From assembly GCF_000018405.1 (NCBI RefSeq), contig NC_009943.1, positions 2,049,001-2,113,000 on the forward strand: a stretch of DNA of 64,000 nt, in the 5' to 3' direction. Made by a program: the position numbers and the translations under genes. Under the pieces are notes generated by a model that was given only the letters and a program-made list of their open reading frames with translations, did no database searches and had not been told where the DNA came from. This document shows, one piece after another, positions 1 through 64,000 of this stretch. Each line of letters begins with the position of its first letter. Position 1 is the first letter of the stretch. Source of the stretch: Desulfosudis oleivorans Hxd3. GTDB taxonomy: Bacteria > Desulfobacterota > Desulfobacteria > Desulfobacterales > Desulfosudaceae.

Positions 1-1
1 T

Positions 2-397
2 TCGGATATCGACCAGCGCATGGCCATCTATCGCCGGCTGTCCAGGGTCACGGAAACTCGTGAGATCACCGCCGTTAAAACAGAACTGGAGGACCGGTTC
101 GGCCCTCTGCCGGCGGAAGCGGAAAACCTGCTGTTAAAAATCATGTTAAAAACCATGGCCGCCGGTATGGGGGTCAAGCGGCTTGACCTTGCCGACACCC
201 AGATGCACCTGCGCTTTTCAGACGACCGCCTTCCCGATGCAGCCGCCGTTGACGTCCTGGCACGGGAAAATCCGGTTACGGTAAAAATCGTCCCTCCGGA
301 CGGCGTTTTCATCACGTTTACCGGGAAAAAGGGCCGGGGCGCCATTGGCGCGGCCAAAAACATCTTGAAAGCCCTGGCCGGGCGTGTTAACTGTTAG
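2..397 (+). CDS. mfd: Transcription-repair coupling factor Mfd, C-terminal fragment
   Basis: Open at the left window edge in frame 2; 131 residues are visible before the stop. Mfd is the ATP-driven translocase that removes stalled RNA polymerase from DNA lesions and recruits UvrA. The visible part corresponds to the extreme C-terminal TRCF regulatory domain: it opens with a D-I-D-Q-R-M-A-I-Y-R-R-L segment and continues with an E-L-x-D-R-F-G-P-L-P motif (about residues 35-44 of the fragment), both characteristic of that domain. The helicase motifs lie outside the window. It is followed after 28 bases by a putative chaperone lipoprotein gene, an arrangement that suggests one transcription unit with the periplasmic chaperones. 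Confidence 0.93.
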   Translation, partial: SDIDQRMAIYRRLSRVTETREITAVKTELEDRFGPLPAEAENLLLKIMLKTMAAGMGVKRLDLADTQMHLRFSDDRLPDAAAVDVLARENPVTVKIVPPDGVFITFTGKKGRGAIGAAKNILKALAGRVNC

Positions 398-425
398 CAT
401 AAAAATTACAAGGGGATAAACGAAT

Positions 426-1124
426 TTGAAACTGACAGCTCTCATCAACGGCACCCGGACCGGCAGGCGGACGACCTCCCTGCCGCTTCTGCTTTTTGGA
501 GCGTTTCTGGCGTTGTGCTTCGGCGGATGTGATTCAACCGGCAAAACACAACGCCAGTCATTTCTGCTCCGCATCGATGAGATGGTGGTGACACGGACGG
601 ATTTTTATAATGCACTGGAGATCGCAAAAACCGCCTATCCCTTTGAGGCACTCCAGAACCCGGAGGTCATGGCAAAAGTCAAGGCCCGGCTTCTCAAACA
701 GCTTACCGAGGAGTTGATTCTGGCGCGGCGGGCACAAGACCTGGGCATTGCCGTGTCCGATGCCGAGCTTGAAAAAGCGGTTGCCCACATCACCGAGGAT
801 TACCCGGAAGGGGTGTTTGAGCAGACGCTGCTTGAGAACGCGATTCCGTTCGATGTCTGGAAGGCGCGGCTGAAGGCCGGCATGCTGATGGAAAAGGTGA
901 TTGAACGGGAACTGATGGAAAAAATGGTGATCACGCCGGAAGAAGCCAGTGCCTATTATCGGGAACACCACCAGGAAGAGCAGGAAGCCGAAGGAGACGT
1001 GGCCCTGTTAAAACGGCTGAGAAGGGAAAAGGCCCAGAAGGCCTATGTGGACTGGATGAAAGCACTGCAGCAGCAGTACCATATCGAACTGAACCAGGAT
1101 TTATGGAAAGAGATATTAAAATGA
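426..1124 (+). CDS. SurA_N-like periplasmic chaperone, putative lipoprotein
   Basis: 232 residues. The start is TTG at 426, preceded by an AAGGGG ribosome-binding site around 410; no better start lies close by. The N-terminus has a basic region, a hydrophobic stretch (about 19-32) and F-G-G-C at 32-35, a plausible but non-ideal lipobox, so the protein is probably exported and may be lipid-anchored. The remainder is helical and resembles the SurA/PrsA N-terminal chaperone fold (Leu-rich helices with a K-A-R-L-L-K-Q-L-T-E-E-L-I segment near 80-95), with no parvulin domain. It precedes a larger SurA-like protein and overlaps it by four bases (ATGA), so the two are probably translated together and act on outer-membrane protein folding. 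Family assignment is by fold pattern only. Confidence 0.7.
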   Translation: MKLTALINGTRTGRRTTSLPLLLFGAFLALCFGGCDSTGKTQRQSFLLRIDEMVVTRTDFYNALEIAKTAYPFEALQNPEVMAKVKARLLKQLTEELILARRAQDLGIAVSDAELEKAVAHITEDYPEGVFEQTLLENAIPFDVWKARLKAGMLMEKVIERELMEKMVITPEEASAYYREHHQEEQEAEGDVALLKRLRREKAQKAYVDWMKALQQQYHIELNQDLWKEILK

Positions 1125-2137
1125 ACTTTATGTATGCGTTCTCGCGGTACGGAAAGATGTTAATGCTTTGGGTGGGGACAGTGGCGATGGTGTACGCCGG
1201 AACCCTGACTTCCTGCCGGGCGGATACCGAAGCCGAGGTGGTTGACCGGATCGTGGCCTTTGTCAACCAGGAGATCATCCTGCTCTCTGAACTGGAAAAG
1301 GCCATGGCGCTTTATGAAACAGCCATTCGTGAACGGCAGCTTCCCGCGGACACGGAAAAAGAGATGCTCTACCGGGCCCGGCAGGAGATGATTGACCACC
1401 TGATCGACAGGCGCCTGATTCAGCAGCGGGCCGATGAGCTGGGCGTCACCGTTGATGACCGGGAGGTGGATGATGCAATGGAACGCATGAAACGCTCCAT
1501 GCTTTTCACCGATGAAGATCTGCGCCAGAGCCTGGCGGAAAAGGGGTACACCCTGGAGGGGTACAGAAACGAACTGCGGGAACAGATATTGAGGCAACGC
1601 GTTTTGACCCTGGAGGTCAAATCCAAGGTGGTGGTCACTCCGGTCGATATTCAGGCCTATTATGAAACCCATCCCGAAGAATACAGCGCCGGCCGGCAGT
1701 ACCATCTGCGCAACATCATCATGCGGGTGGACAAGGACATGCCCGATGAAAGCAAAAAAACGATCAGCGAAATGATGCAGAAAATTCATGACAGACTTCA
1801 GGCGGGCGAGTCGTTTGAAACCCTGGCCAGCCAGTACTCCCAGTCCTCCTTTGCGGAAAAAGGAGGGGACCTGGGTTTTTTCGCGCTTGAGGATCTGGCC
1901 CCCCAGCTGCGGGAGGCGATAGAAGAACTCCAGGCCGGTGAATTCACCCCTGTTCTGGATACACCGCTTGGCTACCAGATTCTCTATTTGGAAGAGATTC
2001 AGGAGAAGCCCGCCGTGTCCCTGGAAAAGGCAACCGATGAAATTCGGGAAAAACTTTACGAGGACCTGCTGGAAGAACGCTTTGAAAAGTGGGTGACGGA
2101 ACTGCGGGAAAAATCCCACATCAAGGTGGTGTTATGA
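1121..2137 (+). CDS. surA: SurA-like peptidyl-prolyl cis-trans isomerase
   Basis: 338 residues from ATG 1121, which overlaps the upstream stop as ATGA and has GGAAAG upstream; an in-frame ATG at 1103 lies inside the upstream gene and is less likely. After an N-terminal hydrophobic segment comes L-T-S-C (29-32), a good lipobox, so it may be a lipoprotein rather than soluble like E. coli SurA. Residues about 40-190 form the SurA_N chaperone region (V-D-R-I-V-A-F-V-N-Q-E-I-I start). Residues about 195-295 form one PpiC parvulin domain with the G-G-D-L-G-F-F signature and the Q-Y-S-Q-S segment. E. coli SurA has two parvulin domains; only one is present here. Likely assists outer-membrane protein folding in the periplasm. 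Confidence 0.85.
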   Translation: MNFMYAFSRYGKMLMLWVGTVAMVYAGTLTSCRADTEAEVVDRIVAFVNQEIILLSELEKAMALYETAIRERQLPADTEKEMLYRARQEMIDHLIDRRLIQQRADELGVTVDDREVDDAMERMKRSMLFTDEDLRQSLAEKGYTLEGYRNELREQILRQRVLTLEVKSKVVVTPVDIQAYYETHPEEYSAGRQYHLRNIIMRVDKDMPDESKKTISEMMQKIHDRLQAGESFETLASQYSQSSFAEKGGDLGFFALEDLAPQLREAIEELQAGEFTPVLDTPLGYQILYLEEIQEKPAVSLEKATDEIREKLYEDLLEERFEKWVTELREKSHIKVVL

Positions 2138-2190
2138 GAACCGCTGTCGCCATCGTTTTTTCAAGGAAGTCGCGCAAGGAACTGCCGTGA
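2134..2190 (+). CDS. 18-codon bridging mini-ORF between surA-like gene and rodZ-like gene
   Basis: ATG at 2134 overlaps the surA-like stop as ATGA, and its TGA at 2188-2190 overlaps the GTG start of the next gene as GTGA. The encoded peptide is 18 residues and basic (it contains R-K-S-R-K-E). It has no recognisable family. The most economical reading is that it carries ribosomes across the gap so that the downstream gene is translationally coupled; it could equally be chance. The AAGGA at 2176-2180, the ribosome-binding site of the next gene, lies inside it. Confidence 0.4.
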   Translation: MRTAVAIVFSRKSRKELP

Positions 2191-2945
2191 CCCCATCTCC
2201 TGATCATCACACACTCTCATACGGCCGCTATCTGCGCCAGTGTCGACTTCAGAGGGGGCTTCGCATTGAAGACCTGTCACGGGAACTGAAGATTACCAAA
2301 GAGACGCTGACGGCTATCGAGGACGAAGCGTATGCCCGGTTTCCCGACACGGTTTTTATCAAGGGCTTTTTAAAGGCGTTTGCAAAAAGTGTGGGGGCCG
2401 ATATCGACCAGGTGATGCAAAGTTATACCCACGAGATGCGGCTGTTTCGGCATTCCGCGGCTGCGGAGGCCACGATTGAGACCGAAAACCGCATGTTCTG
2501 GCGAAAGCTGATGCTCTCTTTCGGTGCCTTGATCCTGCTCATTGGGCTGACCCTTTTTCTGATTCCCGCAAACGAGGGGGAAACACCTGGCCGGCAACCG
2601 CTGCCAATGAAAAAAGAGAACCGGGGGCAAGTCCAGGCTCAGAGTGAAGGCAGCGACAGGACCGGAGCACAGCCGGACACAACCGTTGCACCGGTGGGTG
2701 CCCCCGTATCGGGCAAACAGCTCCTGGAGATGGCGGCGGTTGAAGAGACATGGGTGAAAATCATTATTGATAACCAGAAACCAAAAGAGTACAGCCTGCA
2801 ACCCGGTGACCGGCTGGCCCTTGAGGCGGCCGACCGCTTTAATATCCTCATCGGTAATGCCACCGGACTTTCTCTTTTTTTCAACCGGCAGCCGGTGGCG
2901 GTAAACGGGGAAAAAGGGCAGGTGGTGGCCGTGGAACTCCCATAA
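2187..2945 (+). CDS. RodZ-like helix-turn-helix membrane protein
   Basis: 252 residues, GTG start with AAGGA seven bases upstream. Residues about 10-80 are an Xre-type helix-turn-helix of the HTH_25 kind (Y-G-R-Y-L-R-Q-C-R start, then E-D-L-S-R-E-L-K-I). One transmembrane helix lies at about 110-128 (L-S-F-G-A-L-I-L-L-I-G-L). A Gln/Gly/Pro-rich linker follows, then a C-terminal beta-rich domain (about 190-252) resembling DUF4115, ending in V-V-A-V-E-L-P. This is the topology of RodZ, the MreB-anchoring cell-shape protein: cytoplasmic HTH, one helix, periplasmic beta domain. No mreB is nearby, so a role in shape is inferred from architecture only. It follows the chaperone genes and precedes recO. 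Confidence 0.8.
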   Translation: MTPSPDHHTLSYGRYLRQCRLQRGLRIEDLSRELKITKETLTAIEDEAYARFPDTVFIKGFLKAFAKSVGADIDQVMQSYTHEMRLFRHSAAAEATIETENRMFWRKLMLSFGALILLIGLTLFLIPANEGETPGRQPLPMKKENRGQVQAQSEGSDRTGAQPDTTVAPVGAPVSGKQLLEMAAVEETWVKIIIDNQKPKEYSLQPGDRLALEAADRFNILIGNATGLSLFFNRQPVAVNGEKGQVVAVELP

Positions 2946-3011
2946 ACGTAAAGCGCCGGTTTTTGAGTCTTTGCACGGATTATTATGCACCTCGCGGTTG
3001 AAGGTTAAGTC

Positions 3012-3794
3012 ATGCCCGGTTTCAGCTCTCCAGCAATCATTCTTCGTCGGACCGCCTATGCCGAGTATGACACGATTTTGGATCTTCTGACCCTGGAACG
3101 GGGCAGAATCACGGCCATGGCCAAAAACGCCCGGAAAAGCAAAAAACGCTTTGCCGGCATTCTTGAACCTTTCTGTTGCCTGGACGCGGTGTTTACCGAT
3201 CCGTCGGCCCGGTCCGGAATGACCATTCTCAAGGAAGCGGCCATGACCGCTCCCTTTGGCGCCATTCGTCTGAACATGGAAAAAGTCGCCTATGCCAGCT
3301 ACTGGTCGGAGATGGTCAACCGGTGGGTAAAAGAGGACGACACCCAGTCCGCCCTGTTTCATCTGCTTCATTATGTCTTATTCATGCTGGACAGCGGCAA
3401 GGCCTCCCACGCCGATCTGAGCATCCTGTTCCAGGTCCGTTTCATGACCCTGGCGGGCCTGTTTCCTGGCATGGCGGCATGCCGGGTCTGCAAAACGGAG
3501 ATTGACCGGCTTTCGGGCAGCCCCACGCTTTACCTGGACATTGCAAGAGGCGGCATTGTATGTCACAGGTGCGGTGGCGAGGGAGCCGGCTCACAGTACA
3601 GAAAGCCGCTGTCCAGGGGCCTGGTCAAGCAGTTTCTCTGGGTCCGGGAAACTGATCTGCCCCAGGCGGAACGGATGCGGTTCACGGCCGCGGCCCGGGA
3701 ACAGGGCCTGGCGGCCCTGGAGGCGTTTGTGACCTATCACCTGGCCATGGAGATAAAAAGCCTGAAGGTCTTGCAACGAATTCGTCACTGGTAA
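3012..3794 (+). CDS. recO: DNA repair protein RecO
   Basis: 260 residues, of normal length for RecO. The N-terminal OB-fold begins with a T-A-Y-A-E-Y-D-T-I-L-D-L-L-T segment (about 13-27) followed by G-R-I-T-A-M-A-K-N-A-R-K-S-K-K-R, the characteristic RecO strand with its basic turn. The C-terminal domain has a zinc-binding set, C-x2-C near 157-160 and C-x2-C near 184-187. RecO acts with RecF and RecR in loading RecA onto SSB-coated single-stranded DNA. The 66-base gap upstream contains no clear promoter, so it is probably read from the preceding operon. Confidence 0.93.
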   Translation: MPGFSSPAIILRRTAYAEYDTILDLLTLERGRITAMAKNARKSKKRFAGILEPFCCLDAVFTDPSARSGMTILKEAAMTAPFGAIRLNMEKVAYASYWSEMVNRWVKEDDTQSALFHLLHYVLFMLDSGKASHADLSILFQVRFMTLAGLFPGMAACRVCKTEIDRLSGSPTLYLDIARGGIVCHRCGGEGAGSQYRKPLSRGLVKQFLWVRETDLPQAERMRFTAAAREQGLAALEAFVTYHLAMEIKSLKVLQRIRHW

Positions 3795-3872
3795 ACCGGT
3801 GCCTGCGTTGTATGGTTGCAACCGCGTATCACCACCTGAAAGTATTTTGAAACAGGGAAAAAAGGAAAATAA

Positions 3873-4925
3873 ATGCACACTTCTATATTTGAAAAAGCCC
3901 TTTCTGCCGGCCCCTGCACGGCATCGGCGCCCTGCCGGGTCGACATGGGCGGCACCCTGGACATAAAGACCCTGTACCTGCCACTGGCCTGTCTTTCCCC
4001 CTGCACCTTCAACATGGCCATTGATCTTCGTACCACCGTGACGCTCTCCGCCTACCGGAAAAACCATGTCAAAATATCTTCCAGAGGGTTTGAGAGTGTC
4101 GAGTTTGCGCGACACGAGGCTCCGTTTGATCATCCTTTGGGTTTGATGGCCGCCATTGCGGCCCATTTTGACGCCCACGGAGTGCATATTGATATTGATT
4201 CCGCCTCTCCGCCCAGAAGCGCCCTGGGAGGGTCTTCCGCCGCGGCCGTGGCCCTTGTAGCGGTCCTGGCAAAGGCCTGCGGCATGGCAAACCAGTTTCC
4301 GCCGGACCGGGTGGTGATGACTGCCCACGGTATTGAAGAGGGGGTGGCCCGGATTCCCTGCGGCCTTCAGGACCAGCTGGCCGCTGCTTACGGTGGTGTC
4401 AATGCCTGGCACTGGGAGAACCCGGCCGTCGGCAGCCCCTGTTTTCGCCGGCAACCGGTGATTCCCGGCGACCGGCTGGCAGCCTTTGACGCCTGTTTTC
4501 TGGTGGCCTATTGCGGTATGCCCCATGAATCAAAAAACATCAATACCCGGTGGGTGGACCATTTTCTAAGGGCCGAAGACCGGTCTCTCTGGCATCATAT
4601 CGTCGAGTGCGCCATCAACTTTATCGACGCGCTGGCTGTGAACGACCTGGAACAGGCGATTCACTGGATGAACACCGAGGTCGTGGCCCGGCGGCGAATG
4701 ACCCCGGATGTGCTGGATGACGTGGGCGAACAGCTGGTGGTCCACGCCCTCGAGTCAGGCTGCGGCGCCCGTTTTACCGGTGCCGGCGGTGGTGGATGTG
4801 TCTGGGCCGTCGGTGTTCCGGAAAGCATATCAGCGCTTCGGGAAGAGTGGGGTAGGGTTTTAAAAACAACCGGCGACGCCCGCCTGCTGGATACCCGTAT
4901 CGACCGGCAGGGCGTTTTATGGTAG
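3873..4925 (+). CDS. GHMP-family sugar kinase
   Basis: 350 residues; ATG 3873 preceded by AGGGAAAAAAGGA. The three GHMP motifs are visible: motif 1 near 20-30 (A-P-C-R-V-D-M-G-G-T-L-D), the ATP-binding motif 2 near 111-120 (S-A-L-G-G-S-S-A-A-A), and the C-terminal glycine loop motif 3 near 300-312 (F-T-G-A-G-G-G-G-C). These kinases phosphorylate sugars, homoserine or mevalonate-type substrates; the motif 1 variant and length are closest to the heptose-7-phosphate kinase/galactokinase-like branch, but the substrate cannot be read from sequence. It sits between recO and glyQ with gaps of 78 and about 150 bases, not beside heptose biosynthesis genes. Confidence 0.8.
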   Translation: MHTSIFEKALSAGPCTASAPCRVDMGGTLDIKTLYLPLACLSPCTFNMAIDLRTTVTLSAYRKNHVKISSRGFESVEFARHEAPFDHPLGLMAAIAAHFDAHGVHIDIDSASPPRSALGGSSAAAVALVAVLAKACGMANQFPPDRVVMTAHGIEEGVARIPCGLQDQLAAAYGGVNAWHWENPAVGSPCFRRQPVIPGDRLAAFDACFLVAYCGMPHESKNINTRWVDHFLRAEDRSLWHHIVECAINFIDALAVNDLEQAIHWMNTEVVARRRMTPDVLDDVGEQLVVHALESGCGARFTGAGGGGCVWAVGVPESISALREEWGRVLKTTGDARLLDTRIDRQGVLW

Positions 4926-5072
4926 CCGGCAGATCGCCGGGGGGGCAGCCCGAAAAAATTTTTTTCAAATATGCGGGTCGGGGTGTATTCCCGGCCGCTT
5001 GTATGGTATATCCTGTGCCATCATGAAACAGGAACGGTTTTTTAAAAAGCGGCTCGTTTGCGGGCCGCCGGA

Positions 5073-5975
5073 ATGAACGGAACAATGAATTTTCAAGAAA
5101 TTATTTTAAACCTTCAGCGGTTCTGGGCAAAAAAGGGGTGCGTACTGGTCCAGCCCTACGACATGGAGGTGGGGGCAGGAACGTTTCATCCGGAGACATT
5201 GCTGCGGGCCCTTGGTCCGGAACCCTGGCAGGTCGCCTATGTTCAGCCCTCACGCCGGCCCACGGACGGCCGGTACGGCGAAAACCCCAACCGGCTTCAG
5301 CACTACTACCAGTTTCAGGTAATGCTCAAACCTTCTCCCGGCAATGTGCAACAGCTCTACCTTAAAAGCCTGGCCACTCTGGGCATTTTCGCGTCGGACC
5401 ACGACATCCGGTTTGTGGAAGATGACTGGGAATCCCCGACGCTGGGCGCCTCGGGCCTGGGTTGGGAGGTGTGGCTGGACGGCATGGAGATTACCCAGTT
5501 CACCTATTTTCAGGCTGCCGGCAGCATTGATCTTTCACCGGTGTCGGTGGAGATTACTTACGGCCTGGAACGGATCGCCATGTACATGCAGGGCATCAAC
5601 AACGTCTACGACCTGGTGTGGCGCGATCATATCACCTACGGTCACCTGCATCACCGGCAGGAGGTGGAACAGTCCGCCTACAACTTCGAACACGCCGACG
5701 TGGAGATGCTGTTTGACTGTTTCGGAAAGTACGAACACGAGGCCGGCCGTATGATCGCGGAAAGCCTGGTGCTTCCGGCCTATGAGTACTGCCTGAAATG
5801 TTCCCATACGTTCAATCTGCTGGATGCCAGGGGCGCCATCAGCGTGACCGAACGCACCGGTTACATCAAGCGCATTCGCGATATCGCCAGGGCCTGCGCC
5901 ACCACCTATCTTCAACAGCGGGAGGAGATGGGATTCCCGCTGCTGAATGCCGGGCATAGAGGTACAACGGAATGA
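5073..5975 (+). CDS. glyQ: Glycyl-tRNA synthetase alpha subunit
   Basis: About 300 residues. It carries the unmistakable alpha-subunit sequence: F-W-A-K-K-G-C near the start, [28 protein letters not shown], and L-E-R-I-A-M-Y near 170. This subunit forms, with GlyS, the alpha2beta2 bacterial glycyl-tRNA synthetase and holds the class II aminoacylation site. The start is uncertain: TTG 5058, ATG 5073 and ATG 5085 are all in frame and none has a strong ribosome-binding site. The homologous proteins begin close to the M-N-F-Q-E-I-I segment at 5085, so 5085 is a realistic alternative. The stop overlaps the glyS start as ATGA. Confidence 0.95.
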
Positions 5976-8080
5976 AAAACGATACACTGCTGTTTGAGAT
6001 CGGAACAGAAGAGCTTCCCGCCGGCTATATTGAGCCGGCCCTGGCAGCCCTTGCCAACACTCTGGTCCGCAAGCTTACCGAGGCACGGGTGGCCTGCGGC
6101 ACGGCCAGAACATTCGGCACGCCCCGGCGGCTGGCCGTGATCATAGAGGATGTGGCTGGAAAACAGGAGACCGTTACCACGGAGCTGACAGGGCCGCCCA
6201 GAAGCGTGGGCATGGACGAAAACGGCCGGTTTACCCTGGCGGCTAAAAAGTTTGCCGAAAAAGCCGGTGTGGCATTAAAGGCGGTTAAAGTTGTCCGCAC
6301 GGAAAAAGGGGAGTACCTGGCGGCCAGAAAGGTGGAAAAGGGCGTGCTCACCAGCCGTATCTTAAAAACCGTTCTGCCCCAGGTTATCACGTCCCTGCCG
6401 TTTCCCAAGACCATGAAATGGGCGGACCGCAACGAAACCTTTGCCCGGCCGGTGCACTCCCTGACCGTTCTTCTGGGCAAATCGGTGGTACGATTGTCAT
6501 GGGCCGGCATTTCCAGCAACCGGAACTGCATGGGGCACTCTTTTATGCATCCAGCGCCGGTATCGATTTCCCATCCGGACGCCTATGTGGAGCAGATGCG
6601 GCGCCACTTTGTGCTGGTGGACACGGCTGAGCGAAAGGCCGCGGTCCGCCGTGAAATCGGACAGGCCGCCATTGCGCTGGGCGGGGAACTGCTGCCGGAT
6701 GAAGAACTGGTGGACGTGGTCACCAATCTGGTGGAATACCCCGTGGCATCAGCGGGGCGGTTTGACGAAAAATTTCTTGCTCTCCCAAAAGAGGTACTGA
6801 TCACTTCCATGCGGTCCCATCAGAAATATTTTGCCGTGACCGACAAAAAGAAAAACCTGATGCCCTGTTTTGTGGCGGTGAACAATACAAAGGTATCGGA
6901 CATCGACGTGGTGACCACCGGCCATCAGCGGGTGCTGCGGGCCCGGCTGGAAGACGCCATGTTCTTTTACCAGAAAGACCTTCAGGCACCGCTTGACCAG
7001 CGGGTGCCGGACCTGGCCCGGGTGGTATTCCAGGCCCGGCTGGGAACCCTGCTTGAAAAAACGCAGCGCATTGAGCAGCTGGGCCTGATGCTGGCCGGTC
7101 AGGCCGATCCCGGCAATACCGCAACCGGACAGACTGTGGTGCGGGCCGCCACCCTGTGCAAGGCAGACCTGGTCACCCACACGGTGATCGAGTTTCCCAA
7201 GCTCCAGGGGGTGATGGGACGGGTTTTTGCCCGGGCTTCAGGAGAACCGGAAGCGGTGGCCCGGGCCATTGAAGAGCATTACCAACCCCTGTACGCCGGC
7301 GCCGACCTGCCCGAAAGTCTGGCCGGGGCCTTACTGGCCGTTGCCGACAAAATTGACTCCATCTGCGGATGTTTTGCCGTGGGCCTGGTGCCCAGCGGCG
7401 CCTCAGATCCTTACGCCCTGCGCCGCCAGGGAATTGGCTTGATCCAGATTCTTCTGTCCCACAACATCGGGGCCTCCCTTTCCCGAATCATTCAGGCGGC
7501 CATGGCGCCTTTTGCGTCCGTGTCCACCGAACCGGTTCAGGCGGCGGCCGACGGCGTGTCCTTGTTTCTTCGGGGCCGTATGGCTCAGATGCTGGTGGAC
7601 GACGGTGTTCCCAGGGACGTTGCCACGGCGGTGCTCAACGCCTCGGCGGACCATGTACCGGATGCCTGGAAACGGTCCAGAGCACTGGCCGCGGTAAAGC
7701 CGTTGCCTGATTTTGAACCCATTGCTGCCGCATTTAAACGGGTGGCCAACATTATCAAAAAAGCCGATCCCAAAGAGATCGCCGGAGAGGTGAACAGTGA
7801 CCTTTTCGAAGCGCCTGCCGAATCCACGCTGCTTGACGCCTGCCAGGCGGTAAAGATAAAAATGGACGATGCTCTGGCCCGGCAGGACTATTCCCGGGCC
7901 TTGACCGAAATTGCGGACCTGAGAAGCGTCGTGGACACCTTTTTTGACGAAGTGCTGGTAATGGCAAAAGATTCGGGCCGGCGGCGCAACCGGCTGGCCC
8001 TGCTGTCTCGCGTCAACTCCCTTTTCAAGGGATTTGCCGATTTTTCCGCGCTCTCCACGGAGCAGGCGACCGGCCGATAA
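5972..8080 (+). CDS. glyS: Glycyl-tRNA synthetase beta subunit
   Basis: 702 residues, typical length. It begins with [14 protein letters not shown], the hallmark N-terminus of GlyS, and has M-R-S-H-Q-K-Y-F near 282-289 and an HD-like central region with [11 protein letters not shown] near 455. The C-terminal region carries the DALR-type anticodon-binding helices (F-F-D-E-V-L-V-M near 650). It overlaps glyQ by four bases, so the two subunits are translationally coupled for equal synthesis. Confidence 0.96.
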
Positions 8081-8129
8081 TACAGGCCGATAATATGAAT
8101 TGATCAACACGTAAAAAAGGAGGGGAACC

Positions 8130-8384
8130 ATGCCCTTTGAACCGGAAAAAGACAAACTGTTAAAAGAGTGGAAGTGTGAAGAAACCGGCCTGATTGTCTC
8201 CATCAACCAGTATGCCAATGGCCAGCCCAAGGTGCAGATCGGCCCGCGCATCCTGAAAAAACAGGACGGCACGGACCGGGCCCCGGCAAAAGCGGGCCGC
8301 CTGTCAATGGAGGATATGTCGTGGCTCTACGACATTATTGATGAGATCAGGGACGAACTGGCGGCCCGGGTGCGCCCGGAATAG
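8130..8384 (+). CDS. Small conserved-looking protein of unknown function
   Basis: 84 residues with a strong ribosome-binding site (AAAGGAGGGG) and ATG 8130. I do not recognise the family. The sequence is mixed-charge and soluble: a short beta-like region (E-E-T-G-L-I-V-S-I-N-Q-Y, about 15-26) with P-K-V-Q-I-G-P-R following, then a C-terminal helix (M-E-D-M-S-W-L-Y-D-I-I-D-E-I-R-D-E-L). There is one Cys and no signal peptide. It lies 49 bases after glyS and 53 before the phosphorylase gene, on the same strand, so it is probably co-transcribed. Good coding character and a strong start argue that it is real. Confidence 0.75.
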   Translation: MPFEPEKDKLLKEWKCEETGLIVSINQYANGQPKVQIGPRILKKQDGTDRAPAKAGRLSMEDMSWLYDIIDEIRDELAARVRPE

Positions 8385-8437
8385 TTTTTCACCACGGGAG
8401 ATTTTTCACATCTTGCCGCAGTGGCAACAGGAGAGCG

Positions 8438-11232
<2,795 letters not shown>

Positions 11233-11247
11233 AGGAGGGTGCTGTCA

Positions 11248-11529
11248 ATGGAAGAAAAAGTGCGCGTTCACGCGATCATTCAAGGCCGGGTGCAGGGGGT
11301 GTTTTTCAGAAAGGAGACCCAGCACCAGGCCACTGCCCGGCACCTGACCGGATGGGTGAAAAACCGGGCCGACGGCAGCGTGGAAGCGGTTTTTGAAGGC
11401 AGGCGGAAAGATGTGGAGGCGGTGGTCCGGTGGTGTGAACAGGGCCCGCCGGCCGCTGACGTGGTCCGGGTGGAAGCCGTGGAGCAGCCGTATACCGGGG
11501 AGTTTGGCGCCTTCCTGGTTACTTATTAA
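11248..11529 (+). CDS. acyP: Acylphosphatase
   Basis: 93 residues from ATG 11248, which has an AGGAGG box eight bases upstream; a GTG at 11239 overlaps that box and is unlikely. It contains the acylphosphatase signature: G-R-V-Q-G-V-F-F-R (the Arg binds phosphate) and G-W-V-K-N-R-A-D-G-S-V-E (the Asn is catalytic). It hydrolyses acyl phosphates; a metabolic role here is not evident. It is the last gene of the + strand block and follows ligA by 15 bases. Confidence 0.94.
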   Translation: MEEKVRVHAIIQGRVQGVFFRKETQHQATARHLTGWVKNRADGSVEAVFEGRRKDVEAVVRWCEQGPPAADVVRVEAVEQPYTGEFGAFLVTY

Positions 11530-11567
11530 AAACGTCATCCTTCAGAAAGCACCGGCTGACGCGGGGC

Positions 11568-11606
11568 ACAAAAAGATAGCGGGCTGCTCCGCGTGGAACA
11601 GCCCGC
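11568..11606 (-). terminator. Rho-independent terminator of the HU gene
   Basis: On the minus strand a stem GCGGGCTG/CAGCCCGC (11579-11606, extended by TCC/GGA) is followed by TATC and then five T (11570-11574). It lies 30 bases after the HU stop. It may also end + strand transcripts from acyP, but there is no T run on that side. Confidence 0.85.
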
Positions 11607-11635
11607 CATCAAGCGAGGAACGTCGGGAAAGAAAC

Positions 11636-11908
11636 CTAGATAGCGTCTTTCAGTTTTTTGCCGGCCTTGAACTTGACTACGTTGCCAGCCTTGATTTTGA
11701 TGGGCTCACCTGTCTGAGGATTACGGCCTTTGCGGGCCTTGCGGCGCACCTTGGAGAATGTTCCGAAACCAACCAGGGTCACTTTGCCTTCTTTTTTCTT
11801 CAGCGCTTTTGATACGCCGTCCATGAAGGAATTTAATGCCGCACCGGCGGCAACCTTTGAAATACCGGCTTCCTTCGCCATTTTGTCGATTAATTCTGAC
11901 TTTGTCAT
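11636..11908 (-). CDS. hup: HU-family DNA-binding protein
   Basis: 90 residues, the standard HU length. M-T-K-S-E-L-I-D at the N-terminus, helix-turn region with F-M-D-G-V-S-K-A-L-K-K-K, then G-F-G-T-F (about 47-51) and the DNA-binding arm R-x-G-R-N-P-Q-T-G-E-P-I (about 61-72), which holds the intercalating proline. It bends and compacts DNA as a dimer. It is monocistronic: its own terminator follows, and about 340 bases of non-coding DNA precede it. A TTGACA on the minus strand at 11996-11991 could be its -35, but I see no convincing -10 at the right distance. Confidence 0.96.
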   Translation of the reverse strand: MTKSELIDKMAKEAGISKVAAGAALNSFMDGVSKALKKKEGKVTLVGFGTFSKVRRKARKGRNPQTGEPIKIKAGNVVKFKAGKKLKDAI

Positions 11909-12246
11909 AATCTTTCCCCCACTGTTTTGGTTGACGTTTTGGTGTTACCGGTTCCTCTTGAATAGCAAGTTTGCACCGATCAAACCCCAATGTCAATAGA
12001 TTTTTCAAAGATTCGCGCATTTTTTCAAAATTTTTTTTTTGCGAATCCTTTGTATGGTTGCGTTTCCCATGAGTGATTCATCGGAACAAGTAAAAACAGT
12101 GAGCGGAAACCGATGAAGAGGTGCGGATGCCCGCCGGTTAAGAGACCGGCAATATCCGGCGGGCCTCTTCGCAAACCCTTAACCGGCAAGGGTTTGCGAA
12201 GGAAGGCCGTGGTTGCTTGAAATCAAAGGGACAGGAAGAACAGGGG
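11909..12246. other. Non-coding region between HU and ftsY, with two hairpins
   Basis: 338 bases without a credible gene. It holds the HU upstream region (AT-rich, with A/T runs at 12026-12050) and two adjacent hairpins at 12129-12201, described separately. No tRNA or known small RNA was recognised. Confidence 0.7.
12129..12201. repeat. Two tandem strong inverted repeats downstream of ftsY
   Basis: Hairpin A: a perfect 9-bp stem, 12129-12137 with 12156-12164 (GCCCGCCGG), with an 18-base loop. Hairpin B: a perfect 14-bp stem, 12167-12180 with 12188-12201 (CTTCGCAAACCCTT), with a 7-base loop. They sit about 45 bases after the ftsY stop as read on the minus strand. Neither has a T run on either strand, so they are not classical terminators; they may stabilise or define the ftsY 3' end, or be a dispersed palindromic element. 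Confidence 0.75.
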
Positions 12247-13392
12247 CTAGAACATGGCGTCCAGAAAGGCACGGGGGTCGAAAGGCTGCAGGTCCTCCAC
12301 CTGTTCGCCCACGCCGATATACTGAATGGGAATGCCGAAGGAGTGGCGCAGGTTGATGGCGATGCCTCCCTTGGCCGTGCCGTCCAGCTTGGTCAGCACG
12401 ATGCCGGTAACATCGGCGGCCTTTGTGAACAGCTCGGTCTGGGAGATGGCGTTCTGGCCGGTGGTGGCATCCAGCACCAGCAGGACCTCGTGGGGTGCAT
12501 CGGGCATTGTTTTGGACATGGACCGCTTGATCTTTTTCAACTCCTCCATCAGGTTGACTTTGGTGTGAAGCCGGCCCGCGGTATCAACGATCACCACGTC
12601 AACGCCCCTGGCCCGTGCCGCCTCCACCCCGTCATAGGCCACTGCCGCGGGATCCGAGTTTTCCCGGTGCTTGAGAATATCCGCGCCGGTCCGGTCGGCC
12701 CAGATGGAAAGCTGTTCAATGGCCGCGGCCCGGAAGGTGTCGGCCGCCACCAGCATCACCTTTTTGCCGTTCGCGCGGTGGCGGGCCGCCAGCTTGCCGA
12801 TGGTGGTGGTTTTTCCCACGCCGTTGACACCTATCACCATGATCACGTGAGGTGTGGCAAGCGGCCGGGTTGCTTCGTCCGTGGGCCGGTCGTCTTCCAG
12901 GTAGGGCAGGATCATCTCTTTTATGGCTTCTTTGAGGTGATCGGGGTCCGTGATTCCGGCGGCCTGTTTTGAAAGCCCGGCAATCAGTTCGGTGGTTGCC
13001 TTGACACCGATGTCCGCGGTGATCAGCAGCTCCTCCAGATCTTCCAGGGTCTGATCATCCAGCTTTTTGCCGGGCACAAACAGCTTGTCCACATCCGTGG
13101 TGAGAAACCGGCGGGTTTTTTCAAGGCCACGCCGAAGCCGGCCGTAAAAGCCGCTCTTGGGCTCAGAAAAATCGGCGGCAGGGGCAGGGGAGGGGGCTGT
13201 TTTATTTTCCGCTATCGCGTCTGCGGGTTCCTCCGGTTCCGTGTCTTCAACTGCGGCGGGGGGCGGCGGGACGGCTTCGGGTATCTCTTCAGGAGACCGT
13301 TCTTCCGGTTCAGGCGCCTGCTCCGGTTCCTGGTCGTCCTCGGGAATTTCTGCTTCTGTTTTTTTTCGTTTTTTAAAAAAAGAAAACGCCAT
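12247..13392 (-). CDS. ftsY: Signal recognition particle receptor FtsY
   Basis: 381 residues; ATG 13392 with AAAGGA nine bases upstream. The N-terminal ~95 residues are acidic and Pro/Glu-rich, as in FtsY A domains. The NG domain follows: G-V-N-G-V-G-K-T-T-T P-loop near 203-212, D-T-F-R-A-A-A-I-E-Q-L near 233-243, D-T-A-G-R near 286-290, and T-K-L-D-G-T-A-K-G-G near 341-350. It is the membrane-associated GTPase that docks SRP-ribosome complexes at the translocon. It follows smc by 40 bases on the same strand, so the two are probably co-transcribed. Confidence 0.96.
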   Translation of the reverse strand: MAFSFFKKRKKTEAEIPEDDQEPEQAPEPEERSPEEIPEAVPPPPAAVEDTEPEEPADAIAENKTAPSPAPAADFSEPKSGFYGRLRRGLEKTRRFLTTDVDKLFVPGKKLDDQTLEDLEELLITADIGVKATTELIAGLSKQAAGITDPDHLKEAIKEMILPYLEDDRPTDEATRPLATPHVIMVIGVNGVGKTTTIGKLAARHRANGKKVMLVAADTFRAAAIEQLSIWADRTGADILKHRENSDPAAVAYDGVEAARARGVDVVIVDTAGRLHTKVNLMEELKKIKRSMSKTMPDAPHEVLLVLDATTGQNAISQTELFTKAADVTGIVLTKLDGTAKGGIAINLRHSFGIPIQYIGVGEQVEDLQPFDPRAFLDAMF

Positions 13393-13432
13393 GCCGAAAA
13401 ATCCTTTGCTGCTTCTGCTTTCTTGTTCCTGC

Positions 13433-16400
13433 TCAGTTCAAATGGGCCGATTCAGGCGCCTGCTGTGGCGTGGTTTCCCTGGTGAGGTCCACGGACACAA
13501 TCTTTGAGATGCCCTTCTTTTCCATGGTCACCCCCAGGAGGCTGTCGGCAAACTCCATGGTTTTCTTGTTATGGGTAATCATGATGATCTGTGATTTTTC
13601 ACCGATGATCTTCAGCAGTTCATTAAATCGGTAGATATTGGCTTCGTCAAGGGGCGCGTCGATTTCATCCATCAGGCAGAAGGAGGTGGGCTTGAGCAGA
13701 AAGATGGAGAAAATAAACGCGATGGCGGACAGGGCCTTTTCTCCGCCGGAAAGCAGCGAAAGACGGGTCAGCTTTTTGCCCGGCGGGTGGACCATCATCT
13801 CCACGCCGGTCTCCAGTGGCTTTGAAGGATCGGTCAGCACCAGTTCTCCGGTGCCGCCTTCAAACAGGCGGGGAAAGACCTCGGCCATCTTCTGGTTGAT
13901 ACTGTTGAAGGTCTCCAGAAACCGTTCCTGGGAGACCCGGTTGATCTTGTTGATCACCTTGTGCAGGTCTTCAATGGCTGTCACCAGGTCATCGTGCTGC
14001 TGGGTGAGAAAGTCGAGCCGCTCCTTCTGCTGGTCGAACTCCTCGATGGCGCTCATGTTTACATCTCCAAGGCGTGCGATCTTTTCGCGCAGGGTGGTCA
14101 GCTCGGCCTCCATCTCTTCGGCGCTCTTATCCAGTTCTGCCAGCAGGGGAATATACTGGCCGGCCGCCGCCTCAAAGGCGGTGCCGTAACGCTCCTCAAT
14201 GCGGCGCTCCAGGTGCTCCCGCTGAAGCCTTCGGTCGGTCTGTTCCATCTCCAGGTAGCGGATCTTTTCGGCGTTCTCGTCCCGCTGGCTGCGAATCTCG
14301 GCAAACCGCCGGTCGCTTTCAACGATTTTCGCGGCGATATTTTCATAGGCGGCCTCGTTTTCCGCCAGCGCCTCCTCAAGCCCCTTTAACACGACATAGT
14401 GTTCCCTGAGCAGGGCCTCCTGCTTTTCAATGTCGTTGCAGATGGCGGTTGCTTTTTCCCGTTTGACCCGTATGTCAATGGTGATCTGCTCCAGCCGGGC
14501 CGCGCCCTCTGTCTGAAAACGTTTCAGCCGGTCAAGGGTCTTGGCCGTGTTTTCAAGCTCCGCGTGGGAGGCGGTGTATTTAAGCCGCAGCTCCATGGAT
14601 GCCTGGCTCAAAGATTCGTAGGTTTCGGAAACAGTGGCCAGTTCGTGGTTAAGACCGGCGATTCTCTCCTCGGTATCGGTAATCGCCTGTCTTGCGTCCT
14701 GAAGGGAACGGCTGTAAGCAACGATCTCGTCGTCCATCTCGCTCTCTTCGCCTTCCAGTTGCTGCTGCTCCACCTCAAGAATTTCCAGGCGATGGTCGGC
14801 ATGCTTCAGCTCTTCTGAAACGCGGTAAAGCGACTTTTCAAGTTCCAGGTGGCCGGCCCGGGCCTGGTTCCGGTCGTTCTTGATTTTCTGCAGGTCCTCT
14901 TCAATCTCCCGGACCACCGCCTCAAGAGCGGCCTGCTCTTTTTTTGCCTGGTCTATTTGCCGGTCCATGTCCGCCATGGCGGATTCCAGGTCTTTTATCT
15001 CCTGCTTCTTGGCCAGGATACCGGACAGTTGGTCCTTACTGCCGCCCACCAGAATGCCCCGGTCGGTGATCAGGTCGCCGTCCAGGGTAACCACCGGCCG
15101 CCTGCCGGACCCGTTGCTGCTGTGCCACAGGGCTGTTGCGGTCTCCAGGTCCGGAGCCAGCAGCACATTACCGATCAGGGCGTGGACCATTTTTTCATAC
15201 CCGGTTTCCACGGCCAGGTGGTCCACCAGCCGGTCGGCATGCCCGTTACCAGTAATGGCGCTGATATCGATCTCCTGGTTTAAAACGGAAAGGGGAATAA
15301 ACCCGCTTCTGCCGGCCTGGTCTGTTCGCAGGGATTCGACCAGCCGGGCCCCCTGGTCGTGGGTCTCTACACATATATATTGAAGGGCTTCACCCAGCAC
15401 CGCTTCGGTGGCGGTTTCATATCCCGGCTGGGGCCGGACCATATCCGCCGCAATGCCCAGAATGCCGTCCTCGGCAGCCCGGCCCGCCGCGTTGCGCATC
15501 AGTGCCTGGACCCCGTCCTTGTACCATTCAAAATTATCGTCCATCTTCTTGATGGCCGAATGGCGGGATTTGATCCTGTTCCGTTCCATGTCCAGGGTGT
15601 GGACCCGCCGAATGGTTTCGGTAAGGGCCTTCTGCCGGTCATCCAGTTTTCCGGAGACCACCCGAATCCGTTCCTCCATCTGTTCGATGGTGTCGGTTGA
15701 CCCGGCCATTTCGTTTCTGATCTGCTCGGCCTGGTTCCGAAGGCGGGTGGCGTTGCGTGCGGCCGTGGTTTTCTCGTTACCGATTTCAGCCCGGCGTTTT
15801 TTTAATGCCTCCTTGTTTTCCGCCACGTTCTGACAGGAACTGTGGTACCTGGCCTCCTCGGCGGTAAACCGCATCAGGCTGGCCTTGGCGCTTTCCAGCT
15901 GCCGGCCGGTCTCTTCACGGGTGGTTTTAATCTCCTGCAGCTCTTCCTGCTGCCGGGCCAGCTGCTCACGTACCGTCTGGTTCTCTTCGGTGATGCGCCG
16001 GTAGGAGACGTCAGCCTCAGCGATCTCGGTCTCAACAACGGCCTGTTTTTCATTCAGGCTGACCTTTTCCGCCTCAAAACCGGCGGCCTCTTCCTCCAGC
16101 CGCTGCCGCTCGGTGCGCAGGTGAGTCAGTTCATTTTCCGTCTTGTCGATCTTGCGCTGAAGCTCGAATTTGCGCTCTTTCTGGCCCGATATCTCGCGGG
16201 ACTTGGCGTCCCGTTCCAGTTTAACGGTTTCAATGGCGGCGTCCAGGCTGCCGATGCGGGATGCGTGTTCGTTGTCCAGGTCCTTGAGGGAGGCGAGCAG
16301 GGCGTCGGTCTCCGTGATTTTATCGGTCAGGGCGTTGTGGTGGATCAGGGAGACCAGCATATCCAGTTCTTTTTTGCGGGCCTGGTACTCCTTGTGGCGC

Positions 16401-17047
16401 AACGCCTTTTTGGCCTGGCGGTCCAGGCTGTTCATATTGCGCTGCACCTCGACCATGATGTCCTTGATGCGCAGCAGGTCGTTGTCCGTGGCCCGAAGTT
16501 TGCGAAGGGCCTCTTCTTTTCGTGTTTTGTATCGGGTGACGCCGGCGGCCTCTTCGATAAACATGCGCCGCTCTTCCGGGCTGGCATCGGTAATGGCCCC
16601 GATATTGCCCTGCTGAATGATGGAGTAGGAGCGGGCACCCATGCCGCTGCCAAGGAAAATATTGTAGATATCCTTGAGCCGGCAGGGCTGCTTGTTTAAT
16701 AAATATTCTCGCTCACCGGACCGGTAGAGCCGGCGGGTGATCATGATTTCGGTGAGGTGGCGGAGCTCCTCCGGGGCCGAGCCATTGTCATTGGCCAGCA
16801 CCAGCGAGACCTCGGCCATATTGACCGGGGCCTTTTCATTGGAACCGGCAAAGATCACGTCATCCATGGATTTGCCCCGAAGCTGCATGGCGCTCTGTTC
16901 ACCCATGACCCATTTGAGGGCGTCGATGATATTGCTTTTGCCGCAGCCGTTGGGGCCGACAATGGAGAAGATGCCCGGTGGAAAGCTGATGGTGGCCTTT
17001 TCCGGGAACGACTTAAAACCGTTGATTTCGAGTCTTTTGAGACGCAT
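13433..17047 (-). CDS. smc: Chromosome segregation protein SMC
   Basis: 1204 residues from ATG 17047, which has AGGAGGGG eight bases upstream; the frame stays open further upstream but the homologous start M-R-L-K-R-L-E-I-N-G-F-K-S-F is here. Walker A is G-P-N-G-C-G-K-S-N near 31-39. Two long coiled coils flank a hinge at about 500-660 (D-G-I-L-G-I-A-A-D and the G-I-L-V-G-G loop). The C-terminal head has the ABC signature L-S-G-G-E-K-A-L near 1100 and Walker B F-C-L-M-D-E-I-D-A-P-L. It forms the ring-shaped condensin with ScpA/ScpB, which are not in this window. The smc-ftsY order is common in bacteria. Confidence 0.97.
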   Translation of the reverse strand: MRLKRLEINGFKSFPEKATISFPPGIFSIVGPNGCGKSNIIDALKWVMGEQSAMQLRGKSMDDVIFAGSNEKAPVNMAEVSLVLANDNGSAPEELRHLTEIMITRRLYRSGEREYLLNKQPCRLKDIYNIFLGSGMGARSYSIIQQGNIGAITDASPEERRMFIEEAAGVTRYKTRKEEALRKLRATDNDLLRIKDIMVEVQRNMNSLDRQAKKALRHKEYQARKKELDMLVSLIHHNALTDKITETDALLASLKDLDNEHASRIGSLDAAIETVKLERDAKSREISGQKERKFELQRKIDKTENELTHLRTERQRLEEEAAGFEAEKVSLNEKQAVVETEIAEADVSYRRITEENQTVREQLARQQEELQEIKTTREETGRQLESAKASLMRFTAEEARYHSSCQNVAENKEALKKRRAEIGNEKTTAARNATRLRNQAEQIRNEMAGSTDTIEQMEERIRVVSGKLDDRQKALTETIRRVHTLDMERNRIKSRHSAIKKMDDNFEWYKDGVQALMRNAAGRAAEDGILGIAADMVRPQPGYETATEAVLGEALQYICVETHDQGARLVESLRTDQAGRSGFIPLSVLNQEIDISAITGNGHADRLVDHLAVETGYEKMVHALIGNVLLAPDLETATALWHSSNGSGRRPVVTLDGDLITDRGILVGGSKDQLSGILAKKQEIKDLESAMADMDRQIDQAKKEQAALEAVVREIEEDLQKIKNDRNQARAGHLELEKSLYRVSEELKHADHRLEILEVEQQQLEGEESEMDDEIVAYSRSLQDARQAITDTEERIAGLNHELATVSETYESLSQASMELRLKYTASHAELENTAKTLDRLKRFQTEGAARLEQITIDIRVKREKATAICNDIEKQEALLREHYVVLKGLEEALAENEAAYENIAAKIVESDRRFAEIRSQRDENAEKIRYLEMEQTDRRLQREHLERRIEERYGTAFEAAAGQYIPLLAELDKSAEEMEAELTTLREKIARLGDVNMSAIEEFDQQKERLDFLTQQHDDLVTAIEDLHKVINKINRVSQERFLETFNSINQKMAEVFPRLFEGGTGELVLTDPSKPLETGVEMMVHPPGKKLTRLSLLSGGEKALSAIAFIFSIFLLKPTSFCLMDEIDAPLDEANIYRFNELLKIIGEKSQIIMITHNKKTMEFADSLLGVTMEKKGISKIVSVDLTRETTPQQAPESAHLN

Positions 17048-17351
17048 GGCAAAACCCCTCCTGCCGCATGCGGCAAAATGCAGTTTTGTGGGATTGATAA
17101 CCGGCTTGCAATGGTGATCTTTTTTTAACAGGGAAAACCCGGCTTGTAAAGAAAAAACACAATAACAGGTGGAAAAATATTCTGAGTGACACAATATGTA
17201 GTGGAAGAGCCGGTCGCCAAAGTAGGGGCGTCGTCAAAAAAATAAACATTCAATTAAAATGGAAGGTTTTAGTATTTATATGTTTAAAATAACAGTTAAT
17301 AATTATTATAAAGAAAAAATTTTAATGACAGATCCCCGGTTGTTTATCCAA

Positions 17352-17381
17352 ATCGCTATCGCTATCGGTATCGAAATCGAA
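17352..17381 (+). repeat. ATCGNN hexamer repeat block, copy 1
   Basis: Five consecutive hexamers of the form ATCGNN (ATCGCT, ATCGCT, ATCGGT, ATCGAA, ATCGAA). The same design occurs inverted at 17482-17517 and again at 25854-25883. Confidence 0.85.
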
Positions 17382-17481
17382 TTGGATCTACGGCCTTGTT
17401 CTCAAAGATTATTTTTCTTTCTGCCTATGCGCGTACTTTTATTGAAAGTGACGGTTAGAGAAAGCAACGGTTGCTGGAGGG

Positions 17482-17517
17482 GGCGATTGCGATCCCGATA
17501 GCGATACCGATTTCGAT
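17482..17517 (-). repeat. ATCGNN hexamer repeat block, copy 2 (inverted)
   Basis: Six consecutive hexamers, NNCGAT on the + strand, i.e. ATCGNN on the minus strand, about 100 bases from copy 1 and in opposite orientation, so the two could pair. Confidence 0.85.
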
Positions 17518-17735
17518 TATAAATTGTCCATTCACGCTGGATGATGGAACAGAGAGAGGGCGCCCTGAGAACCCTGTAAACCCTGAACCGCTGGGGCTTT
17601 GCCCCTTTTAAAACGTCTGATAAGATATATTATGTAAACTTTTTATAAATGGAAATATATATCATCCGGAAAGAACTGCCCTGCCGCTTTATTTAAATTT
17701 GCAATTGATAAAAAAGCCGTGTACATCAGGATGAC

Positions 17736-18503
17736 ATGAACACCGAAAAACCACTGGTATCTGTTCTTACCACTGCCTATAACACGGAAAAATATATCGG
17801 TGCGGCTATTGAGAGCGTTCTGGCTCAGACCATGACCGACTTTGAGTTTGCTCTGAGAGATGACGGGTCAACCGACAGCACCCTGGAAATACTCAAGGAC
17901 TACGCAAAAAAAGACGCCCGCATCAAAATATTTTCCGGTTCCAACACCGGCATGGCCGCCGGCACCAACGAACTGATCAAAAAGGCCCGGGGAACTTTCA
18001 TCGGCCTGCTGGACAGTGACGACCTGCTGGCCCCTACCGCTCTTGAAGAGACGGTAAAGGTTTTTCAGGCCATCCCTTCAGCCGGCATGGTGTACACGGA
18101 TCATTACGACATGGCCGAAGACGGCACCGTCAGGGGGCTTGGGTTTCGCTGCAGGATTCCCTACTCCAAAGAACGGCTGCTGATTGATATGATGACCTTT
18201 CATTTCAGAATGTTCCGGCGTTCAACCTTTGATATAGTGGGGCTGCTGGATCCCAGCCTGGAAGCGGCACCGGACTATGATCTCTGCCTGAGAGTCTCCG
18301 AGCAGTGTCAGATTGTTCATCTGCCCAGGCCCCTTTATTTATACAGGGTCCATGACAAATCCATCTCCACCTCCCAAAGGCTGGACCAGATAAATGAATC
18401 GAAACTCGTCGTGGAACAGGCTTTGAAACGGCGGGGCCTGGACCGGGAGTATGAACTCTTTGTTCAGCTTTCTTCAAAATTTACCCTGGTGAAAAAAGCC
18501 TGA
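17736..18503 (+). CDS. Family 2 glycosyltransferase
   Basis: 255 residues, ATG 17736 with AGGA upstream. It is a GT-A fold family 2 enzyme: V-S-V-L-T-T-A-Y-N-T near 8-17, R-D-D-G-S-T-D near 40-46, and the metal-binding L-D-S-D-D-L near 92-97. The C-terminal third has D-Y-D-L-C-L-R-V-S and L-P-R-P-L-Y-L-Y-R-V-H, typical of small single-domain transferases. There is no membrane segment, so it is cytoplasmic or peripheral. The next gene is a close paralogue overlapping by one base (TGATGA). The acceptor and sugar donor are unknown; surface polysaccharide or glycoprotein decoration is the usual role. Confidence 0.9.
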   Translation: MNTEKPLVSVLTTAYNTEKYIGAAIESVLAQTMTDFEFALRDDGSTDSTLEILKDYAKKDARIKIFSGSNTGMAAGTNELIKKARGTFIGLLDSDDLLAPTALEETVKVFQAIPSAGMVYTDHYDMAEDGTVRGLGFRCRIPYSKERLLIDMMTFHFRMFRRSTFDIVGLLDPSLEAAPDYDLCLRVSEQCQIVHLPRPLYLYRVHDKSISTSQRLDQINESKLVVEQALKRRGLDREYELFVQLSSKFTLVKKA

Positions 18504-19288
18504 TGAAAGCGACTTCATCCCCACCGAAAGTCTCCCTGCTGACCCCCGCGTATAATAACGGGGCGTATATCGAAGAGACCATTAAAACCGTACAGCTTCA
18601 AACAATGGAGGATTTTGAATATATTGTAAGGGATGATGGTTCAAGTGATAATACCCTGGAAATAATAAAAAAATATTCTGAATCTGACCCCCGGATACAG
18701 GTCATTGCCGGAAATCATGCAGGAATTTCCAAAGGCCTTAATGAAATGGTCGAGTACTCCCGGGGAGCATATATCGGCTTTCTTGACGGTGACGATCTGC
18801 TGGCCCCCACCGCCCTTGAGGAGACGGTGGCCGCGTTTGAGGCCAATCCGGATGCCGGCATGGTCTATACCGACTACCTTGAGGTTTCACCGGATAACCG
18901 GCAGTGGCGATATGGAAAACGGTGCGCCGCCCCCTACTCTCCGGATCGGCTGCTGGTGGAGATGATGATTTTTCATTTCCGCATGGTCCGGCGAACTGTT
19001 TTTGACCGAACGGGCCTGTTTGATCCGGAGCTCGACATGGCGTGGGACTATGACTTCTGCCTGCGGGTTTCAGAAAATTTTCCGATCGTCCACCTGCCCC
19101 GGCCCCTTTATAAGTACAGAGTTCACGAACAAAACGCGTCAACAAAAATGGGCTACGAACAGATTGATGCCTCTCGAAGGGCTGTGGAAGCGGCCCTTAA
19201 ACGGCGGGGCATGGATGATCAATACCGGCTCAAAGTGGAAATATTTTCAAGATTTCAGATTCGAAAAAAGAAAAAGACTCCGGCATAG
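18503..19288 (+). CDS. Family 2 glycosyltransferase, paralogue of the preceding gene
   Basis: 261 residues. It has the same architecture as its neighbour: V-S-L-L-T-P-A-Y-N-N near 10-19, R-D-D-G-S-S-D, and metal-binding L-D-G-D-D-L. Long stretches match the upstream protein, for example L-L-A-P-T-A-L-E-E-T-V and I-V-H-L-P-R-P-L-Y, so the pair arose by tandem duplication followed by divergence. The start codon overlaps the upstream stop, giving coupling. It ends in a basic tail (R-K-K-K-K). It converges with a radical SAM gene, whose stop lies 15 bases beyond. Confidence 0.9.
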   Translation: MKATSSPPKVSLLTPAYNNGAYIEETIKTVQLQTMEDFEYIVRDDGSSDNTLEIIKKYSESDPRIQVIAGNHAGISKGLNEMVEYSRGAYIGFLDGDDLLAPTALEETVAAFEANPDAGMVYTDYLEVSPDNRQWRYGKRCAAPYSPDRLLVEMMIFHFRMVRRTVFDRTGLFDPELDMAWDYDFCLRVSENFPIVHLPRPLYKYRVHEQNASTKMGYEQIDASRRAVEAALKRRGMDDQYRLKVEIFSRFQIRKKKKTPA

Positions 19289-19303
19289 CGTAAAAAACTG
19301 CTC

Positions 19304-20356
19304 TTATTGCCCGGACCCTGGCGGTGTTAAACGATGGTGATGGATCAATGCTTTTTTGAGTTTTAACCCCGCGGCCCCCAGGCCGACAATGGCGTCCGTG
19401 TCATTTGTTGCGGGTCCGGGATCTCTGGGCTCCACCAGCCCCATGCTGCGCTGCCGCACATACTTTTTCTGAAGCACCGCAAAGTTTAAAAACTCCTCCT
19501 TACACCGGCACGCTGCCCTGTGCGTGCATGCTTTTGGCGTTTTGTATAAACTTTCTGCCAGATGAAAATCCGGGTCCAGAACATGGCCAAAACGAACGGG
19601 ATGACCGGCACCCTGCCCCAGGGGCCCGCATGGCGCAACATAACCGTTTTCAAGAATACGGATAAAGGCTTGGCCCGCGTGACACGCCTGGCCAAAAGGG
19701 GTTATGGCGGCGGTCAGGTGCATGGCCAGCACATCCGGCCATTGATAGAGCCGGGAGACAATATCCGGCCGTTCATGCACAATCGGAATATTCTGTTGAA
19801 GATACCCCAGGTCAACATGGACCTTCAGCCCTTCTTCCAGGCAGCGATCCCGCATTACCAGAACGGCTTGCAGTGTCTGGGGAAACAACAGCAGGTTGAT
19901 AATCACAAGCGCGCCAAGGGATTGGGCGAAAAGCGCGCCCTTTAAAATTGTTTCCGCGTCGCACTCGGTTGCATGGTAGGTAATCCACAACGTAATCCTG
20001 TCTGCTTCGGCCCGCTCGGCAAATGGCCCATACTCCTGTAAAAGCCTTGAACCATTGGTGACCAGTTCGACAAAACGGATGTTGGCCCGGTGGGAAAGCC
20101 ATGCAGCACCTTCGAGAAACGCGTCACAGAGAAAAGGCTCCCCAAAGGTCTGCAGCCGCACCCCTTTTTCAAAACCGGATTGCGCGGCGATCCACTCTAT
20201 TACCTTTTTATAAAGAGCGGCGCTCTCATTACCGGCCCACATTTTACCTTTATGGGCGGAGCGAACAAGACCGGCGGCGCAATACGGGCAGTTGAAATTG
20301 CAAAGGGTCTGATCACAGCAGTACCAGACGTCAAGCGGGGGAAGAGGCGTTGTCAT
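19304..20356 (-). CDS. Radical SAM protein with a cysteine-rich C-terminal region
   Basis: 350 residues. The radical SAM cluster motif C-N-F-N-C-P-Y-C (C-x3-C-x2-C) lies near residues 19-26, very close to the N-terminus. About residues 225-320 contain further cysteines (C-H-A-G, G-Y-V-A-P-C-G, then C-T-H-R-A-A-C-R-C-K), which resembles a SPASM/Twitch region binding auxiliary Fe-S clusters. Such proteins usually modify peptides or proteins, but no precursor peptide is evident nearby. The start at ATG 20356 lacks a clear ribosome-binding site. It converges on the glycosyltransferases and may be functionally linked to them, which is a guess. Confidence 0.78.
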   Translation of the reverse strand: MTTPLPPLDVWYCCDQTLCNFNCPYCAAGLVRSAHKGKMWAGNESAALYKKVIEWIAAQSGFEKGVRLQTFGEPFLCDAFLEGAAWLSHRANIRFVELVTNGSRLLQEYGPFAERAEADRITLWITYHATECDAETILKGALFAQSLGALVIINLLLFPQTLQAVLVMRDRCLEEGLKVHVDLGYLQQNIPIVHERPDIVSRLYQWPDVLAMHLTAAITPFGQACHAGQAFIRILENGYVAPCGPLGQGAGHPVRFGHVLDPDFHLAESLYKTPKACTHRAACRCKEEFLNFAVLQKKYVRQRSMGLVEPRDPGPATNDTDAIVGLGAAGLKLKKALIHHHRLTPPGSGQ

Positions 20357-20383
20357 TTGTCATGTGCCGTTTCGTTAAAAAGA

Positions 20384-20650
20384 TCACCCCTTGTATTTGT
20401 CCAGCATCTCGCGAATGGCCGGAACGATGTAAACATTGTCCAGGTTCTGGCGGCCCAGGCACTCGGCAAGGTTTTCGGTTTTCTCCCGGATCGGCAGCCG
20501 CTTGTCCATGACAAAAAGATCCTGGTCCTTTACCCGGCAGAGCCCGCTGGTAACATGAATGCCGGCGTTGCGCAGGTTGTGCTCCTTGACGGCAATGCCC
20601 AGTTTTTCGGCAATGGTTTTCAGTTCATTATACAGGTTATCCGGTCTCAT
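20384..20650 (-). CDS. Small protein of unknown function
   Basis: 88 residues from ATG 20650, which has AAGGGG six bases upstream; an ATG five codons further out (20665) overlaps that box. I do not recognise the family. It is soluble: an N-terminal helix (N-E-L-K-T-I-A-E-K-L-G-I), a short beta region with G-L-C-R-V-K-D-Q-D-L-F-V-M-D, and a C-terminal region ending in I-R-E-M-L-D-K-Y-K-G. The D-x-D-L-F-V-M-D-K strand pattern suggests a small alpha/beta fold. It is 27 bases upstream of the radical SAM gene on the same strand, so probably one transcript. Confidence 0.72.
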   Translation of the reverse strand: MRPDNLYNELKTIAEKLGIAVKEHNLRNAGIHVTSGLCRVKDQDLFVMDKRLPIREKTENLAECLGRQNLDNVYIVPAIREMLDKYKG

Positions 20651-20730
20651 GGGCCCCTTCTTCATTGATATGACAACACATTTTTTGTGCGTCCGGGTTT
20701 GTTTTCAGCCCGTTTTCCTGCCGTATTGGC

Positions 20731-20758
20731 TTGAAAAGCGGCCAGAAGCTGTTATATT
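20731..20758 (+). promoter_or_regulatory. Predicted sigma-70-type promoter of the YccA-like gene
   Basis: TTGAAA at 20731-20736 and TATATT at 20753-20758 with a 16-base spacer, about 70 bases before the start codon. Confidence 0.55.
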
Positions 20759-20831
20759 AGGAACATTAAAAATTTGCAAGTCAGTCAGTTGAAACCATAC
20801 AGGATGTAACCTTTCTCAGAGGAGCGTGAAA

Positions 20832-21539
20832 ATGGCAGAACCGATTCAGGCAAGAGCAACCCAGACCCAGGTTGTGGTCAACACCTTTATTCGCAGCGTG
20901 TATAACTGGATGGCCGTTGGCCTGGCCCTTACGGGCTTTCTGGCCTACTACGTGGCCCACAACGAAACCATGCTGCGCATTGTATTCGGAAACCAGGCCC
21001 TCTTTTTCGGTCTGATTATCGCCGAACTGGGGCTTGTCTTTTACTTAAGCGCCCGCATTCAGAAAATTGAGGCCACAACAGCCACGGCCCTTTTCATTAT
21101 TTACGCCATGTTAAACGGCGTAACCCTTTCATTTATTTTTATCGCCTACACCGCCGCGTCGATTGCGTCCACCTTCTTTGTGTGCGCCGCCACCTTTGGG
21201 GTGTGCAGTATCTACGGCATGGTCACCAAAAAAGACCTCACCTCCGTGGGCCAGTTCATGTTCATGGGCCTTATCGGCATCATTATCGCGTCCGTGGTCA
21301 ACATCTTTCTGCGCAGCCCGGCCATGAACATGATCATCAGCTATATCGGTGTATTTGTGTTTGTGGGCCTCACCGCCTACGACACCCAGAAGCTCAAGCA
21401 CATGGCCCTGACCCAGCCCGAGGGGCTGGACCCGGCAGTGGCCAGAAAAGGCGCCATCATGGGCGCCCTGACCCTCTATCTTGACTTTATCAACATGTTT
21501 CTGTTCCTGCTGCGCATCCTGGGAGCATCGCGGGATTAA
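20832..21539 (+). CDS. Bax inhibitor-1/YccA family integral membrane protein
   Basis: 235 residues from ATG 20832, with GAGGAG eight bases upstream; GTG 20826 is an alternative two codons earlier. It has seven hydrophobic segments (about 25-43, 50-70, 78-98, 103-125, 133-155, 160-180, 205-230). The family signature I-G-V-F-V-F-V-G-L-T-A-Y-D-T-Q-K appears near 175-190, including the conserved Asp that in BI-1 family proteins takes part in pH-sensitive Ca2+ leak. The E. coli relative YccA protects SecY from FtsH. It is monocistronic, with its own promoter and a terminator immediately after. Confidence 0.92.
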   Translation: MAEPIQARATQTQVVVNTFIRSVYNWMAVGLALTGFLAYYVAHNETMLRIVFGNQALFFGLIIAELGLVFYLSARIQKIEATTATALFIIYAMLNGVTLSFIFIAYTAASIASTFFVCAATFGVCSIYGMVTKKDLTSVGQFMFMGLIGIIIASVVNIFLRSPAMNMIISYIGVFVFVGLTAYDTQKLKHMALTQPEGLDPAVARKGAIMGALTLYLDFINMFLFLLRILGASRD

Positions 21540-21565
21540 AACCCAACACTTACTCTACAAAAGCA

Positions 21566-21597
21566 AAAAGGGGATCGCCGTGGCGGTCCCCTTTTTT
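21566..21597. terminator. Bidirectional Rho-independent terminator
   Basis: Stem GGGGATCGCC/GGCGGTCCCC (21570-21579 with 21582-21591), flanked by AAAAA on the left and TTTTTT on the right. It separates the converging YccA-like gene and arfB and suits both. Confidence 0.9.
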
Positions 21598-21604
21598 ATT
21601 ACAC

Positions 21605-22027
21605 CTATTCTTCTCCCCGTACCCTGCCCCGCCGCTGTTTTACCCTTCCCCGGTAGACCTTTTCATCCACTGTCCGCCGCTTGGAGGCTTTTGTGGGCGC
21701 AGTTTTCTTTCGCGCCCGGGGCACAACCAGGGCCCTGGCAACAAGGGCCACCAGCCGGTCAATCGCGTCCTGCCGGTTTTTGCCCTGCTCCCGGAACCGC
21801 TTGGCCTCGATGACCAGCACCCCTTCTTCGCTGATCCGCCGGCCCGCCAGCTTTATCAGCCGGTTTTTCACCGGCCCCGGCAGGGATGGGGAGTGGGCCA
21901 CATCAAACCGCAGTTGAACAGCGGATGCCACCTTGTTCACGTTCTGGCCCCCGGGACCTGAGGCCCGGATGAACTTGAAGGTCAGTTCGTTTTCATCAAT
22001 GGCAATGTTTCGGCTGATGGTCAGCAT
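21605..22027 (-). CDS. arfB: Alternative ribosome-rescue factor ArfB (peptidyl-tRNA hydrolase)
   Basis: 140 residues, the length of ArfB/YaeJ rather than of RF1/RF2. The catalytic G-G-Q motif sits in A-S-G-P-G-G-Q-N-V-N-K near 23-33. The C-terminal ~35 residues are strongly basic (K-K-T-A-P-T-K-A-S-K-R-R), the tail that enters the empty mRNA channel of stalled ribosomes. It releases peptides from non-stop ribosomes. It follows lepA by 34 bases on the same strand, so two translation-quality genes are paired. Confidence 0.93.
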   Translation of the reverse strand: MLTISRNIAIDENELTFKFIRASGPGGQNVNKVASAVQLRFDVAHSPSLPGPVKNRLIKLAGRRISEEGVLVIEAKRFREQGKNRQDAIDRLVALVARALVVPRARKKTAPTKASKRRTVDEKVYRGRVKQRRGRVRGEE

Positions 22028-22061
22028 GCGTCACACTTTTCTGCAGCGATTGAGACGGGGA

Positions 22062-23858
22062 TTACGTCTGGTCGCTCTTGAGCACGGCCAGGAAGGCGGA
22101 CTGGGGAATGGCCACCTTGCCGATGGTCTTCATCCGCTTCTTGCCCTTCTTCTGCTTTTCCAGAAGTTTCCGTTTTCGGGAGATGTCGCCGCCGTAGCAC
22201 TTGGCGGTCACGTCCTTTCGCAGGGCCGATATGGTTTCCCGGGAGATGATCTTGCCACCGATGGCGCCCTGAATGGGAATCTTGAACATCTGGCGGGGGA
22301 TTTCTTCAGAAAGCATCTTGCACGCGTGCCGGGCCCGCTCCACGGCCTTGTCCTCATGGGCCAGCTGGGACAGGGCGTCCACCCGCTCGCCGTTGACCAG
22401 AATATCCAGTTTGACCAGGCGAGAATCCCGGTAGTCCAGCATCTCGTAATCAAAGGAGCCGTAGCCCTGGGTCACGGTTTTGAGCTTGTCGTAAAAATCG
22501 TACATCACCTCGGCCAGGGGCAGCTCAAACACCATCTCCATGCGACTCCCGGTCAGGTAGTGGTACGTGGTGCTGATGCCCCGCCGCTCCATGCACAGGG
22601 TCATGACCGCGCCCATGTACTTGTCGGGAATAATGATAGAGGCCTTGATAAAAGGTTCACGGGTGGTCTGAATCAGGGTGGGATCCGGGAAAAGTTCCGG
22701 GTTGTCGATAAACATGGAGGTGCCGTCGTGGTACACCACCTCGTAGCGCACCGTGGGGGCCGTGATGATCAGGGACTGGTCGTATTCGCGCTCCAGCCGC
22801 TCCTGCACGATCTCCAGGTGCAGAAGTCCCAGAAACCCGCACCGGAAGCCGAACCCCAGAGCCAGGGAGGATGTTTTTTCATACACCAGGGAGGCGTCGT
22901 TGAGCTTGAGCTTGTCAATGGCAGTGGCCAGGTCTTCGTACTCGTCGGAGCCGATGGGAAAGATGGAGGAAAAGACAACGGGCTTGGCCTCCCGGAACCC
23001 GGGCATGGCGGCCGCGCACCGGTTGGTTTTCAGGGTGATGGTGTCGCCGCACCGGGTGTCGGAAAGCGACTTGATGCCCGCGATGATATACCCCACCTCC
23101 CCGGCGGCCAGCACTTTGCGCGGCTTGCGCACGATCTGAAAGATGCCCACCTCCTCCACCTTGTAAACCGAGTCGTTGGACATGAACATGATCATATCAC
23201 CGGGTTTGACCTTGCCTTCGAAAACACGGACATGAATGACGGTGCCCCGAAAATCATCGTAGGTGGAGTCGAAAATCAGGGCCTGAAGCGGGGCCTCCAG
23301 GTTGCCTTTGGGCGGCGGCAGCTTTGCCACGATGGTTTCCATCAGGTCCTCGATGCCGACGCCCTCTTTTGCCGAGACCTTTACCGCGGCACTGGAGTCC
23401 AGGCCCAGGTCTTCTTCTATCTGTTCCATCACCCGTTCCACGTCCGCGGAGATCAGGTCGATCTTGTTGATCACCGGAATAATCTCCAGGTCATGGTCAA
23501 CCGCCAGGTAGAGGTTGGCAACGGTCTGGGCCTCCACACCCTGGCTGGCGTCGATCAGGATAAGGGCCCCCTCGCAGGAGGCAATGGCCCGGGAGACCTC
23601 GTAGGAAAAATCCACGTGTCCCGGCGTGTCGATCAGATTAAGGGAGTAAACCGCCCCGTCTTTGGCCTTGTACGGCAGACAGATGGTCTGGCTCTTGATG
23701 GTGATGCCCCGCTCCCGCTCCAGGTCCATGGAGTCAAGAATCTGGTCCCTGAAATCACGGGCCGCCACAATGCCGGAGACCTGAATCAGCCGGTCGCTTA
23801 AAGTAGACTTGCCGTGATCGATGTGGGCGATGATGCTGAAATTACGAATACGGTTCAT
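22062..23858 (-). CDS. lepA: Elongation factor 4 (LepA)
   Basis: 598 residues, standard length. It begins M-N-R-I-R-N-F-S-I-I-A-H-I-D-H-G-K-S-T-L, with the G1 motif; D-T-P-G-H-V-D-F near 77-84 and N-K-I-D-L near 131-135 are G3 and G4. The C-terminal LepA-specific domain ends with the basic G-G-D-I-S-R-K-R-K-L-L-E-K-Q-K-K-G-K-K-R-M-K segment. It is a ribosome-associated GTPase implicated in translation under stress and initiation. It follows the rhomboid gene by 114 bases, a gap holding a CTTTGCG-type inverted repeat. Confidence 0.97.
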   Translation of the reverse strand: MNRIRNFSIIAHIDHGKSTLSDRLIQVSGIVAARDFRDQILDSMDLERERGITIKSQTICLPYKAKDGAVYSLNLIDTPGHVDFSYEVSRAIASCEGALILIDASQGVEAQTVANLYLAVDHDLEIIPVINKIDLISADVERVMEQIEEDLGLDSSAAVKVSAKEGVGIEDLMETIVAKLPPPKGNLEAPLQALIFDSTYDDFRGTVIHVRVFEGKVKPGDMIMFMSNDSVYKVEEVGIFQIVRKPRKVLAAGEVGYIIAGIKSLSDTRCGDTITLKTNRCAAAMPGFREAKPVVFSSIFPIGSDEYEDLATAIDKLKLNDASLVYEKTSSLALGFGFRCGFLGLLHLEIVQERLEREYDQSLIITAPTVRYEVVYHDGTSMFIDNPELFPDPTLIQTTREPFIKASIIIPDKYMGAVMTLCMERRGISTTYHYLTGSRMEMVFELPLAEVMYDFYDKLKTVTQGYGSFDYEMLDYRDSRLVKLDILVNGERVDALSQLAHEDKAVERARHACKMLSEEIPRQMFKIPIQGAIGGKIISRETISALRKDVTAKCYGGDISRKRKLLEKQKKGKKRMKTIGKVAIPQSAFLAVLKSDQT

Positions 23859-23902
23859 TAACTGCTCTTTTCATAAAAATCTCTATAAAAGGTTATGTTT
23901 TT

Positions 23903-23957
23903 CTTTGCGCCTTTGCATCCTGGCGAGAGATCTTATGTTTCTCGCAAAGCCGCAAAG
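23903..23957. repeat. CTTTGCG-type inverted repeat between the rhomboid gene and lepA
   Basis: CTTTGCGCCTTTGC (23903-23916) and GCAAAGCCGCAAAG (23944-23957) are complementary at 13 of 14 positions with a 27-base loop. The same words recur in the 28654-28766 element and near 53255-53275, so this looks like a dispersed repeat family. Confidence 0.65.
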
Positions 23958-23972
23958 ATAATGATTTGTATC

Positions 23973-24947
23973 TTACATGAAATTGACCTTTAAAAACAGG
24001 TCTCCTCTGGTGCCGTCGGAAGCGATCCTTCCCAGGCCTTTTAACCGGAGGGTGGCGCCGGGTTTTGTGCCCGGCGGTACCGCCACTTTGTAGAGCCGGG
24101 ATTGAAAGCCCCAGGGAATGTTCACGGTCTTGGTGGCGCCGGTCACCCCTTCCAGGCTGGTGATGGTGATGTCGCCGTACAGGTTGGGCTCGTTGCCCGG
24201 TCCGGTGGGGTGAATCACCTGAATGCGGGGACTTTTTCTTCTTGTAGTGATGTTTTTCGGCCTCTCCGAAAGGGCCTGGGCCGGCATGACCTTAAACATT
24301 CTGAGCAGCACAATGCCGGCCACAAATCCGCCCACGTGGGCCCACCAGGCCACACCGCCCCCGGCGATACCGCCGGAGGAACCGGCCGCGCTTAACACCT
24401 GCATCACAAACCAGAACCCCAGAAAGAAAAAGGCCGGGATTTCAAAAAACAGCGGAATAAACAACAGGGGCACCAGGGTCAGCACTTTTGCCCTGGGGTA
24501 GAGGATGAAATAGGCGCCCATCACCCCGGCGATGGCGCCGCTGGCTCCCACCACCGGAACCGTGGACTGAATGTTGGGAATCATGTGGGCCAGGCCGGAT
24601 GCCAGGCCGCAGAGCAGGTAGAAAGCCGCGTACCGGCCATGGCCCAGCCGGTCCTCAATATTGTCGCCGAAAATATAGAGGACCCACATGTTGAACAGGA
24701 TGTGCCAGAACCCGCCGTGCAGAAACATAAAGGAGAGAAAAGAAAACGCCTGCTGAAAAAAAGAAAAGTAAGCGGCCATTTCCGGCACGGAATAGCGGGC
24801 CGGCACCAGCCCGTAAAGATAAAGGAACTCGTCAAAGCCACTGCCCTGCCCCAGTTCGATCAGAAACACCACCACGCAGATGCCGATGATGGTGTTATTG
24901 ACCACCGGAACGGTGCGGGACGGGTTTGAGTCACGAATGGGCAGCAT
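23973..24947 (-). CDS. Rhomboid-family intramembrane protease fused to a DnaJ-like C-terminal domain
   Basis: 324 residues. Residues about 15-230 are a rhomboid: hydrophobic helices, H-G-G-F-W-H-I-L-F-N-M near 77-87, the nucleophile Ser in V-G-A-S-G-A-I-A-G near 133-141, and the catalytic His in W-A-H-V-G-G-F near 206-212. After a basic linker (K-N-I-T-T-R-R-K-S) the last ~75 residues look like the second half of a DnaJ C-terminal substrate-binding domain: G-D-I-T-I, then V-P-P-G-T-K-P-G-A-T-L-R-L-K-G-L-G and G-D-L-F-L-K-V. This would place a peptide-binding domain on the cytoplasmic side. It lies between nadC and lepA on the same strand. Confidence 0.83.
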   Translation of the reverse strand: MLPIRDSNPSRTVPVVNNTIIGICVVVFLIELGQGSGFDEFLYLYGLVPARYSVPEMAAYFSFFQQAFSFLSFMFLHGGFWHILFNMWVLYIFGDNIEDRLGHGRYAAFYLLCGLASGLAHMIPNIQSTVPVVGASGAIAGVMGAYFILYPRAKVLTLVPLLFIPLFFEIPAFFFLGFWFVMQVLSAAGSSGGIAGGGVAWWAHVGGFVAGIVLLRMFKVMPAQALSERPKNITTRRKSPRIQVIHPTGPGNEPNLYGDITITSLEGVTGATKTVNIPWGFQSRLYKVAVPPGTKPGATLRLKGLGRIASDGTRGDLFLKVNFM

Positions 24948-24981
24948 TTACACTGTCAAACCAAGGAGGTTGCAAGCGGGG

Positions 24982-25818
24982 TCACTTTTCGGCGGCAATT
25001 CGCATGCTCAGGTCCACGGCCCGGGCCGAGTGGGTCAGGCTGCCCATGGAGATGATATTCACGCCGGTGTCGGCCAGTGCCCGCAGGTTCTCCCGTGCCA
25101 CGGAGCCGGACACCTCTACCAGTGCCCGGCCGGAAATGGTGTTTACCGCCTGCCGGATCGCCTCCATGTCCATGTTATCCAGCATGATCACATCCGCGCC
25201 GGCCTCAAGTGCCTGGGCCACCTCATCCTGATTAGAAACTTCGATCTCGATTTTTACCAGGTGATGAACCGCTGCCCTGGCTTTTGCCACGGCCTGAGCA
25301 ATACCGCCGCAGGCAGCGATGTGGTTATCCTTGATCAGGACACCGTCAAACAGGCCCATACGGTGGTTGGCGGCGCCACCCGCGCGCACCGCGTACTTTT
25401 CCAGCACGCGCAGGCCCGGCGTGGTTTTCCGGGTGTCCACCAGGCGCACCGTTGTTCCGGCCAGTTCATCAACGCAGGCCCGGGTAAAGGTGGCAATGCC
25501 GGAGAGCCGCTGAAGGATGTTCAGGGCCAGGCGCTCACCCTTGAGCAGGGCCTGCATGCTGCCTTCCATCTGCATCACCTTTGTGCCGGTCTTTACTCTG
25601 TCGCCGTCCGTGGCCATGAAGAGGCAGGCCATTTCCGGGTCCAGGGTCTCAAAAACCGCGGCCGCCGCGTTCAGGCCGGCGATCACCAGGTCCTCCTTGG
25701 CAACAATATACCCCCGGCCCATGGCCTCGGCATCGATGAGCGCGTCCGTGGTGATGTCACCGGCGCCAATGTCTTCAGAAAGACCGCTTTCAATAATATA
25801 TGGGATTAATAGTTCCAT
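24982..25818 (-). CDS. nadC: Nicotinate-nucleotide pyrophosphorylase (carboxylating)
   Basis: 278 residues. It shows the NadC sequence: E-D-I-G-A-G-D-I-T-T near 15-24, R-L-S-G-I-A-T near 104-110, D-T-R-K-T-T-P-G-L-R near 128-137, and V-R-A-G-G-A-A-N-H-R-M-G-L-F-D near 144-158, with the D-N-M-D-M-E phosphoribose-binding region later. It converts quinolinate and PRPP to nicotinate mononucleotide in de novo NAD synthesis. No nadA or nadB is in the window. It ends 34 bases before the rhomboid gene. Confidence 0.96.
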   Translation of the reverse strand: MELLIPYIIESGLSEDIGAGDITTDALIDAEAMGRGYIVAKEDLVIAGLNAAAAVFETLDPEMACLFMATDGDRVKTGTKVMQMEGSMQALLKGERLALNILQRLSGIATFTRACVDELAGTTVRLVDTRKTTPGLRVLEKYAVRAGGAANHRMGLFDGVLIKDNHIAACGGIAQAVAKARAAVHHLVKIEIEVSNQDEVAQALEAGADVIMLDNMDMEAIRQAVNTISGRALVEVSGSVARENLRALADTGVNIISMGSLTHSARAVDLSMRIAAEK

Positions 25819-25853
25819 ATTAACACCTTTAATTGTTTATACGTTACGCCTGA

Positions 25854-25883
25854 ATCGAAATCGGGATCGCTATCGGAATCGAA
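25854..25883 (+). repeat. ATCGNN hexamer repeat block, copy 3
   Basis: Five consecutive hexamers (ATCGAA, ATCGGG, ATCGCT, ATCGGA, ATCGAA) in the 127-base gap between valS and nadC, of the same design as the two blocks near 17.4 kb. Confidence 0.85.
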
Positions 25884-25945
25884 ACCAACAGCCCATTACC
25901 AATTCCGTACAACCGCTTCGAATACCCATGCGCCGGTGCGGCGGA

Positions 25946-28600
25946 TCAGACAAACGCCCGAATCCGCTCATGGGCCGCCTTGAGCTTGGCCTGTTTTTCG
26001 GTCAGTTCGCCGGAGGTGGCCTTGACGGCGTCTACCACCGAAGCCGGGGCCTTTTCCAGAAACCCGCTGTTGGAAAGCTTTCTGGTCACCCCGTCCAGCT
26101 CCTTTTCCACCTTTGCCAGTTCTTTTTCAATGCGGGCCAGTTCTGCGGCAAAATCGATCACTCCTTCCAGCAGCACGTAGACCAACGCCTCTCCTACAAC
26201 TGAAACGGCCGCGTGCCCGGGTTTTTCACCGGACGGGGCAATGGAAAAGGATGCCAGCCGGGCCAGGTTGATGATCATCTCCTGCTGCTCTTCCAGGTGC
26301 CGGTGGACCGTCTCATCCGCCACATGGACCACCACGTCCAGGTTTTTTGAAGGTGGAATGTTCATCTCGCCCCGCACGTTGCGAATGCCGGTGACCACGT
26401 CAATGACCAGGGCCATGCGGGATTCGGCATCGACATCAGATCCTGTGCCGCCGGCGCCGGAAAATGAGGCCTTCATGATCGACCCCTGGGTTCCGGGCAG
26501 GGCGTGCCATATCTCTTCGGTGACAAAAGGAATGATGGGATGCAGCAGGACAAGGGTGTCACGCAGCACGTGCCAGAGCACCTGTTTTGTCTTTTCCTTC
26601 TGTTCTTCCCCGTTTTTCCCGTAAAGATCGGGTTTGGCCGCCTCCAGGTACCAGTCGCACAGTTCGTGCCACACAAACTGGTAGAGGGCGCCGGCGGCAT
26701 CGTTGAACCGGTAGGTGTCCAGGGCGTCGGCCGTGCTTTTTCGGGCGTTATCCAGCCGGGAAAGAATCCACCGGTCGGCCAGGCCGGCATTCGCGGGCGG
26801 CGGTTCCTCGTATCCCCGGTCCACGTGCATCATGGCAAACCGTGCCGCGTTCCAGAGCTTGTTGATAAAATGGCGATACCCCTCGATGCGGCTTTCGGAA
26901 AGCTTGATGTCCCGGCCCTGGGCCGCAAAGGCGGTAAGGGTGAACCGCAGGGCGTCGGCCCCGTACGTGTTGATGATGTCGATGGGGTCGATCACGTTGC
27001 CCGTGGACTTGCTCATCTTCTTGCCCTCTTCGTCGCGCACCAGGGCATGAATGTAGACATCGTGAAAGGGAATCTCCTTCATAAAGTGAAGCCCCATCAT
27101 CAGCATGCGGGCCACCCAGAAAAAGAGAATGTCAAACCCGGTGACCAGCACGCTGGTGGGATAGAAAGTCTCCAGCAACCGGGTCCGGTCGGGCCAGCCC
27201 AGGGTGGAAAAGGGCCACAACGCCGAGCTGAACCAGGTGTCGAGCACGTCGCTCTCCTGGACCAGGTCGGTGCTGTTGCAGGCGGTGCAGGCGGTTGGCG
27301 TCTCTTCGGCCACGATCACCTCGCCGCAGGCCTGGCAGTACCAGGCCGGAATCTGGTGGCCCCACCATATCTGCCGGGAGACGCACCAGTCCCGAATGTT
27401 GTTCATCCACTCATAATAGGTCTTGGTCCAGGTGTCGGGCACAATACGGGTCCGGCCCTGCGCCACCGCCTCGATGGCTTTTTCGGCCAGGGGCTTTACG
27501 GCAACAAACCACTGTTTGGAGAGGTTGGGCTCAATCACGGTCTGGCACCGGTAGCAGGTGCCCACGCTGTGGGTGTAGTCTTCAACCTTTACCAGCAGTC
27601 CTTCGGCTTCTAATGCCGCCACCACGGCCTTGCGGCAGGCAAACCGCTCCAGGCCGGCAAACCGATCGCCTGCGGCTTCAGTCATAAACCCCCGGTCATC
27701 AATCACCTTGATGGTGTCCAGGCCGTGGACCCGGCCCAGTTCAAAGTCGTTGGGATCGTGGGCCGGCGTTACCTTGAGCGCCCCGGTACCAAAGGCGGTG
27801 TCCACGTACCGGTCCTCGATCACCGGAATGGTCCGGCCGGTAAGGGGCAGCAGCACCTTACGGCCCTTTGCGTGGGCATACCGTTCGTCATCCGGGTTTA
27901 CCGCCACAGCGGTGTCGCCCAGCATGGTTTCCGGCCGGGTGGTGGCCACCACAAGCCCCTGGCTGCCGTCTTCAAAAGGGTAGTGAATATGGTAGAGGGC
28001 GCCCTGGCGCTCGTCATAGGTCACTTCAATATCGGCAATGGCGGTGTGGCACCGGGGGCACCAGTTGATCAGGTATTCACCCCGGTAGATCAGCCCTTCC
28101 CGGTGAAGGCGGACAAACACCTCGCGAACGGCCCTGGAGAGACCGTCATCCATGGTAAACCGCTCCCGGTCCCAGTCGCAGGAGGCCCCCAGCCGTTTGA
28201 GCTGGCGAATGATGGTGCCGCCGTACTCCTTGCGCCATGCCCACACCCGGTCGATAAACGCCTGCCGGCCAAGGGCGTGGCGGTCCGTGCCTTCGGCCAT
28301 CAGCTTTTTTTCCACCACGTTCTGGGTGGCAATACCGGCATGATCGGTGCCCGGCACCCAGAGCACGTTGTCTCCGCACAGCCGCCGGTAGCGGCAGAGA
28401 ATGTCCTGAAGGGTAATGTTCAGGGCATGGCCCATGTGCAGCATGCCCGTGACGTTGGGGGGTGGAATTACAATAGAGTAGCCGGGTCTGCCATGGCCCT
28501 CCTCGCTTGCGGCAAACAGTTTTTCCTTTTCCCAGAAGTCATACCACCGCTGCTCCACACCCTGGGCCACATATCCCTTGTCCAGTTCACTGCCGCTCAT
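25946..28600 (-). CDS. valS: Valyl-tRNA synthetase
   Basis: 884 residues, typical. The class I HIGH motif appears as P-N-V-T-G-M-L-H-M-G-H near 49-59 and KMSKS as K-K-M-S-K-S-T-G-N near 527-535. The editing domain lies between them, and two zinc-type Cys pairs are visible (C-Q-A-C and C-T-A-C). The C-terminal ~70 residues are the arm coiled coil that distinguishes ValRS from IleRS (E-K-E-L-A-K-V-E-K-E-L-D). Monocistronic as far as visible; nadC follows after a repeat-containing gap. Confidence 0.97.
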   Translation of the reverse strand: MSGSELDKGYVAQGVEQRWYDFWEKEKLFAASEEGHGRPGYSIVIPPPNVTGMLHMGHALNITLQDILCRYRRLCGDNVLWVPGTDHAGIATQNVVEKKLMAEGTDRHALGRQAFIDRVWAWRKEYGGTIIRQLKRLGASCDWDRERFTMDDGLSRAVREVFVRLHREGLIYRGEYLINWCPRCHTAIADIEVTYDERQGALYHIHYPFEDGSQGLVVATTRPETMLGDTAVAVNPDDERYAHAKGRKVLLPLTGRTIPVIEDRYVDTAFGTGALKVTPAHDPNDFELGRVHGLDTIKVIDDRGFMTEAAGDRFAGLERFACRKAVVAALEAEGLLVKVEDYTHSVGTCYRCQTVIEPNLSKQWFVAVKPLAEKAIEAVAQGRTRIVPDTWTKTYYEWMNNIRDWCVSRQIWWGHQIPAWYCQACGEVIVAEETPTACTACNSTDLVQESDVLDTWFSSALWPFSTLGWPDRTRLLETFYPTSVLVTGFDILFFWVARMLMMGLHFMKEIPFHDVYIHALVRDEEGKKMSKSTGNVIDPIDIINTYGADALRFTLTAFAAQGRDIKLSESRIEGYRHFINKLWNAARFAMMHVDRGYEEPPPANAGLADRWILSRLDNARKSTADALDTYRFNDAAGALYQFVWHELCDWYLEAAKPDLYGKNGEEQKEKTKQVLWHVLRDTLVLLHPIIPFVTEEIWHALPGTQGSIMKASFSGAGGTGSDVDAESRMALVIDVVTGIRNVRGEMNIPPSKNLDVVVHVADETVHRHLEEQQEMIINLARLASFSIAPSGEKPGHAAVSVVGEALVYVLLEGVIDFAAELARIEKELAKVEKELDGVTRKLSNSGFLEKAPASVVDAVKATSGELTEKQAKLKAAHERIRAFV

Positions 28601-28653
28601 CTGTTTTGCTCCACATACTCAAAATAATAAGAGAACCCCGAAAAATTTTATTT

Positions 28654-28766
28654 CACCGCAGAGACGCAAAGCACGCAGAGAACAACAAGGGCATTGCGCG
28701 AAAAAAAATGGTCGCGTTGCCGCAAGGCAAAACACAATCCTCTGGGCTCTTTGCGCCTTTGCGGTG
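28654..28766. repeat. Palindrome-ended dispersed repeat (CACCGCAnAG... type)
   Basis: CACCGCAGAGACGCAAAG (28654-28671) and CTTTGCGCCTTTGCGGTG (28749-28766) are inverted repeats matching at 16 of 18 positions and bound an element of about 113 bases. Related words occur at 23903-23957 and near 53255-53275. No coding capacity. Confidence 0.75.
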
Positions 28767-28833
28767 CAAAAAGAAACCCCGCTAAAACCAACACTGCGTT
28801 TTTTAGAACGGGCAGGCGCCCGTATGTGCCAAT

Positions 28834-28868
28834 AAAAAGGGGATTATTCACTAATCCCCCTTTTTTTT
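28834..28868. terminator. Rho-independent terminator after the acidic-repeat gene
   Basis: Stem GGGGATTA/TAATCCCC (28839-28846 with 28852-28859), preceded by AAAAA and followed by TTTTTTTT, so it can work on both strands. It lies about 45 bases after the stop of the minus-strand gene. Confidence 0.88.
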
Positions 28869-28904
28869 CAATAATTTTTGAAGGCTGCAAAAATTTAAAA
28901 AAGC

Positions 28905-30890
28905 TTATTCATCGCCGGTCACCAGTTTCTTTAACCGATCAATCTCTTTTAAAATGGTCTTTTCCAGGACCTGCTCAATCATCTTTTCAAACTTCTCCGC
29001 ATAGACCTCTTTGATAACCTTGGCCAGGGCCGCTTCAAGCTGCTGCTCGCTGAGAAGGTCACCGCCCGATTCCGAAATCTGGCGCCTTACGCTGTCGTGC
29101 CAGGCATGCATGGCATCAAAATTAAAATCCGTGGGCTTATCCACCTCGCGCCGGTTATGAACATGGACCGAGACCCTGGCGGCCCGCTGCAGCCGAATCT
29201 CTTCTTCTTCCGGCGAAACCGACCCCACTTCTGAAAAATCCAGGGCCGAATGAAGCGCATGATCCAGTGTTTTGTCAAACGCTCCGTTTTCCTCGACCGC
29301 GCTTTCCGGATTCGCCTCCTGAACACCGGTGTCTGAAATGTCGTCCAGCTCGACGGTATCGGTAAACTCAAGCATCATGTCGTCGTCCGGTCGCTCTCCG
29401 GCAGAAGCGGCCATCCCTGCTTCTACCTCATCCGTTTCAGCGGCTTCAGCCAGATCCAGGAACCCCGCGCTGGTTTCTTCCTCGCTAAGCACAATGGAGA
29501 CCTCGGACACATCTTCCTCTCCGGCCACAGGCTCCAGCTCGGCGGTCAGGTCCAGAACATCCTCTTCTTCTTTGGCGGCCTCTGCCACCAGATCCAGAAC
29601 ATCCTCTTCAACAGCCCTCCCTCCAGATTGAGTGGAGGGTGCTGCCGCTGGTTCTTCAACTTCTTCTTCCTGAACCGGGGTTTCGGTTGCTTCAGCGGCT
29701 TTTTCGGTCAGGTCAAGTATCTCTTCTTCCTCGTCATCCACTGTATCTGTCAGCTGCACCAGTTCATCATCGTCTTCTTCGGCAACAGCACTCTCTGTCT
29801 CTTCGGTCAGATCCAGAACATCCTCGTCCGTGTCCTCCACCATCGATTCCGCCAGGCCAAGGATTTCCTCTTCTTCCGAGTCAGAGGTCTCTTCTACCAG
29901 GTCAAGCACCTCGTCCTCTTCTTCAGGCGTCTCTTCTGTAAGGTCCAGAATCTCTTCCCCCTCATCTTCACCTTCAGATTCCTCGGTCAAGTCCAGAATT
30001 TCGTCTTCCTCGTCTGGGGCTTCTTCGGTCAGATCCAGGACCTCGTCCTCTTCCTCTGCAGCTTCTTCCGTTAGATCAAGAACTTCGTCATCTTCTTTCG
30101 CCGCCTCTTCTGTCAGGTCAAGAATATCCTCGCCCTCTGCAGATTCTTCAGTCAGGTCCAGAATTTCGTCGTCTTCATCCCCGGCTTCCTCCGTCAAGTC
30201 CAAAACCGCGTCCTCTTCTTCAGAAAACTCTTCGGTCAGATCGAGGATTTCGTCATCCTCTCCGGCATTTTCGCCGGCAGGTTCGGTCAGGTCCAGGATG
30301 TCGTCTTCATCCTCCACTCCGCCCAGCCCCAGTGTACCTTCGTTTACATCATCTTCTTCCACGGCCTCGGTCAGGTCAAACACCTCTTCATCATCTTCGG
30401 CCATGATATCATCAATGTCCACGGTCTCTTCGCCGTTGCCCATGTCCATCATCACGGTTTCGGTCAGCTTGAGAAGCTCTTCGTCTTCATCCGCCTCTAC
30501 TGTCAGGTTGAGCGCGTCTTCCTTGTTGACGTCGTAATCGTCCATGCCGCTTGTTTCAGTCAGCTCCAGCAGGTCTTCGTCATCCACGTCCCCATCCGTG
30601 TCGAATGCGTCTTCATCAACATCATCATCCGCGTCGTCGGTCAGATCCAGTATTTCGTCATGATCCGATCCGTCATCCACAATATCGGCCAGGTCCACGG
30701 TCTCCCCGTCATCCTCTTCGGACGCCACCACAATCGTCTCCTCGGTCAGTTCCAGAATCTCCTGGTCATCGTCGGTTTCGTCAAAAAAGTCCGGGATCTT
30801 CGGACTGGCCTGTTTTTTCGAAGCCTGCGCCCCCTTTTTTTTCTGATTTGCCTTTCCCGAAGGCCGGCCTGATTGTTTGCTTTTGCTCAT
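28905..30890 (-). CDS. Highly acidic protein with about 27 DLTEE-type repeats and a helical C-terminus
   Basis: 661 residues from ATG 30890, with GAGAGGGG upstream; an extension to 30953 is open but lacks a site. Residues 1-30 are Lys/Gln/Ser-rich and basic. Residues about 40-520 are dominated by Asp and Glu and carry about 27 copies of an octad with consensus [DE]-[IV]-L-D-L-T-E-E, nine containing exact L-D-L-T-E-E, spaced roughly 9-30 residues. The last ~95 residues differ: a region with R-V-S-V-H-V-H-N-R-R, then two helices ending K-E-I-D-R-L-K-K-L-V-T-G-D-E. No signal peptide or membrane segment. I do not recognise the family. The layout (disordered acidic body, short oligomeric-looking helical end) recalls PopZ-like polar scaffold proteins, but that is architecture only. 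It has a possible promoter and its own terminator. Confidence 0.85.
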   Translation of the reverse strand: MSKSKQSGRPSGKANQKKKGAQASKKQASPKIPDFFDETDDDQEILELTEETIVVASEEDDGETVDLADIVDDGSDHDEILDLTDDADDDVDEDAFDTDGDVDDEDLLELTETSGMDDYDVNKEDALNLTVEADEDEELLKLTETVMMDMGNGEETVDIDDIMAEDDEEVFDLTEAVEEDDVNEGTLGLGGVEDEDDILDLTEPAGENAGEDDEILDLTEEFSEEEDAVLDLTEEAGDEDDEILDLTEESAEGEDILDLTEEAAKEDDEVLDLTEEAAEEEDEVLDLTEEAPDEEDEILDLTEESEGEDEGEEILDLTEETPEEEDEVLDLVEETSDSEEEEILGLAESMVEDTDEDVLDLTEETESAVAEEDDDELVQLTDTVDDEEEEILDLTEKAAEATETPVQEEEVEEPAAAPSTQSGGRAVEEDVLDLVAEAAKEEEDVLDLTAELEPVAGEEDVSEVSIVLSEEETSAGFLDLAEAAETDEVEAGMAASAGERPDDDMMLEFTDTVELDDISDTGVQEANPESAVEENGAFDKTLDHALHSALDFSEVGSVSPEEEEIRLQRAARVSVHVHNRREVDKPTDFNFDAMHAWHDSVRRQISESGGDLLSEQQLEAALAKVIKEVYAEKFEKMIEQVLEKTILKEIDRLKKLVTGDE

Positions 30891-30950
30891 GTCCCCTCTC
30901 ATGCGGGTGCAAAAATCGTGCTGATTGAAAAGGTCTGATTTTTCTGGATA

Positions 30951-30979
30951 CACTTACCAGTTCAGTGACTTTGTGTCAA
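30951..30979 (-). promoter_or_regulatory. Possible promoter of the acidic-repeat gene
   Basis: On the minus strand TTGACA (30979-30974) and TAAGTG (30956-30951) with a 17-base spacer, about 60 bases before ATG 30890. The -35 is perfect; the -10 is weak. Confidence 0.45.
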
Positions 30980-31038
30980 GGTATTTGAGCCCTTGCGCCC
31001 ACATTGCGACAGTGGTAAATCGTTGTCGCGGGGCGTAA

Positions 31039-31067
31039 TTGAAAAGCATGATTCGGCCTGATACAAT
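31039..31067 (+). promoter_or_regulatory. Predicted promoter of rsmE
   Basis: TTGAAA (31039-31044) and TACAAT (31062-31067) with a 17-base spacer, 30 bases before the start codon. Confidence 0.6.
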
Positions 31068-31096
31068 GCACATCACCATCCTTGACAGAGGAGCGC

Positions 31097-31834
31097 ATGA
31101 GACGATTCTTTATTGACGCGGCCGCGGCCGCGGGTGCCATCTGCCCCATCACGGGGCCGGACGCCAACCACATCAAAAACGTGCTTCGCATGAAGCCCGG
31201 CGACGCAATATGGCTGTTTAACGGCGCGGGTATGGAATTCAAAGGCGTCATTCACTCCGTTGACAGCGAGGCTGTCACGGTGGAAATCACCGGTGCCTTT
31301 TCCTGTGCCACGGAATCCCCGATCCGCCTGACCCTGGCCCAGGCCTTTCTCAAGGACAAAAAGATGGACGCCCTGGTGCGCCAGGCCACAGAATTGGGCG
31401 TCACGCGATGGATACCGGTGTTTACACAGCGGACCATTCCCCGGCCCGATGCCAGGCGGGTGTCATCAAGAATGGAACGGTGGCAGGCCATTGCCGCCGA
31501 ATCCCTGAAGCAGTGCGGAAGAGGACGGCTTCCGGAAATTGAGCCGCCGATCCTGTTTGAGGACCTGCTCTCCCGGAGTGATGACTGGTCTTTGAAAATC
31601 ATTTTTGCCGACGCTAAGGCACCGGGACTGAACGACACGCTACCCTCTCAGGAGGCTACCGTCCGCCGGGTGCTGGTGATGATCGGGCCGGAAGGCGGGT
31701 TTACGCCTGAGGAAATCGACCGCGCGATAAAAAAGGGGTTTATCGCCGCAAGCCTTGGCCCCCGCATCCTGAAGGCCGACACCGCCACTGTTGGAGCCTG
31801 CGCTATTGTGCAGCACCTGCTGGGCGACATGTAG
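31097..31834 (+). CDS. rsmE: 16S rRNA m3U1498 methyltransferase RsmE
   Basis: 245 residues from ATG 31097, which has GAGGAG six bases upstream; a TTG at 31082 is in frame but poorer. It starts M-R-R-F-F-I-D, the usual RsmE N-terminus, with an H-I-K-N-V-L-R-M PUA-like segment. The SPOUT methyltransferase domain shows K-x-x-K-M-D near 90-96, M-I-G-P-E-G-G-F-T near 194-202 (the knot SAM site) and L-G-P-R-I-L-K-A-D-T-A near 219-229. It methylates U1498 of 16S rRNA. Monocistronic. Confidence 0.95.
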   Translation: MRRFFIDAAAAAGAICPITGPDANHIKNVLRMKPGDAIWLFNGAGMEFKGVIHSVDSEAVTVEITGAFSCATESPIRLTLAQAFLKDKKMDALVRQATELGVTRWIPVFTQRTIPRPDARRVSSRMERWQAIAAESLKQCGRGRLPEIEPPILFEDLLSRSDDWSLKIIFADAKAPGLNDTLPSQEATVRRVLVMIGPEGGFTPEEIDRAIKKGFIAASLGPRILKADTATVGACAIVQHLLGDM

Positions 31835-31912
31835 CCCGAAGCCGCTCTTTTCTTTCCCGGTTGGAATTGTTCTGTATGCTTTCGTAAAAACATGGCCTCT
31901 CCATAATATATT

Positions 31913-31941
31913 TTGTTTTGCGGGAAAAATTGTGGTATAAA
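31913..31941 (+). promoter_or_regulatory. Predicted promoter upstream of the GEMM riboswitch
   Basis: TTGTTT (31913-31918) and TATAAA (31936-31941) with a 17-base spacer. Transcription would begin near 31950, 25-30 bases before the aptamer P1 stem. An AAATGTT/AACATTT palindrome overlaps the expected start region (31941-31958). Confidence 0.5.
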
Positions 31942-31977
31942 AATGTTAAACAACATTTAAAAGCTCTAATCATTCAA

Positions 31978-32058
31978 TTCATGCTAAAGCCAAACTCCGG
32001 GCGACCGGAGGACGGAAAGCAACGGGTCTTAATATAAAGACAGCCGGGCTGCCATGAA
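31978..32058 (+). ncRNA. GEMM (cyclic di-GMP-I family) riboswitch aptamer
   Basis: The GEMM fold can be drawn completely. P1 is TTCATG (31978-31983) with CATGAA (32053-32058). The core G-C-C-A-A-A-C at 31989-31995 corresponds to the conserved GGCAAAC. P2 is CTCCGG/CCGGAG closed by a GCGA (GNRA) tetraloop (31995-32010). The linker GACGGAAAGC (32011-32020) matches GACGCAAAGC. P3 is CGG-GTCTT/AAGAC-CCG (32023-32045), followed by the conserved GGGCTGCC segment. By the Vc2 numbering, position 20 (31989) is G, the cyclic di-GMP-type base, while the usual G21-C46 pair is replaced by C31990-G32015. The riboswitch precedes a secreted DUF1566 protein, a typical GEMM target in deltaproteobacteria. Confidence 0.87.
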
Positions 32059-32071
32059 GATAAGGTATTTC

Positions 32072-32116
32072 AAGCCGGGCTGTCTCTGAAACCAGGACAG
32101 TCCGGCTTTTTATTTT
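32072..32116 (+). terminator. Riboswitch-controlled terminator
   Basis: AAGCCGGGCTGTC (32072-32084) pairs with GACAGTCCGGCTT (32096-32108) through one G-T wobble, followed by TTTATTTT. It sits between the aptamer and the start codon. The 5' arm repeats the aptamer segment AGCCGGGCTG of 32042-32051, so the 3' arm could pair with either. Confidence 0.85.
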
Positions 32117-32142
32117 AGCGGATAAAGGGGAAGGAGGGTGAG

Positions 32143-34383
32143 ATGAAAACCAAAAACCAGTTTTACCTGATTTTGTCCCTGGCCATGGTGGTGATCTTCT
32201 GGCCGATAGCCGCTTTCCCGGCAGCCCCCTTTCCGGTGCCCGATACCGGCCAGGCCACCTGCTATGACGCGGATGGCAATGTGCTTGATCCCTGCCCCGC
32301 AGAGGGTGAAAATTTTTACGGCCAGGATGCACAATACACCATCAACCCACCATCCTATATCAAACTGAATGCAAGCGGGCAGGCACTGGACGATGACGCC
32401 ACCGACTGGGTTATGGTAAAAGACAGTCTGACCGGCCTGATCTGGGAAGTAAAAACCGATGACGGAGATATTCATGACAAGGACAATAGATATAACCTTG
32501 CGGCCGCTCTTTCTTTTATCGCCCAGCTAAATACCGACCAGTTCGGCGGATATACTGACTGGCGTCTGCCGACAAGGTTGGAACTGACTTATATTGTGGA
32601 TTACAGTTACTGCGATCCCGCCATTGATATCAATTATTTCCCGTTCACCACTTATGATTTCGACTGGTCATCGACGCCAAGACCCAATGACGAAACAACC
32701 CCTTCATGGCAGGTCGAATTTTTCTATGGCCATGACTCTTTTGCTTCTCCTGCAAACACCGTAAGCGTACGTGCTGTTCGCGGAGAAGCGATTGGGTCGG
32801 CCAGCCTGGTTGACAACGAGGACGGTACGATCACGGATGAAAGTACCGGCCTGATGTGGAACAAGTTTACTGCCGATTTGAACGATGACACGGTTATTGA
32901 TACAAATGACAAAATGGACTGGCGGGAGGCGCTGGCCTGGTGCGAAAGCCTGGATCTGGCCGGCCATTCCGACTGGCGTCTGCCGACCATCAAGGAATTG
33001 AAATCGATAGTTGACTCCGGCACTGACGCACCGGCCTTTGATACAACCTTCTTCCCGGATACGGTGCCGGACAATTTCTACTGGTCATCGACAACCTATG
33101 CCTCTTCCAAGGATGTCGCATGGGGCATTTTGTCTATGTCTGGCTGGAGCCGCTGGTTTGACAAATCCAGTTCATATTATGTACGCGCAGTCCGTGACGG
33201 GCAGGACGAAAACATCCCGCCCACGGCCGATGCCGGAGAAGACCGTGCTGTCATGGAAGGCACCGTGGCGGCGCTGGACGGTTCCGGCTCCTTTGATCCG
33301 GATGACGGTATTGAGACATACGCATGGGAGCAGACCGGTGGTTCGGCGGTGACCCTGTCCGATGAAACCGCCGCCCAGCCGACCTTTACGGTTCCCGCCG
33401 GCATTCTCGGGCAGACCCTGACCTTTGCGCTGACGGTCACCGATTATGCCGGGGCAAGCGATACGGACAGCGTCACCCTGACCGTGACGGAGTTTGCCTG
33501 CATCACGCTGCCGGACAAGCCGTTACTGATCTCTCCGTCCGACGGCGCCGTCAATGTCAGCCTGACCCCGACGTTGCAGGCCGACGCATACAACGATCCG
33601 GGCGCGTGCAGCACCCATTTTAAAACCCGCTGGCAGATCAGCGACCAGGCCGATTTCTCCGGCCTGACCTATAACGCCAACACCTTTGGTGCTGCCCTGA
33701 CCTCCCACCAGGTAACCAAAATGGTGCTGGAACCCGCTACCACCTACTACTGGCGGGTCAGGTACTGGGGCGACCACGGCCTGAAATCGGAGTGGTCCGA
33801 CGTGTGGACCTTTACCACCGCATCGGACAACCGGGACGCCAACGGCAATGGTGTGCCGGATGACCAGGAGTCTTCCCCGAATACCGATATCAACGACAAC
33901 GGCACACCCGATTCGGAAGAGACCAGCCTCAGGGCGTTATTGACGGCGGACGGGACCGCCGATATCGGCCTGGAGTTTGGCAAGGATATTCTGGCCATTG
34001 CCGTTGAAGCCATGAGTGAAACCGAAATCAGCGGAGACCTGTCCGGCGACTTTCCTTACGGCCTGATCGGCTTCAGGGTGAACACCGCCACACTCGGCGC
34101 AACCGTCAACTTTACAGTTTATATGGCGGACAGGGCACCGGACAGCGCCTTCTGGTATAAGTATGACAATGTCAATGGCTGGTATGACTTTACCGGGCAG
34201 GTGACCTTCAGCGCCAACCGGAAATCCCTGTCATTTACCCTGACGGACGGCGGTACCGGAGACGCGGACGGGGTGGTTAACGGTGTCATTGTTGATCCCG
34301 CCGGCCTGGTTGTGGAAACGGTCGTGCCCTCCGGCGGGGGCTCCGGATCGGGCTGTTTTGTTGAAACAGTAACCGGGTTTTAA
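32143..34383 (+). CDS. Secreted DUF1566 (Lcl-type) protein with PKD-like domain and C-terminal Cys-Phe-Val box
   Basis: 746 residues; ATG 32143 after AAGGAGGG. A signal peptide spans 1-27 (ending I-A-A-F-P-A-A). Two DUF1566 domains follow (about 75-215 and 220-355), each with the L-T-G-L-I-W/ S-T-G-L-M-W opening, D-W-R-L-P-T and the V-R-A-V-R ending. Residues about 360-450 form a PKD/REJ-like Ig domain (P-P-T-A-D-A-G-E-D start). Residues about 455-560 resemble a fibronectin-like domain with T-Y-Y-W-R-V-R. An Asn/Asp-rich thrombospondin-like calcium segment (about 565-595) follows, then a beta domain. The tail is Gly/Ser-rich with G-C-F-V-E-T-V. DUF1566 domains occur in cell-surface and lectin-like proteins. 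Expression is presumably set by the upstream GEMM riboswitch. Confidence 0.88.
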   Translation: MKTKNQFYLILSLAMVVIFWPIAAFPAAPFPVPDTGQATCYDADGNVLDPCPAEGENFYGQDAQYTINPPSYIKLNASGQALDDDATDWVMVKDSLTGLIWEVKTDDGDIHDKDNRYNLAAALSFIAQLNTDQFGGYTDWRLPTRLELTYIVDYSYCDPAIDINYFPFTTYDFDWSSTPRPNDETTPSWQVEFFYGHDSFASPANTVSVRAVRGEAIGSASLVDNEDGTITDESTGLMWNKFTADLNDDTVIDTNDKMDWREALAWCESLDLAGHSDWRLPTIKELKSIVDSGTDAPAFDTTFFPDTVPDNFYWSSTTYASSKDVAWGILSMSGWSRWFDKSSSYYVRAVRDGQDENIPPTADAGEDRAVMEGTVAALDGSGSFDPDDGIETYAWEQTGGSAVTLSDETAAQPTFTVPAGILGQTLTFALTVTDYAGASDTDSVTLTVTEFACITLPDKPLLISPSDGAVNVSLTPTLQADAYNDPGACSTHFKTRWQISDQADFSGLTYNANTFGAALTSHQVTKMVLEPATTYYWRVRYWGDHGLKSEWSDVWTFTTASDNRDANGNGVPDDQESSPNTDINDNGTPDSEETSLRALLTADGTADIGLEFGKDILAIAVEAMSETEISGDLSGDFPYGLIGFRVNTATLGATVNFTVYMADRAPDSAFWYKYDNVNGWYDFTGQVTFSANRKSLSFTLTDGGTGDADGVVNGVIVDPAGLVVETVVPSGGGSGSGCFVETVTGF

Positions 34384-34422
34384 AAAGAATGGCGATATAT
34401 CAGAGATTCGGCTTAAAACCTC

Positions 34423-34450
34423 TTGACAAACCCGGATTGTTCTCTAAAAT
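34423..34450 (+). promoter_or_regulatory. Predicted promoter of tRNA-Phe
   Basis: TTGACA (34423-34428) and TAAAAT (34445-34450) with a 16-base spacer, ending 12 bases before the mature tRNA. Confidence 0.7.
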
Positions 34451-34462
34451 GCACCTAATCGT

Positions 34463-34538
34463 GCCGAGGTAGCTCAGTCGGTAGAGCAGGGGACTGAAAA
34501 TCCCTGTGTCGGCAGTTCAATTCTGTCCCTCGGCACCA
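34463..34538 (+). tRNA. tRNA-Phe (anticodon GAA)
   Basis: 76 nt with encoded CCA. Acceptor stem GCCGAGG/CCTCGGC, discriminator A, D-arm with AGCTCAGTCGGTAGAGC, anticodon loop CTGAAAATC giving GAA, and a T-arm with the expected GTTCAATTC. A strong promoter precedes it and a terminator follows immediately. Confidence 0.96.
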
Positions 34539-34542
34539 CCAC

Positions 34543-34575
34543 AAAAGGGTCGCGGCTTTTGCCCGGCCCTTTTGC
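34543..34575. terminator. Terminator between tRNA-Phe and cobQ (probably bidirectional)
   Basis: AAAAGGG (34543-34549) pairs with CCCTTTT (34567-34573), with GC-rich inner sequence that extends the stem. T runs occur on the + strand and at the mirrored position on the minus strand, 15 bases past the cobQ stop. Confidence 0.7.
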
Positions 34576-34587
34576 TTTTGGCAAAGT

Positions 34588-36084
34588 TCATATCCCCATC
34601 AGGGCCAGTATGCGATCCACGTCAACATGGTGTTTCACGTGCCCGGCCAGCAGGTCGTAGTTGCGCTGCCGGACCTGGTCATAATCCTCCCGCAAAGCAG
34701 ATGGATCAAAAAGGATATGACCGGCTTTTGCCAGGGCTGCCAGAAACCGGCCGCGAAACACCCCGGAATCAAACAGGCCGTGAAGGTAGGTGCCCATTAC
34801 CCGGCCATCCGCGGAAACGGCCCCGTCCGGCTCATGATCAAAATTAATAAACGGCAGGGCCTGCTCCCCCATCCGGGTATGGCCCATGTGAATTTCGTAG
34901 CCGTGGACTTGGGCGCCGAAAAGCCGGTCCCGGCCCGAAGACAGGCGCACCTGCTTGACCGCTTCGATGCGGGTTGCGATATCCAGCAGGCCAAACCCTG
35001 TAGCGTGAGGGGACGCGCCCTCCACCCCTTCCGGGTCCTCAATGGTCCGGCCCAGCATCTGGTAGCCCCCGCACAGGCCGACCACCCTTCCCTGCCCTGC
35101 TTCCAGGTAACGGGCAAGGACATGGGGCCATCCCTGTTCATGCAGAACCGTCATGTCGGCGATCACGCTCTTGCTGCCCGGCAGGATCACGGCCTGGTAT
35201 GGTTCCAGATCCACCGGAGACGACAACCAGACAATGTTTGTCTCCGGCTCCTGCTCCAGGGCGTGAATATCGGTAAAATTGGCAACGTGCGGCACCTTTA
35301 CCACGGCAATATTGATTTTTCCCTTTACCGGGCCGGTGCGCGCAATCGTTTCGTCCAGGGACATGGAGTCTTCCATGTCGATATGAATATCCTTGAAGTA
35401 TGGCACCAGCCCCAGTACCGGCCTGCCGGTACGCTGTTCGATAAAAGAGATACCGTCGGTAAAAAGATCCGGATTGCCCCGGAACTTGTTGATGATAAAA
35501 CCGGCCACCAGGTCACGTTCTTTTGGCGATATCAGTTCCATGGTGCCGATGATCTGGGCAAACACCCCGCCCCTGTCGATGTCTGCCACCAGCACCACCG
35601 GCGAACCGGTTGCCAGGGCCATCTCAAAGTTGACAACATCACGGGGCCGCAGGTTGACCTCGCAGCAGGAGCCGGCCCCCTCCATGACGATCGCTTCGTA
35701 CCGGTCGGCCAGATGGGAAAAGCTTTCCATGATCCGGCTTCGGACCTGGTCCTGGGATTCGTAGTAGGCCCGGCCTGACAGGGTGTCGACCACCCTGCCC
35801 TGCACCACCACCTGAACCCCGCGGTCAGACACGGGCTTGAGCAGTATCGGGTTCATGTGGACCGAGGGCAGCAGGCCGGCGGCCTCGGCCTGCACGGCCT
35901 GGGCCCGGCCGATCTCCCCGCCCTCCAGGGTCACGTAGGCGTTGTTGGACATGTTCTGGGCCTTGAAGGGGGCCACGCGCACGCCCCGCTGTTTTAATAT
36001 CCGGCAAAAGGCCGTGGTGATGACACTCTTGCCCACGTCCGAGCCGGTGCCGAGAAACATGATGCTTTTTGGGGATTTTTTCAT
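34588..36084 (-). CDS. cobQ: Cobyric acid synthase
   Basis: 498 residues, usual length. N-terminal dethiobiotin-synthetase-like ATPase: F-L-G-T-G-S-D-V-G-K-S near 10-20, then F-K-A-Q-N-M-S-N-N near 41-49. The C-terminal class I glutamine amidotransferase-like domain has the nucleophile Cys in V-G-L-C-G-G-Y-Q-M-L-G near 341-351 and a late H-G-L-F region. It amidates adenosyl-cobyrinate a,c-diamide at positions b, d, e and g with glutamine and ATP. The start overlaps the tonB stop (ATGA), so cobQ is the last gene of the cobalamin-riboswitch operon. Confidence 0.95.
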   Translation of the reverse strand: MKKSPKSIMFLGTGSDVGKSVITTAFCRILKQRGVRVAPFKAQNMSNNAYVTLEGGEIGRAQAVQAEAAGLLPSVHMNPILLKPVSDRGVQVVVQGRVVDTLSGRAYYESQDQVRSRIMESFSHLADRYEAIVMEGAGSCCEVNLRPRDVVNFEMALATGSPVVLVADIDRGGVFAQIIGTMELISPKERDLVAGFIINKFRGNPDLFTDGISFIEQRTGRPVLGLVPYFKDIHIDMEDSMSLDETIARTGPVKGKINIAVVKVPHVANFTDIHALEQEPETNIVWLSSPVDLEPYQAVILPGSKSVIADMTVLHEQGWPHVLARYLEAGQGRVVGLCGGYQMLGRTIEDPEGVEGASPHATGFGLLDIATRIEAVKQVRLSSGRDRLFGAQVHGYEIHMGHTRMGEQALPFINFDHEPDGAVSADGRVMGTYLHGLFDSGVFRGRFLAALAKAGHILFDPSALREDYDQVRQRNYDLLAGHVKHHVDVDRILALMGI

Positions 36085-36767
36085 TCGTCTGCTTTCAGCT
36101 CAAACCGGATGGTGGTGGTGACCTTTGTGACCACCGGCCGGCCGGCAATGGTGCCGGGTTTAAACCGCCATCCACTCACGCACTGAATCACGCTGTCGTC
36201 AAAAATCGATTCAGGATCGGATTCTGTCACAGTCACATCCGTTACCCGGCCTTTTGCGTCCACCAGAAAGGAGACCGTCACCCACCCCTGGATGTTCCGC
36301 CGTTTGGCATGGGCCGGATAAACCGGGGGCTTTCGGAATACAGGCACAAGAGGGCTGTCCAGGTCCATGGCATCAAACACCTGTGGCCCGGCAGGCACCG
36401 GCGGGGCTTCAGGTGTGGTTTCAGCGCCGGAATCCGGCCGGGTCGTTTCAACCGGTTCCGGTGACACGGCAGGAACTTTTTTCACGGCAGGAACGGACCT
36501 GGCGGGCGCCGTAGCTTCCGGTTTTTTTTCAGGCACTGAAGGCTTTACCAAAGGGGCCGGTGCCGGGAGGGGGCGGGAGGGGCGCAGCCGGGTGACCGTG
36601 ACCGGACCGGGCTGACGGTAAGGTTCTGCAGCCGGCGCCGGCGGCAGTTTCACCGCCGGCAGGGCCGCAAACAGCAGCAGGTTGATCAGCAGCGCAAGGC
36701 CGGCGGCAGCGGCCCAATCCCGGCCTTTCTGAAAATTCCCGGCATGAATCACAGGGGTGGCTTTCAT
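36081..36767 (-). CDS. tonB: Energy transducer TonB
   Basis: 228 residues from ATG 36767; the frame is open to 36848 but that part lies inside the exbD gene and is unlikely. Layout: short cytoplasmic end, one transmembrane helix (about 23-42, A-L-L-I-N-L-L-L-F-A-A-L), a Pro/Ala/Val-rich periplasmic linker (about 45-140), and a TonB C-terminal domain (about 148-228) with P-V-Y-P-A-H-A-K-R-R-N-I-Q-G near its start and a W-R-F-K-P motif. It passes proton-motive energy from ExbB/ExbD to outer-membrane receptors. No receptor gene is in the operon. Confidence 0.93.
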   Translation of the reverse strand: MKATPVIHAGNFQKGRDWAAAAGLALLINLLLFAALPAVKLPPAPAAEPYRQPGPVTVTRLRPSRPLPAPAPLVKPSVPEKKPEATAPARSVPAVKKVPAVSPEPVETTRPDSGAETTPEAPPVPAGPQVFDAMDLDSPLVPVFRKPPVYPAHAKRRNIQGWVTVSFLVDAKGRVTDVTVTESDPESIFDDSVIQCVSGWRFKPGTIAGRPVVTKVTTTIRFELKADE

Positions 36768-36783
36768 CTGCAGCTTTCGCCTT

Positions 36784-37203
36784 TCATTGCTGTTCCGGTA
36801 TGCCCGCGGCCATGGATATGGCCCTGGCCCCGGCCAGCCGGCAGGCATCCATCACCTCGATCACCGTGCCGGTGGCGCTCTGGGTGTCGGCCACGATCAA
36901 CACCTCGGCTTCGGGCTTTTCCGTGATCGCCCGTTCCACGGCCAGGCGCAGGCGGTCCGCGTCAATCTCCCGTCTGCCCATAAAAATCCGGTTCTCACGG
37001 GTAATGCCGATCACCAGGTCAGCGCTTTCCCGGACAACGGCGGTGGCGGCGGACGGCTTGTCAATGTCCAGCCCGGTCTCCTGGACAAAACTGGTGGTCA
37101 CCAGGAAAAAGATCAACAGGATAAAAATCATGTCGATCAGGGGCGCCATGTTGAGTTCCACCCCTCTTTTTCCGGCCCGCCGGGCCGCTGAAATATTGAG
37201 CAT
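36784..37203 (-). CDS. exbD: Biopolymer transport protein ExbD/TolR
   Basis: 139 residues. Single N-terminal transmembrane helix (about 21-42) beginning at A-P-L-I-D-M-I-F-I-L-L-I-F-F, which includes the conserved Asp that carries protons. The periplasmic part has the usual D-x-x-L-V-I-G-I-T pattern and ends with A-I-S-M-A-A. It lies 15 bases after exbB and 16 before tonB, within the same operon. Confidence 0.94.
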   Translation of the reverse strand: MLNISAARRAGKRGVELNMAPLIDMIFILLIFFLVTTSFVQETGLDIDKPSAATAVVRESADLVIGITRENRIFMGRREIDADRLRLAVERAITEKPEAEVLIVADTQSATGTVIEVMDACRLAGARAISMAAGIPEQQ

Positions 37204-37218
37204 TGCCTTCTCCCGTGG

Positions 37219-37824
37219 TTACAAAAAACGTTTCATATACATGCCCAGAGCCGCGGCCCGCTGTTTGAGAAGGGCGGTGCGCCGGGCCAGGAACCCGCTC
37301 ATGTAAAAGCCGGGAATGGCCACCAGCAGACCGGCCTGTGTGGTGATCAGGGCCTCGGAAATACCACCGGCCAGGGCCCGGGCATTACCGGTGCCGAAAA
37401 GGGTCAGCGCGTCAAAGGTGGCCACCATGCCGGTGACCGTGCCCAGCAGGCCCAGCAGCGGCGCAATGGCCGCCAGCACGGCAATGACCGACAGGTGGCG
37501 GTTCAGAGAAAACACCAGGTGCAGAACGATTTCGTCCAGGATGTACCCGTCCACAGCCGCGCTTCCGGTGCGCCGGGCCAGAAAATGACGGACCAGCACG
37601 GCATTGATACCGGCACACTTCGCGGGTGGGGTTCTGCCGGCGGTGATCAGCTCCCCGGCCTGCCGGCGGGAGATGCCGGTGGCGTTCAGCCGGCGCAGCA
37701 CCAGGCTTTTGTGCGCGATCAGCAGCCACAGCACAAAGGAAACCGCCAGCAGCGGCACCATGACCGGCCCGCCGCCGGCCAGGTATTCGCCCACGCGGAA
37801 CAGGTGGTCCATCACCATGTTCAT
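37219..37824 (-). CDS. exbB: MotA/TolQ/ExbB proton channel family protein (second ExbB)
   Basis: 201 residues from ATG 37824, which overlaps the upstream stop as ATGA; the upstream part of the long reading frame is a shadow of that gene. Three transmembrane segments are visible (about 18-38, 110-135, 155-180) with the family signature A-P-L-L-G-L-L-G-T-V-T-G-M near 120-132 and G-I-S-E-A-L-I-T-T near 153-161. It forms with ExbD the proton channel driving TonB. This shorter ExbB corresponds to ExbB2 in Vibrio-type TonB2 systems, in which a larger relative, TtpC, is encoded just upstream, as here. Confidence 0.93.
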   Translation of the reverse strand: MNMVMDHLFRVGEYLAGGGPVMVPLLAVSFVLWLLIAHKSLVLRRLNATGISRRQAGELITAGRTPPAKCAGINAVLVRHFLARRTGSAAVDGYILDEIVLHLVFSLNRHLSVIAVLAAIAPLLGLLGTVTGMVATFDALTLFGTGNARALAGGISEALITTQAGLLVAIPGFYMSGFLARRTALLKQRAAALGMYMKRFL

Positions 37825-39551
37825 GGGGCAATGGTCCGGGACTTGAATATCATGTTGACAAAAGCCACGGCCTTTTCCTCCATCTGGCCGATCAGGGTCT
37901 CCACCTTCCGGGTGAGCAGGGTGTGTCCCAGCATTAACGGAATGGCCACGCACAGGCCCAGCATGGTGGTCACCAGGGCCTCGGAAATACCGCCGGACAG
38001 CATGCGGGCATCGCCGGTACCGTAATAGGTGATCACGTGAAACGTCTGGATCATGCCCGTGACCGTGCCCAGCAGGCCCAGCAGCGGCGCAATGGCCGCC
38101 AGCAGGCCCAGGGTGGACAAAAACCGCTCCAGCCGGGGGACTTCGTTTAAGATCGCCTCCTGAAGGGCGTTTTCCATGGACTCCCGGTCCATTTGTCCAA
38201 AAGCCACGGCCGTGCCGATCACCCGGGGCACCGACTGTTTTTGGTTTTTTTCGCAGGCCAGCCGGCAGGCGTCCCACTGGCCGCCGGCAATGCAGCGGCC
38301 CACATGGGCCATGAAGGTTTCCGCGTCACAGGTCCGCTTCCACAGGTAGACGGCCCTTTCAATGATGATGGTAAGGCCCATCACCAGGATGGCGAGAATC
38401 GGCCACACAATGGGGCCGCCCTTTGCAATCTGGCCGGCCAGGCCCGGCCGATGGACCATTTCCCGCAGGGCCGCGCCCTGGGTGATGTCCATGTAAAAAG
38501 CGTCTCTGTTGCCGGAAATATACTGCCGGTTGACACGATCCACCCGCCAGCCGGCAGACCTGGAAAGGGCAAAAAACCGGTTCCCGGTTTCTGAATACAG
38601 GGCATAACCGGTGTCATCCGCTGTATGGTAAAGCGTGGTGAGGTTGCCGGCCATCAGCAGGTCTGCTGCCTTTTCCCGGCCTGCCGGGTCGATGATCGTC
38701 CCCTTGACCCGGCGGACCCGGCCGGATTTGACGGCCTCGTCCATCAGCAGGTCAACCATGGCCTCCAGGTCTGACAAAGAAGGGATGCTCTCCATGCCGG
38801 CCAGGCGTTCCAGAAAAGCGCCCCGGTTTTTCTCTGTGCCGCTCTGGGGGCTGTTGTTAATCACCACCCGTGCTTCCTGGGCATACCGGCGGATCTGCCC
38901 GGCCACGGCATCCATGTCTTTGGCGGCAACCGGCACAACTTGAGTTTCAGTGTCCTCTGGTGCGGTTACAGAAGGGGAACCTTCCGCCGACGGCCGGTTT
39001 TCTACAGGCCGTCCCATGGGCAGGCAAAGCAGTTCCACGGGCCGTCTTTTAAGGGCCATCTCCATGGCCGCACTCACGCCGCGCCGCCACCGGCCATCCA
39101 GCGGCTCCCACCCGGCCCGCTCCCTGCTGTAACGACCGGCCTGCGTCCCGTCCAGGGTCTGGTAAAAAAGGGCCGCCCGGCCCAGCCGCAGCACGTCTAC
39201 CACCGCTTTGCGATCATCGATCATGATGGTTTCCCGGTAAACATCAACGGTGTTACCGTATTCGACCTCCGCAAAGAGTGTCTCCATCAGCCGGTCAAGG
39301 GCGTCTGAGAAGGGAACATCTTCATCCGTCACCATCTGCCGTACCCGGTCCAGCCGTTCCTGTCGCTCGTCGATCAAAAACGGCAGGTCGGTTTGCACAA
39401 AGGACTCAACACGGCCACAGGTCTCTTTTAATAACAGTCGAAGCTCACCTTCTTCATTCCCGGCCCAGGCTTGCGGCCATGCCGCGCAACAGGCCAGCCA
39501 TACCAGAACAACCCACAGCGTTTTCATTCGGCGCGTTTTTCGGTGCTTCAT
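37821..39551 (-). CDS. DUF3450-TtpC fusion: ExbB/TolQ-type channel protein with long periplasmic region
   Basis: 576 residues from ATG 39551, just after the riboswitch terminator; the in-frame start at 39599 lies inside that terminator hairpin and is ruled out. Signal peptide about 1-31 (ending A-W-A). Residues about 32-180 look like the C-terminal part of DUF3450 (L-P-F-L-I-D-E-R near 53-60; V-D-V-L-R-L-G-R-A-A-L-F-Y-Q-T near 118-132). Residues about 240-360 repeat the same pattern in diverged form (S-L-S-D-L-E-A-M-V-D-L-L-M, G-T-I-I-D, L-Y-H-T-A-D-D-T-G-Y). Then come three transmembrane segments and the channel signature A-P-L-L-G-L-L-G-T-V-T-G-M near 500. In gammaproteobacterial TonB2 operons DUF3450 and TtpC are separate adjacent genes; here they appear joined. 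Confidence 0.85.
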   Translation of the reverse strand: MKHRKTRRMKTLWVVLVWLACCAAWPQAWAGNEEGELRLLLKETCGRVESFVQTDLPFLIDERQERLDRVRQMVTDEDVPFSDALDRLMETLFAEVEYGNTVDVYRETIMIDDRKAVVDVLRLGRAALFYQTLDGTQAGRYSRERAGWEPLDGRWRRGVSAAMEMALKRRPVELLCLPMGRPVENRPSAEGSPSVTAPEDTETQVVPVAAKDMDAVAGQIRRYAQEARVVINNSPQSGTEKNRGAFLERLAGMESIPSLSDLEAMVDLLMDEAVKSGRVRRVKGTIIDPAGREKAADLLMAGNLTTLYHTADDTGYALYSETGNRFFALSRSAGWRVDRVNRQYISGNRDAFYMDITQGAALREMVHRPGLAGQIAKGGPIVWPILAILVMGLTIIIERAVYLWKRTCDAETFMAHVGRCIAGGQWDACRLACEKNQKQSVPRVIGTAVAFGQMDRESMENALQEAILNEVPRLERFLSTLGLLAAIAPLLGLLGTVTGMIQTFHVITYYGTGDARMLSGGISEALVTTMLGLCVAIPLMLGHTLLTRKVETLIGQMEEKAVAFVNMIFKSRTIAP

Positions 39552-39576
39552 GATTTTTTCCCTTGTTCCGCGTGCC

Positions 39577-39621
39577 AAAAAAAATCCCCGGATCGACATT
39601 CATCGACCCGGGGATTCCCTT
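39577..39621 (-). terminator. Terminator in the cobalamin riboswitch leader
   Basis: On the minus strand AATCCCCGGGTCGAT pairs with GTCGATCCGGGGATT, followed by a run of eight T. It lies between the riboswitch (to 39674) and the start codon at 39551, the expected position for a B12-responsive transcription terminator. Confidence 0.85.
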
Positions 39622-39673
39622 TTTTATCCTCAAGATCCGTTGGTTTTCCATCTATTCCCATAGGCGGAAAACC

Positions 39674-39842
39674 CGTCACCAGGCAGGTCTTCTGACTCCC
39701 GGATCATCCTACCGGCCGCGCCTTCCCACTTCACTTGAATGAAGCAGTGACATTCTGCGGCTTTCGTCCCCGATTACAGCGGCGGGTCCGCTCCCGATTT
39801 TCACGGGATTCCCTTTTATGCTTGATTGCACCTGATAACAAT
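39674..39842 (-). ncRNA. Cobalamin riboswitch
   Basis: Read on the minus strand, the leader has the conserved elements in order: GGTGC near its start (39828-39832), AAAAGGGAATCCCGTGAAAATCGGGAGCGG, ACCCGCCGCTGTAA, a variable GAAGTGGGAAGGCGC arm, then the B12 box AGTCAGAAGACCTGCCTGG (39681-39698). Adenosyl- or other cobalamins bind and normally switch expression off. It controls the TtpC-ExbB-ExbD-TonB-CobQ operon through the terminator at 39577-39621. Confidence 0.93.
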
Positions 39843-39847
39843 TAAAT

Positions 39848-39876
39848 TGAATAGTTAAGCCGGTTCCAAATGTCAA
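39848..39876 (-). promoter_or_regulatory. Predicted promoter of the cobalamin-riboswitch operon
   Basis: On the minus strand TTGACA (39876-39871) and TATTCA (39853-39848), spacer 17 bases, placing the transcript start at about 39840, exactly where the riboswitch begins. Confidence 0.7.
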
Positions 39877-39971
39877 GGACTTTATCAGATGAGTACGGGT
39901 TCCTGTTGCTCGAATCACCCGGATCGTGGTATGGTGGTTCACCTTTCAACCCAGACACATGAGGCATCCAT

Positions 39972-41006
39972 ATGAAATCCTTTTCAACCGTTACCGGAAA
40001 GACCCCTGCCCTTCTTATCGCATTTCTTATCGCGGGAATTTTGTCCATGGTGTTGCCGGGATGCAGCCTGCCCGGCCTCAAACTGCCGGCCGATGCCACT
40101 GACCCGCTGCGGGAGTTCGTACTGGAGGGCTCAGGCCCCCAGAAAATCGCCATGGTTTCAGTCAACGGCGCCATTACAGATAAGCCCACCAGGGATTTCA
40201 TGTCCCGCAACCATCCGGGCATGCTGGACGAATTCGTGGCCCAGCTGGCACTGGCAAAAGAGGACCCATCCATCAAAGCCCTGGTGCTGAAGGTCAATTC
40301 GCCGGGCGGCACCATCACGGCCAGCGACATCATGTACAAGGAGTTGATGGATTTCAAACAGCAGACCGGCAAACCCGTTGTGGCGGCCCTGATGGATGTG
40401 GCAGCCTCCGGCGGTTATTACATCTCCCTGCCGGCGGACCACATCCTGGCCCATCCCACCACGCTTACCGGGTCAGTGGGCGTGATTTTTGTCACGCCAC
40501 GGGTCAGCGGTTTGATGGACAAGCTGGGGCTGGACATGAAAATCCGCAAATCGGGCAAGCACAAGGACATGGGCTCCCCTTTCCGGGATACCACGGCGGA
40601 GGAGGACGCTCTGTTTGACGGTATCATCGACGACATGGCCGGGCGGTTTGCCGGGCTGGTGGAGAAGCACCGGGCCGATCAGAAGCCAGACATGGAAAAA
40701 ATCAAAACAGCCCGCATCTTTACGGCTGACGACGCCCTTTCCGCCGGCCTGGTTGACCAGGTCGGCTATCTTGAAGACGCCCTGGCCCAGGCAAAAAAGA
40801 TGGCCGGGCTGCCGGACAACGCGGCCGTGGTGACCTATCGCCGGACCTACTATCCCAACGACACCATCTACAATACCCTGGTGACACAATACGGGGCCCA
40901 TTCCGGGGCACTGGTCAACATTGATCTGCTGGAGAGCATGCCCGCGCTTAAGCCGGGCCTGTACTACCTGTGGTGGCCCGGCGCCGGGAACAGCGTGCAG
41001 CCCTGA
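39972..41006 (+). CDS. sppA: Signal peptide peptidase SppA-type protease, putative lipoprotein
   Basis: 344 residues. N-terminal signal with lipobox L-P-G-C at 28-31. The S49 peptidase domain shows K-V-N-S-P-G-G near 112-118, the nucleophile Ser in A-A-S-G-G-Y-Y near 142-148, the G-S-V-G-V-I segment near 165-170, and the catalytic Lys region I-R-K-S-G-K-H-K-D near 190-198. Short SppA proteins of this size form octamers with shared active sites. It degrades signal peptides left in the membrane. The gene starts opposite the riboswitch operon; a weak promoter (TTGCTC/TATGGT, 39906-39935) lies between. Confidence 0.9.
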   Translation: MKSFSTVTGKTPALLIAFLIAGILSMVLPGCSLPGLKLPADATDPLREFVLEGSGPQKIAMVSVNGAITDKPTRDFMSRNHPGMLDEFVAQLALAKEDPSIKALVLKVNSPGGTITASDIMYKELMDFKQQTGKPVVAALMDVAASGGYYISLPADHILAHPTTLTGSVGVIFVTPRVSGLMDKLGLDMKIRKSGKHKDMGSPFRDTTAEEDALFDGIIDDMAGRFAGLVEKHRADQKPDMEKIKTARIFTADDALSAGLVDQVGYLEDALAQAKKMAGLPDNAAVVTYRRTYYPNDTIYNTLVTQYGAHSGALVNIDLLESMPALKPGLYYLWWPGAGNSVQP

Positions 41007-41019
41007 CCCGGCATATTCT

Positions 41020-41865
41020 TCAGACAAACGCCACGGTTTCGGCCGGCTCCCTGAAAAAGTCCAACCGCTTGTGCAGGTCGGCTTCGATAAAGGGCAGCAC
41101 TTTGCTGCTGATGGCACCGGGTTCGCACACCCGGACGCAGTTGAAGCAGACCACGCACCGGTCGGCAAACACCGGCCCCTCCTCCAGGGTGATGTTGGCC
41201 GTGGGACAGTTTTCCACGCACAGGCCGCACTGGGTGCAGGCATCGATGTTTACGTCAAAAGGAAGCAGCATGGGTTTTATCACGTGCAGCCCCGCTGCCT
41301 TTGCCGCTTCCTGAACTTCCTGCCGCTGATAGTTCAACGCGTCCTCCGGTAACGGCCCGGCTTTACCGTCCGCGGATGCCTTGCCCATAACGGCCTGGGC
41401 AAACCGGGCCACCTCGGCCATGTCTTTTTCATCGGGACGGCCCTTGCCCAGGGGCGCGTCAGACTGCCACAGCATGGAGTGCCGGGCCGCCACCTTGATC
41501 CCGCCCAGCACGGTCATTTTCTTTTCTTTTGCCATTGTGGCCATCTCCCGCAGGGCCACACCGCTGGAGACTGCGCCGAATGTGACAAAGGGCGCGGCAT
41601 ACGCGCCTTCTGTTTCAGAAAGGCCTGCCAGAAAATCCATCACCACCGGCACCGGATGGTTGGCATAAACAGGTGTCCCGGCAAACAGGATATCCCCTTT
41701 ACTGATCCGGGACTGTACCACTTTTACATCAGTGCTCCTGGACGCCAGGTCCAGGCTCACCACTGGATATCCGGCGGTAGAGGCCTCGTGGGCCAGGGCC
41801 TGGGCCACCATCCGCGTAGTGCCGGCCGGAGAAAAATAGACAATGTAAACCGTTTGCTGGTTCAT
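41020..41865 (-). CDS. EFR1-type flavodoxin/ferredoxin fusion protein
   Basis: 281 residues from ATG 41865 with GAAAGGAAGGAA upstream; the reading frame is open far upstream but that part overlaps the GGDEF gene. The flavodoxin-like domain (1-170) begins V-Y-I-V-Y-F-S-P-A-G-T-T-R, the FMN phosphate loop, with A-G-T-P-V-Y-A-N near 63-70. The C-terminal part has two 4Fe-4S ferredoxin motifs, C-T-Q-C-G-L-C-V-E-N-C-P near 210-221 and C-V-V-C-F-N-C-V-R-V-C near 238-248. EFR1 proteins are electron carriers common in anaerobes. Partner unknown. Confidence 0.9.
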   Translation of the reverse strand: MNQQTVYIVYFSPAGTTRMVAQALAHEASTAGYPVVSLDLASRSTDVKVVQSRISKGDILFAGTPVYANHPVPVVMDFLAGLSETEGAYAAPFVTFGAVSSGVALREMATMAKEKKMTVLGGIKVAARHSMLWQSDAPLGKGRPDEKDMAEVARFAQAVMGKASADGKAGPLPEDALNYQRQEVQEAAKAAGLHVIKPMLLPFDVNIDACTQCGLCVENCPTANITLEEGPVFADRCVVCFNCVRVCEPGAISSKVLPFIEADLHKRLDFFREPAETVAFV

Positions 41866-41963
41866 GCGTTCCTTCCTTTCACAATTGAAAAATACCGATA
41901 AAAAACTGAGATAATCGTGGCGACTCGCTGGACTGATGGAAAACGGCGGACCGCCGCGTTCGG

Positions 41964-43088
41964 TCAGACAGTCTCTTTTGGCACCTTGCTGCACACCTGG
42001 TTGCGACCCTGGGCCTTGCCCATGTAAAGGGCCTTGTCGGCCAGGTCCAGGGCCAGAATCGGCTCGTTGGCATCGTCGGGGATCGCTGAAACACCGATGG
42101 TGATGGTCAGGGCACAAGGGCCCAGGTTGGGGGCGTCTTCGTTGAAGTCGACCTTTTCCACGGCCTGGCGCAGTTTTTCCGCCACACGAATGGCGTTCTC
42201 CCGGCTGGTCTCCGGCAGCAGCACCAGGAACTCCTCGCCCCCGTAACGGGCCACCACGTCAATCTTTCGCAGGCTGGACTCAAAAATACGGGAAATGGTC
42301 TTCAACACCCGGTCCCCCCGAAGGTGACCGTAGCTGTCGTTGTACTCCTTGAAGTGATCGATATCGATCATCATAAGGGAGATGGTACGGCCGTAACGCC
42401 GGGACCGGTAGACCTCCCGCTCGAACCGTTCGAAAAAATAGCGGCGGTTGTACAGGCCGGTCAGCTCATCTTTTCGAATCAGTTCCCGGGTCTGCTGCAG
42501 GGTCATGGCGTTGCTGACCGCAATGGCCACGTTTTCCGCCACCGCGGCAAAAAGCCGCAGGTCGTTTTTTGAAAACCCGTTGACCATGGGTTTATGCGCG
42601 TTGAGAACGCCGATGATAACACCTTCCTGGTTTTTCAGGGGCACGCCCAGGTAACTGCCCTGCTTTATGCCGCTGCCGGGAAAATAGAAAAAATCGCTTT
42701 CCTTGCTGATGTCATCAATCAACACAGGGTGTCCGCCGGACACCACTCTTCCGGAAACCCCGGCCGTGACCTTGATTTCGCCATGCATGACCACCGTTTC
42801 CGGAATGCCGTGACTGGCGCGGATCTGAAGTTTCTGAAGCTCGTCATCCAGAAACATCAGGCAGTACTGGTCCACGTTAAGGGCCTCGCCGATCAGGCCC
42901 ATGACCACCTCAAACAGGTCGGCCACGTGCAGGGATGTGCTCAGGGTCCGGCTCACGTTGTAAAGCGTGTAAAGCTCCAGCACCCGTTCGTTCAAGCTGC
43001 TGTTGATCTCCACCAGCTTTTCATACCGGGCTTTCAGGTCTTCCAGCTCATTGGCCGGGGCTTGCGCGGACTGAATGGCGTCTTCCAT
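41964..43088 (-). CDS. GAF-GGDEF diguanylate cyclase
   Basis: 374 residues from ATG 43088. A short N-terminal coiled coil (about 15-40) leads into a GAF domain (about 45-200, with G-V-S-G-R-V-V and G-V-P-L-K). The GGDEF domain (about 210-370) starts K-D-E-L-T-G-L-Y-N-R-R-Y-F and has an intact active site R-Y-G-G-E-E-F. The inhibitory I-site R-K-I-D lies five residues before it, so product inhibition is expected. It should make cyclic di-GMP from two GTP in response to a GAF ligand. It may supply the signal for the riboswitch and PilZ protein in this window. Confidence 0.92.
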   Translation of the reverse strand: MEDAIQSAQAPANELEDLKARYEKLVEINSSLNERVLELYTLYNVSRTLSTSLHVADLFEVVMGLIGEALNVDQYCLMFLDDELQKLQIRASHGIPETVVMHGEIKVTAGVSGRVVSGGHPVLIDDISKESDFFYFPGSGIKQGSYLGVPLKNQEGVIIGVLNAHKPMVNGFSKNDLRLFAAVAENVAIAVSNAMTLQQTRELIRKDELTGLYNRRYFFERFEREVYRSRRYGRTISLMMIDIDHFKEYNDSYGHLRGDRVLKTISRIFESSLRKIDVVARYGGEEFLVLLPETSRENAIRVAEKLRQAVEKVDFNEDAPNLGPCALTITIGVSAIPDDANEPILALDLADKALYMGKAQGRNQVCSKVPKETV

Positions 43089-43187
43089 GGCACCCCCTGA
43101 TAGCAACTGTTTTGTTCAAAATAATAGAACAGGTTATTACCAAAACACCCCTGTTTGTCAAGTGGATCATGTTTTTGTACCGGGCCG

Positions 43188-44744
43188 TCAGGAGGAGGAA
43201 GTGCCGGCCGGCCGGCCCATGGCCTTCTGAAAAAGCAGCTTTCCGGTGTCCATGATGTTGGCCGCAAAAAGGGCCAGAAAGTCGGGCTGGAAAAAAAGCT
43301 GGCGTCCGTACCAGGCCGCGAATTCCTTTGGATTCCGCAGGGGCATGCGCAGCAGGTTCCGCAAATAGGTGCGCCGCTGAATCAACTCCAGTTCCCTGGC
43401 GTCAAACGCGGCCACGTTGAGCCGGGCCTGGTGGTAGTGGTTGCCCTTTTCATAGGCGTAATCCTCGGTGATCCGCCCGCTTTCAACGCAGGTTCGCCAC
43501 AGATCAGAGCCGGGCAGCGGGTTGAACACAAACGGCACCAGGTAGTCCACGCCCAGGTCCAGGCCGAACCGCATGGAACGCTGGACCTGCTCCAGGGTCT
43601 CGCCGGGAAATCCGATAATAAAATAGGCCACTGTGGATATGCCGTGTTTTTTCGCCAGGCGGGCCACCTCTCTGGCCCTGTCCAGGGAAAAGGGCTTTTT
43701 CACGTAAGCGGCAAAGGTGTCCGGATCTCCGGACTCCACAGCCAGGGTGATCTGGTAGCAGCCGCTCTGTTTCATCAGGCCCATCAGCTCATCGTCGATG
43801 GTCCACAGGGCGATGCCGTTGGGCGTGTTCCATGGCATGGTAAGGCCACGGTCGACCATGCCGCGAAAAATCGCCATGGCCCGTTTCCGGTCGGCGGTGA
43901 GGTTGTCGTCCTGCCACTTGAGTTCCTGAATATCGTATCGGCTTTTCAGGTGGGCGATTTCCGCCAGAACGTTTTCAGCAGACCGGGTGCGGAACCGCTT
44001 TCCCCAGTGAAGATAGGAGGAGCAGAACGGGCAGCCAAAGGGACACCCCCGGCTGGAGACAATCGGGGTGTTGCGCCGCTTTCGCCAATGGTAGGCCATG
44101 GGCTTGCCGGCTTTGAAATAGGCCTCCATGGGCAGCAGGTCCCGGGCCGGCAGGGGGAGATCATCAAGATTCTCGATCCAGGTAGTCCGCTGGTTTACGC
44201 GAATCGCGCCGTTCTCGCCACGAAAGGCGATACCGTCAATCTCTTCAACTCGTTCGCCCCGGTTGTGGGCGTCGAGAATACCGGCCAGCCCGAGTTCCCC
44301 TTCACCCAGCACCACGTAGTCCACCGCTGTTTTCAAAAGGGTCTGCTCAGCCAGAAAAGAGGGGTGGGTGCCGCCGGCAACCACCACCATGTCCGGGTCA
44401 ATCTCCCGCTTTATCTTTTCGCTCAACACCCGGACACAGGCAAACTGGTTGGAAAACAGGCAGGAGATGCCCACCATGTCGGGAGCAAACGCCCGAATAC
44501 AATCTAAAATCTGATCCCAGGAGAGCCCCACCCGCTCATAGAGGTCACCTTCCGGCTCGCGCTGGCCGGGGGCCTCTGCCACGCAGTCGAGAATCGCCAC
44601 ATCCACCCGGTCCCGAATATAGGCGGCCAGGGAGGCAATGCCAAGGGGCGGGCACACCATGGGATCAAATACATGTTTTACGTCAAAAAAAGGCGGAAAA
44701 ATCAGCATCACCCGCTGAATGGGACGCAGGGGGCCGCATTTCAT
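43188..44744 (-). CDS. B12-binding domain radical SAM protein
   Basis: 518 residues. ATG 44744 has AAAGGAG nine bases upstream; earlier in-frame ATGs overlap that box. The N-terminal ~150 residues form a cobalamin-binding Rossmann region (V-G-I-S-C-L-F-S near 90-97 and V-V-A-G-G-T-H-P-S near 121-129). The radical SAM domain carries S-S-R-G-C-P-F-G-C-P-F-C (C-x3-C-x2-C) near 225-236. The C-terminal third is unassigned and includes an F-N-P-L-P-G-S-D segment. This class (BchE/P-methylase type) performs methylations or ring rearrangements; the substrate is unknown. The nearby B12 operon may help supply its cofactor. Confidence 0.9.
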   Translation of the reverse strand: MKCGPLRPIQRVMLIFPPFFDVKHVFDPMVCPPLGIASLAAYIRDRVDVAILDCVAEAPGQREPEGDLYERVGLSWDQILDCIRAFAPDMVGISCLFSNQFACVRVLSEKIKREIDPDMVVVAGGTHPSFLAEQTLLKTAVDYVVLGEGELGLAGILDAHNRGERVEEIDGIAFRGENGAIRVNQRTTWIENLDDLPLPARDLLPMEAYFKAGKPMAYHWRKRRNTPIVSSRGCPFGCPFCSSYLHWGKRFRTRSAENVLAEIAHLKSRYDIQELKWQDDNLTADRKRAMAIFRGMVDRGLTMPWNTPNGIALWTIDDELMGLMKQSGCYQITLAVESGDPDTFAAYVKKPFSLDRAREVARLAKKHGISTVAYFIIGFPGETLEQVQRSMRFGLDLGVDYLVPFVFNPLPGSDLWRTCVESGRITEDYAYEKGNHYHQARLNVAAFDARELELIQRRTYLRNLLRMPLRNPKEFAAWYGRQLFFQPDFLALFAANIMDTGKLLFQKAMGRPAGTSSS

Positions 44745-44963
44745 CACCGGCATCTCCTTTTCCTTGAGCAAGCATTTTTGCCCGAACCCGGCCCCCCGAT
44801 TTTTGCTTTATGCCACGTCATTTCCTGCTTGACCTTATTTCATGCCATTGGTATGGTGGAATCAATTCCCAATCCGTTCGGCAACCTGTTTTTACCCCTG
44901 CTCTGTCCGGACCCGCCGTCATCCAGAGGGATCGTTTCAATACGTCAGCACAGGAGGTGCGAT

Positions 44964-45380
44964 ATGACCTATTCCCGCATCCATGACGACACCGTTGTCC
45001 GGCTTCCCGCGTCCCCGGCCGAACCGGCATTTACCGCAAAAAACGCGGCATTCCAGGGCACTCATCGGCCCGTCATCCTCCATACCCGACGGACCTATCC
45101 CCGGGGATATCGACAGGCCCACATTCGATACGCCGTTGCCGACACTCCTGATTTTCACAACGCGGTCCTGATCAACGAAAGCACCGGCGGGCTCTGTTTT
45201 GAGGCCGACACCCGGCTGACGCCGGGCACGATGATCCGGGTGCAACTGGGCCCCCTGCCCCAGGCCGGCCATGAAATGATGATTTACCTGGCCGAAGTTC
45301 GTTGGTGCAGACGGGAAAAGACCATGCAGTCAAAACCCTTTACCGTTGGTGCCCGTTTTCTGACCGCCCTTGTCCAGTAG
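44964..45380 (+). CDS. PilZ-domain protein
   Basis: 138 residues from ATG 44964 with AGGAGG seven bases upstream; the frame is open further but without a site. The PilZ core is visible: a basic R-x-x-x-R-type segment (R-R-T-Y-P-R-G-Y-R near 42-50) and the D/N-x-S-x-x-G motif as N-E-S-T-G-G near 73-78, followed by strands ending V-G-A-R-F. Single-domain PilZ proteins bind cyclic di-GMP and control motility or exopolysaccharide. It stands alone, divergent from the radical SAM gene and convergent with the phosphoesterase. Confidence 0.83.
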   Translation: MTYSRIHDDTVVRLPASPAEPAFTAKNAAFQGTHRPVILHTRRTYPRGYRQAHIRYAVADTPDFHNAVLINESTGGLCFEADTRLTPGTMIRVQLGPLPQAGHEMMIYLAEVRWCRREKTMQSKPFTVGARFLTALVQ

Positions 45381-45390
45381 ACCGGGCCTG

Positions 45391-46035
45391 TCATACCGGC
45401 AGCATCTCCACCTGCGGGGACATGCCCGGCTCATATTGAATCAATGCCCCCTGCCCTTTTCCGCCGATACTGCAATTGACCACCAGGGTCTCTTCCAGCC
45501 GGGCCACACCCGGCATCTCGTGAAGATGGCCGCAAATCACCAGCGGAATCCGGTTCTCTGTAATAATCTGCCGTAACCCCGCCGAGCCCGCATGCCACCG
45601 GCCGAACACCCGGTCCAGCACACCCCTGGGCGGCGGATGGGCCACCAGTACCGATACGCCTGTAAACTGATTGCCGACCCCGGCAACCATCCGCTGTTCC
45701 GCCAGGCAGAGCCGGGAGTCAAAAGGAAGCAGAAAGGTGCCGCTGATCCCGGAAAAAACAAGGCCTTCCACGTTCATCCGGTTGAGGTGAAGCCAGGAGA
45801 TATTTTTCCGGTGAAAAACGGTCTGTTCCATTCGTCGGCCGTCGCTGTTGCCCCGCACAGCCAGCACTGGCACCGGCATGCGGGAAAGTTCTTCCATGGA
45901 ACGGTTTGCGGAAAACCAGCCGGCCACATCACCGGCCACCACCAGCAGGTCGGCGTTGAGGTCCGCCACCCGGCGACGGATCATGTCAAACCGGTGGGAC
46001 CTGCCGTGTATGTCGGCAACAGCGTAAATACGCAT
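45391..46035 (-). CDS. Calcineurin-like metallophosphoesterase
   Basis: 214 residues. All metal-binding motifs are seen: A-D-I-H-G near 7-11, V-V-A-G-D-V-A-G near 32-39, R-G-N-S-D near 61-65 (usually G-N-H-E/D; here Ser replaces His, as in the YfcE/MJ0936-like branch), V-A-H-P-P near 131-135, and G-H-L-H near 169-172. Likely a two-metal phosphodiesterase of the YfcE type, cytoplasmic, substrate unknown. It ends 10 bases from the end of the convergent PilZ gene. Confidence 0.87.
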   Translation of the reverse strand: MRIYAVADIHGRSHRFDMIRRRVADLNADLLVVAGDVAGWFSANRSMEELSRMPVPVLAVRGNSDGRRMEQTVFHRKNISWLHLNRMNVEGLVFSGISGTFLLPFDSRLCLAEQRMVAGVGNQFTGVSVLVAHPPPRGVLDRVFGRWHAGSAGLRQIITENRIPLVICGHLHEMPGVARLEETLVVNCSIGGKGQGALIQYEPGMSPQVEMLPV

Positions 46036-46102
46036 GGATCAGGTGTGGAACAGGTATTGGGGTGAACCGGCCGCGGGCTGGCGTCAAAAAAACAGCGGAA
46101 CA

Positions 46103-46474
46103 TCAATCGACCTTGCCGTCCAGGATGTCTTCGGCTTCCTGCATATCATTGGCATACCGGCCCCGGTATCCGACGTTCATGGAGGTCTTGTCAAACTGAA
46201 TATGGCCCCAGCTTCCATATTTGCGGACCACCCGGACCACTTCGGAAACGCCGGCATCAACCAGAAACTCCTGAACGCCGCTGATGAGAAATTCGTACTG
46301 CTCATCAAGCAGCTCAAAATCCCTCAGGTCGGTGAGGCAGGTAAACCCGGAACGCAGGTCTTTGCAAACGTCACGAATTCCCTCGGCCACCTTCATCATC
46401 TCCTCCAGGCTGTCCAGTTTGCCCAGCGTGAGGTAGAGCCTGTTTTTTTCCTTGTCTGCACGGATTGAATGCAT
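46103..46474 (-). CDS. Small STAS/SpoIIAA-like protein
   Basis: 123 residues; ATG 46474 with GGGAGG upstream. The pattern of strands and helices (N-R-L-Y-L-T-L-G-K, a long helix E-E-M-M-K-V-A-E-G-I, then F-T-C-L-T-D-L-R-D-F near 43-52) resembles SpoIIAA-like/STAS domains, which are used in regulation rather than catalysis. No phosphorylatable Ser/Thr can be pinpointed. Assignment is tentative. It is 57 bases downstream of the thymidylate-synthase-like gene on the same strand and may be co-transcribed. Confidence 0.65.
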   Translation of the reverse strand: MHSIRADKEKNRLYLTLGKLDSLEEMMKVAEGIRDVCKDLRSGFTCLTDLRDFELLDEQYEFLISGVQEFLVDAGVSEVVRVVRKYGSWGHIQFDKTSMNVGYRGRYANDMQEAEDILDGKVD

Positions 46475-46531
46475 AATTTTTCGCCCTCCCTTTCAAGGAC
46501 GTCCAACATCATTATCTTTCTGTTGTGGCCA

Positions 46532-47323
46532 TTATGTTTTGAGACATCTCAATTTGGCCAGATCCTCGGCATATCCATACAGGTGCAGCCCCTTGCTCTC
46601 CACGATCATGGGGCCGTCGGCCACGCCGATCTCACCGGCCATGTACTCTTTTAAATTCTGAATGCCCGCCAGGTTGGCGGGAAGCCCGCCCCACAGGTCC
46701 CAGGAACGGAAATAAACAAAGAAAATCAACTGGTCGTCCTGGATCCGGGTGTCGATGGAACGGAGGCAGGGCGGGTCCAGCAGGGCCAGGTCCGAGGGTT
46801 CGGCCACCTGAAGCACCATCTGGTTGTTCCGGGCGCCGAACCGTTTATAGGTGTCAATGACCCATTCAATCTGGTTGATGTAAAGCCGGCCGTCCTCCTC
46901 AAACACGATTTTGCCGTCCGGCTCCCGCCGGTCCACGATTTCCGAAGCATTTTCGTGCCACCATGCCAGCTTGTCGCCGTAAAGTGGGGCCCGGGTCAGC
47001 CGCTCGCCGTAGGTGTAGGACTCCCCCGGCTCTTTTCGGGGGGTCATCAGGTATTCGATGTAGGCACGGTCATAACCGTCACCGCCGTAAACATAGGCCT
47101 CCTCCACGGGATTGGGAATGCCGCAGGAGGCCGGAATATCAGGCAGAATGGGGGGTGTGCCGGGAAACTTCACATATCCGGTAAAATAGTCGTACTCCAG
47201 CCGGGTCTGGCCGGCAAAAGAGCCCCGGTCGATGGTAAACCGCCGACCATGGTCCAGAATATCGTAAACCGCCTGAAACCAGAGATCCGGCAGATCCCTG
47301 GCCTCTACCCTGTGCATATGCAT
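46532..47323 (-). CDS. Thymidylate-synthase-like protein (archaeal-type)
   Basis: 263 residues from ATG 47323 (AAAGGG upstream); a TTG at 47344 would add seven residues. The C-terminal half carries thymidylate synthase features: P-P-C-L-R-S near 185-190 with the expected catalytic Cys, then F-R-S-W-D-L-W-G-G-L-P-A-N-L-A-G near 205-220, which matches the R-S-x-D-x-x-x-G-x-P-x-N core, and L-H-L-Y near 245, the Y-H substrate-binding region. It is about as long as E. coli ThyA but the sequence style (L-W-G-G-L-P-A-N) suggests the archaeal or dCMP/dUMP hydroxymethylase branch. Whether it makes dTMP, or modifies another nucleotide, cannot be decided here. Confidence 0.75.
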   Translation of the reverse strand: MHMHRVEARDLPDLWFQAVYDILDHGRRFTIDRGSFAGQTRLEYDYFTGYVKFPGTPPILPDIPASCGIPNPVEEAYVYGGDGYDRAYIEYLMTPRKEPGESYTYGERLTRAPLYGDKLAWWHENASEIVDRREPDGKIVFEEDGRLYINQIEWVIDTYKRFGARNNQMVLQVAEPSDLALLDPPCLRSIDTRIQDDQLIFFVYFRSWDLWGGLPANLAGIQNLKEYMAGEIGVADGPMIVESKGLHLYGYAEDLAKLRCLKT

Positions 47324-47537
47324 TCCAACCCTTTCTACTTTCAAATGTGAAAATTGATCTGTTTCGGCAACATACCATAAGAGTGTAAAATAATAAACAG
47401 TGTTTTATGCCTGTTGCGCAAAAAAACGCACACTGTCGAAATACGGGCACGCCTTTTGTCAAAACCGGTTGACACGGTTTTGCGCCATTGCTATCCATAC
47501 ACAGGCTTTATTTCCACACACCGGACCGGATACGCGC

Positions 47538-48998
47538 TTGGAATCGAACGCATACCACAGCACCCGACGGAAATCGCCAAAACAGCGGCAGATACGGCTG
47601 GCGGTTCTTTTCTTTCTGCTGCTGCTCTCTATTCCATGGGCCTGCCCCGTATGGGCCGGACAGAATTTTCAGGGCCTGTGGTGTTCGGACATTCACTTTG
47701 ATCCCTTTTTCGATCCGGCCATTGTGCCGGAGCTCAATCGCCGGCCCGAAAAAGAGTGGCCTTCCATCCTGGCAGGTTCCCCCCTTCAGGGCCGTCTTCC
47801 AAAAGCCGGGGAACAGACCGGCCTTGCCCTTCTGGAGTCCACCCTGCAGGCGATGCGCGCCCGGCTTGCCCGGCCTGAATTTATTATCTGCTCCGGCGAT
47901 TTTCTGGCCCATGGTTTTAATGAAAAATACGCGGCCATCACAGGGGAAAAAAATCCGGCGGCCTGTTCCGCCTTTATCGACAAAACCCTCTCTTTTCTCG
48001 TCTCCCGTTTTACCTTCTATTTTCCGGATGCGCCGGTTCTCTTCTCTCTGGGCAACACGGACAGCTATGAAGGCGACTACCGCGCCACTGCTCACAGCCC
48101 TTTTTTCAAGGCCTCAGCCCCGCTTCTGGGGCAGGCGTTTCTCAAGACCGGGCAGGACGAAAAAACGTTTGCCGCCACCTATCGCCAGGGCGGTTATTTT
48201 GAAACCCGCCTTTTGGGCCGAAAAAACCTTCGCGTTTTTTCTCTCAACACCACGTTCTTCTCCAGAAAAACGTCGAAAGCCGGCCCCGGTCCGGCCGCCG
48301 AACAACTGGCGTGGCTGGAAGACCGCATAGACCATGCGGCCCGGCGCAAGGAAAAGGTCTGGGTGCTGATGCACATACCGCCGGGCATCAGCGTCTATTC
48401 CACCCTGCAAAAAAATCCCGGCCGCGCGGTTCCGAAAAAACCGGTCTTGCTTCTCAATCAGACGTACCTTGCACCGTTGAAACAGATCCTCACACGATAT
48501 CCAGATACCGTGGCAGCCCTCTTTGCAGGCCACATTCACCGGAACGACTTTCGCCTGTTGCGCACGGATGCCGGCCCGCCGGCAGTGGTGCTGGTGACGG
48601 CCGCGGTCTCCCCGGTATTTGACAACAACCCGGTGTTTCGAGTGGTAACGGTTGATCCGGCCGGTTTTACCATTGCCGGCATGGAAGAGTGGTTTCTGGA
48701 CCTTCTCACCGGGAAATGGCAGCGGGGCGCAGCATGGGGCCCCCGCCCCCTCACCGGCAAAACCCTGCACCGGTTCTGGCAGGAGATGAAAGATACCCCC
48801 GCCCTGGCCGACCGGTATATGGCCGCCTACAACGGGTTTGCAAAGCCCGACGCCATCACGGGACAGACCTTTGCATTTTACCATGCCGCCATGGGCGCGC
48901 TTGATGCCCCGGGATATCAGCAGGCCCTGGAAGGCTGGTTCCTGCCGGACACTCCACCGCCGGCCGATGTAATGACCGTGCCGGCCGGCCCGGATTGA
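47538..48998 (+). CDS. Secreted metallophosphoesterase (acid sphingomyelinase-like)
   Basis: 486 residues if TTG 47538 is the start; GGACCGGA lies upstream and the following sequence is a proper signal peptide (basic R-K-S-P-K-Q-R-Q then a hydrophobic core, cleavage after V-W-A). The frame is open back to 47400, but that extension is Cys/His-rich and unlike coding sequence. The phosphoesterase motifs are C-S-D-I-H-F-D near 48-54, I-C-S-G-D-F near 118-123, S-L-G-N-T-D near 169-174, L-M-H-I-P-P-G near 276-282 and A-G-H-I-H near 327-331. Order and C-terminal extension resemble the acid-sphingomyelinase branch. It probably hydrolyses an extracytoplasmic phosphodiester. Confidence 0.8.
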   Translation: MESNAYHSTRRKSPKQRQIRLAVLFFLLLLSIPWACPVWAGQNFQGLWCSDIHFDPFFDPAIVPELNRRPEKEWPSILAGSPLQGRLPKAGEQTGLALLESTLQAMRARLARPEFIICSGDFLAHGFNEKYAAITGEKNPAACSAFIDKTLSFLVSRFTFYFPDAPVLFSLGNTDSYEGDYRATAHSPFFKASAPLLGQAFLKTGQDEKTFAATYRQGGYFETRLLGRKNLRVFSLNTTFFSRKTSKAGPGPAAEQLAWLEDRIDHAARRKEKVWVLMHIPPGISVYSTLQKNPGRAVPKKPVLLLNQTYLAPLKQILTRYPDTVAALFAGHIHRNDFRLLRTDAGPPAVVLVTAAVSPVFDNNPVFRVVTVDPAGFTIAGMEEWFLDLLTGKWQRGAAWGPRPLTGKTLHRFWQEMKDTPALADRYMAAYNGFAKPDAITGQTFAFYHAAMGALDAPGYQQALEGWFLPDTPPPADVMTVPAGPD

Positions 48999-49059
48999 CA
49001 AACCCCGCCACATCCTCTAACTTGTGTTTTTTTATCAGAATCAAAAAAGGACAGGATCA

Positions 49060-49815
49060 ATGAGCTGGATCGGTAAAATGGTGGGCGGCACCCTCGGGTT
49101 TGCCCTGGGTGGCCCGGTGGGCGCGATTCTGGGCGGGGTGTTCGGCCACGCCTTTGACACGAAGGAAGAGCGGGCGCTTTCCGGCGGCGGCCCCACCCTG
49201 CTTTCACCCGAGGAAGAGGCCCAGATGACCTTTTTTGTGGCCGGTTTTTCCATGCTGGCCAAACTGGCCGCCGTGGACGGCCGGGTAACGAAAGAAGAAA
49301 TGGAAGCGGTCCAGCGCTTCATGGCTCAGGACCTTTCCATGACCGAAAAAAACCAGCAGGTGGCCTTTCGCATCTTTCGCCAGGCCGCTGCCTCGAGCAA
49401 CACGTTTGACCAGTTTGCCCGCCAGTTCCACGAAAGATTTGCCGACAAACCCGAACTGCTGGACCTGATGCTTGATATCCTGCTGCGGGTCTCCCTGGCC
49501 GACGGCCATATCAGCCCGGACGAAGAGGCCCTGATTCAGTCCGCGGCCCGGATCTTTCAATACAGCGAGGCCGCGTACAGCCGGATTAAAGAGCGATACG
49601 TGAAAAGCTCGGATTCGGTCTATGCCGTGCTCAAGAGTGAAAGAAGCAACACCGATGAAGAGATAAAAAAGCAGTACCGTAAACTGGTGTCCGAATTTCA
49701 CCCGGACAAAATCGCCTCCAAGGGCCTGCCCGACGAGTTTACCGCCTTTGCCGCTGAAAAATTCCGCGAAATCCACGAGGCCTACGAGACCATTCGCAGG
49801 GAGCGGGGTTTCTAG
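49060..49815 (+). CDS. djlA: DjlA-type membrane-anchored co-chaperone (TerB and J domains)
   Basis: 251 residues from ATG 49060 with AGGACAGGA upstream. The N-terminus is a Gly-rich transmembrane helix (G-G-T-L-G-F-A-L-G-G-P-V-G), as in E. coli DjlA. Residues about 45-165 form a TerB-like acidic helical domain (A-K-L-A-A-V-D-G-R-V-T, S-L-A-D-G-H-I-S). The last ~65 residues are a J domain with E-F-H-P-D-K, the HPD motif that stimulates DnaK. In E. coli the J domain is also C-terminal. Start and domain order support the call. Confidence 0.92.
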   Translation: MSWIGKMVGGTLGFALGGPVGAILGGVFGHAFDTKEERALSGGGPTLLSPEEEAQMTFFVAGFSMLAKLAAVDGRVTKEEMEAVQRFMAQDLSMTEKNQQVAFRIFRQAAASSNTFDQFARQFHERFADKPELLDLMLDILLRVSLADGHISPDEEALIQSAARIFQYSEAAYSRIKERYVKSSDSVYAVLKSERSNTDEEIKKQYRKLVSEFHPDKIASKGLPDEFTAFAAEKFREIHEAYETIRRERGF

Positions 49816-50627
49816 GCCGGGCCGGCCTCCCGTATAATGGCCCGGACCATGTTGGCAAAACTCACGTTGCCCATGCAGAGCCACTTGATAAACCGCACCT
49901 CCCGGTCTTTCATCCGTTGAATGACAGCGTCCGCGTCATCCCCCTTTTCAACCAGTCCCAGGACCTCGCCCTGCAGATCTTCCAGAAAGGCCAGCTTTCG
50001 CTGAATATGGGCCTTGCCGTTGCCGATGCAGGGCCGGTGGGCACAGAGCAGCCAGTCAAAGTCCAGGGTCAGCACCCTGCGCAGGGAGGCAAGCTGGTCG
50101 ACAAAGGTTTCATCGGCCCGGAAATACTTGATGCGGTCCCCAAGATAGAGGTCACCTGAAAAAAGCCGGCCGTTGTCCGCATCCAGAAAAACGGTGTGGT
50201 CTTTGCTGTGGCCCGGCGTGTGAACCGGCGTCAGGGTGCAGTCGCCGGCATCCACAACCGCCGGCAGGGGCGATACCGCCACCGGGTCGGTTTTTCCCCA
50301 GATCAGGCGCTGGTAGGGAAAGATTGAATATTCAGTTTTCAGTTTTTCCGCTGTCAGAAAATGGCCGAGCACCGGCACGCCATGCTGAAGGGAGAGAATC
50401 CGGGCATTGCCACTGTGGTCTTCATGGTAATGGGTCAACAGAATGGCGCAAACATCTTCTTTGGCCAGGGCCGCGGTAATTGTCTTTCGCATGTGGTTCT
50501 GGCCGGTGTCGATCAGCACATTGCCGGTCCGGTAAAAATGGACAGTCATCAGGGGGCGGCCCACAGGGCCATACCCTGCCTCATACGCCACCACCGGTCC
50601 AAACATTTTTTTGCGAAAAATATTCAT
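49812..50627 (-). CDS. MBL-fold metallo-hydrolase
   Basis: 271 residues. The signature L-T-H-Y-H-E-D-H-S-G near 59-68 gives the H-x-H-x-D-H metal site; H-T-P-G-H-S near 134-139 and C-A-H-R-P near 193-197 provide other ligands. This is the glyoxalase II-like/lactonase-type subgroup, but the substrate is not evident. The start overlaps the mtaB stop as ATGA, so it is translationally coupled to that tRNA-modification gene. Its stop overlaps the last four bases of djlA on the opposite strand. Confidence 0.87.
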   Translation of the reverse strand: MNIFRKKMFGPVVAYEAGYGPVGRPLMTVHFYRTGNVLIDTGQNHMRKTITAALAKEDVCAILLTHYHEDHSGNARILSLQHGVPVLGHFLTAEKLKTEYSIFPYQRLIWGKTDPVAVSPLPAVVDAGDCTLTPVHTPGHSKDHTVFLDADNGRLFSGDLYLGDRIKYFRADETFVDQLASLRRVLTLDFDWLLCAHRPCIGNGKAHIQRKLAFLEDLQGEVLGLVEKGDDADAVIQRMKDREVRFIKWLCMGNVSFANMVRAIIREAGPA

Positions 50628-51979
50628 TTGTCGGCTTCTTCCCGTGCCGCACGCGCCGGGGTCGCGATTTCCCCTTTTACCTGCAACCCCTCCACCTGCT
50701 CCCCGATCCGGACATTCACCAGTTGCCCCCGAAGCGCTTCCGGCCCCTTGACCAGAACAGACAGGTAATTGGTGGAAACCGCCTTGAGCAGGCCGGTTTT
50801 GCGGTCCGGCGTCTCCTCCACCAGGGCCGGCACCATTCTTTCGTAATTATTTTGACAGAAAATCCGTTTCTTTTCCGCCCCCAGATTCCGCAGCCGGGCG
50901 CAACGGGACTTGATCTCTTCTGCCGGCACCGGGTTGTCCATGGCCGCGGCACGGGTGCCGGGCCGGGACGAAAAGGGAAAAACATGCAGGTAGCTCACCG
51001 GCAGGGTTTCAACCAGGCAAAAGGTCTCTTCAAACAGGGCGGCGGTTTCACCGGGAAACCCCACCAGCACATCCGCGCCGATGGCGGCATGGGGCACCCG
51101 TTTTCGCACCGCCGCCACCCGGTCGGCATAAACTTCAGCGGTGTAGGGCCGGCCCATGCGGCCCAGCACATCGTTGGAACCGCTTTGCAGGGGCAGGTGA
51201 AAATGGTCGCAGATCATGTCGGTGCCGGCCGCCAGGTCCAGCAGGTCATCGGTGAGCTCACACGGCTCAATGGAGCTGAGCCGCAGCCGGGATACGAGCC
51301 GGCGCCGGACAACGGTTGTAAGCAGTTCCAGAAGGGAGACCGAGGGCGACAGATCGGCGCCGTAAAGGCCCAGGTGAATGCCGGCCAGCACCACCTCCCG
51401 GCGGCCGTCCGCGTCAAGCGCGGCAAGGGCTGCCATCACCCGGTCCGGCGTCATGCTGACGCTGGGGCCCCGGGCATGGGGCACGATACAGTAGGCGCAA
51501 AAAGCGTTGCACCCGTCCTGGATGCGCAGAAAGGCCCGGGTCCGAAACCCGGTCACCGCCGCCGGGGAAAGCCGGGTAAACAGGTCACGGCGCTCCCCCT
51601 GGTCCACGATGCGAACAGGGCCGCCAGGCGTAAAAGCGTCTTCCATGGACCGGACGGTCTCAGGAATCCGGTACTTGGCGCAGTGGTACACGATGCAGTC
51701 CACCGCACCGGTGGCGGCCAGCTCCTCTGCGTTCAGGGTGGCATGGCACCCCGTGGCAAGGACCATGGCAAAAGGGTGTTCGCGCCGGAGCCGGCGGAGC
51801 AGCTGGCGGGACTGCATGGCGCCCCTGGAGGTCACGGTGCAGGTGTTGACAATGCAAAGATCAGCAGGGCCGCCGGCATCGGCCAGACACCATCCTTCGG
51901 AGATCAGGGCCGCTGCAATGGCCTCGGATTCAAATTGATTAACCTTGCACCCCAGGGTTTTAATGATAAAGCTTTTCAT
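50624..51979 (-). CDS. mtaB: tRNA (N6-threonylcarbamoyladenosine(37)-C2)-methylthiotransferase MtaB
   Basis: 451 residues. N-terminal UPF0004 domain starts T-L-G-C-K-V-N-Q-F-E-S, the MtaB rather than MiaB pattern, with further cluster cysteines (C-T-V-T, A-T-G-C-H). Radical SAM motif in Q-D-G-C-N-A-F-C-A-Y-C-I near 148-159. A TRAM domain occupies the last ~65 residues (G-Q-L-V-N-V-R-I). It converts t6A37 to ms2t6A37 in tRNAs reading ANN codons. It is followed by the coupled MBL-fold gene. Confidence 0.94.
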   Translation of the reverse strand: MKSFIIKTLGCKVNQFESEAIAAALISEGWCLADAGGPADLCIVNTCTVTSRGAMQSRQLLRRLRREHPFAMVLATGCHATLNAEELAATGAVDCIVYHCAKYRIPETVRSMEDAFTPGGPVRIVDQGERRDLFTRLSPAAVTGFRTRAFLRIQDGCNAFCAYCIVPHARGPSVSMTPDRVMAALAALDADGRREVVLAGIHLGLYGADLSPSVSLLELLTTVVRRRLVSRLRLSSIEPCELTDDLLDLAAGTDMICDHFHLPLQSGSNDVLGRMGRPYTAEVYADRVAAVRKRVPHAAIGADVLVGFPGETAALFEETFCLVETLPVSYLHVFPFSSRPGTRAAAMDNPVPAEEIKSRCARLRNLGAEKKRIFCQNNYERMVPALVEETPDRKTGLLKAVSTNYLSVLVKGPEALRGQLVNVRIGEQVEGLQVKGEIATPARAAREEADK

Positions 51980-52055
51980 CAGGTACTTATGATTAAATAA
52001 TTCAAATCTTTCGTTTATCCATCAATTGATGGTAGTGAGCAATTTGCACTCTTCC

Positions 52056-52090
52056 CCTTGGACCCTTGAATCCTTGAATCCTGTGTATCC
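52056..52090 (+). repeat. CCCTTGAAT-type short repeat, block 1
   Basis: Tandem imperfect copies (CCCTTGGA, CCCTTGAAT, CCTTGAATCC) in the 173-base gap between mtaB and mnmA. The same words recur, inverted, at 53177-53220 and directly at 53328-53370. Confidence 0.7.
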
Positions 52091-52152
52091 ACATACAGTT
52101 CATCTTTCTCTTCATCTTACCCTTAATCCTTCGTCTAATCCTAATCTTGCTC

Positions 52153-53229
52153 TCATTCCGCCCTGATAATACCCCCGCCGAGAACAGCGTCCCCGTCATA
52201 AAAAACCGCTCCCTGGCCCGGGGCCACGGCAAACTGGGGCGTGACAAACTCAACAACCGCGTCTGTTTCGCCCAGGGCCGTCAGCCGGGCCGGCACTTCT
52301 GTCTGATTGTACCGGATCTTTACAGACACGTTCATGGAACCTTTCGGCCTGTCCGGAATCCAGTTTACCTGCGCCACCCGGCAGACCGGGACAAACAGGT
52401 CCTGCCGGAACCCCACCTTCAGGCAGTTGCGCGCCATGTCCAGGGCCGCCACATAGTAGGGCTGTTCAGCCGGGCAGTTGATTCCCCTGCGCTGGCCCAC
52501 GGTAAACCGGTGCAGCCCGGAATGGGTGCCGATCAACCGGCCCGTCATGTCTTCAATCGGGCCCGGGCCCGGGATGGCCGGAACCTGGGCCTCTATAAAA
52601 TCGGCGCATTCTTCGCCCCTGATAAAACAGACATCCTGGCTTTCTTTGCTCTCAATGGGAACAAGACCGTGCCGGGCCGCGTGGGCCCGCACCTGGTCCT
52701 TTGTCATCCGCTCCAGGGGAAACCGGGCCCGGCCAAGCTGATCCTGGGACAGAAAGGCAAGAAAATAGCTCTGCTCCTTTGCCGGGTCCGCCCCTTTCCA
52801 GAGCCGCACACCGTCCGGGTCTTTGGTTGTCCGGCAGTAATGGCCCGTGGCAACGGCATCGGCGCCCAGGGAACGGGCGTAGTCCATGCAGGCCCCAAAC
52901 TTGATGCGGCTGTTGCACACCATGCAGGGATTGGGTGTTTCACCGCGAAGGTAGGCAGCGGTAAAATAGTCCACCACATTGGATTGAAACACGGTCCGGC
53001 AGTCAAAAATGAAAACCGGAATATCCATTTGCGTAAACAGCTTTTCAAGCCGTCCTGCCCGGTCTTCCGGTTCATACCCGGTGAGAAAATGGATGGCCGT
53101 CACGTCAGCCCCGGACTGTTTCAGCAGGTGGGCCGCCACCAGAGAATCTATTCCGCCGCTGACAAGAACGGCAATCAAAGGGTTCGAGGATTCAAGGGGC
53201 CAAGGGTTCAAGGGGTTCATCAGGGGCAT
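52153..53229 (-). CDS. mnmA: tRNA-specific 2-thiouridylase MnmA
   Basis: 358 residues from ATG 53229; ATG 53220 is also possible. The PP-loop is S-G-G-I-D-S near 24-29 (more often SGGVDS). C-M-V-C-N-S-R-I-K-F-G near 101-111 holds the catalytic Cys, T-G-H-Y near 126-129 and E-S-Q-D-V-C-F-I near 194-201 follow, the last with the second catalytic Cys. It thiolates U34 of tRNA Lys, Glu and Gln. The first ~18 residues (rich in Asn, Pro, Leu) are encoded by the CCCTTGAAT-type repeat and are not part of the conserved protein; an in-frame TTG beside the I-A-V-L-V strand could be the original start. Confidence 0.94.
   Translation of the reverse strand: MPLMNPLNPWPLESSNPLIAVLVSGGIDSLVAAHLLKQSGADVTAIHFLTGYEPEDRAGRLEKLFTQMDIPVFIFDCRTVFQSNVVDYFTAAYLRGETPNPCMVCNSRIKFGACMDYARSLGADAVATGHYCRTTKDPDGVRLWKGADPAKEQSYFLAFLSQDQLGRARFPLERMTKDQVRAHAARHGLVPIESKESQDVCFIRGEECADFIEAQVPAIPGPGPIEDMTGRLIGTHSGLHRFTVGQRRGINCPAEQPYYVAALDMARNCLKVGFRQDLFVPVCRVAQVNWIPDRPKGSMNVSVKIRYNQTEVPARLTALGETDAVVEFVTPQFAVAPGQGAVFYDGDAVLGGGIIRAE
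53177..53220 (-). repeat. CCCTTGAAT-type short repeat, block 2 (inside mnmA 5' end)
   Basis: On the minus strand GAACCCCTTGAACCC, TTGGCCCCTTGAATCC and TCGAACCC follow one another and encode the N-terminal tail of MnmA. The block is inverted relative to 53328-53370 and could pair with it. Confidence 0.75.
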
Positions 53230-53327
53230 CTCTAAAAATTGATTTTCTTCTGCGGCCTTCGCGTCTTTGCGAAAAATTTAATTTTTCGAGGTTTCCTCAA
53301 GTCTTTGTTTATCGTATTTCACTTGGT

Positions 53328-53370
53328 TCCTTGAACCCTTGAATCCTCGACTCCTCGAACCCTTAACTTG
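53328..53370 (+). repeat. CCCTTGAAT-type short repeat, block 3
   Basis: Tandem near-copies of an 8-9-base unit (CCTTGAACC, CTTGAATCC, TCGACTCC, TCGAACCC). Reverse-complementary to the block within the mnmA 5' end, about 110 bases away. Confidence 0.75.
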
Positions 53371-53381
53371 CCAGCCCGGAT

Positions 53382-53512
53382 ATTTCACGAGTTGATTTGG
53401 CCGCAGATGCAAGGCGCGGGACATGAAGCTGTAGTCAATCTACCGCGAATGTTCCGCAACACAGTCCCGCCGATGGCGGGACCAAGGTGACTCGCCCGAA
53501 GGGTGAAATTTT
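53382..53512. repeat. Putative dispersed intergenic element with inverted ends
   Basis: Starts ATTTCACGAGT...TTTGG and ends CCAAGGTGACTC...GGTGAAAT, so its ends are partly inverted repeats. It contains a perfect hairpin GTCCCGCC-GAT-GGCGGGAC (53464-53482). No coding capacity. It has the look of a small mobile or palindromic element, but only one copy is in this window. Confidence 0.5.
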
Positions 53513-53648
53513 TCGACATAAAATTGACACAAAATACCTTAAGCCATTCATGACAGTTTGTATTTTCAAAAAAGGCTGATATCTATTACAACATTCTGTA
53601 TATTATAAAAAACTTACCAATGTTGAAAAATTTCATGAAATATTCGGG

Positions 53649-55868
53649 CTACACCTTGAACTGGTCTACTAGCTGTTTAAGCTCTTCCGCCACCGTGGAG
53701 AGGGACTGAGCGTTTCCAGAGAGCTTGGTGCTGATGTCGGCCAGTTCACCGGAGGACAAGCTTACCCGGGCCAGGTCACGGGTCACCTCGGCGTTGGTAG
53801 AGGAACTCTGCTGCACATTCCGGGAGACCTCCTGCACCGCCAGGGCCACCTGGGCGATGTTGGCGGTGATTTCCCGGGTTCCCACAGACTGCTGTTCCAT
53901 GGCCGCGGATATGGAAGAGACCACCTCCTGGACCCCGGATATGACACTGGAGGCATCTTCCACCGACGCGGCAGTGGCACCGGTGGCGGTCTGAATGTTT
54001 CGAATCAGGTCCTTGATCTCCTCGGTGGCGTCCGCTGTCTGGCCGGCCAGCTTCTTGATCTCGTCGGCCACCACGGCAAACCCCTTACCCGCCTCTCCTG
54101 CCCGGGCCGCTTCAATGGTGGCATTTAAGGCCAGCAGGTTGGTCTGCTCCGATATCTCGGTGATGGTTTCAGTGATCCGGTCGATCTCCCCGGCCGCCTG
54201 GCTCAGGTCGGCGATCCGGTCAAAAGCCTCTTTGGACCGGGCCGCGGCACGGCTGATATCCTGGCGGGCCATTTCACTGTTTTGCGCGATCTCGTTGATG
54301 GTGGCGGTCATCTGTTCCGACGATGTGGCCACCATATCCACGTTGGTGGCCGACTCTTCCATGGCAGAAGCCATGGAGCGGGCATTGGAACTCAACTGTT
54401 CCATTGAAGCGGCAATGGTGTTCAACTGCCGTGACGTGCGCCGTGCCCCGGTTTCCAGCTCCCTGGAGATGTCCAGCAGCGATGCCGAGGAGCCGATGAA
54501 CGTTTCCGCCCGCTGGGTAACACCGGACATGATCCGGGCCAGTTGTTCCATCAGCCGGTTTACCCACACGGCCATCATGCCCATCTCGTCGGTGCCGGTC
54601 ACTTCCAGCCGCCGGGTCAGGTCTCCGGCGCCCTGGGCAATATCCTCCAGCATGGCCGTGGTCTGCCGCATGGGCGCCACGATGCGGCGGGACACAATCA
54701 CGGCAAAAAGAATCATGGCCATGCAGACCAGAACGGTAATCACGGCCAGCCGCAAAAACTGGCCGGTCTTCTGGGCAATGATCTGGGACCGTTTGCCCGC
54801 CATCTCGGATTCAACACTGTCCAGCCAGGTCACGGCCCCCAGGGTCCAGCCCCACGGCTCGAGGGAACGGGCGTGAATCACCACCGGGTCAGGCGTTGCT
54901 CCCCCCGGCCTTGTCAGCAACTGCTCAACGGTGACAGGCCCTTTTTCCGCCGCCTTTTCGGCAATGGCGGCCAGGGCCGCTATCGGCCCGCCGGCCCGCG
55001 TGTCCGTCTCTTTTCCGGCGCCAAAAGGGTTCAGGACAATTGCCCCCTGGTCGTCGAGCACCCAGAAAAAGGAGTGGGACCGGGCATCACCGCTCATGGA
55101 CCGAAGCGTCTCCAGTGCCTGCTGCATGGCCGCAGTCCCGGTTCGGCTGTTTGCCGGCACAGTGGTACCGATGATCCAGTTTAAAGGGGTAAACCGTTTC
55201 ACATAGGCGGTCACGGGAACGGCGTTGGCCGGATCGTCGTCAGACCAGAGAAAACTCAGGCGGCCTTCATCCGTTTCCGCGCACATATCGGCAATGGCCG
55301 CAAAGGGCTTGGTGCCGTCAGGCCCGGTAAAGTCGGTCACGTCAAGGCCCTCAAGTTCCGGCCGGCCGGGGTGCAGGATCATTCGGGGATGCAGGTCCAT
55401 GATCCAAAAATAACCGTTGTCGCCGTACCGAAGCCGCTCCACCGCCGACAGCATCTCCTGCCGCAGCTGGCCCGGGTCCATGCGGGTATCGGCCCCAGCG
55501 TATCCTGACTTCGGCAGGGCCCGCTTTCGGGGAACGGCGGTATCCGGGGAGGTCGCGGCCGGCATGCCCGCGGTTTCATAGATATGGGCCAGCATACCGC
55601 AGGCCAGGTCCACATGCCCTTGAACCGTTTCCGCGGCGTCCGTCGCATGCAGCCGGGAGAAAAACGCGTGAAGCATACCGACATGGTCGGCCAGTTTCTG
55701 CTTTTCGTTTTCCACCATCATTCGGCGCGTCTCCGCGACCTCCTGCCGTCCCCGGGAGGACAGAAAAGACCCGGAAATCAGAATGCCGATCATGCCCATG
55801 ATCAGCACACCGGATACCGAGATAAAAATCAGCCTGGCCCGAACCCCCATCTGTCTCTTCCTGATCAT
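53649..55868 (-). CDS. Methyl-accepting chemotaxis protein with tandem Cache sensor
   Basis: 739 residues; ATG 55868 with GGGAGG upstream. One transmembrane helix near 12-33, a periplasmic region of about 340 residues with two Cache-type domains (first: [15 protein letters not shown] near 153-167; second: [12 protein letters not shown] near 267-278, ending W-G-W-T-L-G-A-V), a second helix near 375-397, a HAMP domain ([11 protein letters not shown]), then the signalling coiled coil with the hairpin tip [13 protein letters not shown] near 575-587. The C-terminus (Q-F-K-V) lacks a CheR-tethering pentapeptide. No che genes are nearby. It senses a small extracellular ligand. Confidence 0.95.
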
Positions 55869-56027
55869 GCTTCGCCTCCCAAAAACGCCTGTATAGGTCT
55901 GAACAACAGCGCCACTATTGCAGAAAAGTAATTCAAGGGCAACGGTTTAATAACCAGTTCCACGAATTGAAATTGACGAAAAAGCCCCGCCATGATATGT
56001 ACAACCATTCTTTTCAAGGAGGTCCCG

Positions 56028-56933
56028 ATGATCTTTTCGCAAGTCGTTAATATGGTCAACCTCGGTATCGCCGTTCTGGACAAGGACCTGCGGGTGTGCC
56101 ACTGGAACCGGTGGCTGGAGATGCACACCGGCATTCCTGAAAAAACGATTCAAAACACCCCGCTGCTGGATCATTTTCCCAACCTGAACCAGAAATGGTT
56201 TTTGCGGGGATGCAAAACCGTTTTTACCCTGGGCAATGTGGCCTTTTTTTCCCATAAGCTCCACCGCCACGTGCTGCCCATCACCGCGGCCCATCACCTC
56301 TCCCCGGAATTCAAGTTCATGCGCCAGAACTGCACCATCGGCCCCGTCTATTCAGACGACCACAAGGTGGATTACATCTGCATGATGATCCAGGACGCCA
56401 CAGAGGTGGCTTCCCTTGAAACCCGGCTTCTGGCTATCAGCACACGGGACCCCCTGACCGGCCTTTACAACAGGAACTATTTTGAGACAAAACTCAAAGA
56501 AGACCTGGAACGGCACCGGCGGTACGGCGGCGCCCTGTCGGTCATTGTCATCGACATCGACGGCCTGAAACCGATCAACGAAAGCCTGGGCAACCATGCC
56601 GGCGACACGGCCCTGGTGGAGATTGCCGGCCTGCTCACCGGACGGCTGCGCACTGTGGACACCATCGCCCGGTACGGCGCCGACGAGTTCTGCGTTATTC
56701 TACCGGAAACACCGCTTAGCGCGGCCATGCTGGTGGCCGGCCAGCTTCGGGAGAAAGTAGCCCAAGCCGCCCTCTGCCCGGACAAAACCGGCCGGCCCGT
56801 TACCATCAGCATGGGGGTTATGGAATCAGCCGAAAAGGGTGTCAATTGCGAGGATCTGTTAAAAAAGATAAATGACGCCCTGACCACAATCACCGGCAGT
56901 CCGCCGAACAGCCTGATTTCACTTTCGGATTAA
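56028..56933 (+). CDS. PAS-GGDEF protein with altered active-site motif
   Basis: 301 residues from ATG 56028 with AAGGAGG six bases upstream. The N-terminal ~125 residues look like a PAS domain (N-L-G-I-A-V-L-D-K-D-L-R, W-N-R-W-L-E). The GGDEF domain (about 135-295) starts R-D-P-L-T-G-L-Y-N-R-N-Y-F. Its active-site loop is R-Y-G-A-D-E-F, i.e. G-A-D-E-F with the second Gly replaced, while the I-site R-T-V-D is kept five residues before. It may be a weak cyclase or a cyclic di-GMP-binding effector; the sequence cannot decide. It is divergent from the chemoreceptor gene. Confidence 0.9.
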   Translation: MIFSQVVNMVNLGIAVLDKDLRVCHWNRWLEMHTGIPEKTIQNTPLLDHFPNLNQKWFLRGCKTVFTLGNVAFFSHKLHRHVLPITAAHHLSPEFKFMRQNCTIGPVYSDDHKVDYICMMIQDATEVASLETRLLAISTRDPLTGLYNRNYFETKLKEDLERHRRYGGALSVIVIDIDGLKPINESLGNHAGDTALVEIAGLLTGRLRTVDTIARYGADEFCVILPETPLSAAMLVAGQLREKVAQAALCPDKTGRPVTISMGVMESAEKGVNCEDLLKKINDALTTITGSPPNSLISLSD

Positions 56934-57016
56934 TAAAACCACCGGGGGCGGGAAACCAGCCGGAACCTCTTGTCCGGTTTCGATAATGTGCGTATTGCCT
57001 GGCCGCAAGAAACATC

Positions 57017-57046
57017 TTGACAAAAAAAAGCCTTCAGTATTATAAA
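57017..57046 (+). promoter_or_regulatory. Predicted promoter of the FG-GAP gene pair
   Basis: TTGACA (57017-57022) and TATAAA (57041-57046) with an 18-base spacer; TATTAT at 57038 is an alternative -10. It is 84 bases before the start codon of the first FG-GAP gene. Confidence 0.6.
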
Positions 57047-57129
57047 CAAGCTTATTCACACTCAAAAAAAACACAGGGGAATTTCATTTTTTTTACCATA
57101 AGATTATTCAAAACCTAAGGGAGGCGTGT

Positions 57130-59436
57130 ATGGTAACTCATCGTTTAAATGAAACAGCCGCGCAAACAGGCGGCATGATCAAAGGGCAGTTCCTTTCGCC
57201 CGGCATGTTGAAGACCGGCGCACTGGCCGCTTCCGTGGCAGGCTGCGTTTTTCTGGCCTCCCCGGCCCACCAGGCACTGGCCGCGCCCGGACCCTTTCTG
57301 CCACACGGCATTCAGGGCAACCCCCTGCCCCTGCCCGTGGGAGCGCCCATGCTCAGCCGGCCGGCCCTTGTTGATATCGACGCCGACGGTGACATCGACA
57401 TCTTTGTGGGCGACAAGGAAGGCTCCATTCACTATTTTGAAAACATCGGCACCGCCTCGGCACCGGCCTTTGAAATCCGAACCGGTGCGGACAGTCCCTT
57501 CTGGTATTACGATACCGGGTGTGAAACCTACTACCCCTATGGTGTTGACGAAGATGCGGCCCCTGCCTTTGTGGATATCGATAATGACGGAGATATGGAC
57601 GCTTTTGTGGGCAGCGGTTACGGATACGGATCGATCGAATACTTTGAGAACATCGGCACCGCATCCGCACCGGAATTTACCCCCTATGCCGGAACCGAGA
57701 CCTTTAACAATCCCTTTGGTATATGGTCTCCTTCAGAGTCCACTCCGTCCTTTGTTGATATTGACGGCGACGGTGACATGGACCTCTTTATCGGATCCGA
57801 ATCCGGTGGAATCACCTACTTTGAAAACATCGGCACCGCCTCCGCGGCCATGTTTACGGGAACTCAAAACCCCCTGAACGTGGATGTCGGGGACAGCAGC
57901 GCCCCTGCCTTTGCCGATATCGACGGCGATGGCGATCTGGACGCTTTTGTGGGAAGCAAATACCAATCTTATGATGTCTCTTCCGGCATCCTGGGCAATG
58001 TCTACTCATTCACCGCTGGCATCGCATATTTTGAAAATCTGGGCTCCGTATCAGCGCCCATGTTTACTTCCTGTAATCCAGATAATCCCTTTGACGGCCT
58101 TGAGACAGACAAATACAGTGCGCCGGCTTTTGCCGACATTGACGGCGACGGGGACCTGGATGCCTTTGTGGGCGGGATGTACGGCAACCTGGAATTTTTT
58201 GAAAACACCGGTACGGTTGACAGCCCGGTCATGACAGAACGCCATGGCAAAAACAACCCGGCCTGGGGCGCGGACGTGGGTTTTTACAGCAAACCGACGT
58301 TTGTCGACATCGACGGAGACGGGGACTTGGACGCCTTTGTGGGTGAGTTCGGCATTTTAGCGGGTTTTGCCTACGACGCCCCCATTAGAATGGCCGAGGC
58401 TGAGCCAATGCCCGTACTCTACGGCAACATCAATTTTTTTGAAAATACCGGCACAGCCGAAAACCCGGACTTTGTGCAGCGTGAAGGCGAGGGCAACCCC
58501 TTAGGCGGTGCCCTGGGCCTGTTTGAGGTGGGTAGTTCCCTGTCGTTTGTTGATATTGACGGCGACGGCGACATGGATGCCTTTATCAGCTCCAAGTACA
58601 GCGGCCCCCGCACCACTGGCCTGGAAGAGCCGGCTCTGCCGGTTGCAATGCAGTACTTTAAGAATATCGGCACTGCCACATCCCCCGACCTGGTTGCCAT
58701 GCCCGGGGAAAACCCGCTGGCGGATATTCCCCCCTACGGCGACGGCGACAGCGTCTCCCCCGCATTTGTTGATATCGACATTGACGGGGATTTTGATCTG
58801 TTTGTTGGCGTCCCGTCCGGCGACATTTTCTATTTTGAAAACATCGGCACTGCATCGGCCCCCGAATTCGAGAGCTTTGTGCCCGCCTCTGTTATTGAAG
58901 AACCGGTGGAAAACCCCTTCGGCCTCGGGCCTTTTCCTGCTGGTGCCAACCCGGCCTTTGCCGATGTAGACGGTGACGGCGACATGGACGCGGTGGTAGG
59001 TGTGAAATACGGCGGAATGGCCGACGTCGAATACGAGAGCGGTATTATATACTACTTTGAAAACACCACCACAGCCACGGATACCGAGCCGGTATTCACC
59101 CAGCGCACAGGAGAAGACAACCCCTTTGGCTATTACGGTGACGAGGTGTCGGGCATCTATGCCGCGGCCCCGGCCTTTGCCGACATTGACGGCGACGGCG
59201 ACATGGACCTGTTTGTGGGTGAACGTTATGGCCGCATCGGATTTCTTGAAAACCGGGCCATCGTTCCGGCGCCGCCGGATGATGATGATGACGACACCCC
59301 GGTGGTTGTGCCCGATGATGACGACACCTGCTTTATCGACAGCGCTGCCGGAGCAGAAGACAGCGGGCAGGCGGGTCTTTTTTCCAGAATAACCGGTCAG
59401 GTATATGGAGTCGTGCGCTCCATGCTCCGGCCGTAA
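57130..59436 (+). CDS. Secreted FG-GAP/VCBS repeat protein with C-terminal Cys-Phe-Ile box (copy 1)
   Basis: 768 residues; ATG 57130 after GGGAGG. The signal sequence is long, with a hydrophobic core near 34-50 (A-L-A-A-S-V-A-G-C-V-F-L-A-S-P-A) and cleavage likely near A-L-A-A. Ten repeats of about 55-75 residues follow, each with P-A-F-[AV]-D-I-D-G-D-G-D-M-D-A-F-V-G and then Y-F-E-N-x-G-T-A. The D-x-D-x-D-G-D-x-D loops should bind Ca2+ and the repeats probably close into one or more beta-propellers, as in integrin-alpha-type FG-GAP proteins. Near the end an Asp run leads to D-D-T-C-F-I-D-S-A-A-G, then an amphipathic Arg-containing helix. Cell-surface adhesion or carbohydrate binding is plausible but unproven. 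Confidence 0.9.
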   Translation: MVTHRLNETAAQTGGMIKGQFLSPGMLKTGALAASVAGCVFLASPAHQALAAPGPFLPHGIQGNPLPLPVGAPMLSRPALVDIDADGDIDIFVGDKEGSIHYFENIGTASAPAFEIRTGADSPFWYYDTGCETYYPYGVDEDAAPAFVDIDNDGDMDAFVGSGYGYGSIEYFENIGTASAPEFTPYAGTETFNNPFGIWSPSESTPSFVDIDGDGDMDLFIGSESGGITYFENIGTASAAMFTGTQNPLNVDVGDSSAPAFADIDGDGDLDAFVGSKYQSYDVSSGILGNVYSFTAGIAYFENLGSVSAPMFTSCNPDNPFDGLETDKYSAPAFADIDGDGDLDAFVGGMYGNLEFFENTGTVDSPVMTERHGKNNPAWGADVGFYSKPTFVDIDGDGDLDAFVGEFGILAGFAYDAPIRMAEAEPMPVLYGNINFFENTGTAENPDFVQREGEGNPLGGALGLFEVGSSLSFVDIDGDGDMDAFISSKYSGPRTTGLEEPALPVAMQYFKNIGTATSPDLVAMPGENPLADIPPYGDGDSVSPAFVDIDIDGDFDLFVGVPSGDIFYFENIGTASAPEFESFVPASVIEEPVENPFGLGPFPAGANPAFADVDGDGDMDAVVGVKYGGMADVEYESGIIYYFENTTTATDTEPVFTQRTGEDNPFGYYGDEVSGIYAAAPAFADIDGDGDMDLFVGERYGRIGFLENRAIVPAPPDDDDDDTPVVVPDDDDTCFIDSAAGAEDSGQAGLFSRITGQVYGVVRSMLRP

Positions 59437-59480
59437 AAACAGAACCAATACCCTTACTTAAAAGTGATGGAGGATCGATA

Positions 59481-61811
59481 ATGATGAAACATCAGACCCT
59501 ACGGACAGACGAAGGAAAGCCTTTTCCCGTTGCGTCCTGCCTTGTAAAGGGAGTGGCCGCCGCGTCCATGGCCGGCCTTGTCTTTGCCGCCTCCCCGGCC
59601 CACTGCGACCTTTCCGCAGGCCCTTTTGTCCAGCAGTTCGGCGCAAACAACCCGCTCAAAGCCCCGGTGGATGTCAGCCAGTATCTGCTGATTCATCCCT
59701 CCTTTGTGGATATTGACGGGGACGGCGATTATGACATGTTCATCGGCGGTGAAGGCTACGGTGATGAAGGTGAAATCCGCTTTTTTGAAAACACCGGCAC
59801 CGCCGCCAACCCCGGCTTTGTGGAACGCACCGGCTCCGGCCCGGGCGGCAATCCTTTTTATGGCATGGATGTAGGATATGGCCCGGCCCCGGCTTTTGCC
59901 GATATCGACGGTGACGGCGACATGGACGCCATCGGTGGTGAAGGGGATGAGGGATTTATCTATTTTCAGAACACGGGTACAGCTTCGGCTCCCGCCTTTA
60001 CCGCCTACTACCCGTATATCTCCGTAATTGAAAATCCGTTTGCCTTCCTTGATCCATTTGGCACGTACGCCACGCCGGCCTTTGTTGACATCGACGGCGA
60101 TGGCGACATGGACCTGATTTTCGGAAAATACAACACAGGCAGCCTCGGTTTTTCAGAGAATATCGGTACAGCCACGGACCCGGCGTTCAACTCGGCCGTG
60201 GACAACCCTTTTGATCTGTATGAAGGCGGGCCCTACAGCACACCGACGTTTGCCGACATTGACAACGACGGTGACATGGACGCGGTGATGGGAGAAGCCG
60301 AAGGGTATCTGAACTTTTTTGAAAACAACACCGTGGGCGGCGAATCAATAGACTTTACCAAGTTCTACCCGACTGACACAGGCAACCCCCTCTACGGCCA
60401 GAATCCCGGCTATTACAGTTCCCCTGCCTTTGTTGACATCGATGGCGACGGCGACATGGACATGGTTGTCGGCGCTTACAACGATTATGGTGATGATGAC
60501 GACGATTTTAGCGACGTCACTGCCAGTAGTTCGGCAGGGTCTTTGACTTACTATCAGAACGTCGGTGATGCCGACGCCCCGGCCTTTGCCCTGCGGACCG
60601 GCGCGAAAAGCCCGTTTAGCGGGTTTGACGTTGGATACCTCAGCACCCCGGCCTTTGTGGACATCGACGGCGACGGAGATCTGGACGCCTTTTCCGGCAA
60701 GCTGGGATTTGACTATCGCAGCCTCCTGCGTCCAACACTCGCTGAAGAGACGCCTTCCGTGAATGACGGCATCCACTTTTTTGAAAATACCGGCACTGCC
60801 TCGGCCCCGACCTTTATGGACAACAGTGACCAGGTCGATAACCCCTTCTTTGAGGTGGCCCCGGGGGTAGGCAGTTTTGTGGCCTTTGCCGACATCGACG
60901 GCGACGGCGACATGGACGCTTTTGTCGGCGGCGTGCCCACGGATGATTTCGTCACAGTTACAAAATTTGAGGAGGGAGAGTCTTTTGAGACCTTTCTGCG
61001 TTTTTTTGAAAACACCGGCACTGCCGCGGCTCCTGTGATGTCCCAGCGGGCCGAGGAAGACAACCCCCTGGCCGCGGTCAACAGCGACACAACCACCCTG
61101 CCCCGGGCCATTGCCTTTGTCGACATCGACGGTGACGGCGACCTGGACGCTTTTGTCGGCCGGAAATACTTCGAAGGATATGAGGACGGAGAAATCGGCG
61201 AAGAAAGCGCGCCCATTCAGTTTTATAAGAACAGCGGCACCGCCCAGGACCCCGTGTTTACGCTGGATGACAATGATAATCCCCTGGGGTTTGTTCTCGA
61301 AAACACGCCGAATAGCGGGGTCTACAGCCTGGCCTTTACCGATATCGACGGTGATGGCGACATGGACGCGGTGGTGGGCGAGTACAGGGACTACATACGC
61401 CGGGCAAAATTCTCCGCATCTGTTGTCGATGATGATGACGATACGGATAACAGCATTACGTACTATGAAAACGTGGGCAGTGCCACGGCCCCGGCCTTTG
61501 CGCCGGTGCCCAAGGTCGATGACCTGTTTGCCCGGATGACGGAAAACAGCCCCTACATGGCGCTTTCTCCCGCCTTTGCCGACATTGACGGCGACGGTGA
61601 CACCGACATCTTTGCCGGTGAGGCCATGGGCCGGTTCCTGTTTATCGAGAACCAGACGCCGGCTGACGATGATGACGATACTCCGGCGGTGCTGCCTGTT
61701 GAGGATGACGACACCTGCTTTGTTCAGGCGGCCCGGGCCGATAGCAACCCGTCGTTCATCGTCCGAAATGCCAGGCGCGTTTATGATGCCATGACATCCC
61801 TGTTCAGATAG
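59481..61811 (+). CDS. Secreted FG-GAP/VCBS repeat protein with C-terminal Cys-Phe-Val box (copy 2)
   Basis: 776 residues; ATG 59481 after GGAGGATCG, 44 bases after its paralogue and probably in the same operon. Signal core A-A-A-S-M-A-G-L-V-F-A-A-S-P-A-H near 28-43 matches that of copy 1. It also has ten D-I-D-G-D-G-D-x-D repeats with F-F-E-N-T-G-T-A, and an Asp-rich stretch followed by D-D-T-C-F-V-Q-A-A and a helix ending S-L-F-R. The two proteins share architecture throughout but individual repeats have diverged, so the duplication is not recent. A terminator follows. Confidence 0.9.
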   Translation: MMKHQTLRTDEGKPFPVASCLVKGVAAASMAGLVFAASPAHCDLSAGPFVQQFGANNPLKAPVDVSQYLLIHPSFVDIDGDGDYDMFIGGEGYGDEGEIRFFENTGTAANPGFVERTGSGPGGNPFYGMDVGYGPAPAFADIDGDGDMDAIGGEGDEGFIYFQNTGTASAPAFTAYYPYISVIENPFAFLDPFGTYATPAFVDIDGDGDMDLIFGKYNTGSLGFSENIGTATDPAFNSAVDNPFDLYEGGPYSTPTFADIDNDGDMDAVMGEAEGYLNFFENNTVGGESIDFTKFYPTDTGNPLYGQNPGYYSSPAFVDIDGDGDMDMVVGAYNDYGDDDDDFSDVTASSSAGSLTYYQNVGDADAPAFALRTGAKSPFSGFDVGYLSTPAFVDIDGDGDLDAFSGKLGFDYRSLLRPTLAEETPSVNDGIHFFENTGTASAPTFMDNSDQVDNPFFEVAPGVGSFVAFADIDGDGDMDAFVGGVPTDDFVTVTKFEEGESFETFLRFFENTGTAAAPVMSQRAEEDNPLAAVNSDTTTLPRAIAFVDIDGDGDLDAFVGRKYFEGYEDGEIGEESAPIQFYKNSGTAQDPVFTLDDNDNPLGFVLENTPNSGVYSLAFTDIDGDGDMDAVVGEYRDYIRRAKFSASVVDDDDDTDNSITYYENVGSATAPAFAPVPKVDDLFARMTENSPYMALSPAFADIDGDGDTDIFAGEAMGRFLFIENQTPADDDDDTPAVLPVEDDDTCFVQAARADSNPSFIVRNARRVYDAMTSLFR

Positions 61812-61830
61812 AGCAGAAACAGACAACCTC

Positions 61831-61863
61831 AAAAAGGGAGGGGCGCTTTGCCCCTCCCTTTTT
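61831..61863 (+). terminator. Terminator of the FG-GAP operon
   Basis: AAAAAGGGAGGGGC (61831-61844) pairs with GCCCCTCCCTTTTT (61850-61863) over a GCTTT loop; T run included. Confidence 0.9.
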
Positions 61864-62079
61864 GTGTCTTGGCAACGTTTTTTTTCTTTCCCACTCATCA
61901 TTCATCATTCTTAGCCCTCCGAATGCCGCCCCTGATCCGGCATTCGGTTAAAACAGGCAGAAACCTTCTTTTGAAAAAAGGTCGAGGCAGGGCTGGAATC
62001 AGGGGTTGAACTGACCGGTAAAAAGCGTTATGCTCTTTTTCCTCATCAACACCATTACTGGAAACAGAGGAGCCGCTGC

Positions 62080-64000
62080 ATGAATGCCGCCCAGAAAAAA
62101 CCGCCCCTTGAAATCGTCTGCTCCCGCCACTTTCTGCCGTGGCTTCATGAACATGGCATCAGCCTGGCCTTTACCACCTACCAGTCATGCCGCCTCTTTT
62201 TTATCGGCCTGAAACCCGACGGCACCCTGTCGGCCTTTGAACGGCTCTTTGACCGGGCCATGGGTCTTTACACCTCCCCGGAACGGCTCTACATGAGTTC
62301 CCGGTACCAGATCTGGCAGTTTGACAACGTGCTGGCACAGGGAGAAACCTACAAGGGATACGACCGGCTTTACGTGCCCCGCATCGGATTTACCACCGGG
62401 GACCTGGACGTGCATGACATCGTGGTGGACGACACCAACCGGGTGATGTTTGTCAACACCCTCTACAGCTGCCTGGCCACCCTTCACGACACCTACAGCT
62501 TCACCCCCCTGTGGAAGCCGCCCTTTATCACCAAGCTGGCCCCGGAAGACCGGTGCCACTTAAACGGCCTGGCCGTGGACGAAAACCGGCGGCCCCGCTA
62601 TGTCACGGCGGTGAGCCGGTCCGACATGTTCGAGGGGTGGCGGGAAAAACGGTCCTCCGGCGGTCTCCTCATGGAGATTCCTTCCGGTGAGCCGGTGGTC
62701 ACCGGCCTGTCCATGCCCCACTCCCCGCGTATCTATCAGGGACGGGTCTGGCTGCTCAATTCCGGCACCGGTGAACTGGGATATGTGGACACACAGAAAG
62801 GCGCTTTCGAGCCGGTGGCCTTCTGCCGGGGATACACCCGGGGCCTTGCCTTTTACGAAAATTACGCCATTGTAGGGCTTTCCAAACCCAGGGCCAACCG
62901 AACCTTTACCGGCCTGCCCCTGGACGAGCGGCTGGCAACCAAGGAGACCGAACCCTGCTGTGGCCTGATGGTGATCGACATCAACACCGGCGACACGGTC
63001 CACTGGATGATGCTGGAAGGGGTCACCACAGAGCTTTACGATGTCCAGGTGCTGCCCGGTATTCACCGGCCCATGGCCCTGGGCCATAAAACTGACGAGA
63101 TCAAGACCATCATCACCCTGCCACCGGACCACCGGGCAGCCAACAATCCGGCGGTCTCCAGTCCGGCCCCTCCTCCGGCGGGAAATACACCGTCTTCGGC
63201 AGTACCGCCGGCCAATGAATTTGAATTCAAAATCAACCCGGATGCCACAGCTGTGGACATCATTAAAATCAGCGGTATCACCTTTCCAAATGTGCAGAAG
63301 CGGTGGCAGGTCAAGCCCGCCGGCCTGCCCCTGGTGCTGGTCACCGCCTCTTTAAAGGGCAGCCCCGTGGCCGCGGCAGTGGCGGAAATCCGAAAAAACG
63401 GGGAGCACGCCGAGATTCTCTCCCTTTATGTAGCGCCGGAATTTCGCAAACAGGGCATCGGCGCCCGGCTGGTGAGCCTGATGGAAAGCGCCCTGGCCCA
63501 CAAAAAATGCCGTTCCATTGAGATCAATTTCCGCACCGATTGGGAAGGATGTGCTCCGGTGGAAAAAATCATCGCCCAGCAGGGGTGGCTGCCCCCGAAA
63601 ACCCCCCGGATTCTTTGCAAATCCAGCATCGACCGGATCACCGGCGCCCCCTGGATGAAACACACCACCCTGCCCGATGGACTGGGCCTTTTCCCCTGGT
63701 CTGAACTCACCGACGCGGACAGAAACTATATCCGAAACCGCCAGGAAAAGGAAAACTGGTTTCCGCCGGTACTCACCCCTTTTCAGGAGGAGGCCAGCCT
63801 GGAACATGCCAACAGCGTGGGGCTGCGCAGAAACGGGCAGGTGGCCGGTTGGATGATCACCCACCGGACCACGGCGGACACCATTCAGTACACCAGCCTG
63901 TTTGTGGAGCCGGACCTGAGGAGCAAAAGGGCTGTTTTTCCTTTAATCGTCGAGGCGGTCACCCGCCAGATCCAGGCCGGTGTGCCCAACGGCATCTGGA
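62080..64000 (+). CDS. TIGR03032-like domain fused to GNAT acetyltransferase domain(s), 3' end outside the window
   Basis: At least 640 residues; ATG 62080 with AGAGGAG ten bases upstream, frame open to the window end. Residues about 8-340 resemble the TIGR03032 family (S-R-H-F-L-P-W-L near the start, Y-M-S-S-R-Y-Q-I-W, D-V-H-D-I-V, N-G-L-A-V-D and P-H-S-P-R-I-Y, W-L-L-N-S-G-T-G), probably a beta-propeller. A Pro/Ala-rich linker lies near 350-380. Then comes a GNAT acetyltransferase domain (about 390-510) with the acetyl-CoA loop R-K-Q-G-I-G-A-R near 463-470. A second GNAT-like region begins near 550 (Y-T-S-L-F-V-E-P-D-L-R) and is cut off. The function of TIGR03032 proteins is unknown to me; the fusion suggests N-acetylation or acyl transfer of a substrate bound by the propeller. 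Confidence 0.78.
   Translation, partial: MNAAQKKPPLEIVCSRHFLPWLHEHGISLAFTTYQSCRLFFIGLKPDGTLSAFERLFDRAMGLYTSPERLYMSSRYQIWQFDNVLAQGETYKGYDRLYVPRIGFTTGDLDVHDIVVDDTNRVMFVNTLYSCLATLHDTYSFTPLWKPPFITKLAPEDRCHLNGLAVDENRRPRYVTAVSRSDMFEGWREKRSSGGLLMEIPSGEPVVTGLSMPHSPRIYQGRVWLLNSGTGELGYVDTQKGAFEPVAFCRGYTRGLAFYENYAIVGLSKPRANRTFTGLPLDERLATKETEPCCGLMVIDINTGDTVHWMMLEGVTTELYDVQVLPGIHRPMALGHKTDEIKTIITLPPDHRAANNPAVSSPAPPPAGNTPSSAVPPANEFEFKINPDATAVDIIKISGITFPNVQKRWQVKPAGLPLVLVTASLKGSPVAAAVAEIRKNGEHAEILSLYVAPEFRKQGIGARLVSLMESALAHKKCRSIEINFRTDWEGCAPVEKIIAQQGWLPPKTPRILCKSSIDRITGAPWMKHTTLPDGLGLFPWSELTDADRNYIRNRQEKENWFPPVLTPFQEEASLEHANSVGLRRNGQVAGWMITHRTTADTIQYTSLFVEPDLRSKRAVFPLIVEAVTRQIQAGVPNGIW

Follow-up and report, generated by a model that had tools for sequence, protein, structure and literature searches.

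A GEMM-I riboswitch with a C21-G46 pair in Desulfosudis oleivorans Hxd3: a probable c-di-GMP-sensing OFF switch for a secreted-looking Lcl_C protein

Introduction

The leader of a secreted-looking protein gene in Desulfosudis oleivorans Hxd3 carries a GEMM-I aptamer with G at position 20 (Vc2 numbering) and a C21-G46 pair at the base of P2, where aptamers of the Vc2 and Cd1 type carry G21-C46. The locus raises the question of which cyclic dinucleotide is sensed by this RNA and in which direction the gene is switched. The analysis covered a window of 64,000 nucleotides, its host genome and further genomes of the same family, order and class. The reading preferred here, to which a probability of about 0.65 is given, is a c-di-GMP-sensing GEMM-I riboswitch of the C21-G46/GYRA form acting as a transcriptional OFF switch.

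Results and Discussion

Identity of the aptamer

The whole window was scanned with cmscan, and a match to RF03167 (c-di-GMP-I-GGC) was obtained at 31980-32057 of the forward strand (70.1 bits; gathering score, 59; E=1.5e-14). RF01051 gave 65.1 bits at the same site against a gathering score of 35. Both scores are well over the gathering scores, so the match is far above chance, and the segment is a full, genuine GEMM-I aptamer. No second RF01051 match was found in the window genome at E<=0.001. A first-pass annotation of this DNA had proposed a search with the Rfam GEMM models, which these scores supply, and had described an aptamer with G20, a swapped C21-G46 pair and a GNRA-capped P2; the letters and the Rfam alignment bear this description out. 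The segment as annotated runs to 32116 and so includes the hairpin and U-rich tract 3' of the aptamer. The features of the locus are summarized in Table 1.

Table 1. Coordinates of the aptamer, the expression platform and the likely regulated gene in the window
Feature	Position	Strand	Basis
GEMM-I (c-di-GMP-I type) aptamer including P1	31978-32058	+	RF03167, RF01051, folds
P1 strands	31978-31983 and 32053-32058	+	Folds of growing transcripts
A17-A19 (Vc2 numbering)	31986-31988	+	Letters
Base 20, G	31989	+	Letters and Rfam alignment
C21, C22, G45, G46, G50	31990, 31991, 32014, 32015, 32019	+	Letters
P2 arm, closed by C21 (31990)-G46 (32015), with GCGA tetraloop (a GNRA)	31990-32015	+	Alignment, letters
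Junction A47, A48, A49 (32016, 32017, 32018)	32016-32018	+	Letters; conservation from the available text of PMC3764141
P3; its 3' strand (32038-32050) doubles as predicted antiterminator 5' strand	32018-32050	+	Consensus structure, folds
C92, expected Watson-Crick partner for one ligand guanine	32052	+	Rfam alignment, letters
Terminator hairpin, downstream of P1	32072-32108	+	Folds
U-rich tract, predicted termination site	32109-32116	+	Sequence
746-aa secreted-looking protein, likely regulated gene	32143-34383	+	ORF, Pfam

Ligand recognition

The highly conserved positions of GEMM-I aptamers given in the available text of PMC3764141 are G20, C22, A23, A25, G32, A35, G42, C44, G45, A47-A49, C59, G79, G83, G90 and C92; positions 21 and 46 are outside the list in that text. 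The same source names G20, A47, A48 and C92 as the key recognition bases, and all four are canonical in the window aptamer by the letters and the RF03167 alignment. The fold and these four bases are shared with the c-di-GMP-I family RF01051 (Vc2, Cd1), from which the window RNA differs, besides its lower P2 pair, in a GCGA loop in place of GAAA and in its best Rfam model, RF03167. By model score and key bases the RNA belongs to c-di-GMP-I, and selective binding of c-di-GMP is predicted as the most likely outcome.

The cGAMP-binding aptamers provided the nearest comparison for the flipped pair. The crystallised Geobacter aptamer has A14, a P2 starting with C15-G40, A41 and C75, and in the simulations C15 makes a minor hydrogen bond to cGAMP (available part of PMC6274999). 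The lower P2 pair of pilM is U15-G38 (PMC9262584, in the part available). The G at position 46 that the annotation had given for cGAMP aptamers fits both of these. The window RNA shares with the GEMM-Ib aptamers (Gs1761, pilM) a G46-bearing lower P2 pair (C31990-G32015), A47 and C92, but it has G rather than A at position 20 (31989). The presence of G46 is not diagnostic for cGAMP because it is common together with G20.

The doubt raised earlier about the ligand preference stands in part. It is weakened by the canonical core bases and by the frequency of the core, and it persists in that both G21 and C46 are listed as touching the ligand in the Vc2 crystal (PMC7288161, available text) and that point mutations in the lower P2 alter both affinity and selectivity, according to the available part of PMC9262584. 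As such changes can affect ligand preference, the C21-G46 pair may still tune the affinity.

Distribution of the C21-G46 core

The exact core AAAGCCAAAC...GGACGGAAAG, which specifies G20/C21-G46, was found in 121 of the 389 sampled genomes of the class. In 58 genomes of the order, 31 matches were obtained with a pattern left free at positions 20, 21 and 46; the same pattern written backwards, used as a control, hit 4 genomes. Reading of the letters identified 30 of these matches as aptamers, and the remaining one, at 951641 in the window's own genome, as a non-aptamer. The aptamers comprised 17 with G20/C21-G46, 5 with A20/C21-G46, 6 with G20/G21-C46 and 2 with A20/G21-C46. A looser pattern matched 116 of 211 genomes with at least 150 matches (backwards control, 10 genomes). 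Among the matches listed, 131 passed the stem filter, with 91 G20/C21-G46, 28 G20/G21-C46, 8 A20/C21-G46, 2 A20/G21-C46 and 2 others. The filter had removed 19 of the 150 listed matches, from which 15 aptamer-like ones with a C-G or G-C pair were restored, and 2 chance-like and 2 other-pair ones were left out.

C21-G46 is thus the commoner orientation in the class (109 of the 144 scored among the matches listed). The base at position 20 was not associated with orientation, A20 being present in 10 of 109 C21-G46 and 5 of 35 G21-C46 aptamers among the matches listed (p=0.36), in a sample which takes in part of all aptamers through patterns that fix A47. The first-pass annotation had regarded G20 with C21-G46 as an unusual combination; this view is not supported, the core being common in the class and base 20 showing no association with orientation. 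The flipped pair is real and common to cGAMP aptamers, and it alone does not identify the ligand. For want of an association with base 20, C21-G46 was rejected as a marker of the ligand, and it should not be taken as the hallmark of a cGAMP aptamer.

The orientation does track the tetraloop. GAAA was present in 2 of 59 C21-G46 aptamers versus 22 of 25 with G21-C46 (p=6e-15), in a set of 85 distinct loci that is uncorrected for relatedness and of which many were retrieved through the C21-G46 pattern. The novelty of the flipped pair is largely gone, as C21-G46 with a GYRA tetraloop is a common form in the class. The G20/C21-G46 core followed by CAACGGGTC was also present in four named records, namely a Geobacteraceae MAG, two Nitrospirae MAGs and a Desulforhopalus MAG; of two scans of named genomes, one gave these four and the other none. 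No paper on the link between tetraloop and orientation was among those listed by a literature search; orientation may be discussed in the two papers that founded the cGAMP class (Ren 2015; Weinberg 2017). GEMM-I aptamers also occur in tandem, four of them at one locus (L013, G041:C102), and repeated core matches were seen at G019:C75 11311-11664 and at G227:C1 2470563-2471049.

Expression platform and switch direction

The 5' arm of the terminator hairpin (32073-32076 and 32078-32085) can alternatively pair with 32038-32050, forming 12 pairs with one G-G mismatch. The folds of growing transcripts revealed these pairings to be mutually exclusive. Transcripts ending at 32060-32075 gave a minimum-energy fold resembling P1/P2/P3. 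Those ending at 32080-32100 gave an antiterminator, in which the P3 3' strand (32038-32050) is paired with 32073-32085, and in those ending at 32105-32115 the upstream fold was back, together with the terminator 32072-32108. At 32120 P1 opened again in the fold. The upstream fold predicted by the programme, which is blind to tertiary contacts and ligand, is non-native, with 31988-31991 paired to the base of P3 and not in the C21-G46 junction. A consensus scanner run over 31800-32300 did not list the hairpin as a terminator and reported no sigma-70-like promoter.

The switch is predicted to be transcriptional OFF because the P3 3' strand has two possible partners, one upstream and the other in the 5' arm of the terminator. 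Without ligand, the nascent terminator 5' arm would take the P3 3' strand, and the antiterminator so formed would open the aptamer and let polymerase continue through the Lcl_C gene. Bound c-di-GMP, its two guanines read by G20 and C92 and A47 stacked in between, would keep P1 and P3 in place; the hairpin would then form and transcription would stop. According to the available part of PMC9262584, Cd1 is an OFF switch in which an antiterminator competes against the coexisting aptamer and terminator, a competition that is likewise predicted in the window. The same text describes pilM as an ON switch, in which the ligand-stabilised aptamer blocks a terminator drawing on the aptamer 3' strand. Unlike in pilM, the window hairpin is downstream of P1, and OFF is therefore predicted where pilM is ON.

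A sister genome of the same family (G002) has five GEMM-I paralogs, L166-L170, of which four have G20 and one (L168, G002:C27) has A20. They resemble the window in P1, the core and the layout of antiterminator and terminator. An antiterminator intermediate was obtained in all six leaders, the window's and these five, with a conserved hairpin position; L167 still shows the antiterminator at most of the late lengths, and L169 no longer has its terminator at the final length sampled. The gene behind L169 encodes a related Lcl_C protein (48% identity over 448 aligned columns), and the L169 riboswitch is homologous to that of the window. The other downstream genes of G002 differ, encoding transglutaminase-like, outer-membrane efflux and FG-GAP-repeat proteins. 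Since the paralogs are otherwise alike, they offer a clean natural comparison for whether one base changes the signal.

Cyclic dinucleotide synthases

The mark of Hypr enzymes is Ser348 with a GGDE[F/Y] motif (available parts of PMC6456294 and PMC8835794). The window genome has 19 matches to PF00990 (GGDEF), with Asp at the Hypr position in 17 and Asn in 1, the last being below cutoff and unreadable. Ser was found at this position in none of the 18 readable domains. A Ser-type GGDEF as host source of cGAMP was thus not found in a search that covered GGDEF domains. A profile built from eight Ser-type domains gave best E-values over 389 genomes with a gap from about 1e-45 to 1e-49, and the best match of the window genome (E=2.4e-38) falls on the ordinary-GGDEF side. 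Two GGDEF domains are present in the window in the vicinity of the riboswitch, at 41997-42470 (-) and 56442-56888 (+), having GGEEF and GADEF motifs and both with Asp at the Hypr position. Elsewhere in the genome a HAMP protein (L106, 1213-2622, -) has a GGDDF motif with Asn at this position; in Geobacter the Hypr enzyme GSU1937, which is active and also has GGDDF, carries Ser at that position according to the available part of PMC8835794.

On the strong side of the gap were 116 of the 389 genomes, so Ser-type GGDEF domains (FKxVVDxxGHxxGS) are frequent in the class by profile. From these genomes 130 domains were read, the best match of each and 14 second ones; among the distinct Ser-type domains an AGDEF motif was present in 25 genomes and Ala before the Ser in 14. 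In G002, one of 17 GGDEF matches has Ser with a GGDEF motif (L211, G002:C6, a GAF-GGDEF protein); for L208 and L210 Asp at the Hypr position was read by eye. L211 does not have the Asn of the usual FKxxND motif and reads FKAVVD, and the other aligned Ser-type domains likewise do not have this Asn. L211 and the aligned domains are putative cGAMP makers.

A20 aptamers were found in 35 of the 389 class genomes, and a pattern search found none in the window genome. Ser-type domains defined as Gly-Ser/Thr with GGDE[FY] were present in 15 of 35 A20 genomes versus 69 of 354 others (p=0.004). When Ala before the Ser was also counted the figures were 15 of 35 versus 78 of 354 (p=0.011), and with AGDEF motifs also counted 16 of 35 versus 95 of 354 (p=0.029). 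Genomes with A20/C21-G46 compared with those having G20/C21-G46 without A20 gave 10 of 21 versus 26, 31 or 39 of 102 under the three rules (p=0.063, 0.14 or 0.47), and all of these statistics are uncorrected for relatedness, with an outcome that depends on the counting rule. The G20/C21-G46 genomes are themselves enriched in Ser-type domains under the middle rule (42 of 121 versus 51 of 268, p=0.001). In a check of 30 genomes with one protein query, the best match carried Ser for 7 of 15 A20 genomes and for 1 of 15 chosen control genomes; in 8 of the 30 cases that match yielded no domain that was readable or in range. The class-wide link between A20 and Ser-type domains is loose and weaker under fuller counting; it therefore lends little support to the ligand assignment, and the confidence was slightly lowered. 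The synthase inventory speaks only slightly for c-di-GMP as the ligand of the window switch.

Alternative readings

The aptamer could be promiscuous, with G20 on a C21-G46 scaffold binding c-di-GMP and 3',3'-cGAMP about equally, so that the gene would answer both. The window core differs from that of the Geobacter cGAMP aptamer at base 20, and the Vc2 contacts of G21 and C46 and the lower-P2 effects on selectivity noted above are in accordance with such a pocket. Against it, orientation and base 20 vary independently, the key contact bases are canonical and no Ser-type domain was present among the GGDEFs read in the window genome; we consider it improbable. The same degree of doubt applies to a broader proposal, in which the G20/C21-G46/GYRA aptamers would make up a GEMM-I subfamily that is widespread, has been little studied and is a single substitution away from specificity for cGAMP. 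In this proposal the flipped pair would pre-adapt the pocket, the G20 members, the window's among them, would be measurably promiscuous, and the G002 paralogs, which share their genome with a Ser-type GGDEF, would show a natural ligand switch. Less probable still is a c-di-GMP-I-GGC variant with a ligand other than c-di-GMP, which is suggested by RF03167 being the best-scoring Rfam model. The consensus of RF03167 has G20, G47 and C92, and that of RF03168 (c-di-GMP-I-UAU) has U20, A47 and U92; because these bases fit the family names, GGC presumably denotes positions 20, 47 and 92. The window has G, A and C, the ordinary c-di-GMP set. Membership in the GGC variant was rejected on A47 at 32016 despite the score over threshold, and membership in the UAU variant on G20 and C92. 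RF03167 is also the best model, over its cutoff, for A20/A47 aptamers (L062, L064, L078 and L080), and a match to it is therefore no proof of variant membership.

With c-di-GMP retained as the ligand, the direction might be the reverse, the bound aptamer withholding its 3' strand from a terminator. Besides the pilM precedent (PMC9262584, available part), a rough classing of 113 related leaders put 25 in an ON-like group, their terminator overlapping the aptamer 3' strand, and 38 in a group with the terminator downstream; 24 had no terminator and 26 no recognised 3' motif; both the ON-like and the downstream designs thus exist among the relatives. The 3' arm of the window terminator is largely complementary to the aptamer 3' strand, and the classing placed L169, whose gene is related to that of the window, in the overlapping group, against the reading preferred here. 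The window hairpin, however, is wholly downstream of P1, separated by 19 bases from where the aptamer 3' motif ends, and it coexists with the upstream fold at 32105-32115. An ON switch is accordingly thought unlikely, and the OFF switch is the preferred reading.

Regulated gene and its neighbourhood

The 746-aa protein has two Lcl_C/DUF1566 stretches (PF07603, E=3.8e-61), a PKD-type domain and an Ig-like domain, and its start, read by eye, is hydrophobic and resembles a signal peptide. The earlier placement of the riboswitch upstream of a secreted DUF1566 protein is supported by this match and this start. A secreted-looking Lcl_C protein is thereby placed under a probable c-di-GMP switch, which is an ordinary but useful annotation. 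Among the papers searched, none contains both DUF1566 and a riboswitch.

Behind G20/C21-G46 aptamers 60 proteins were scanned, one from the window and 59 from a list of 70 further ORFs; they included 12 matches to PEP-CTERM, 4 to GGDEF, 3 to transglutaminase and 2 to Lcl_C. Behind A20/C21-G46 aptamers, 10 proteins included 2 DUF6160 and 1 Lcl_C. The ORFs were picked mechanically, and some are therefore not true targets. A tRNA gene (34463-34535, +) lies just 3' of the Lcl_C gene, and a cobalamin riboswitch (RF00174, 116.4 bits) is present at 39665-39850 on the reverse strand.
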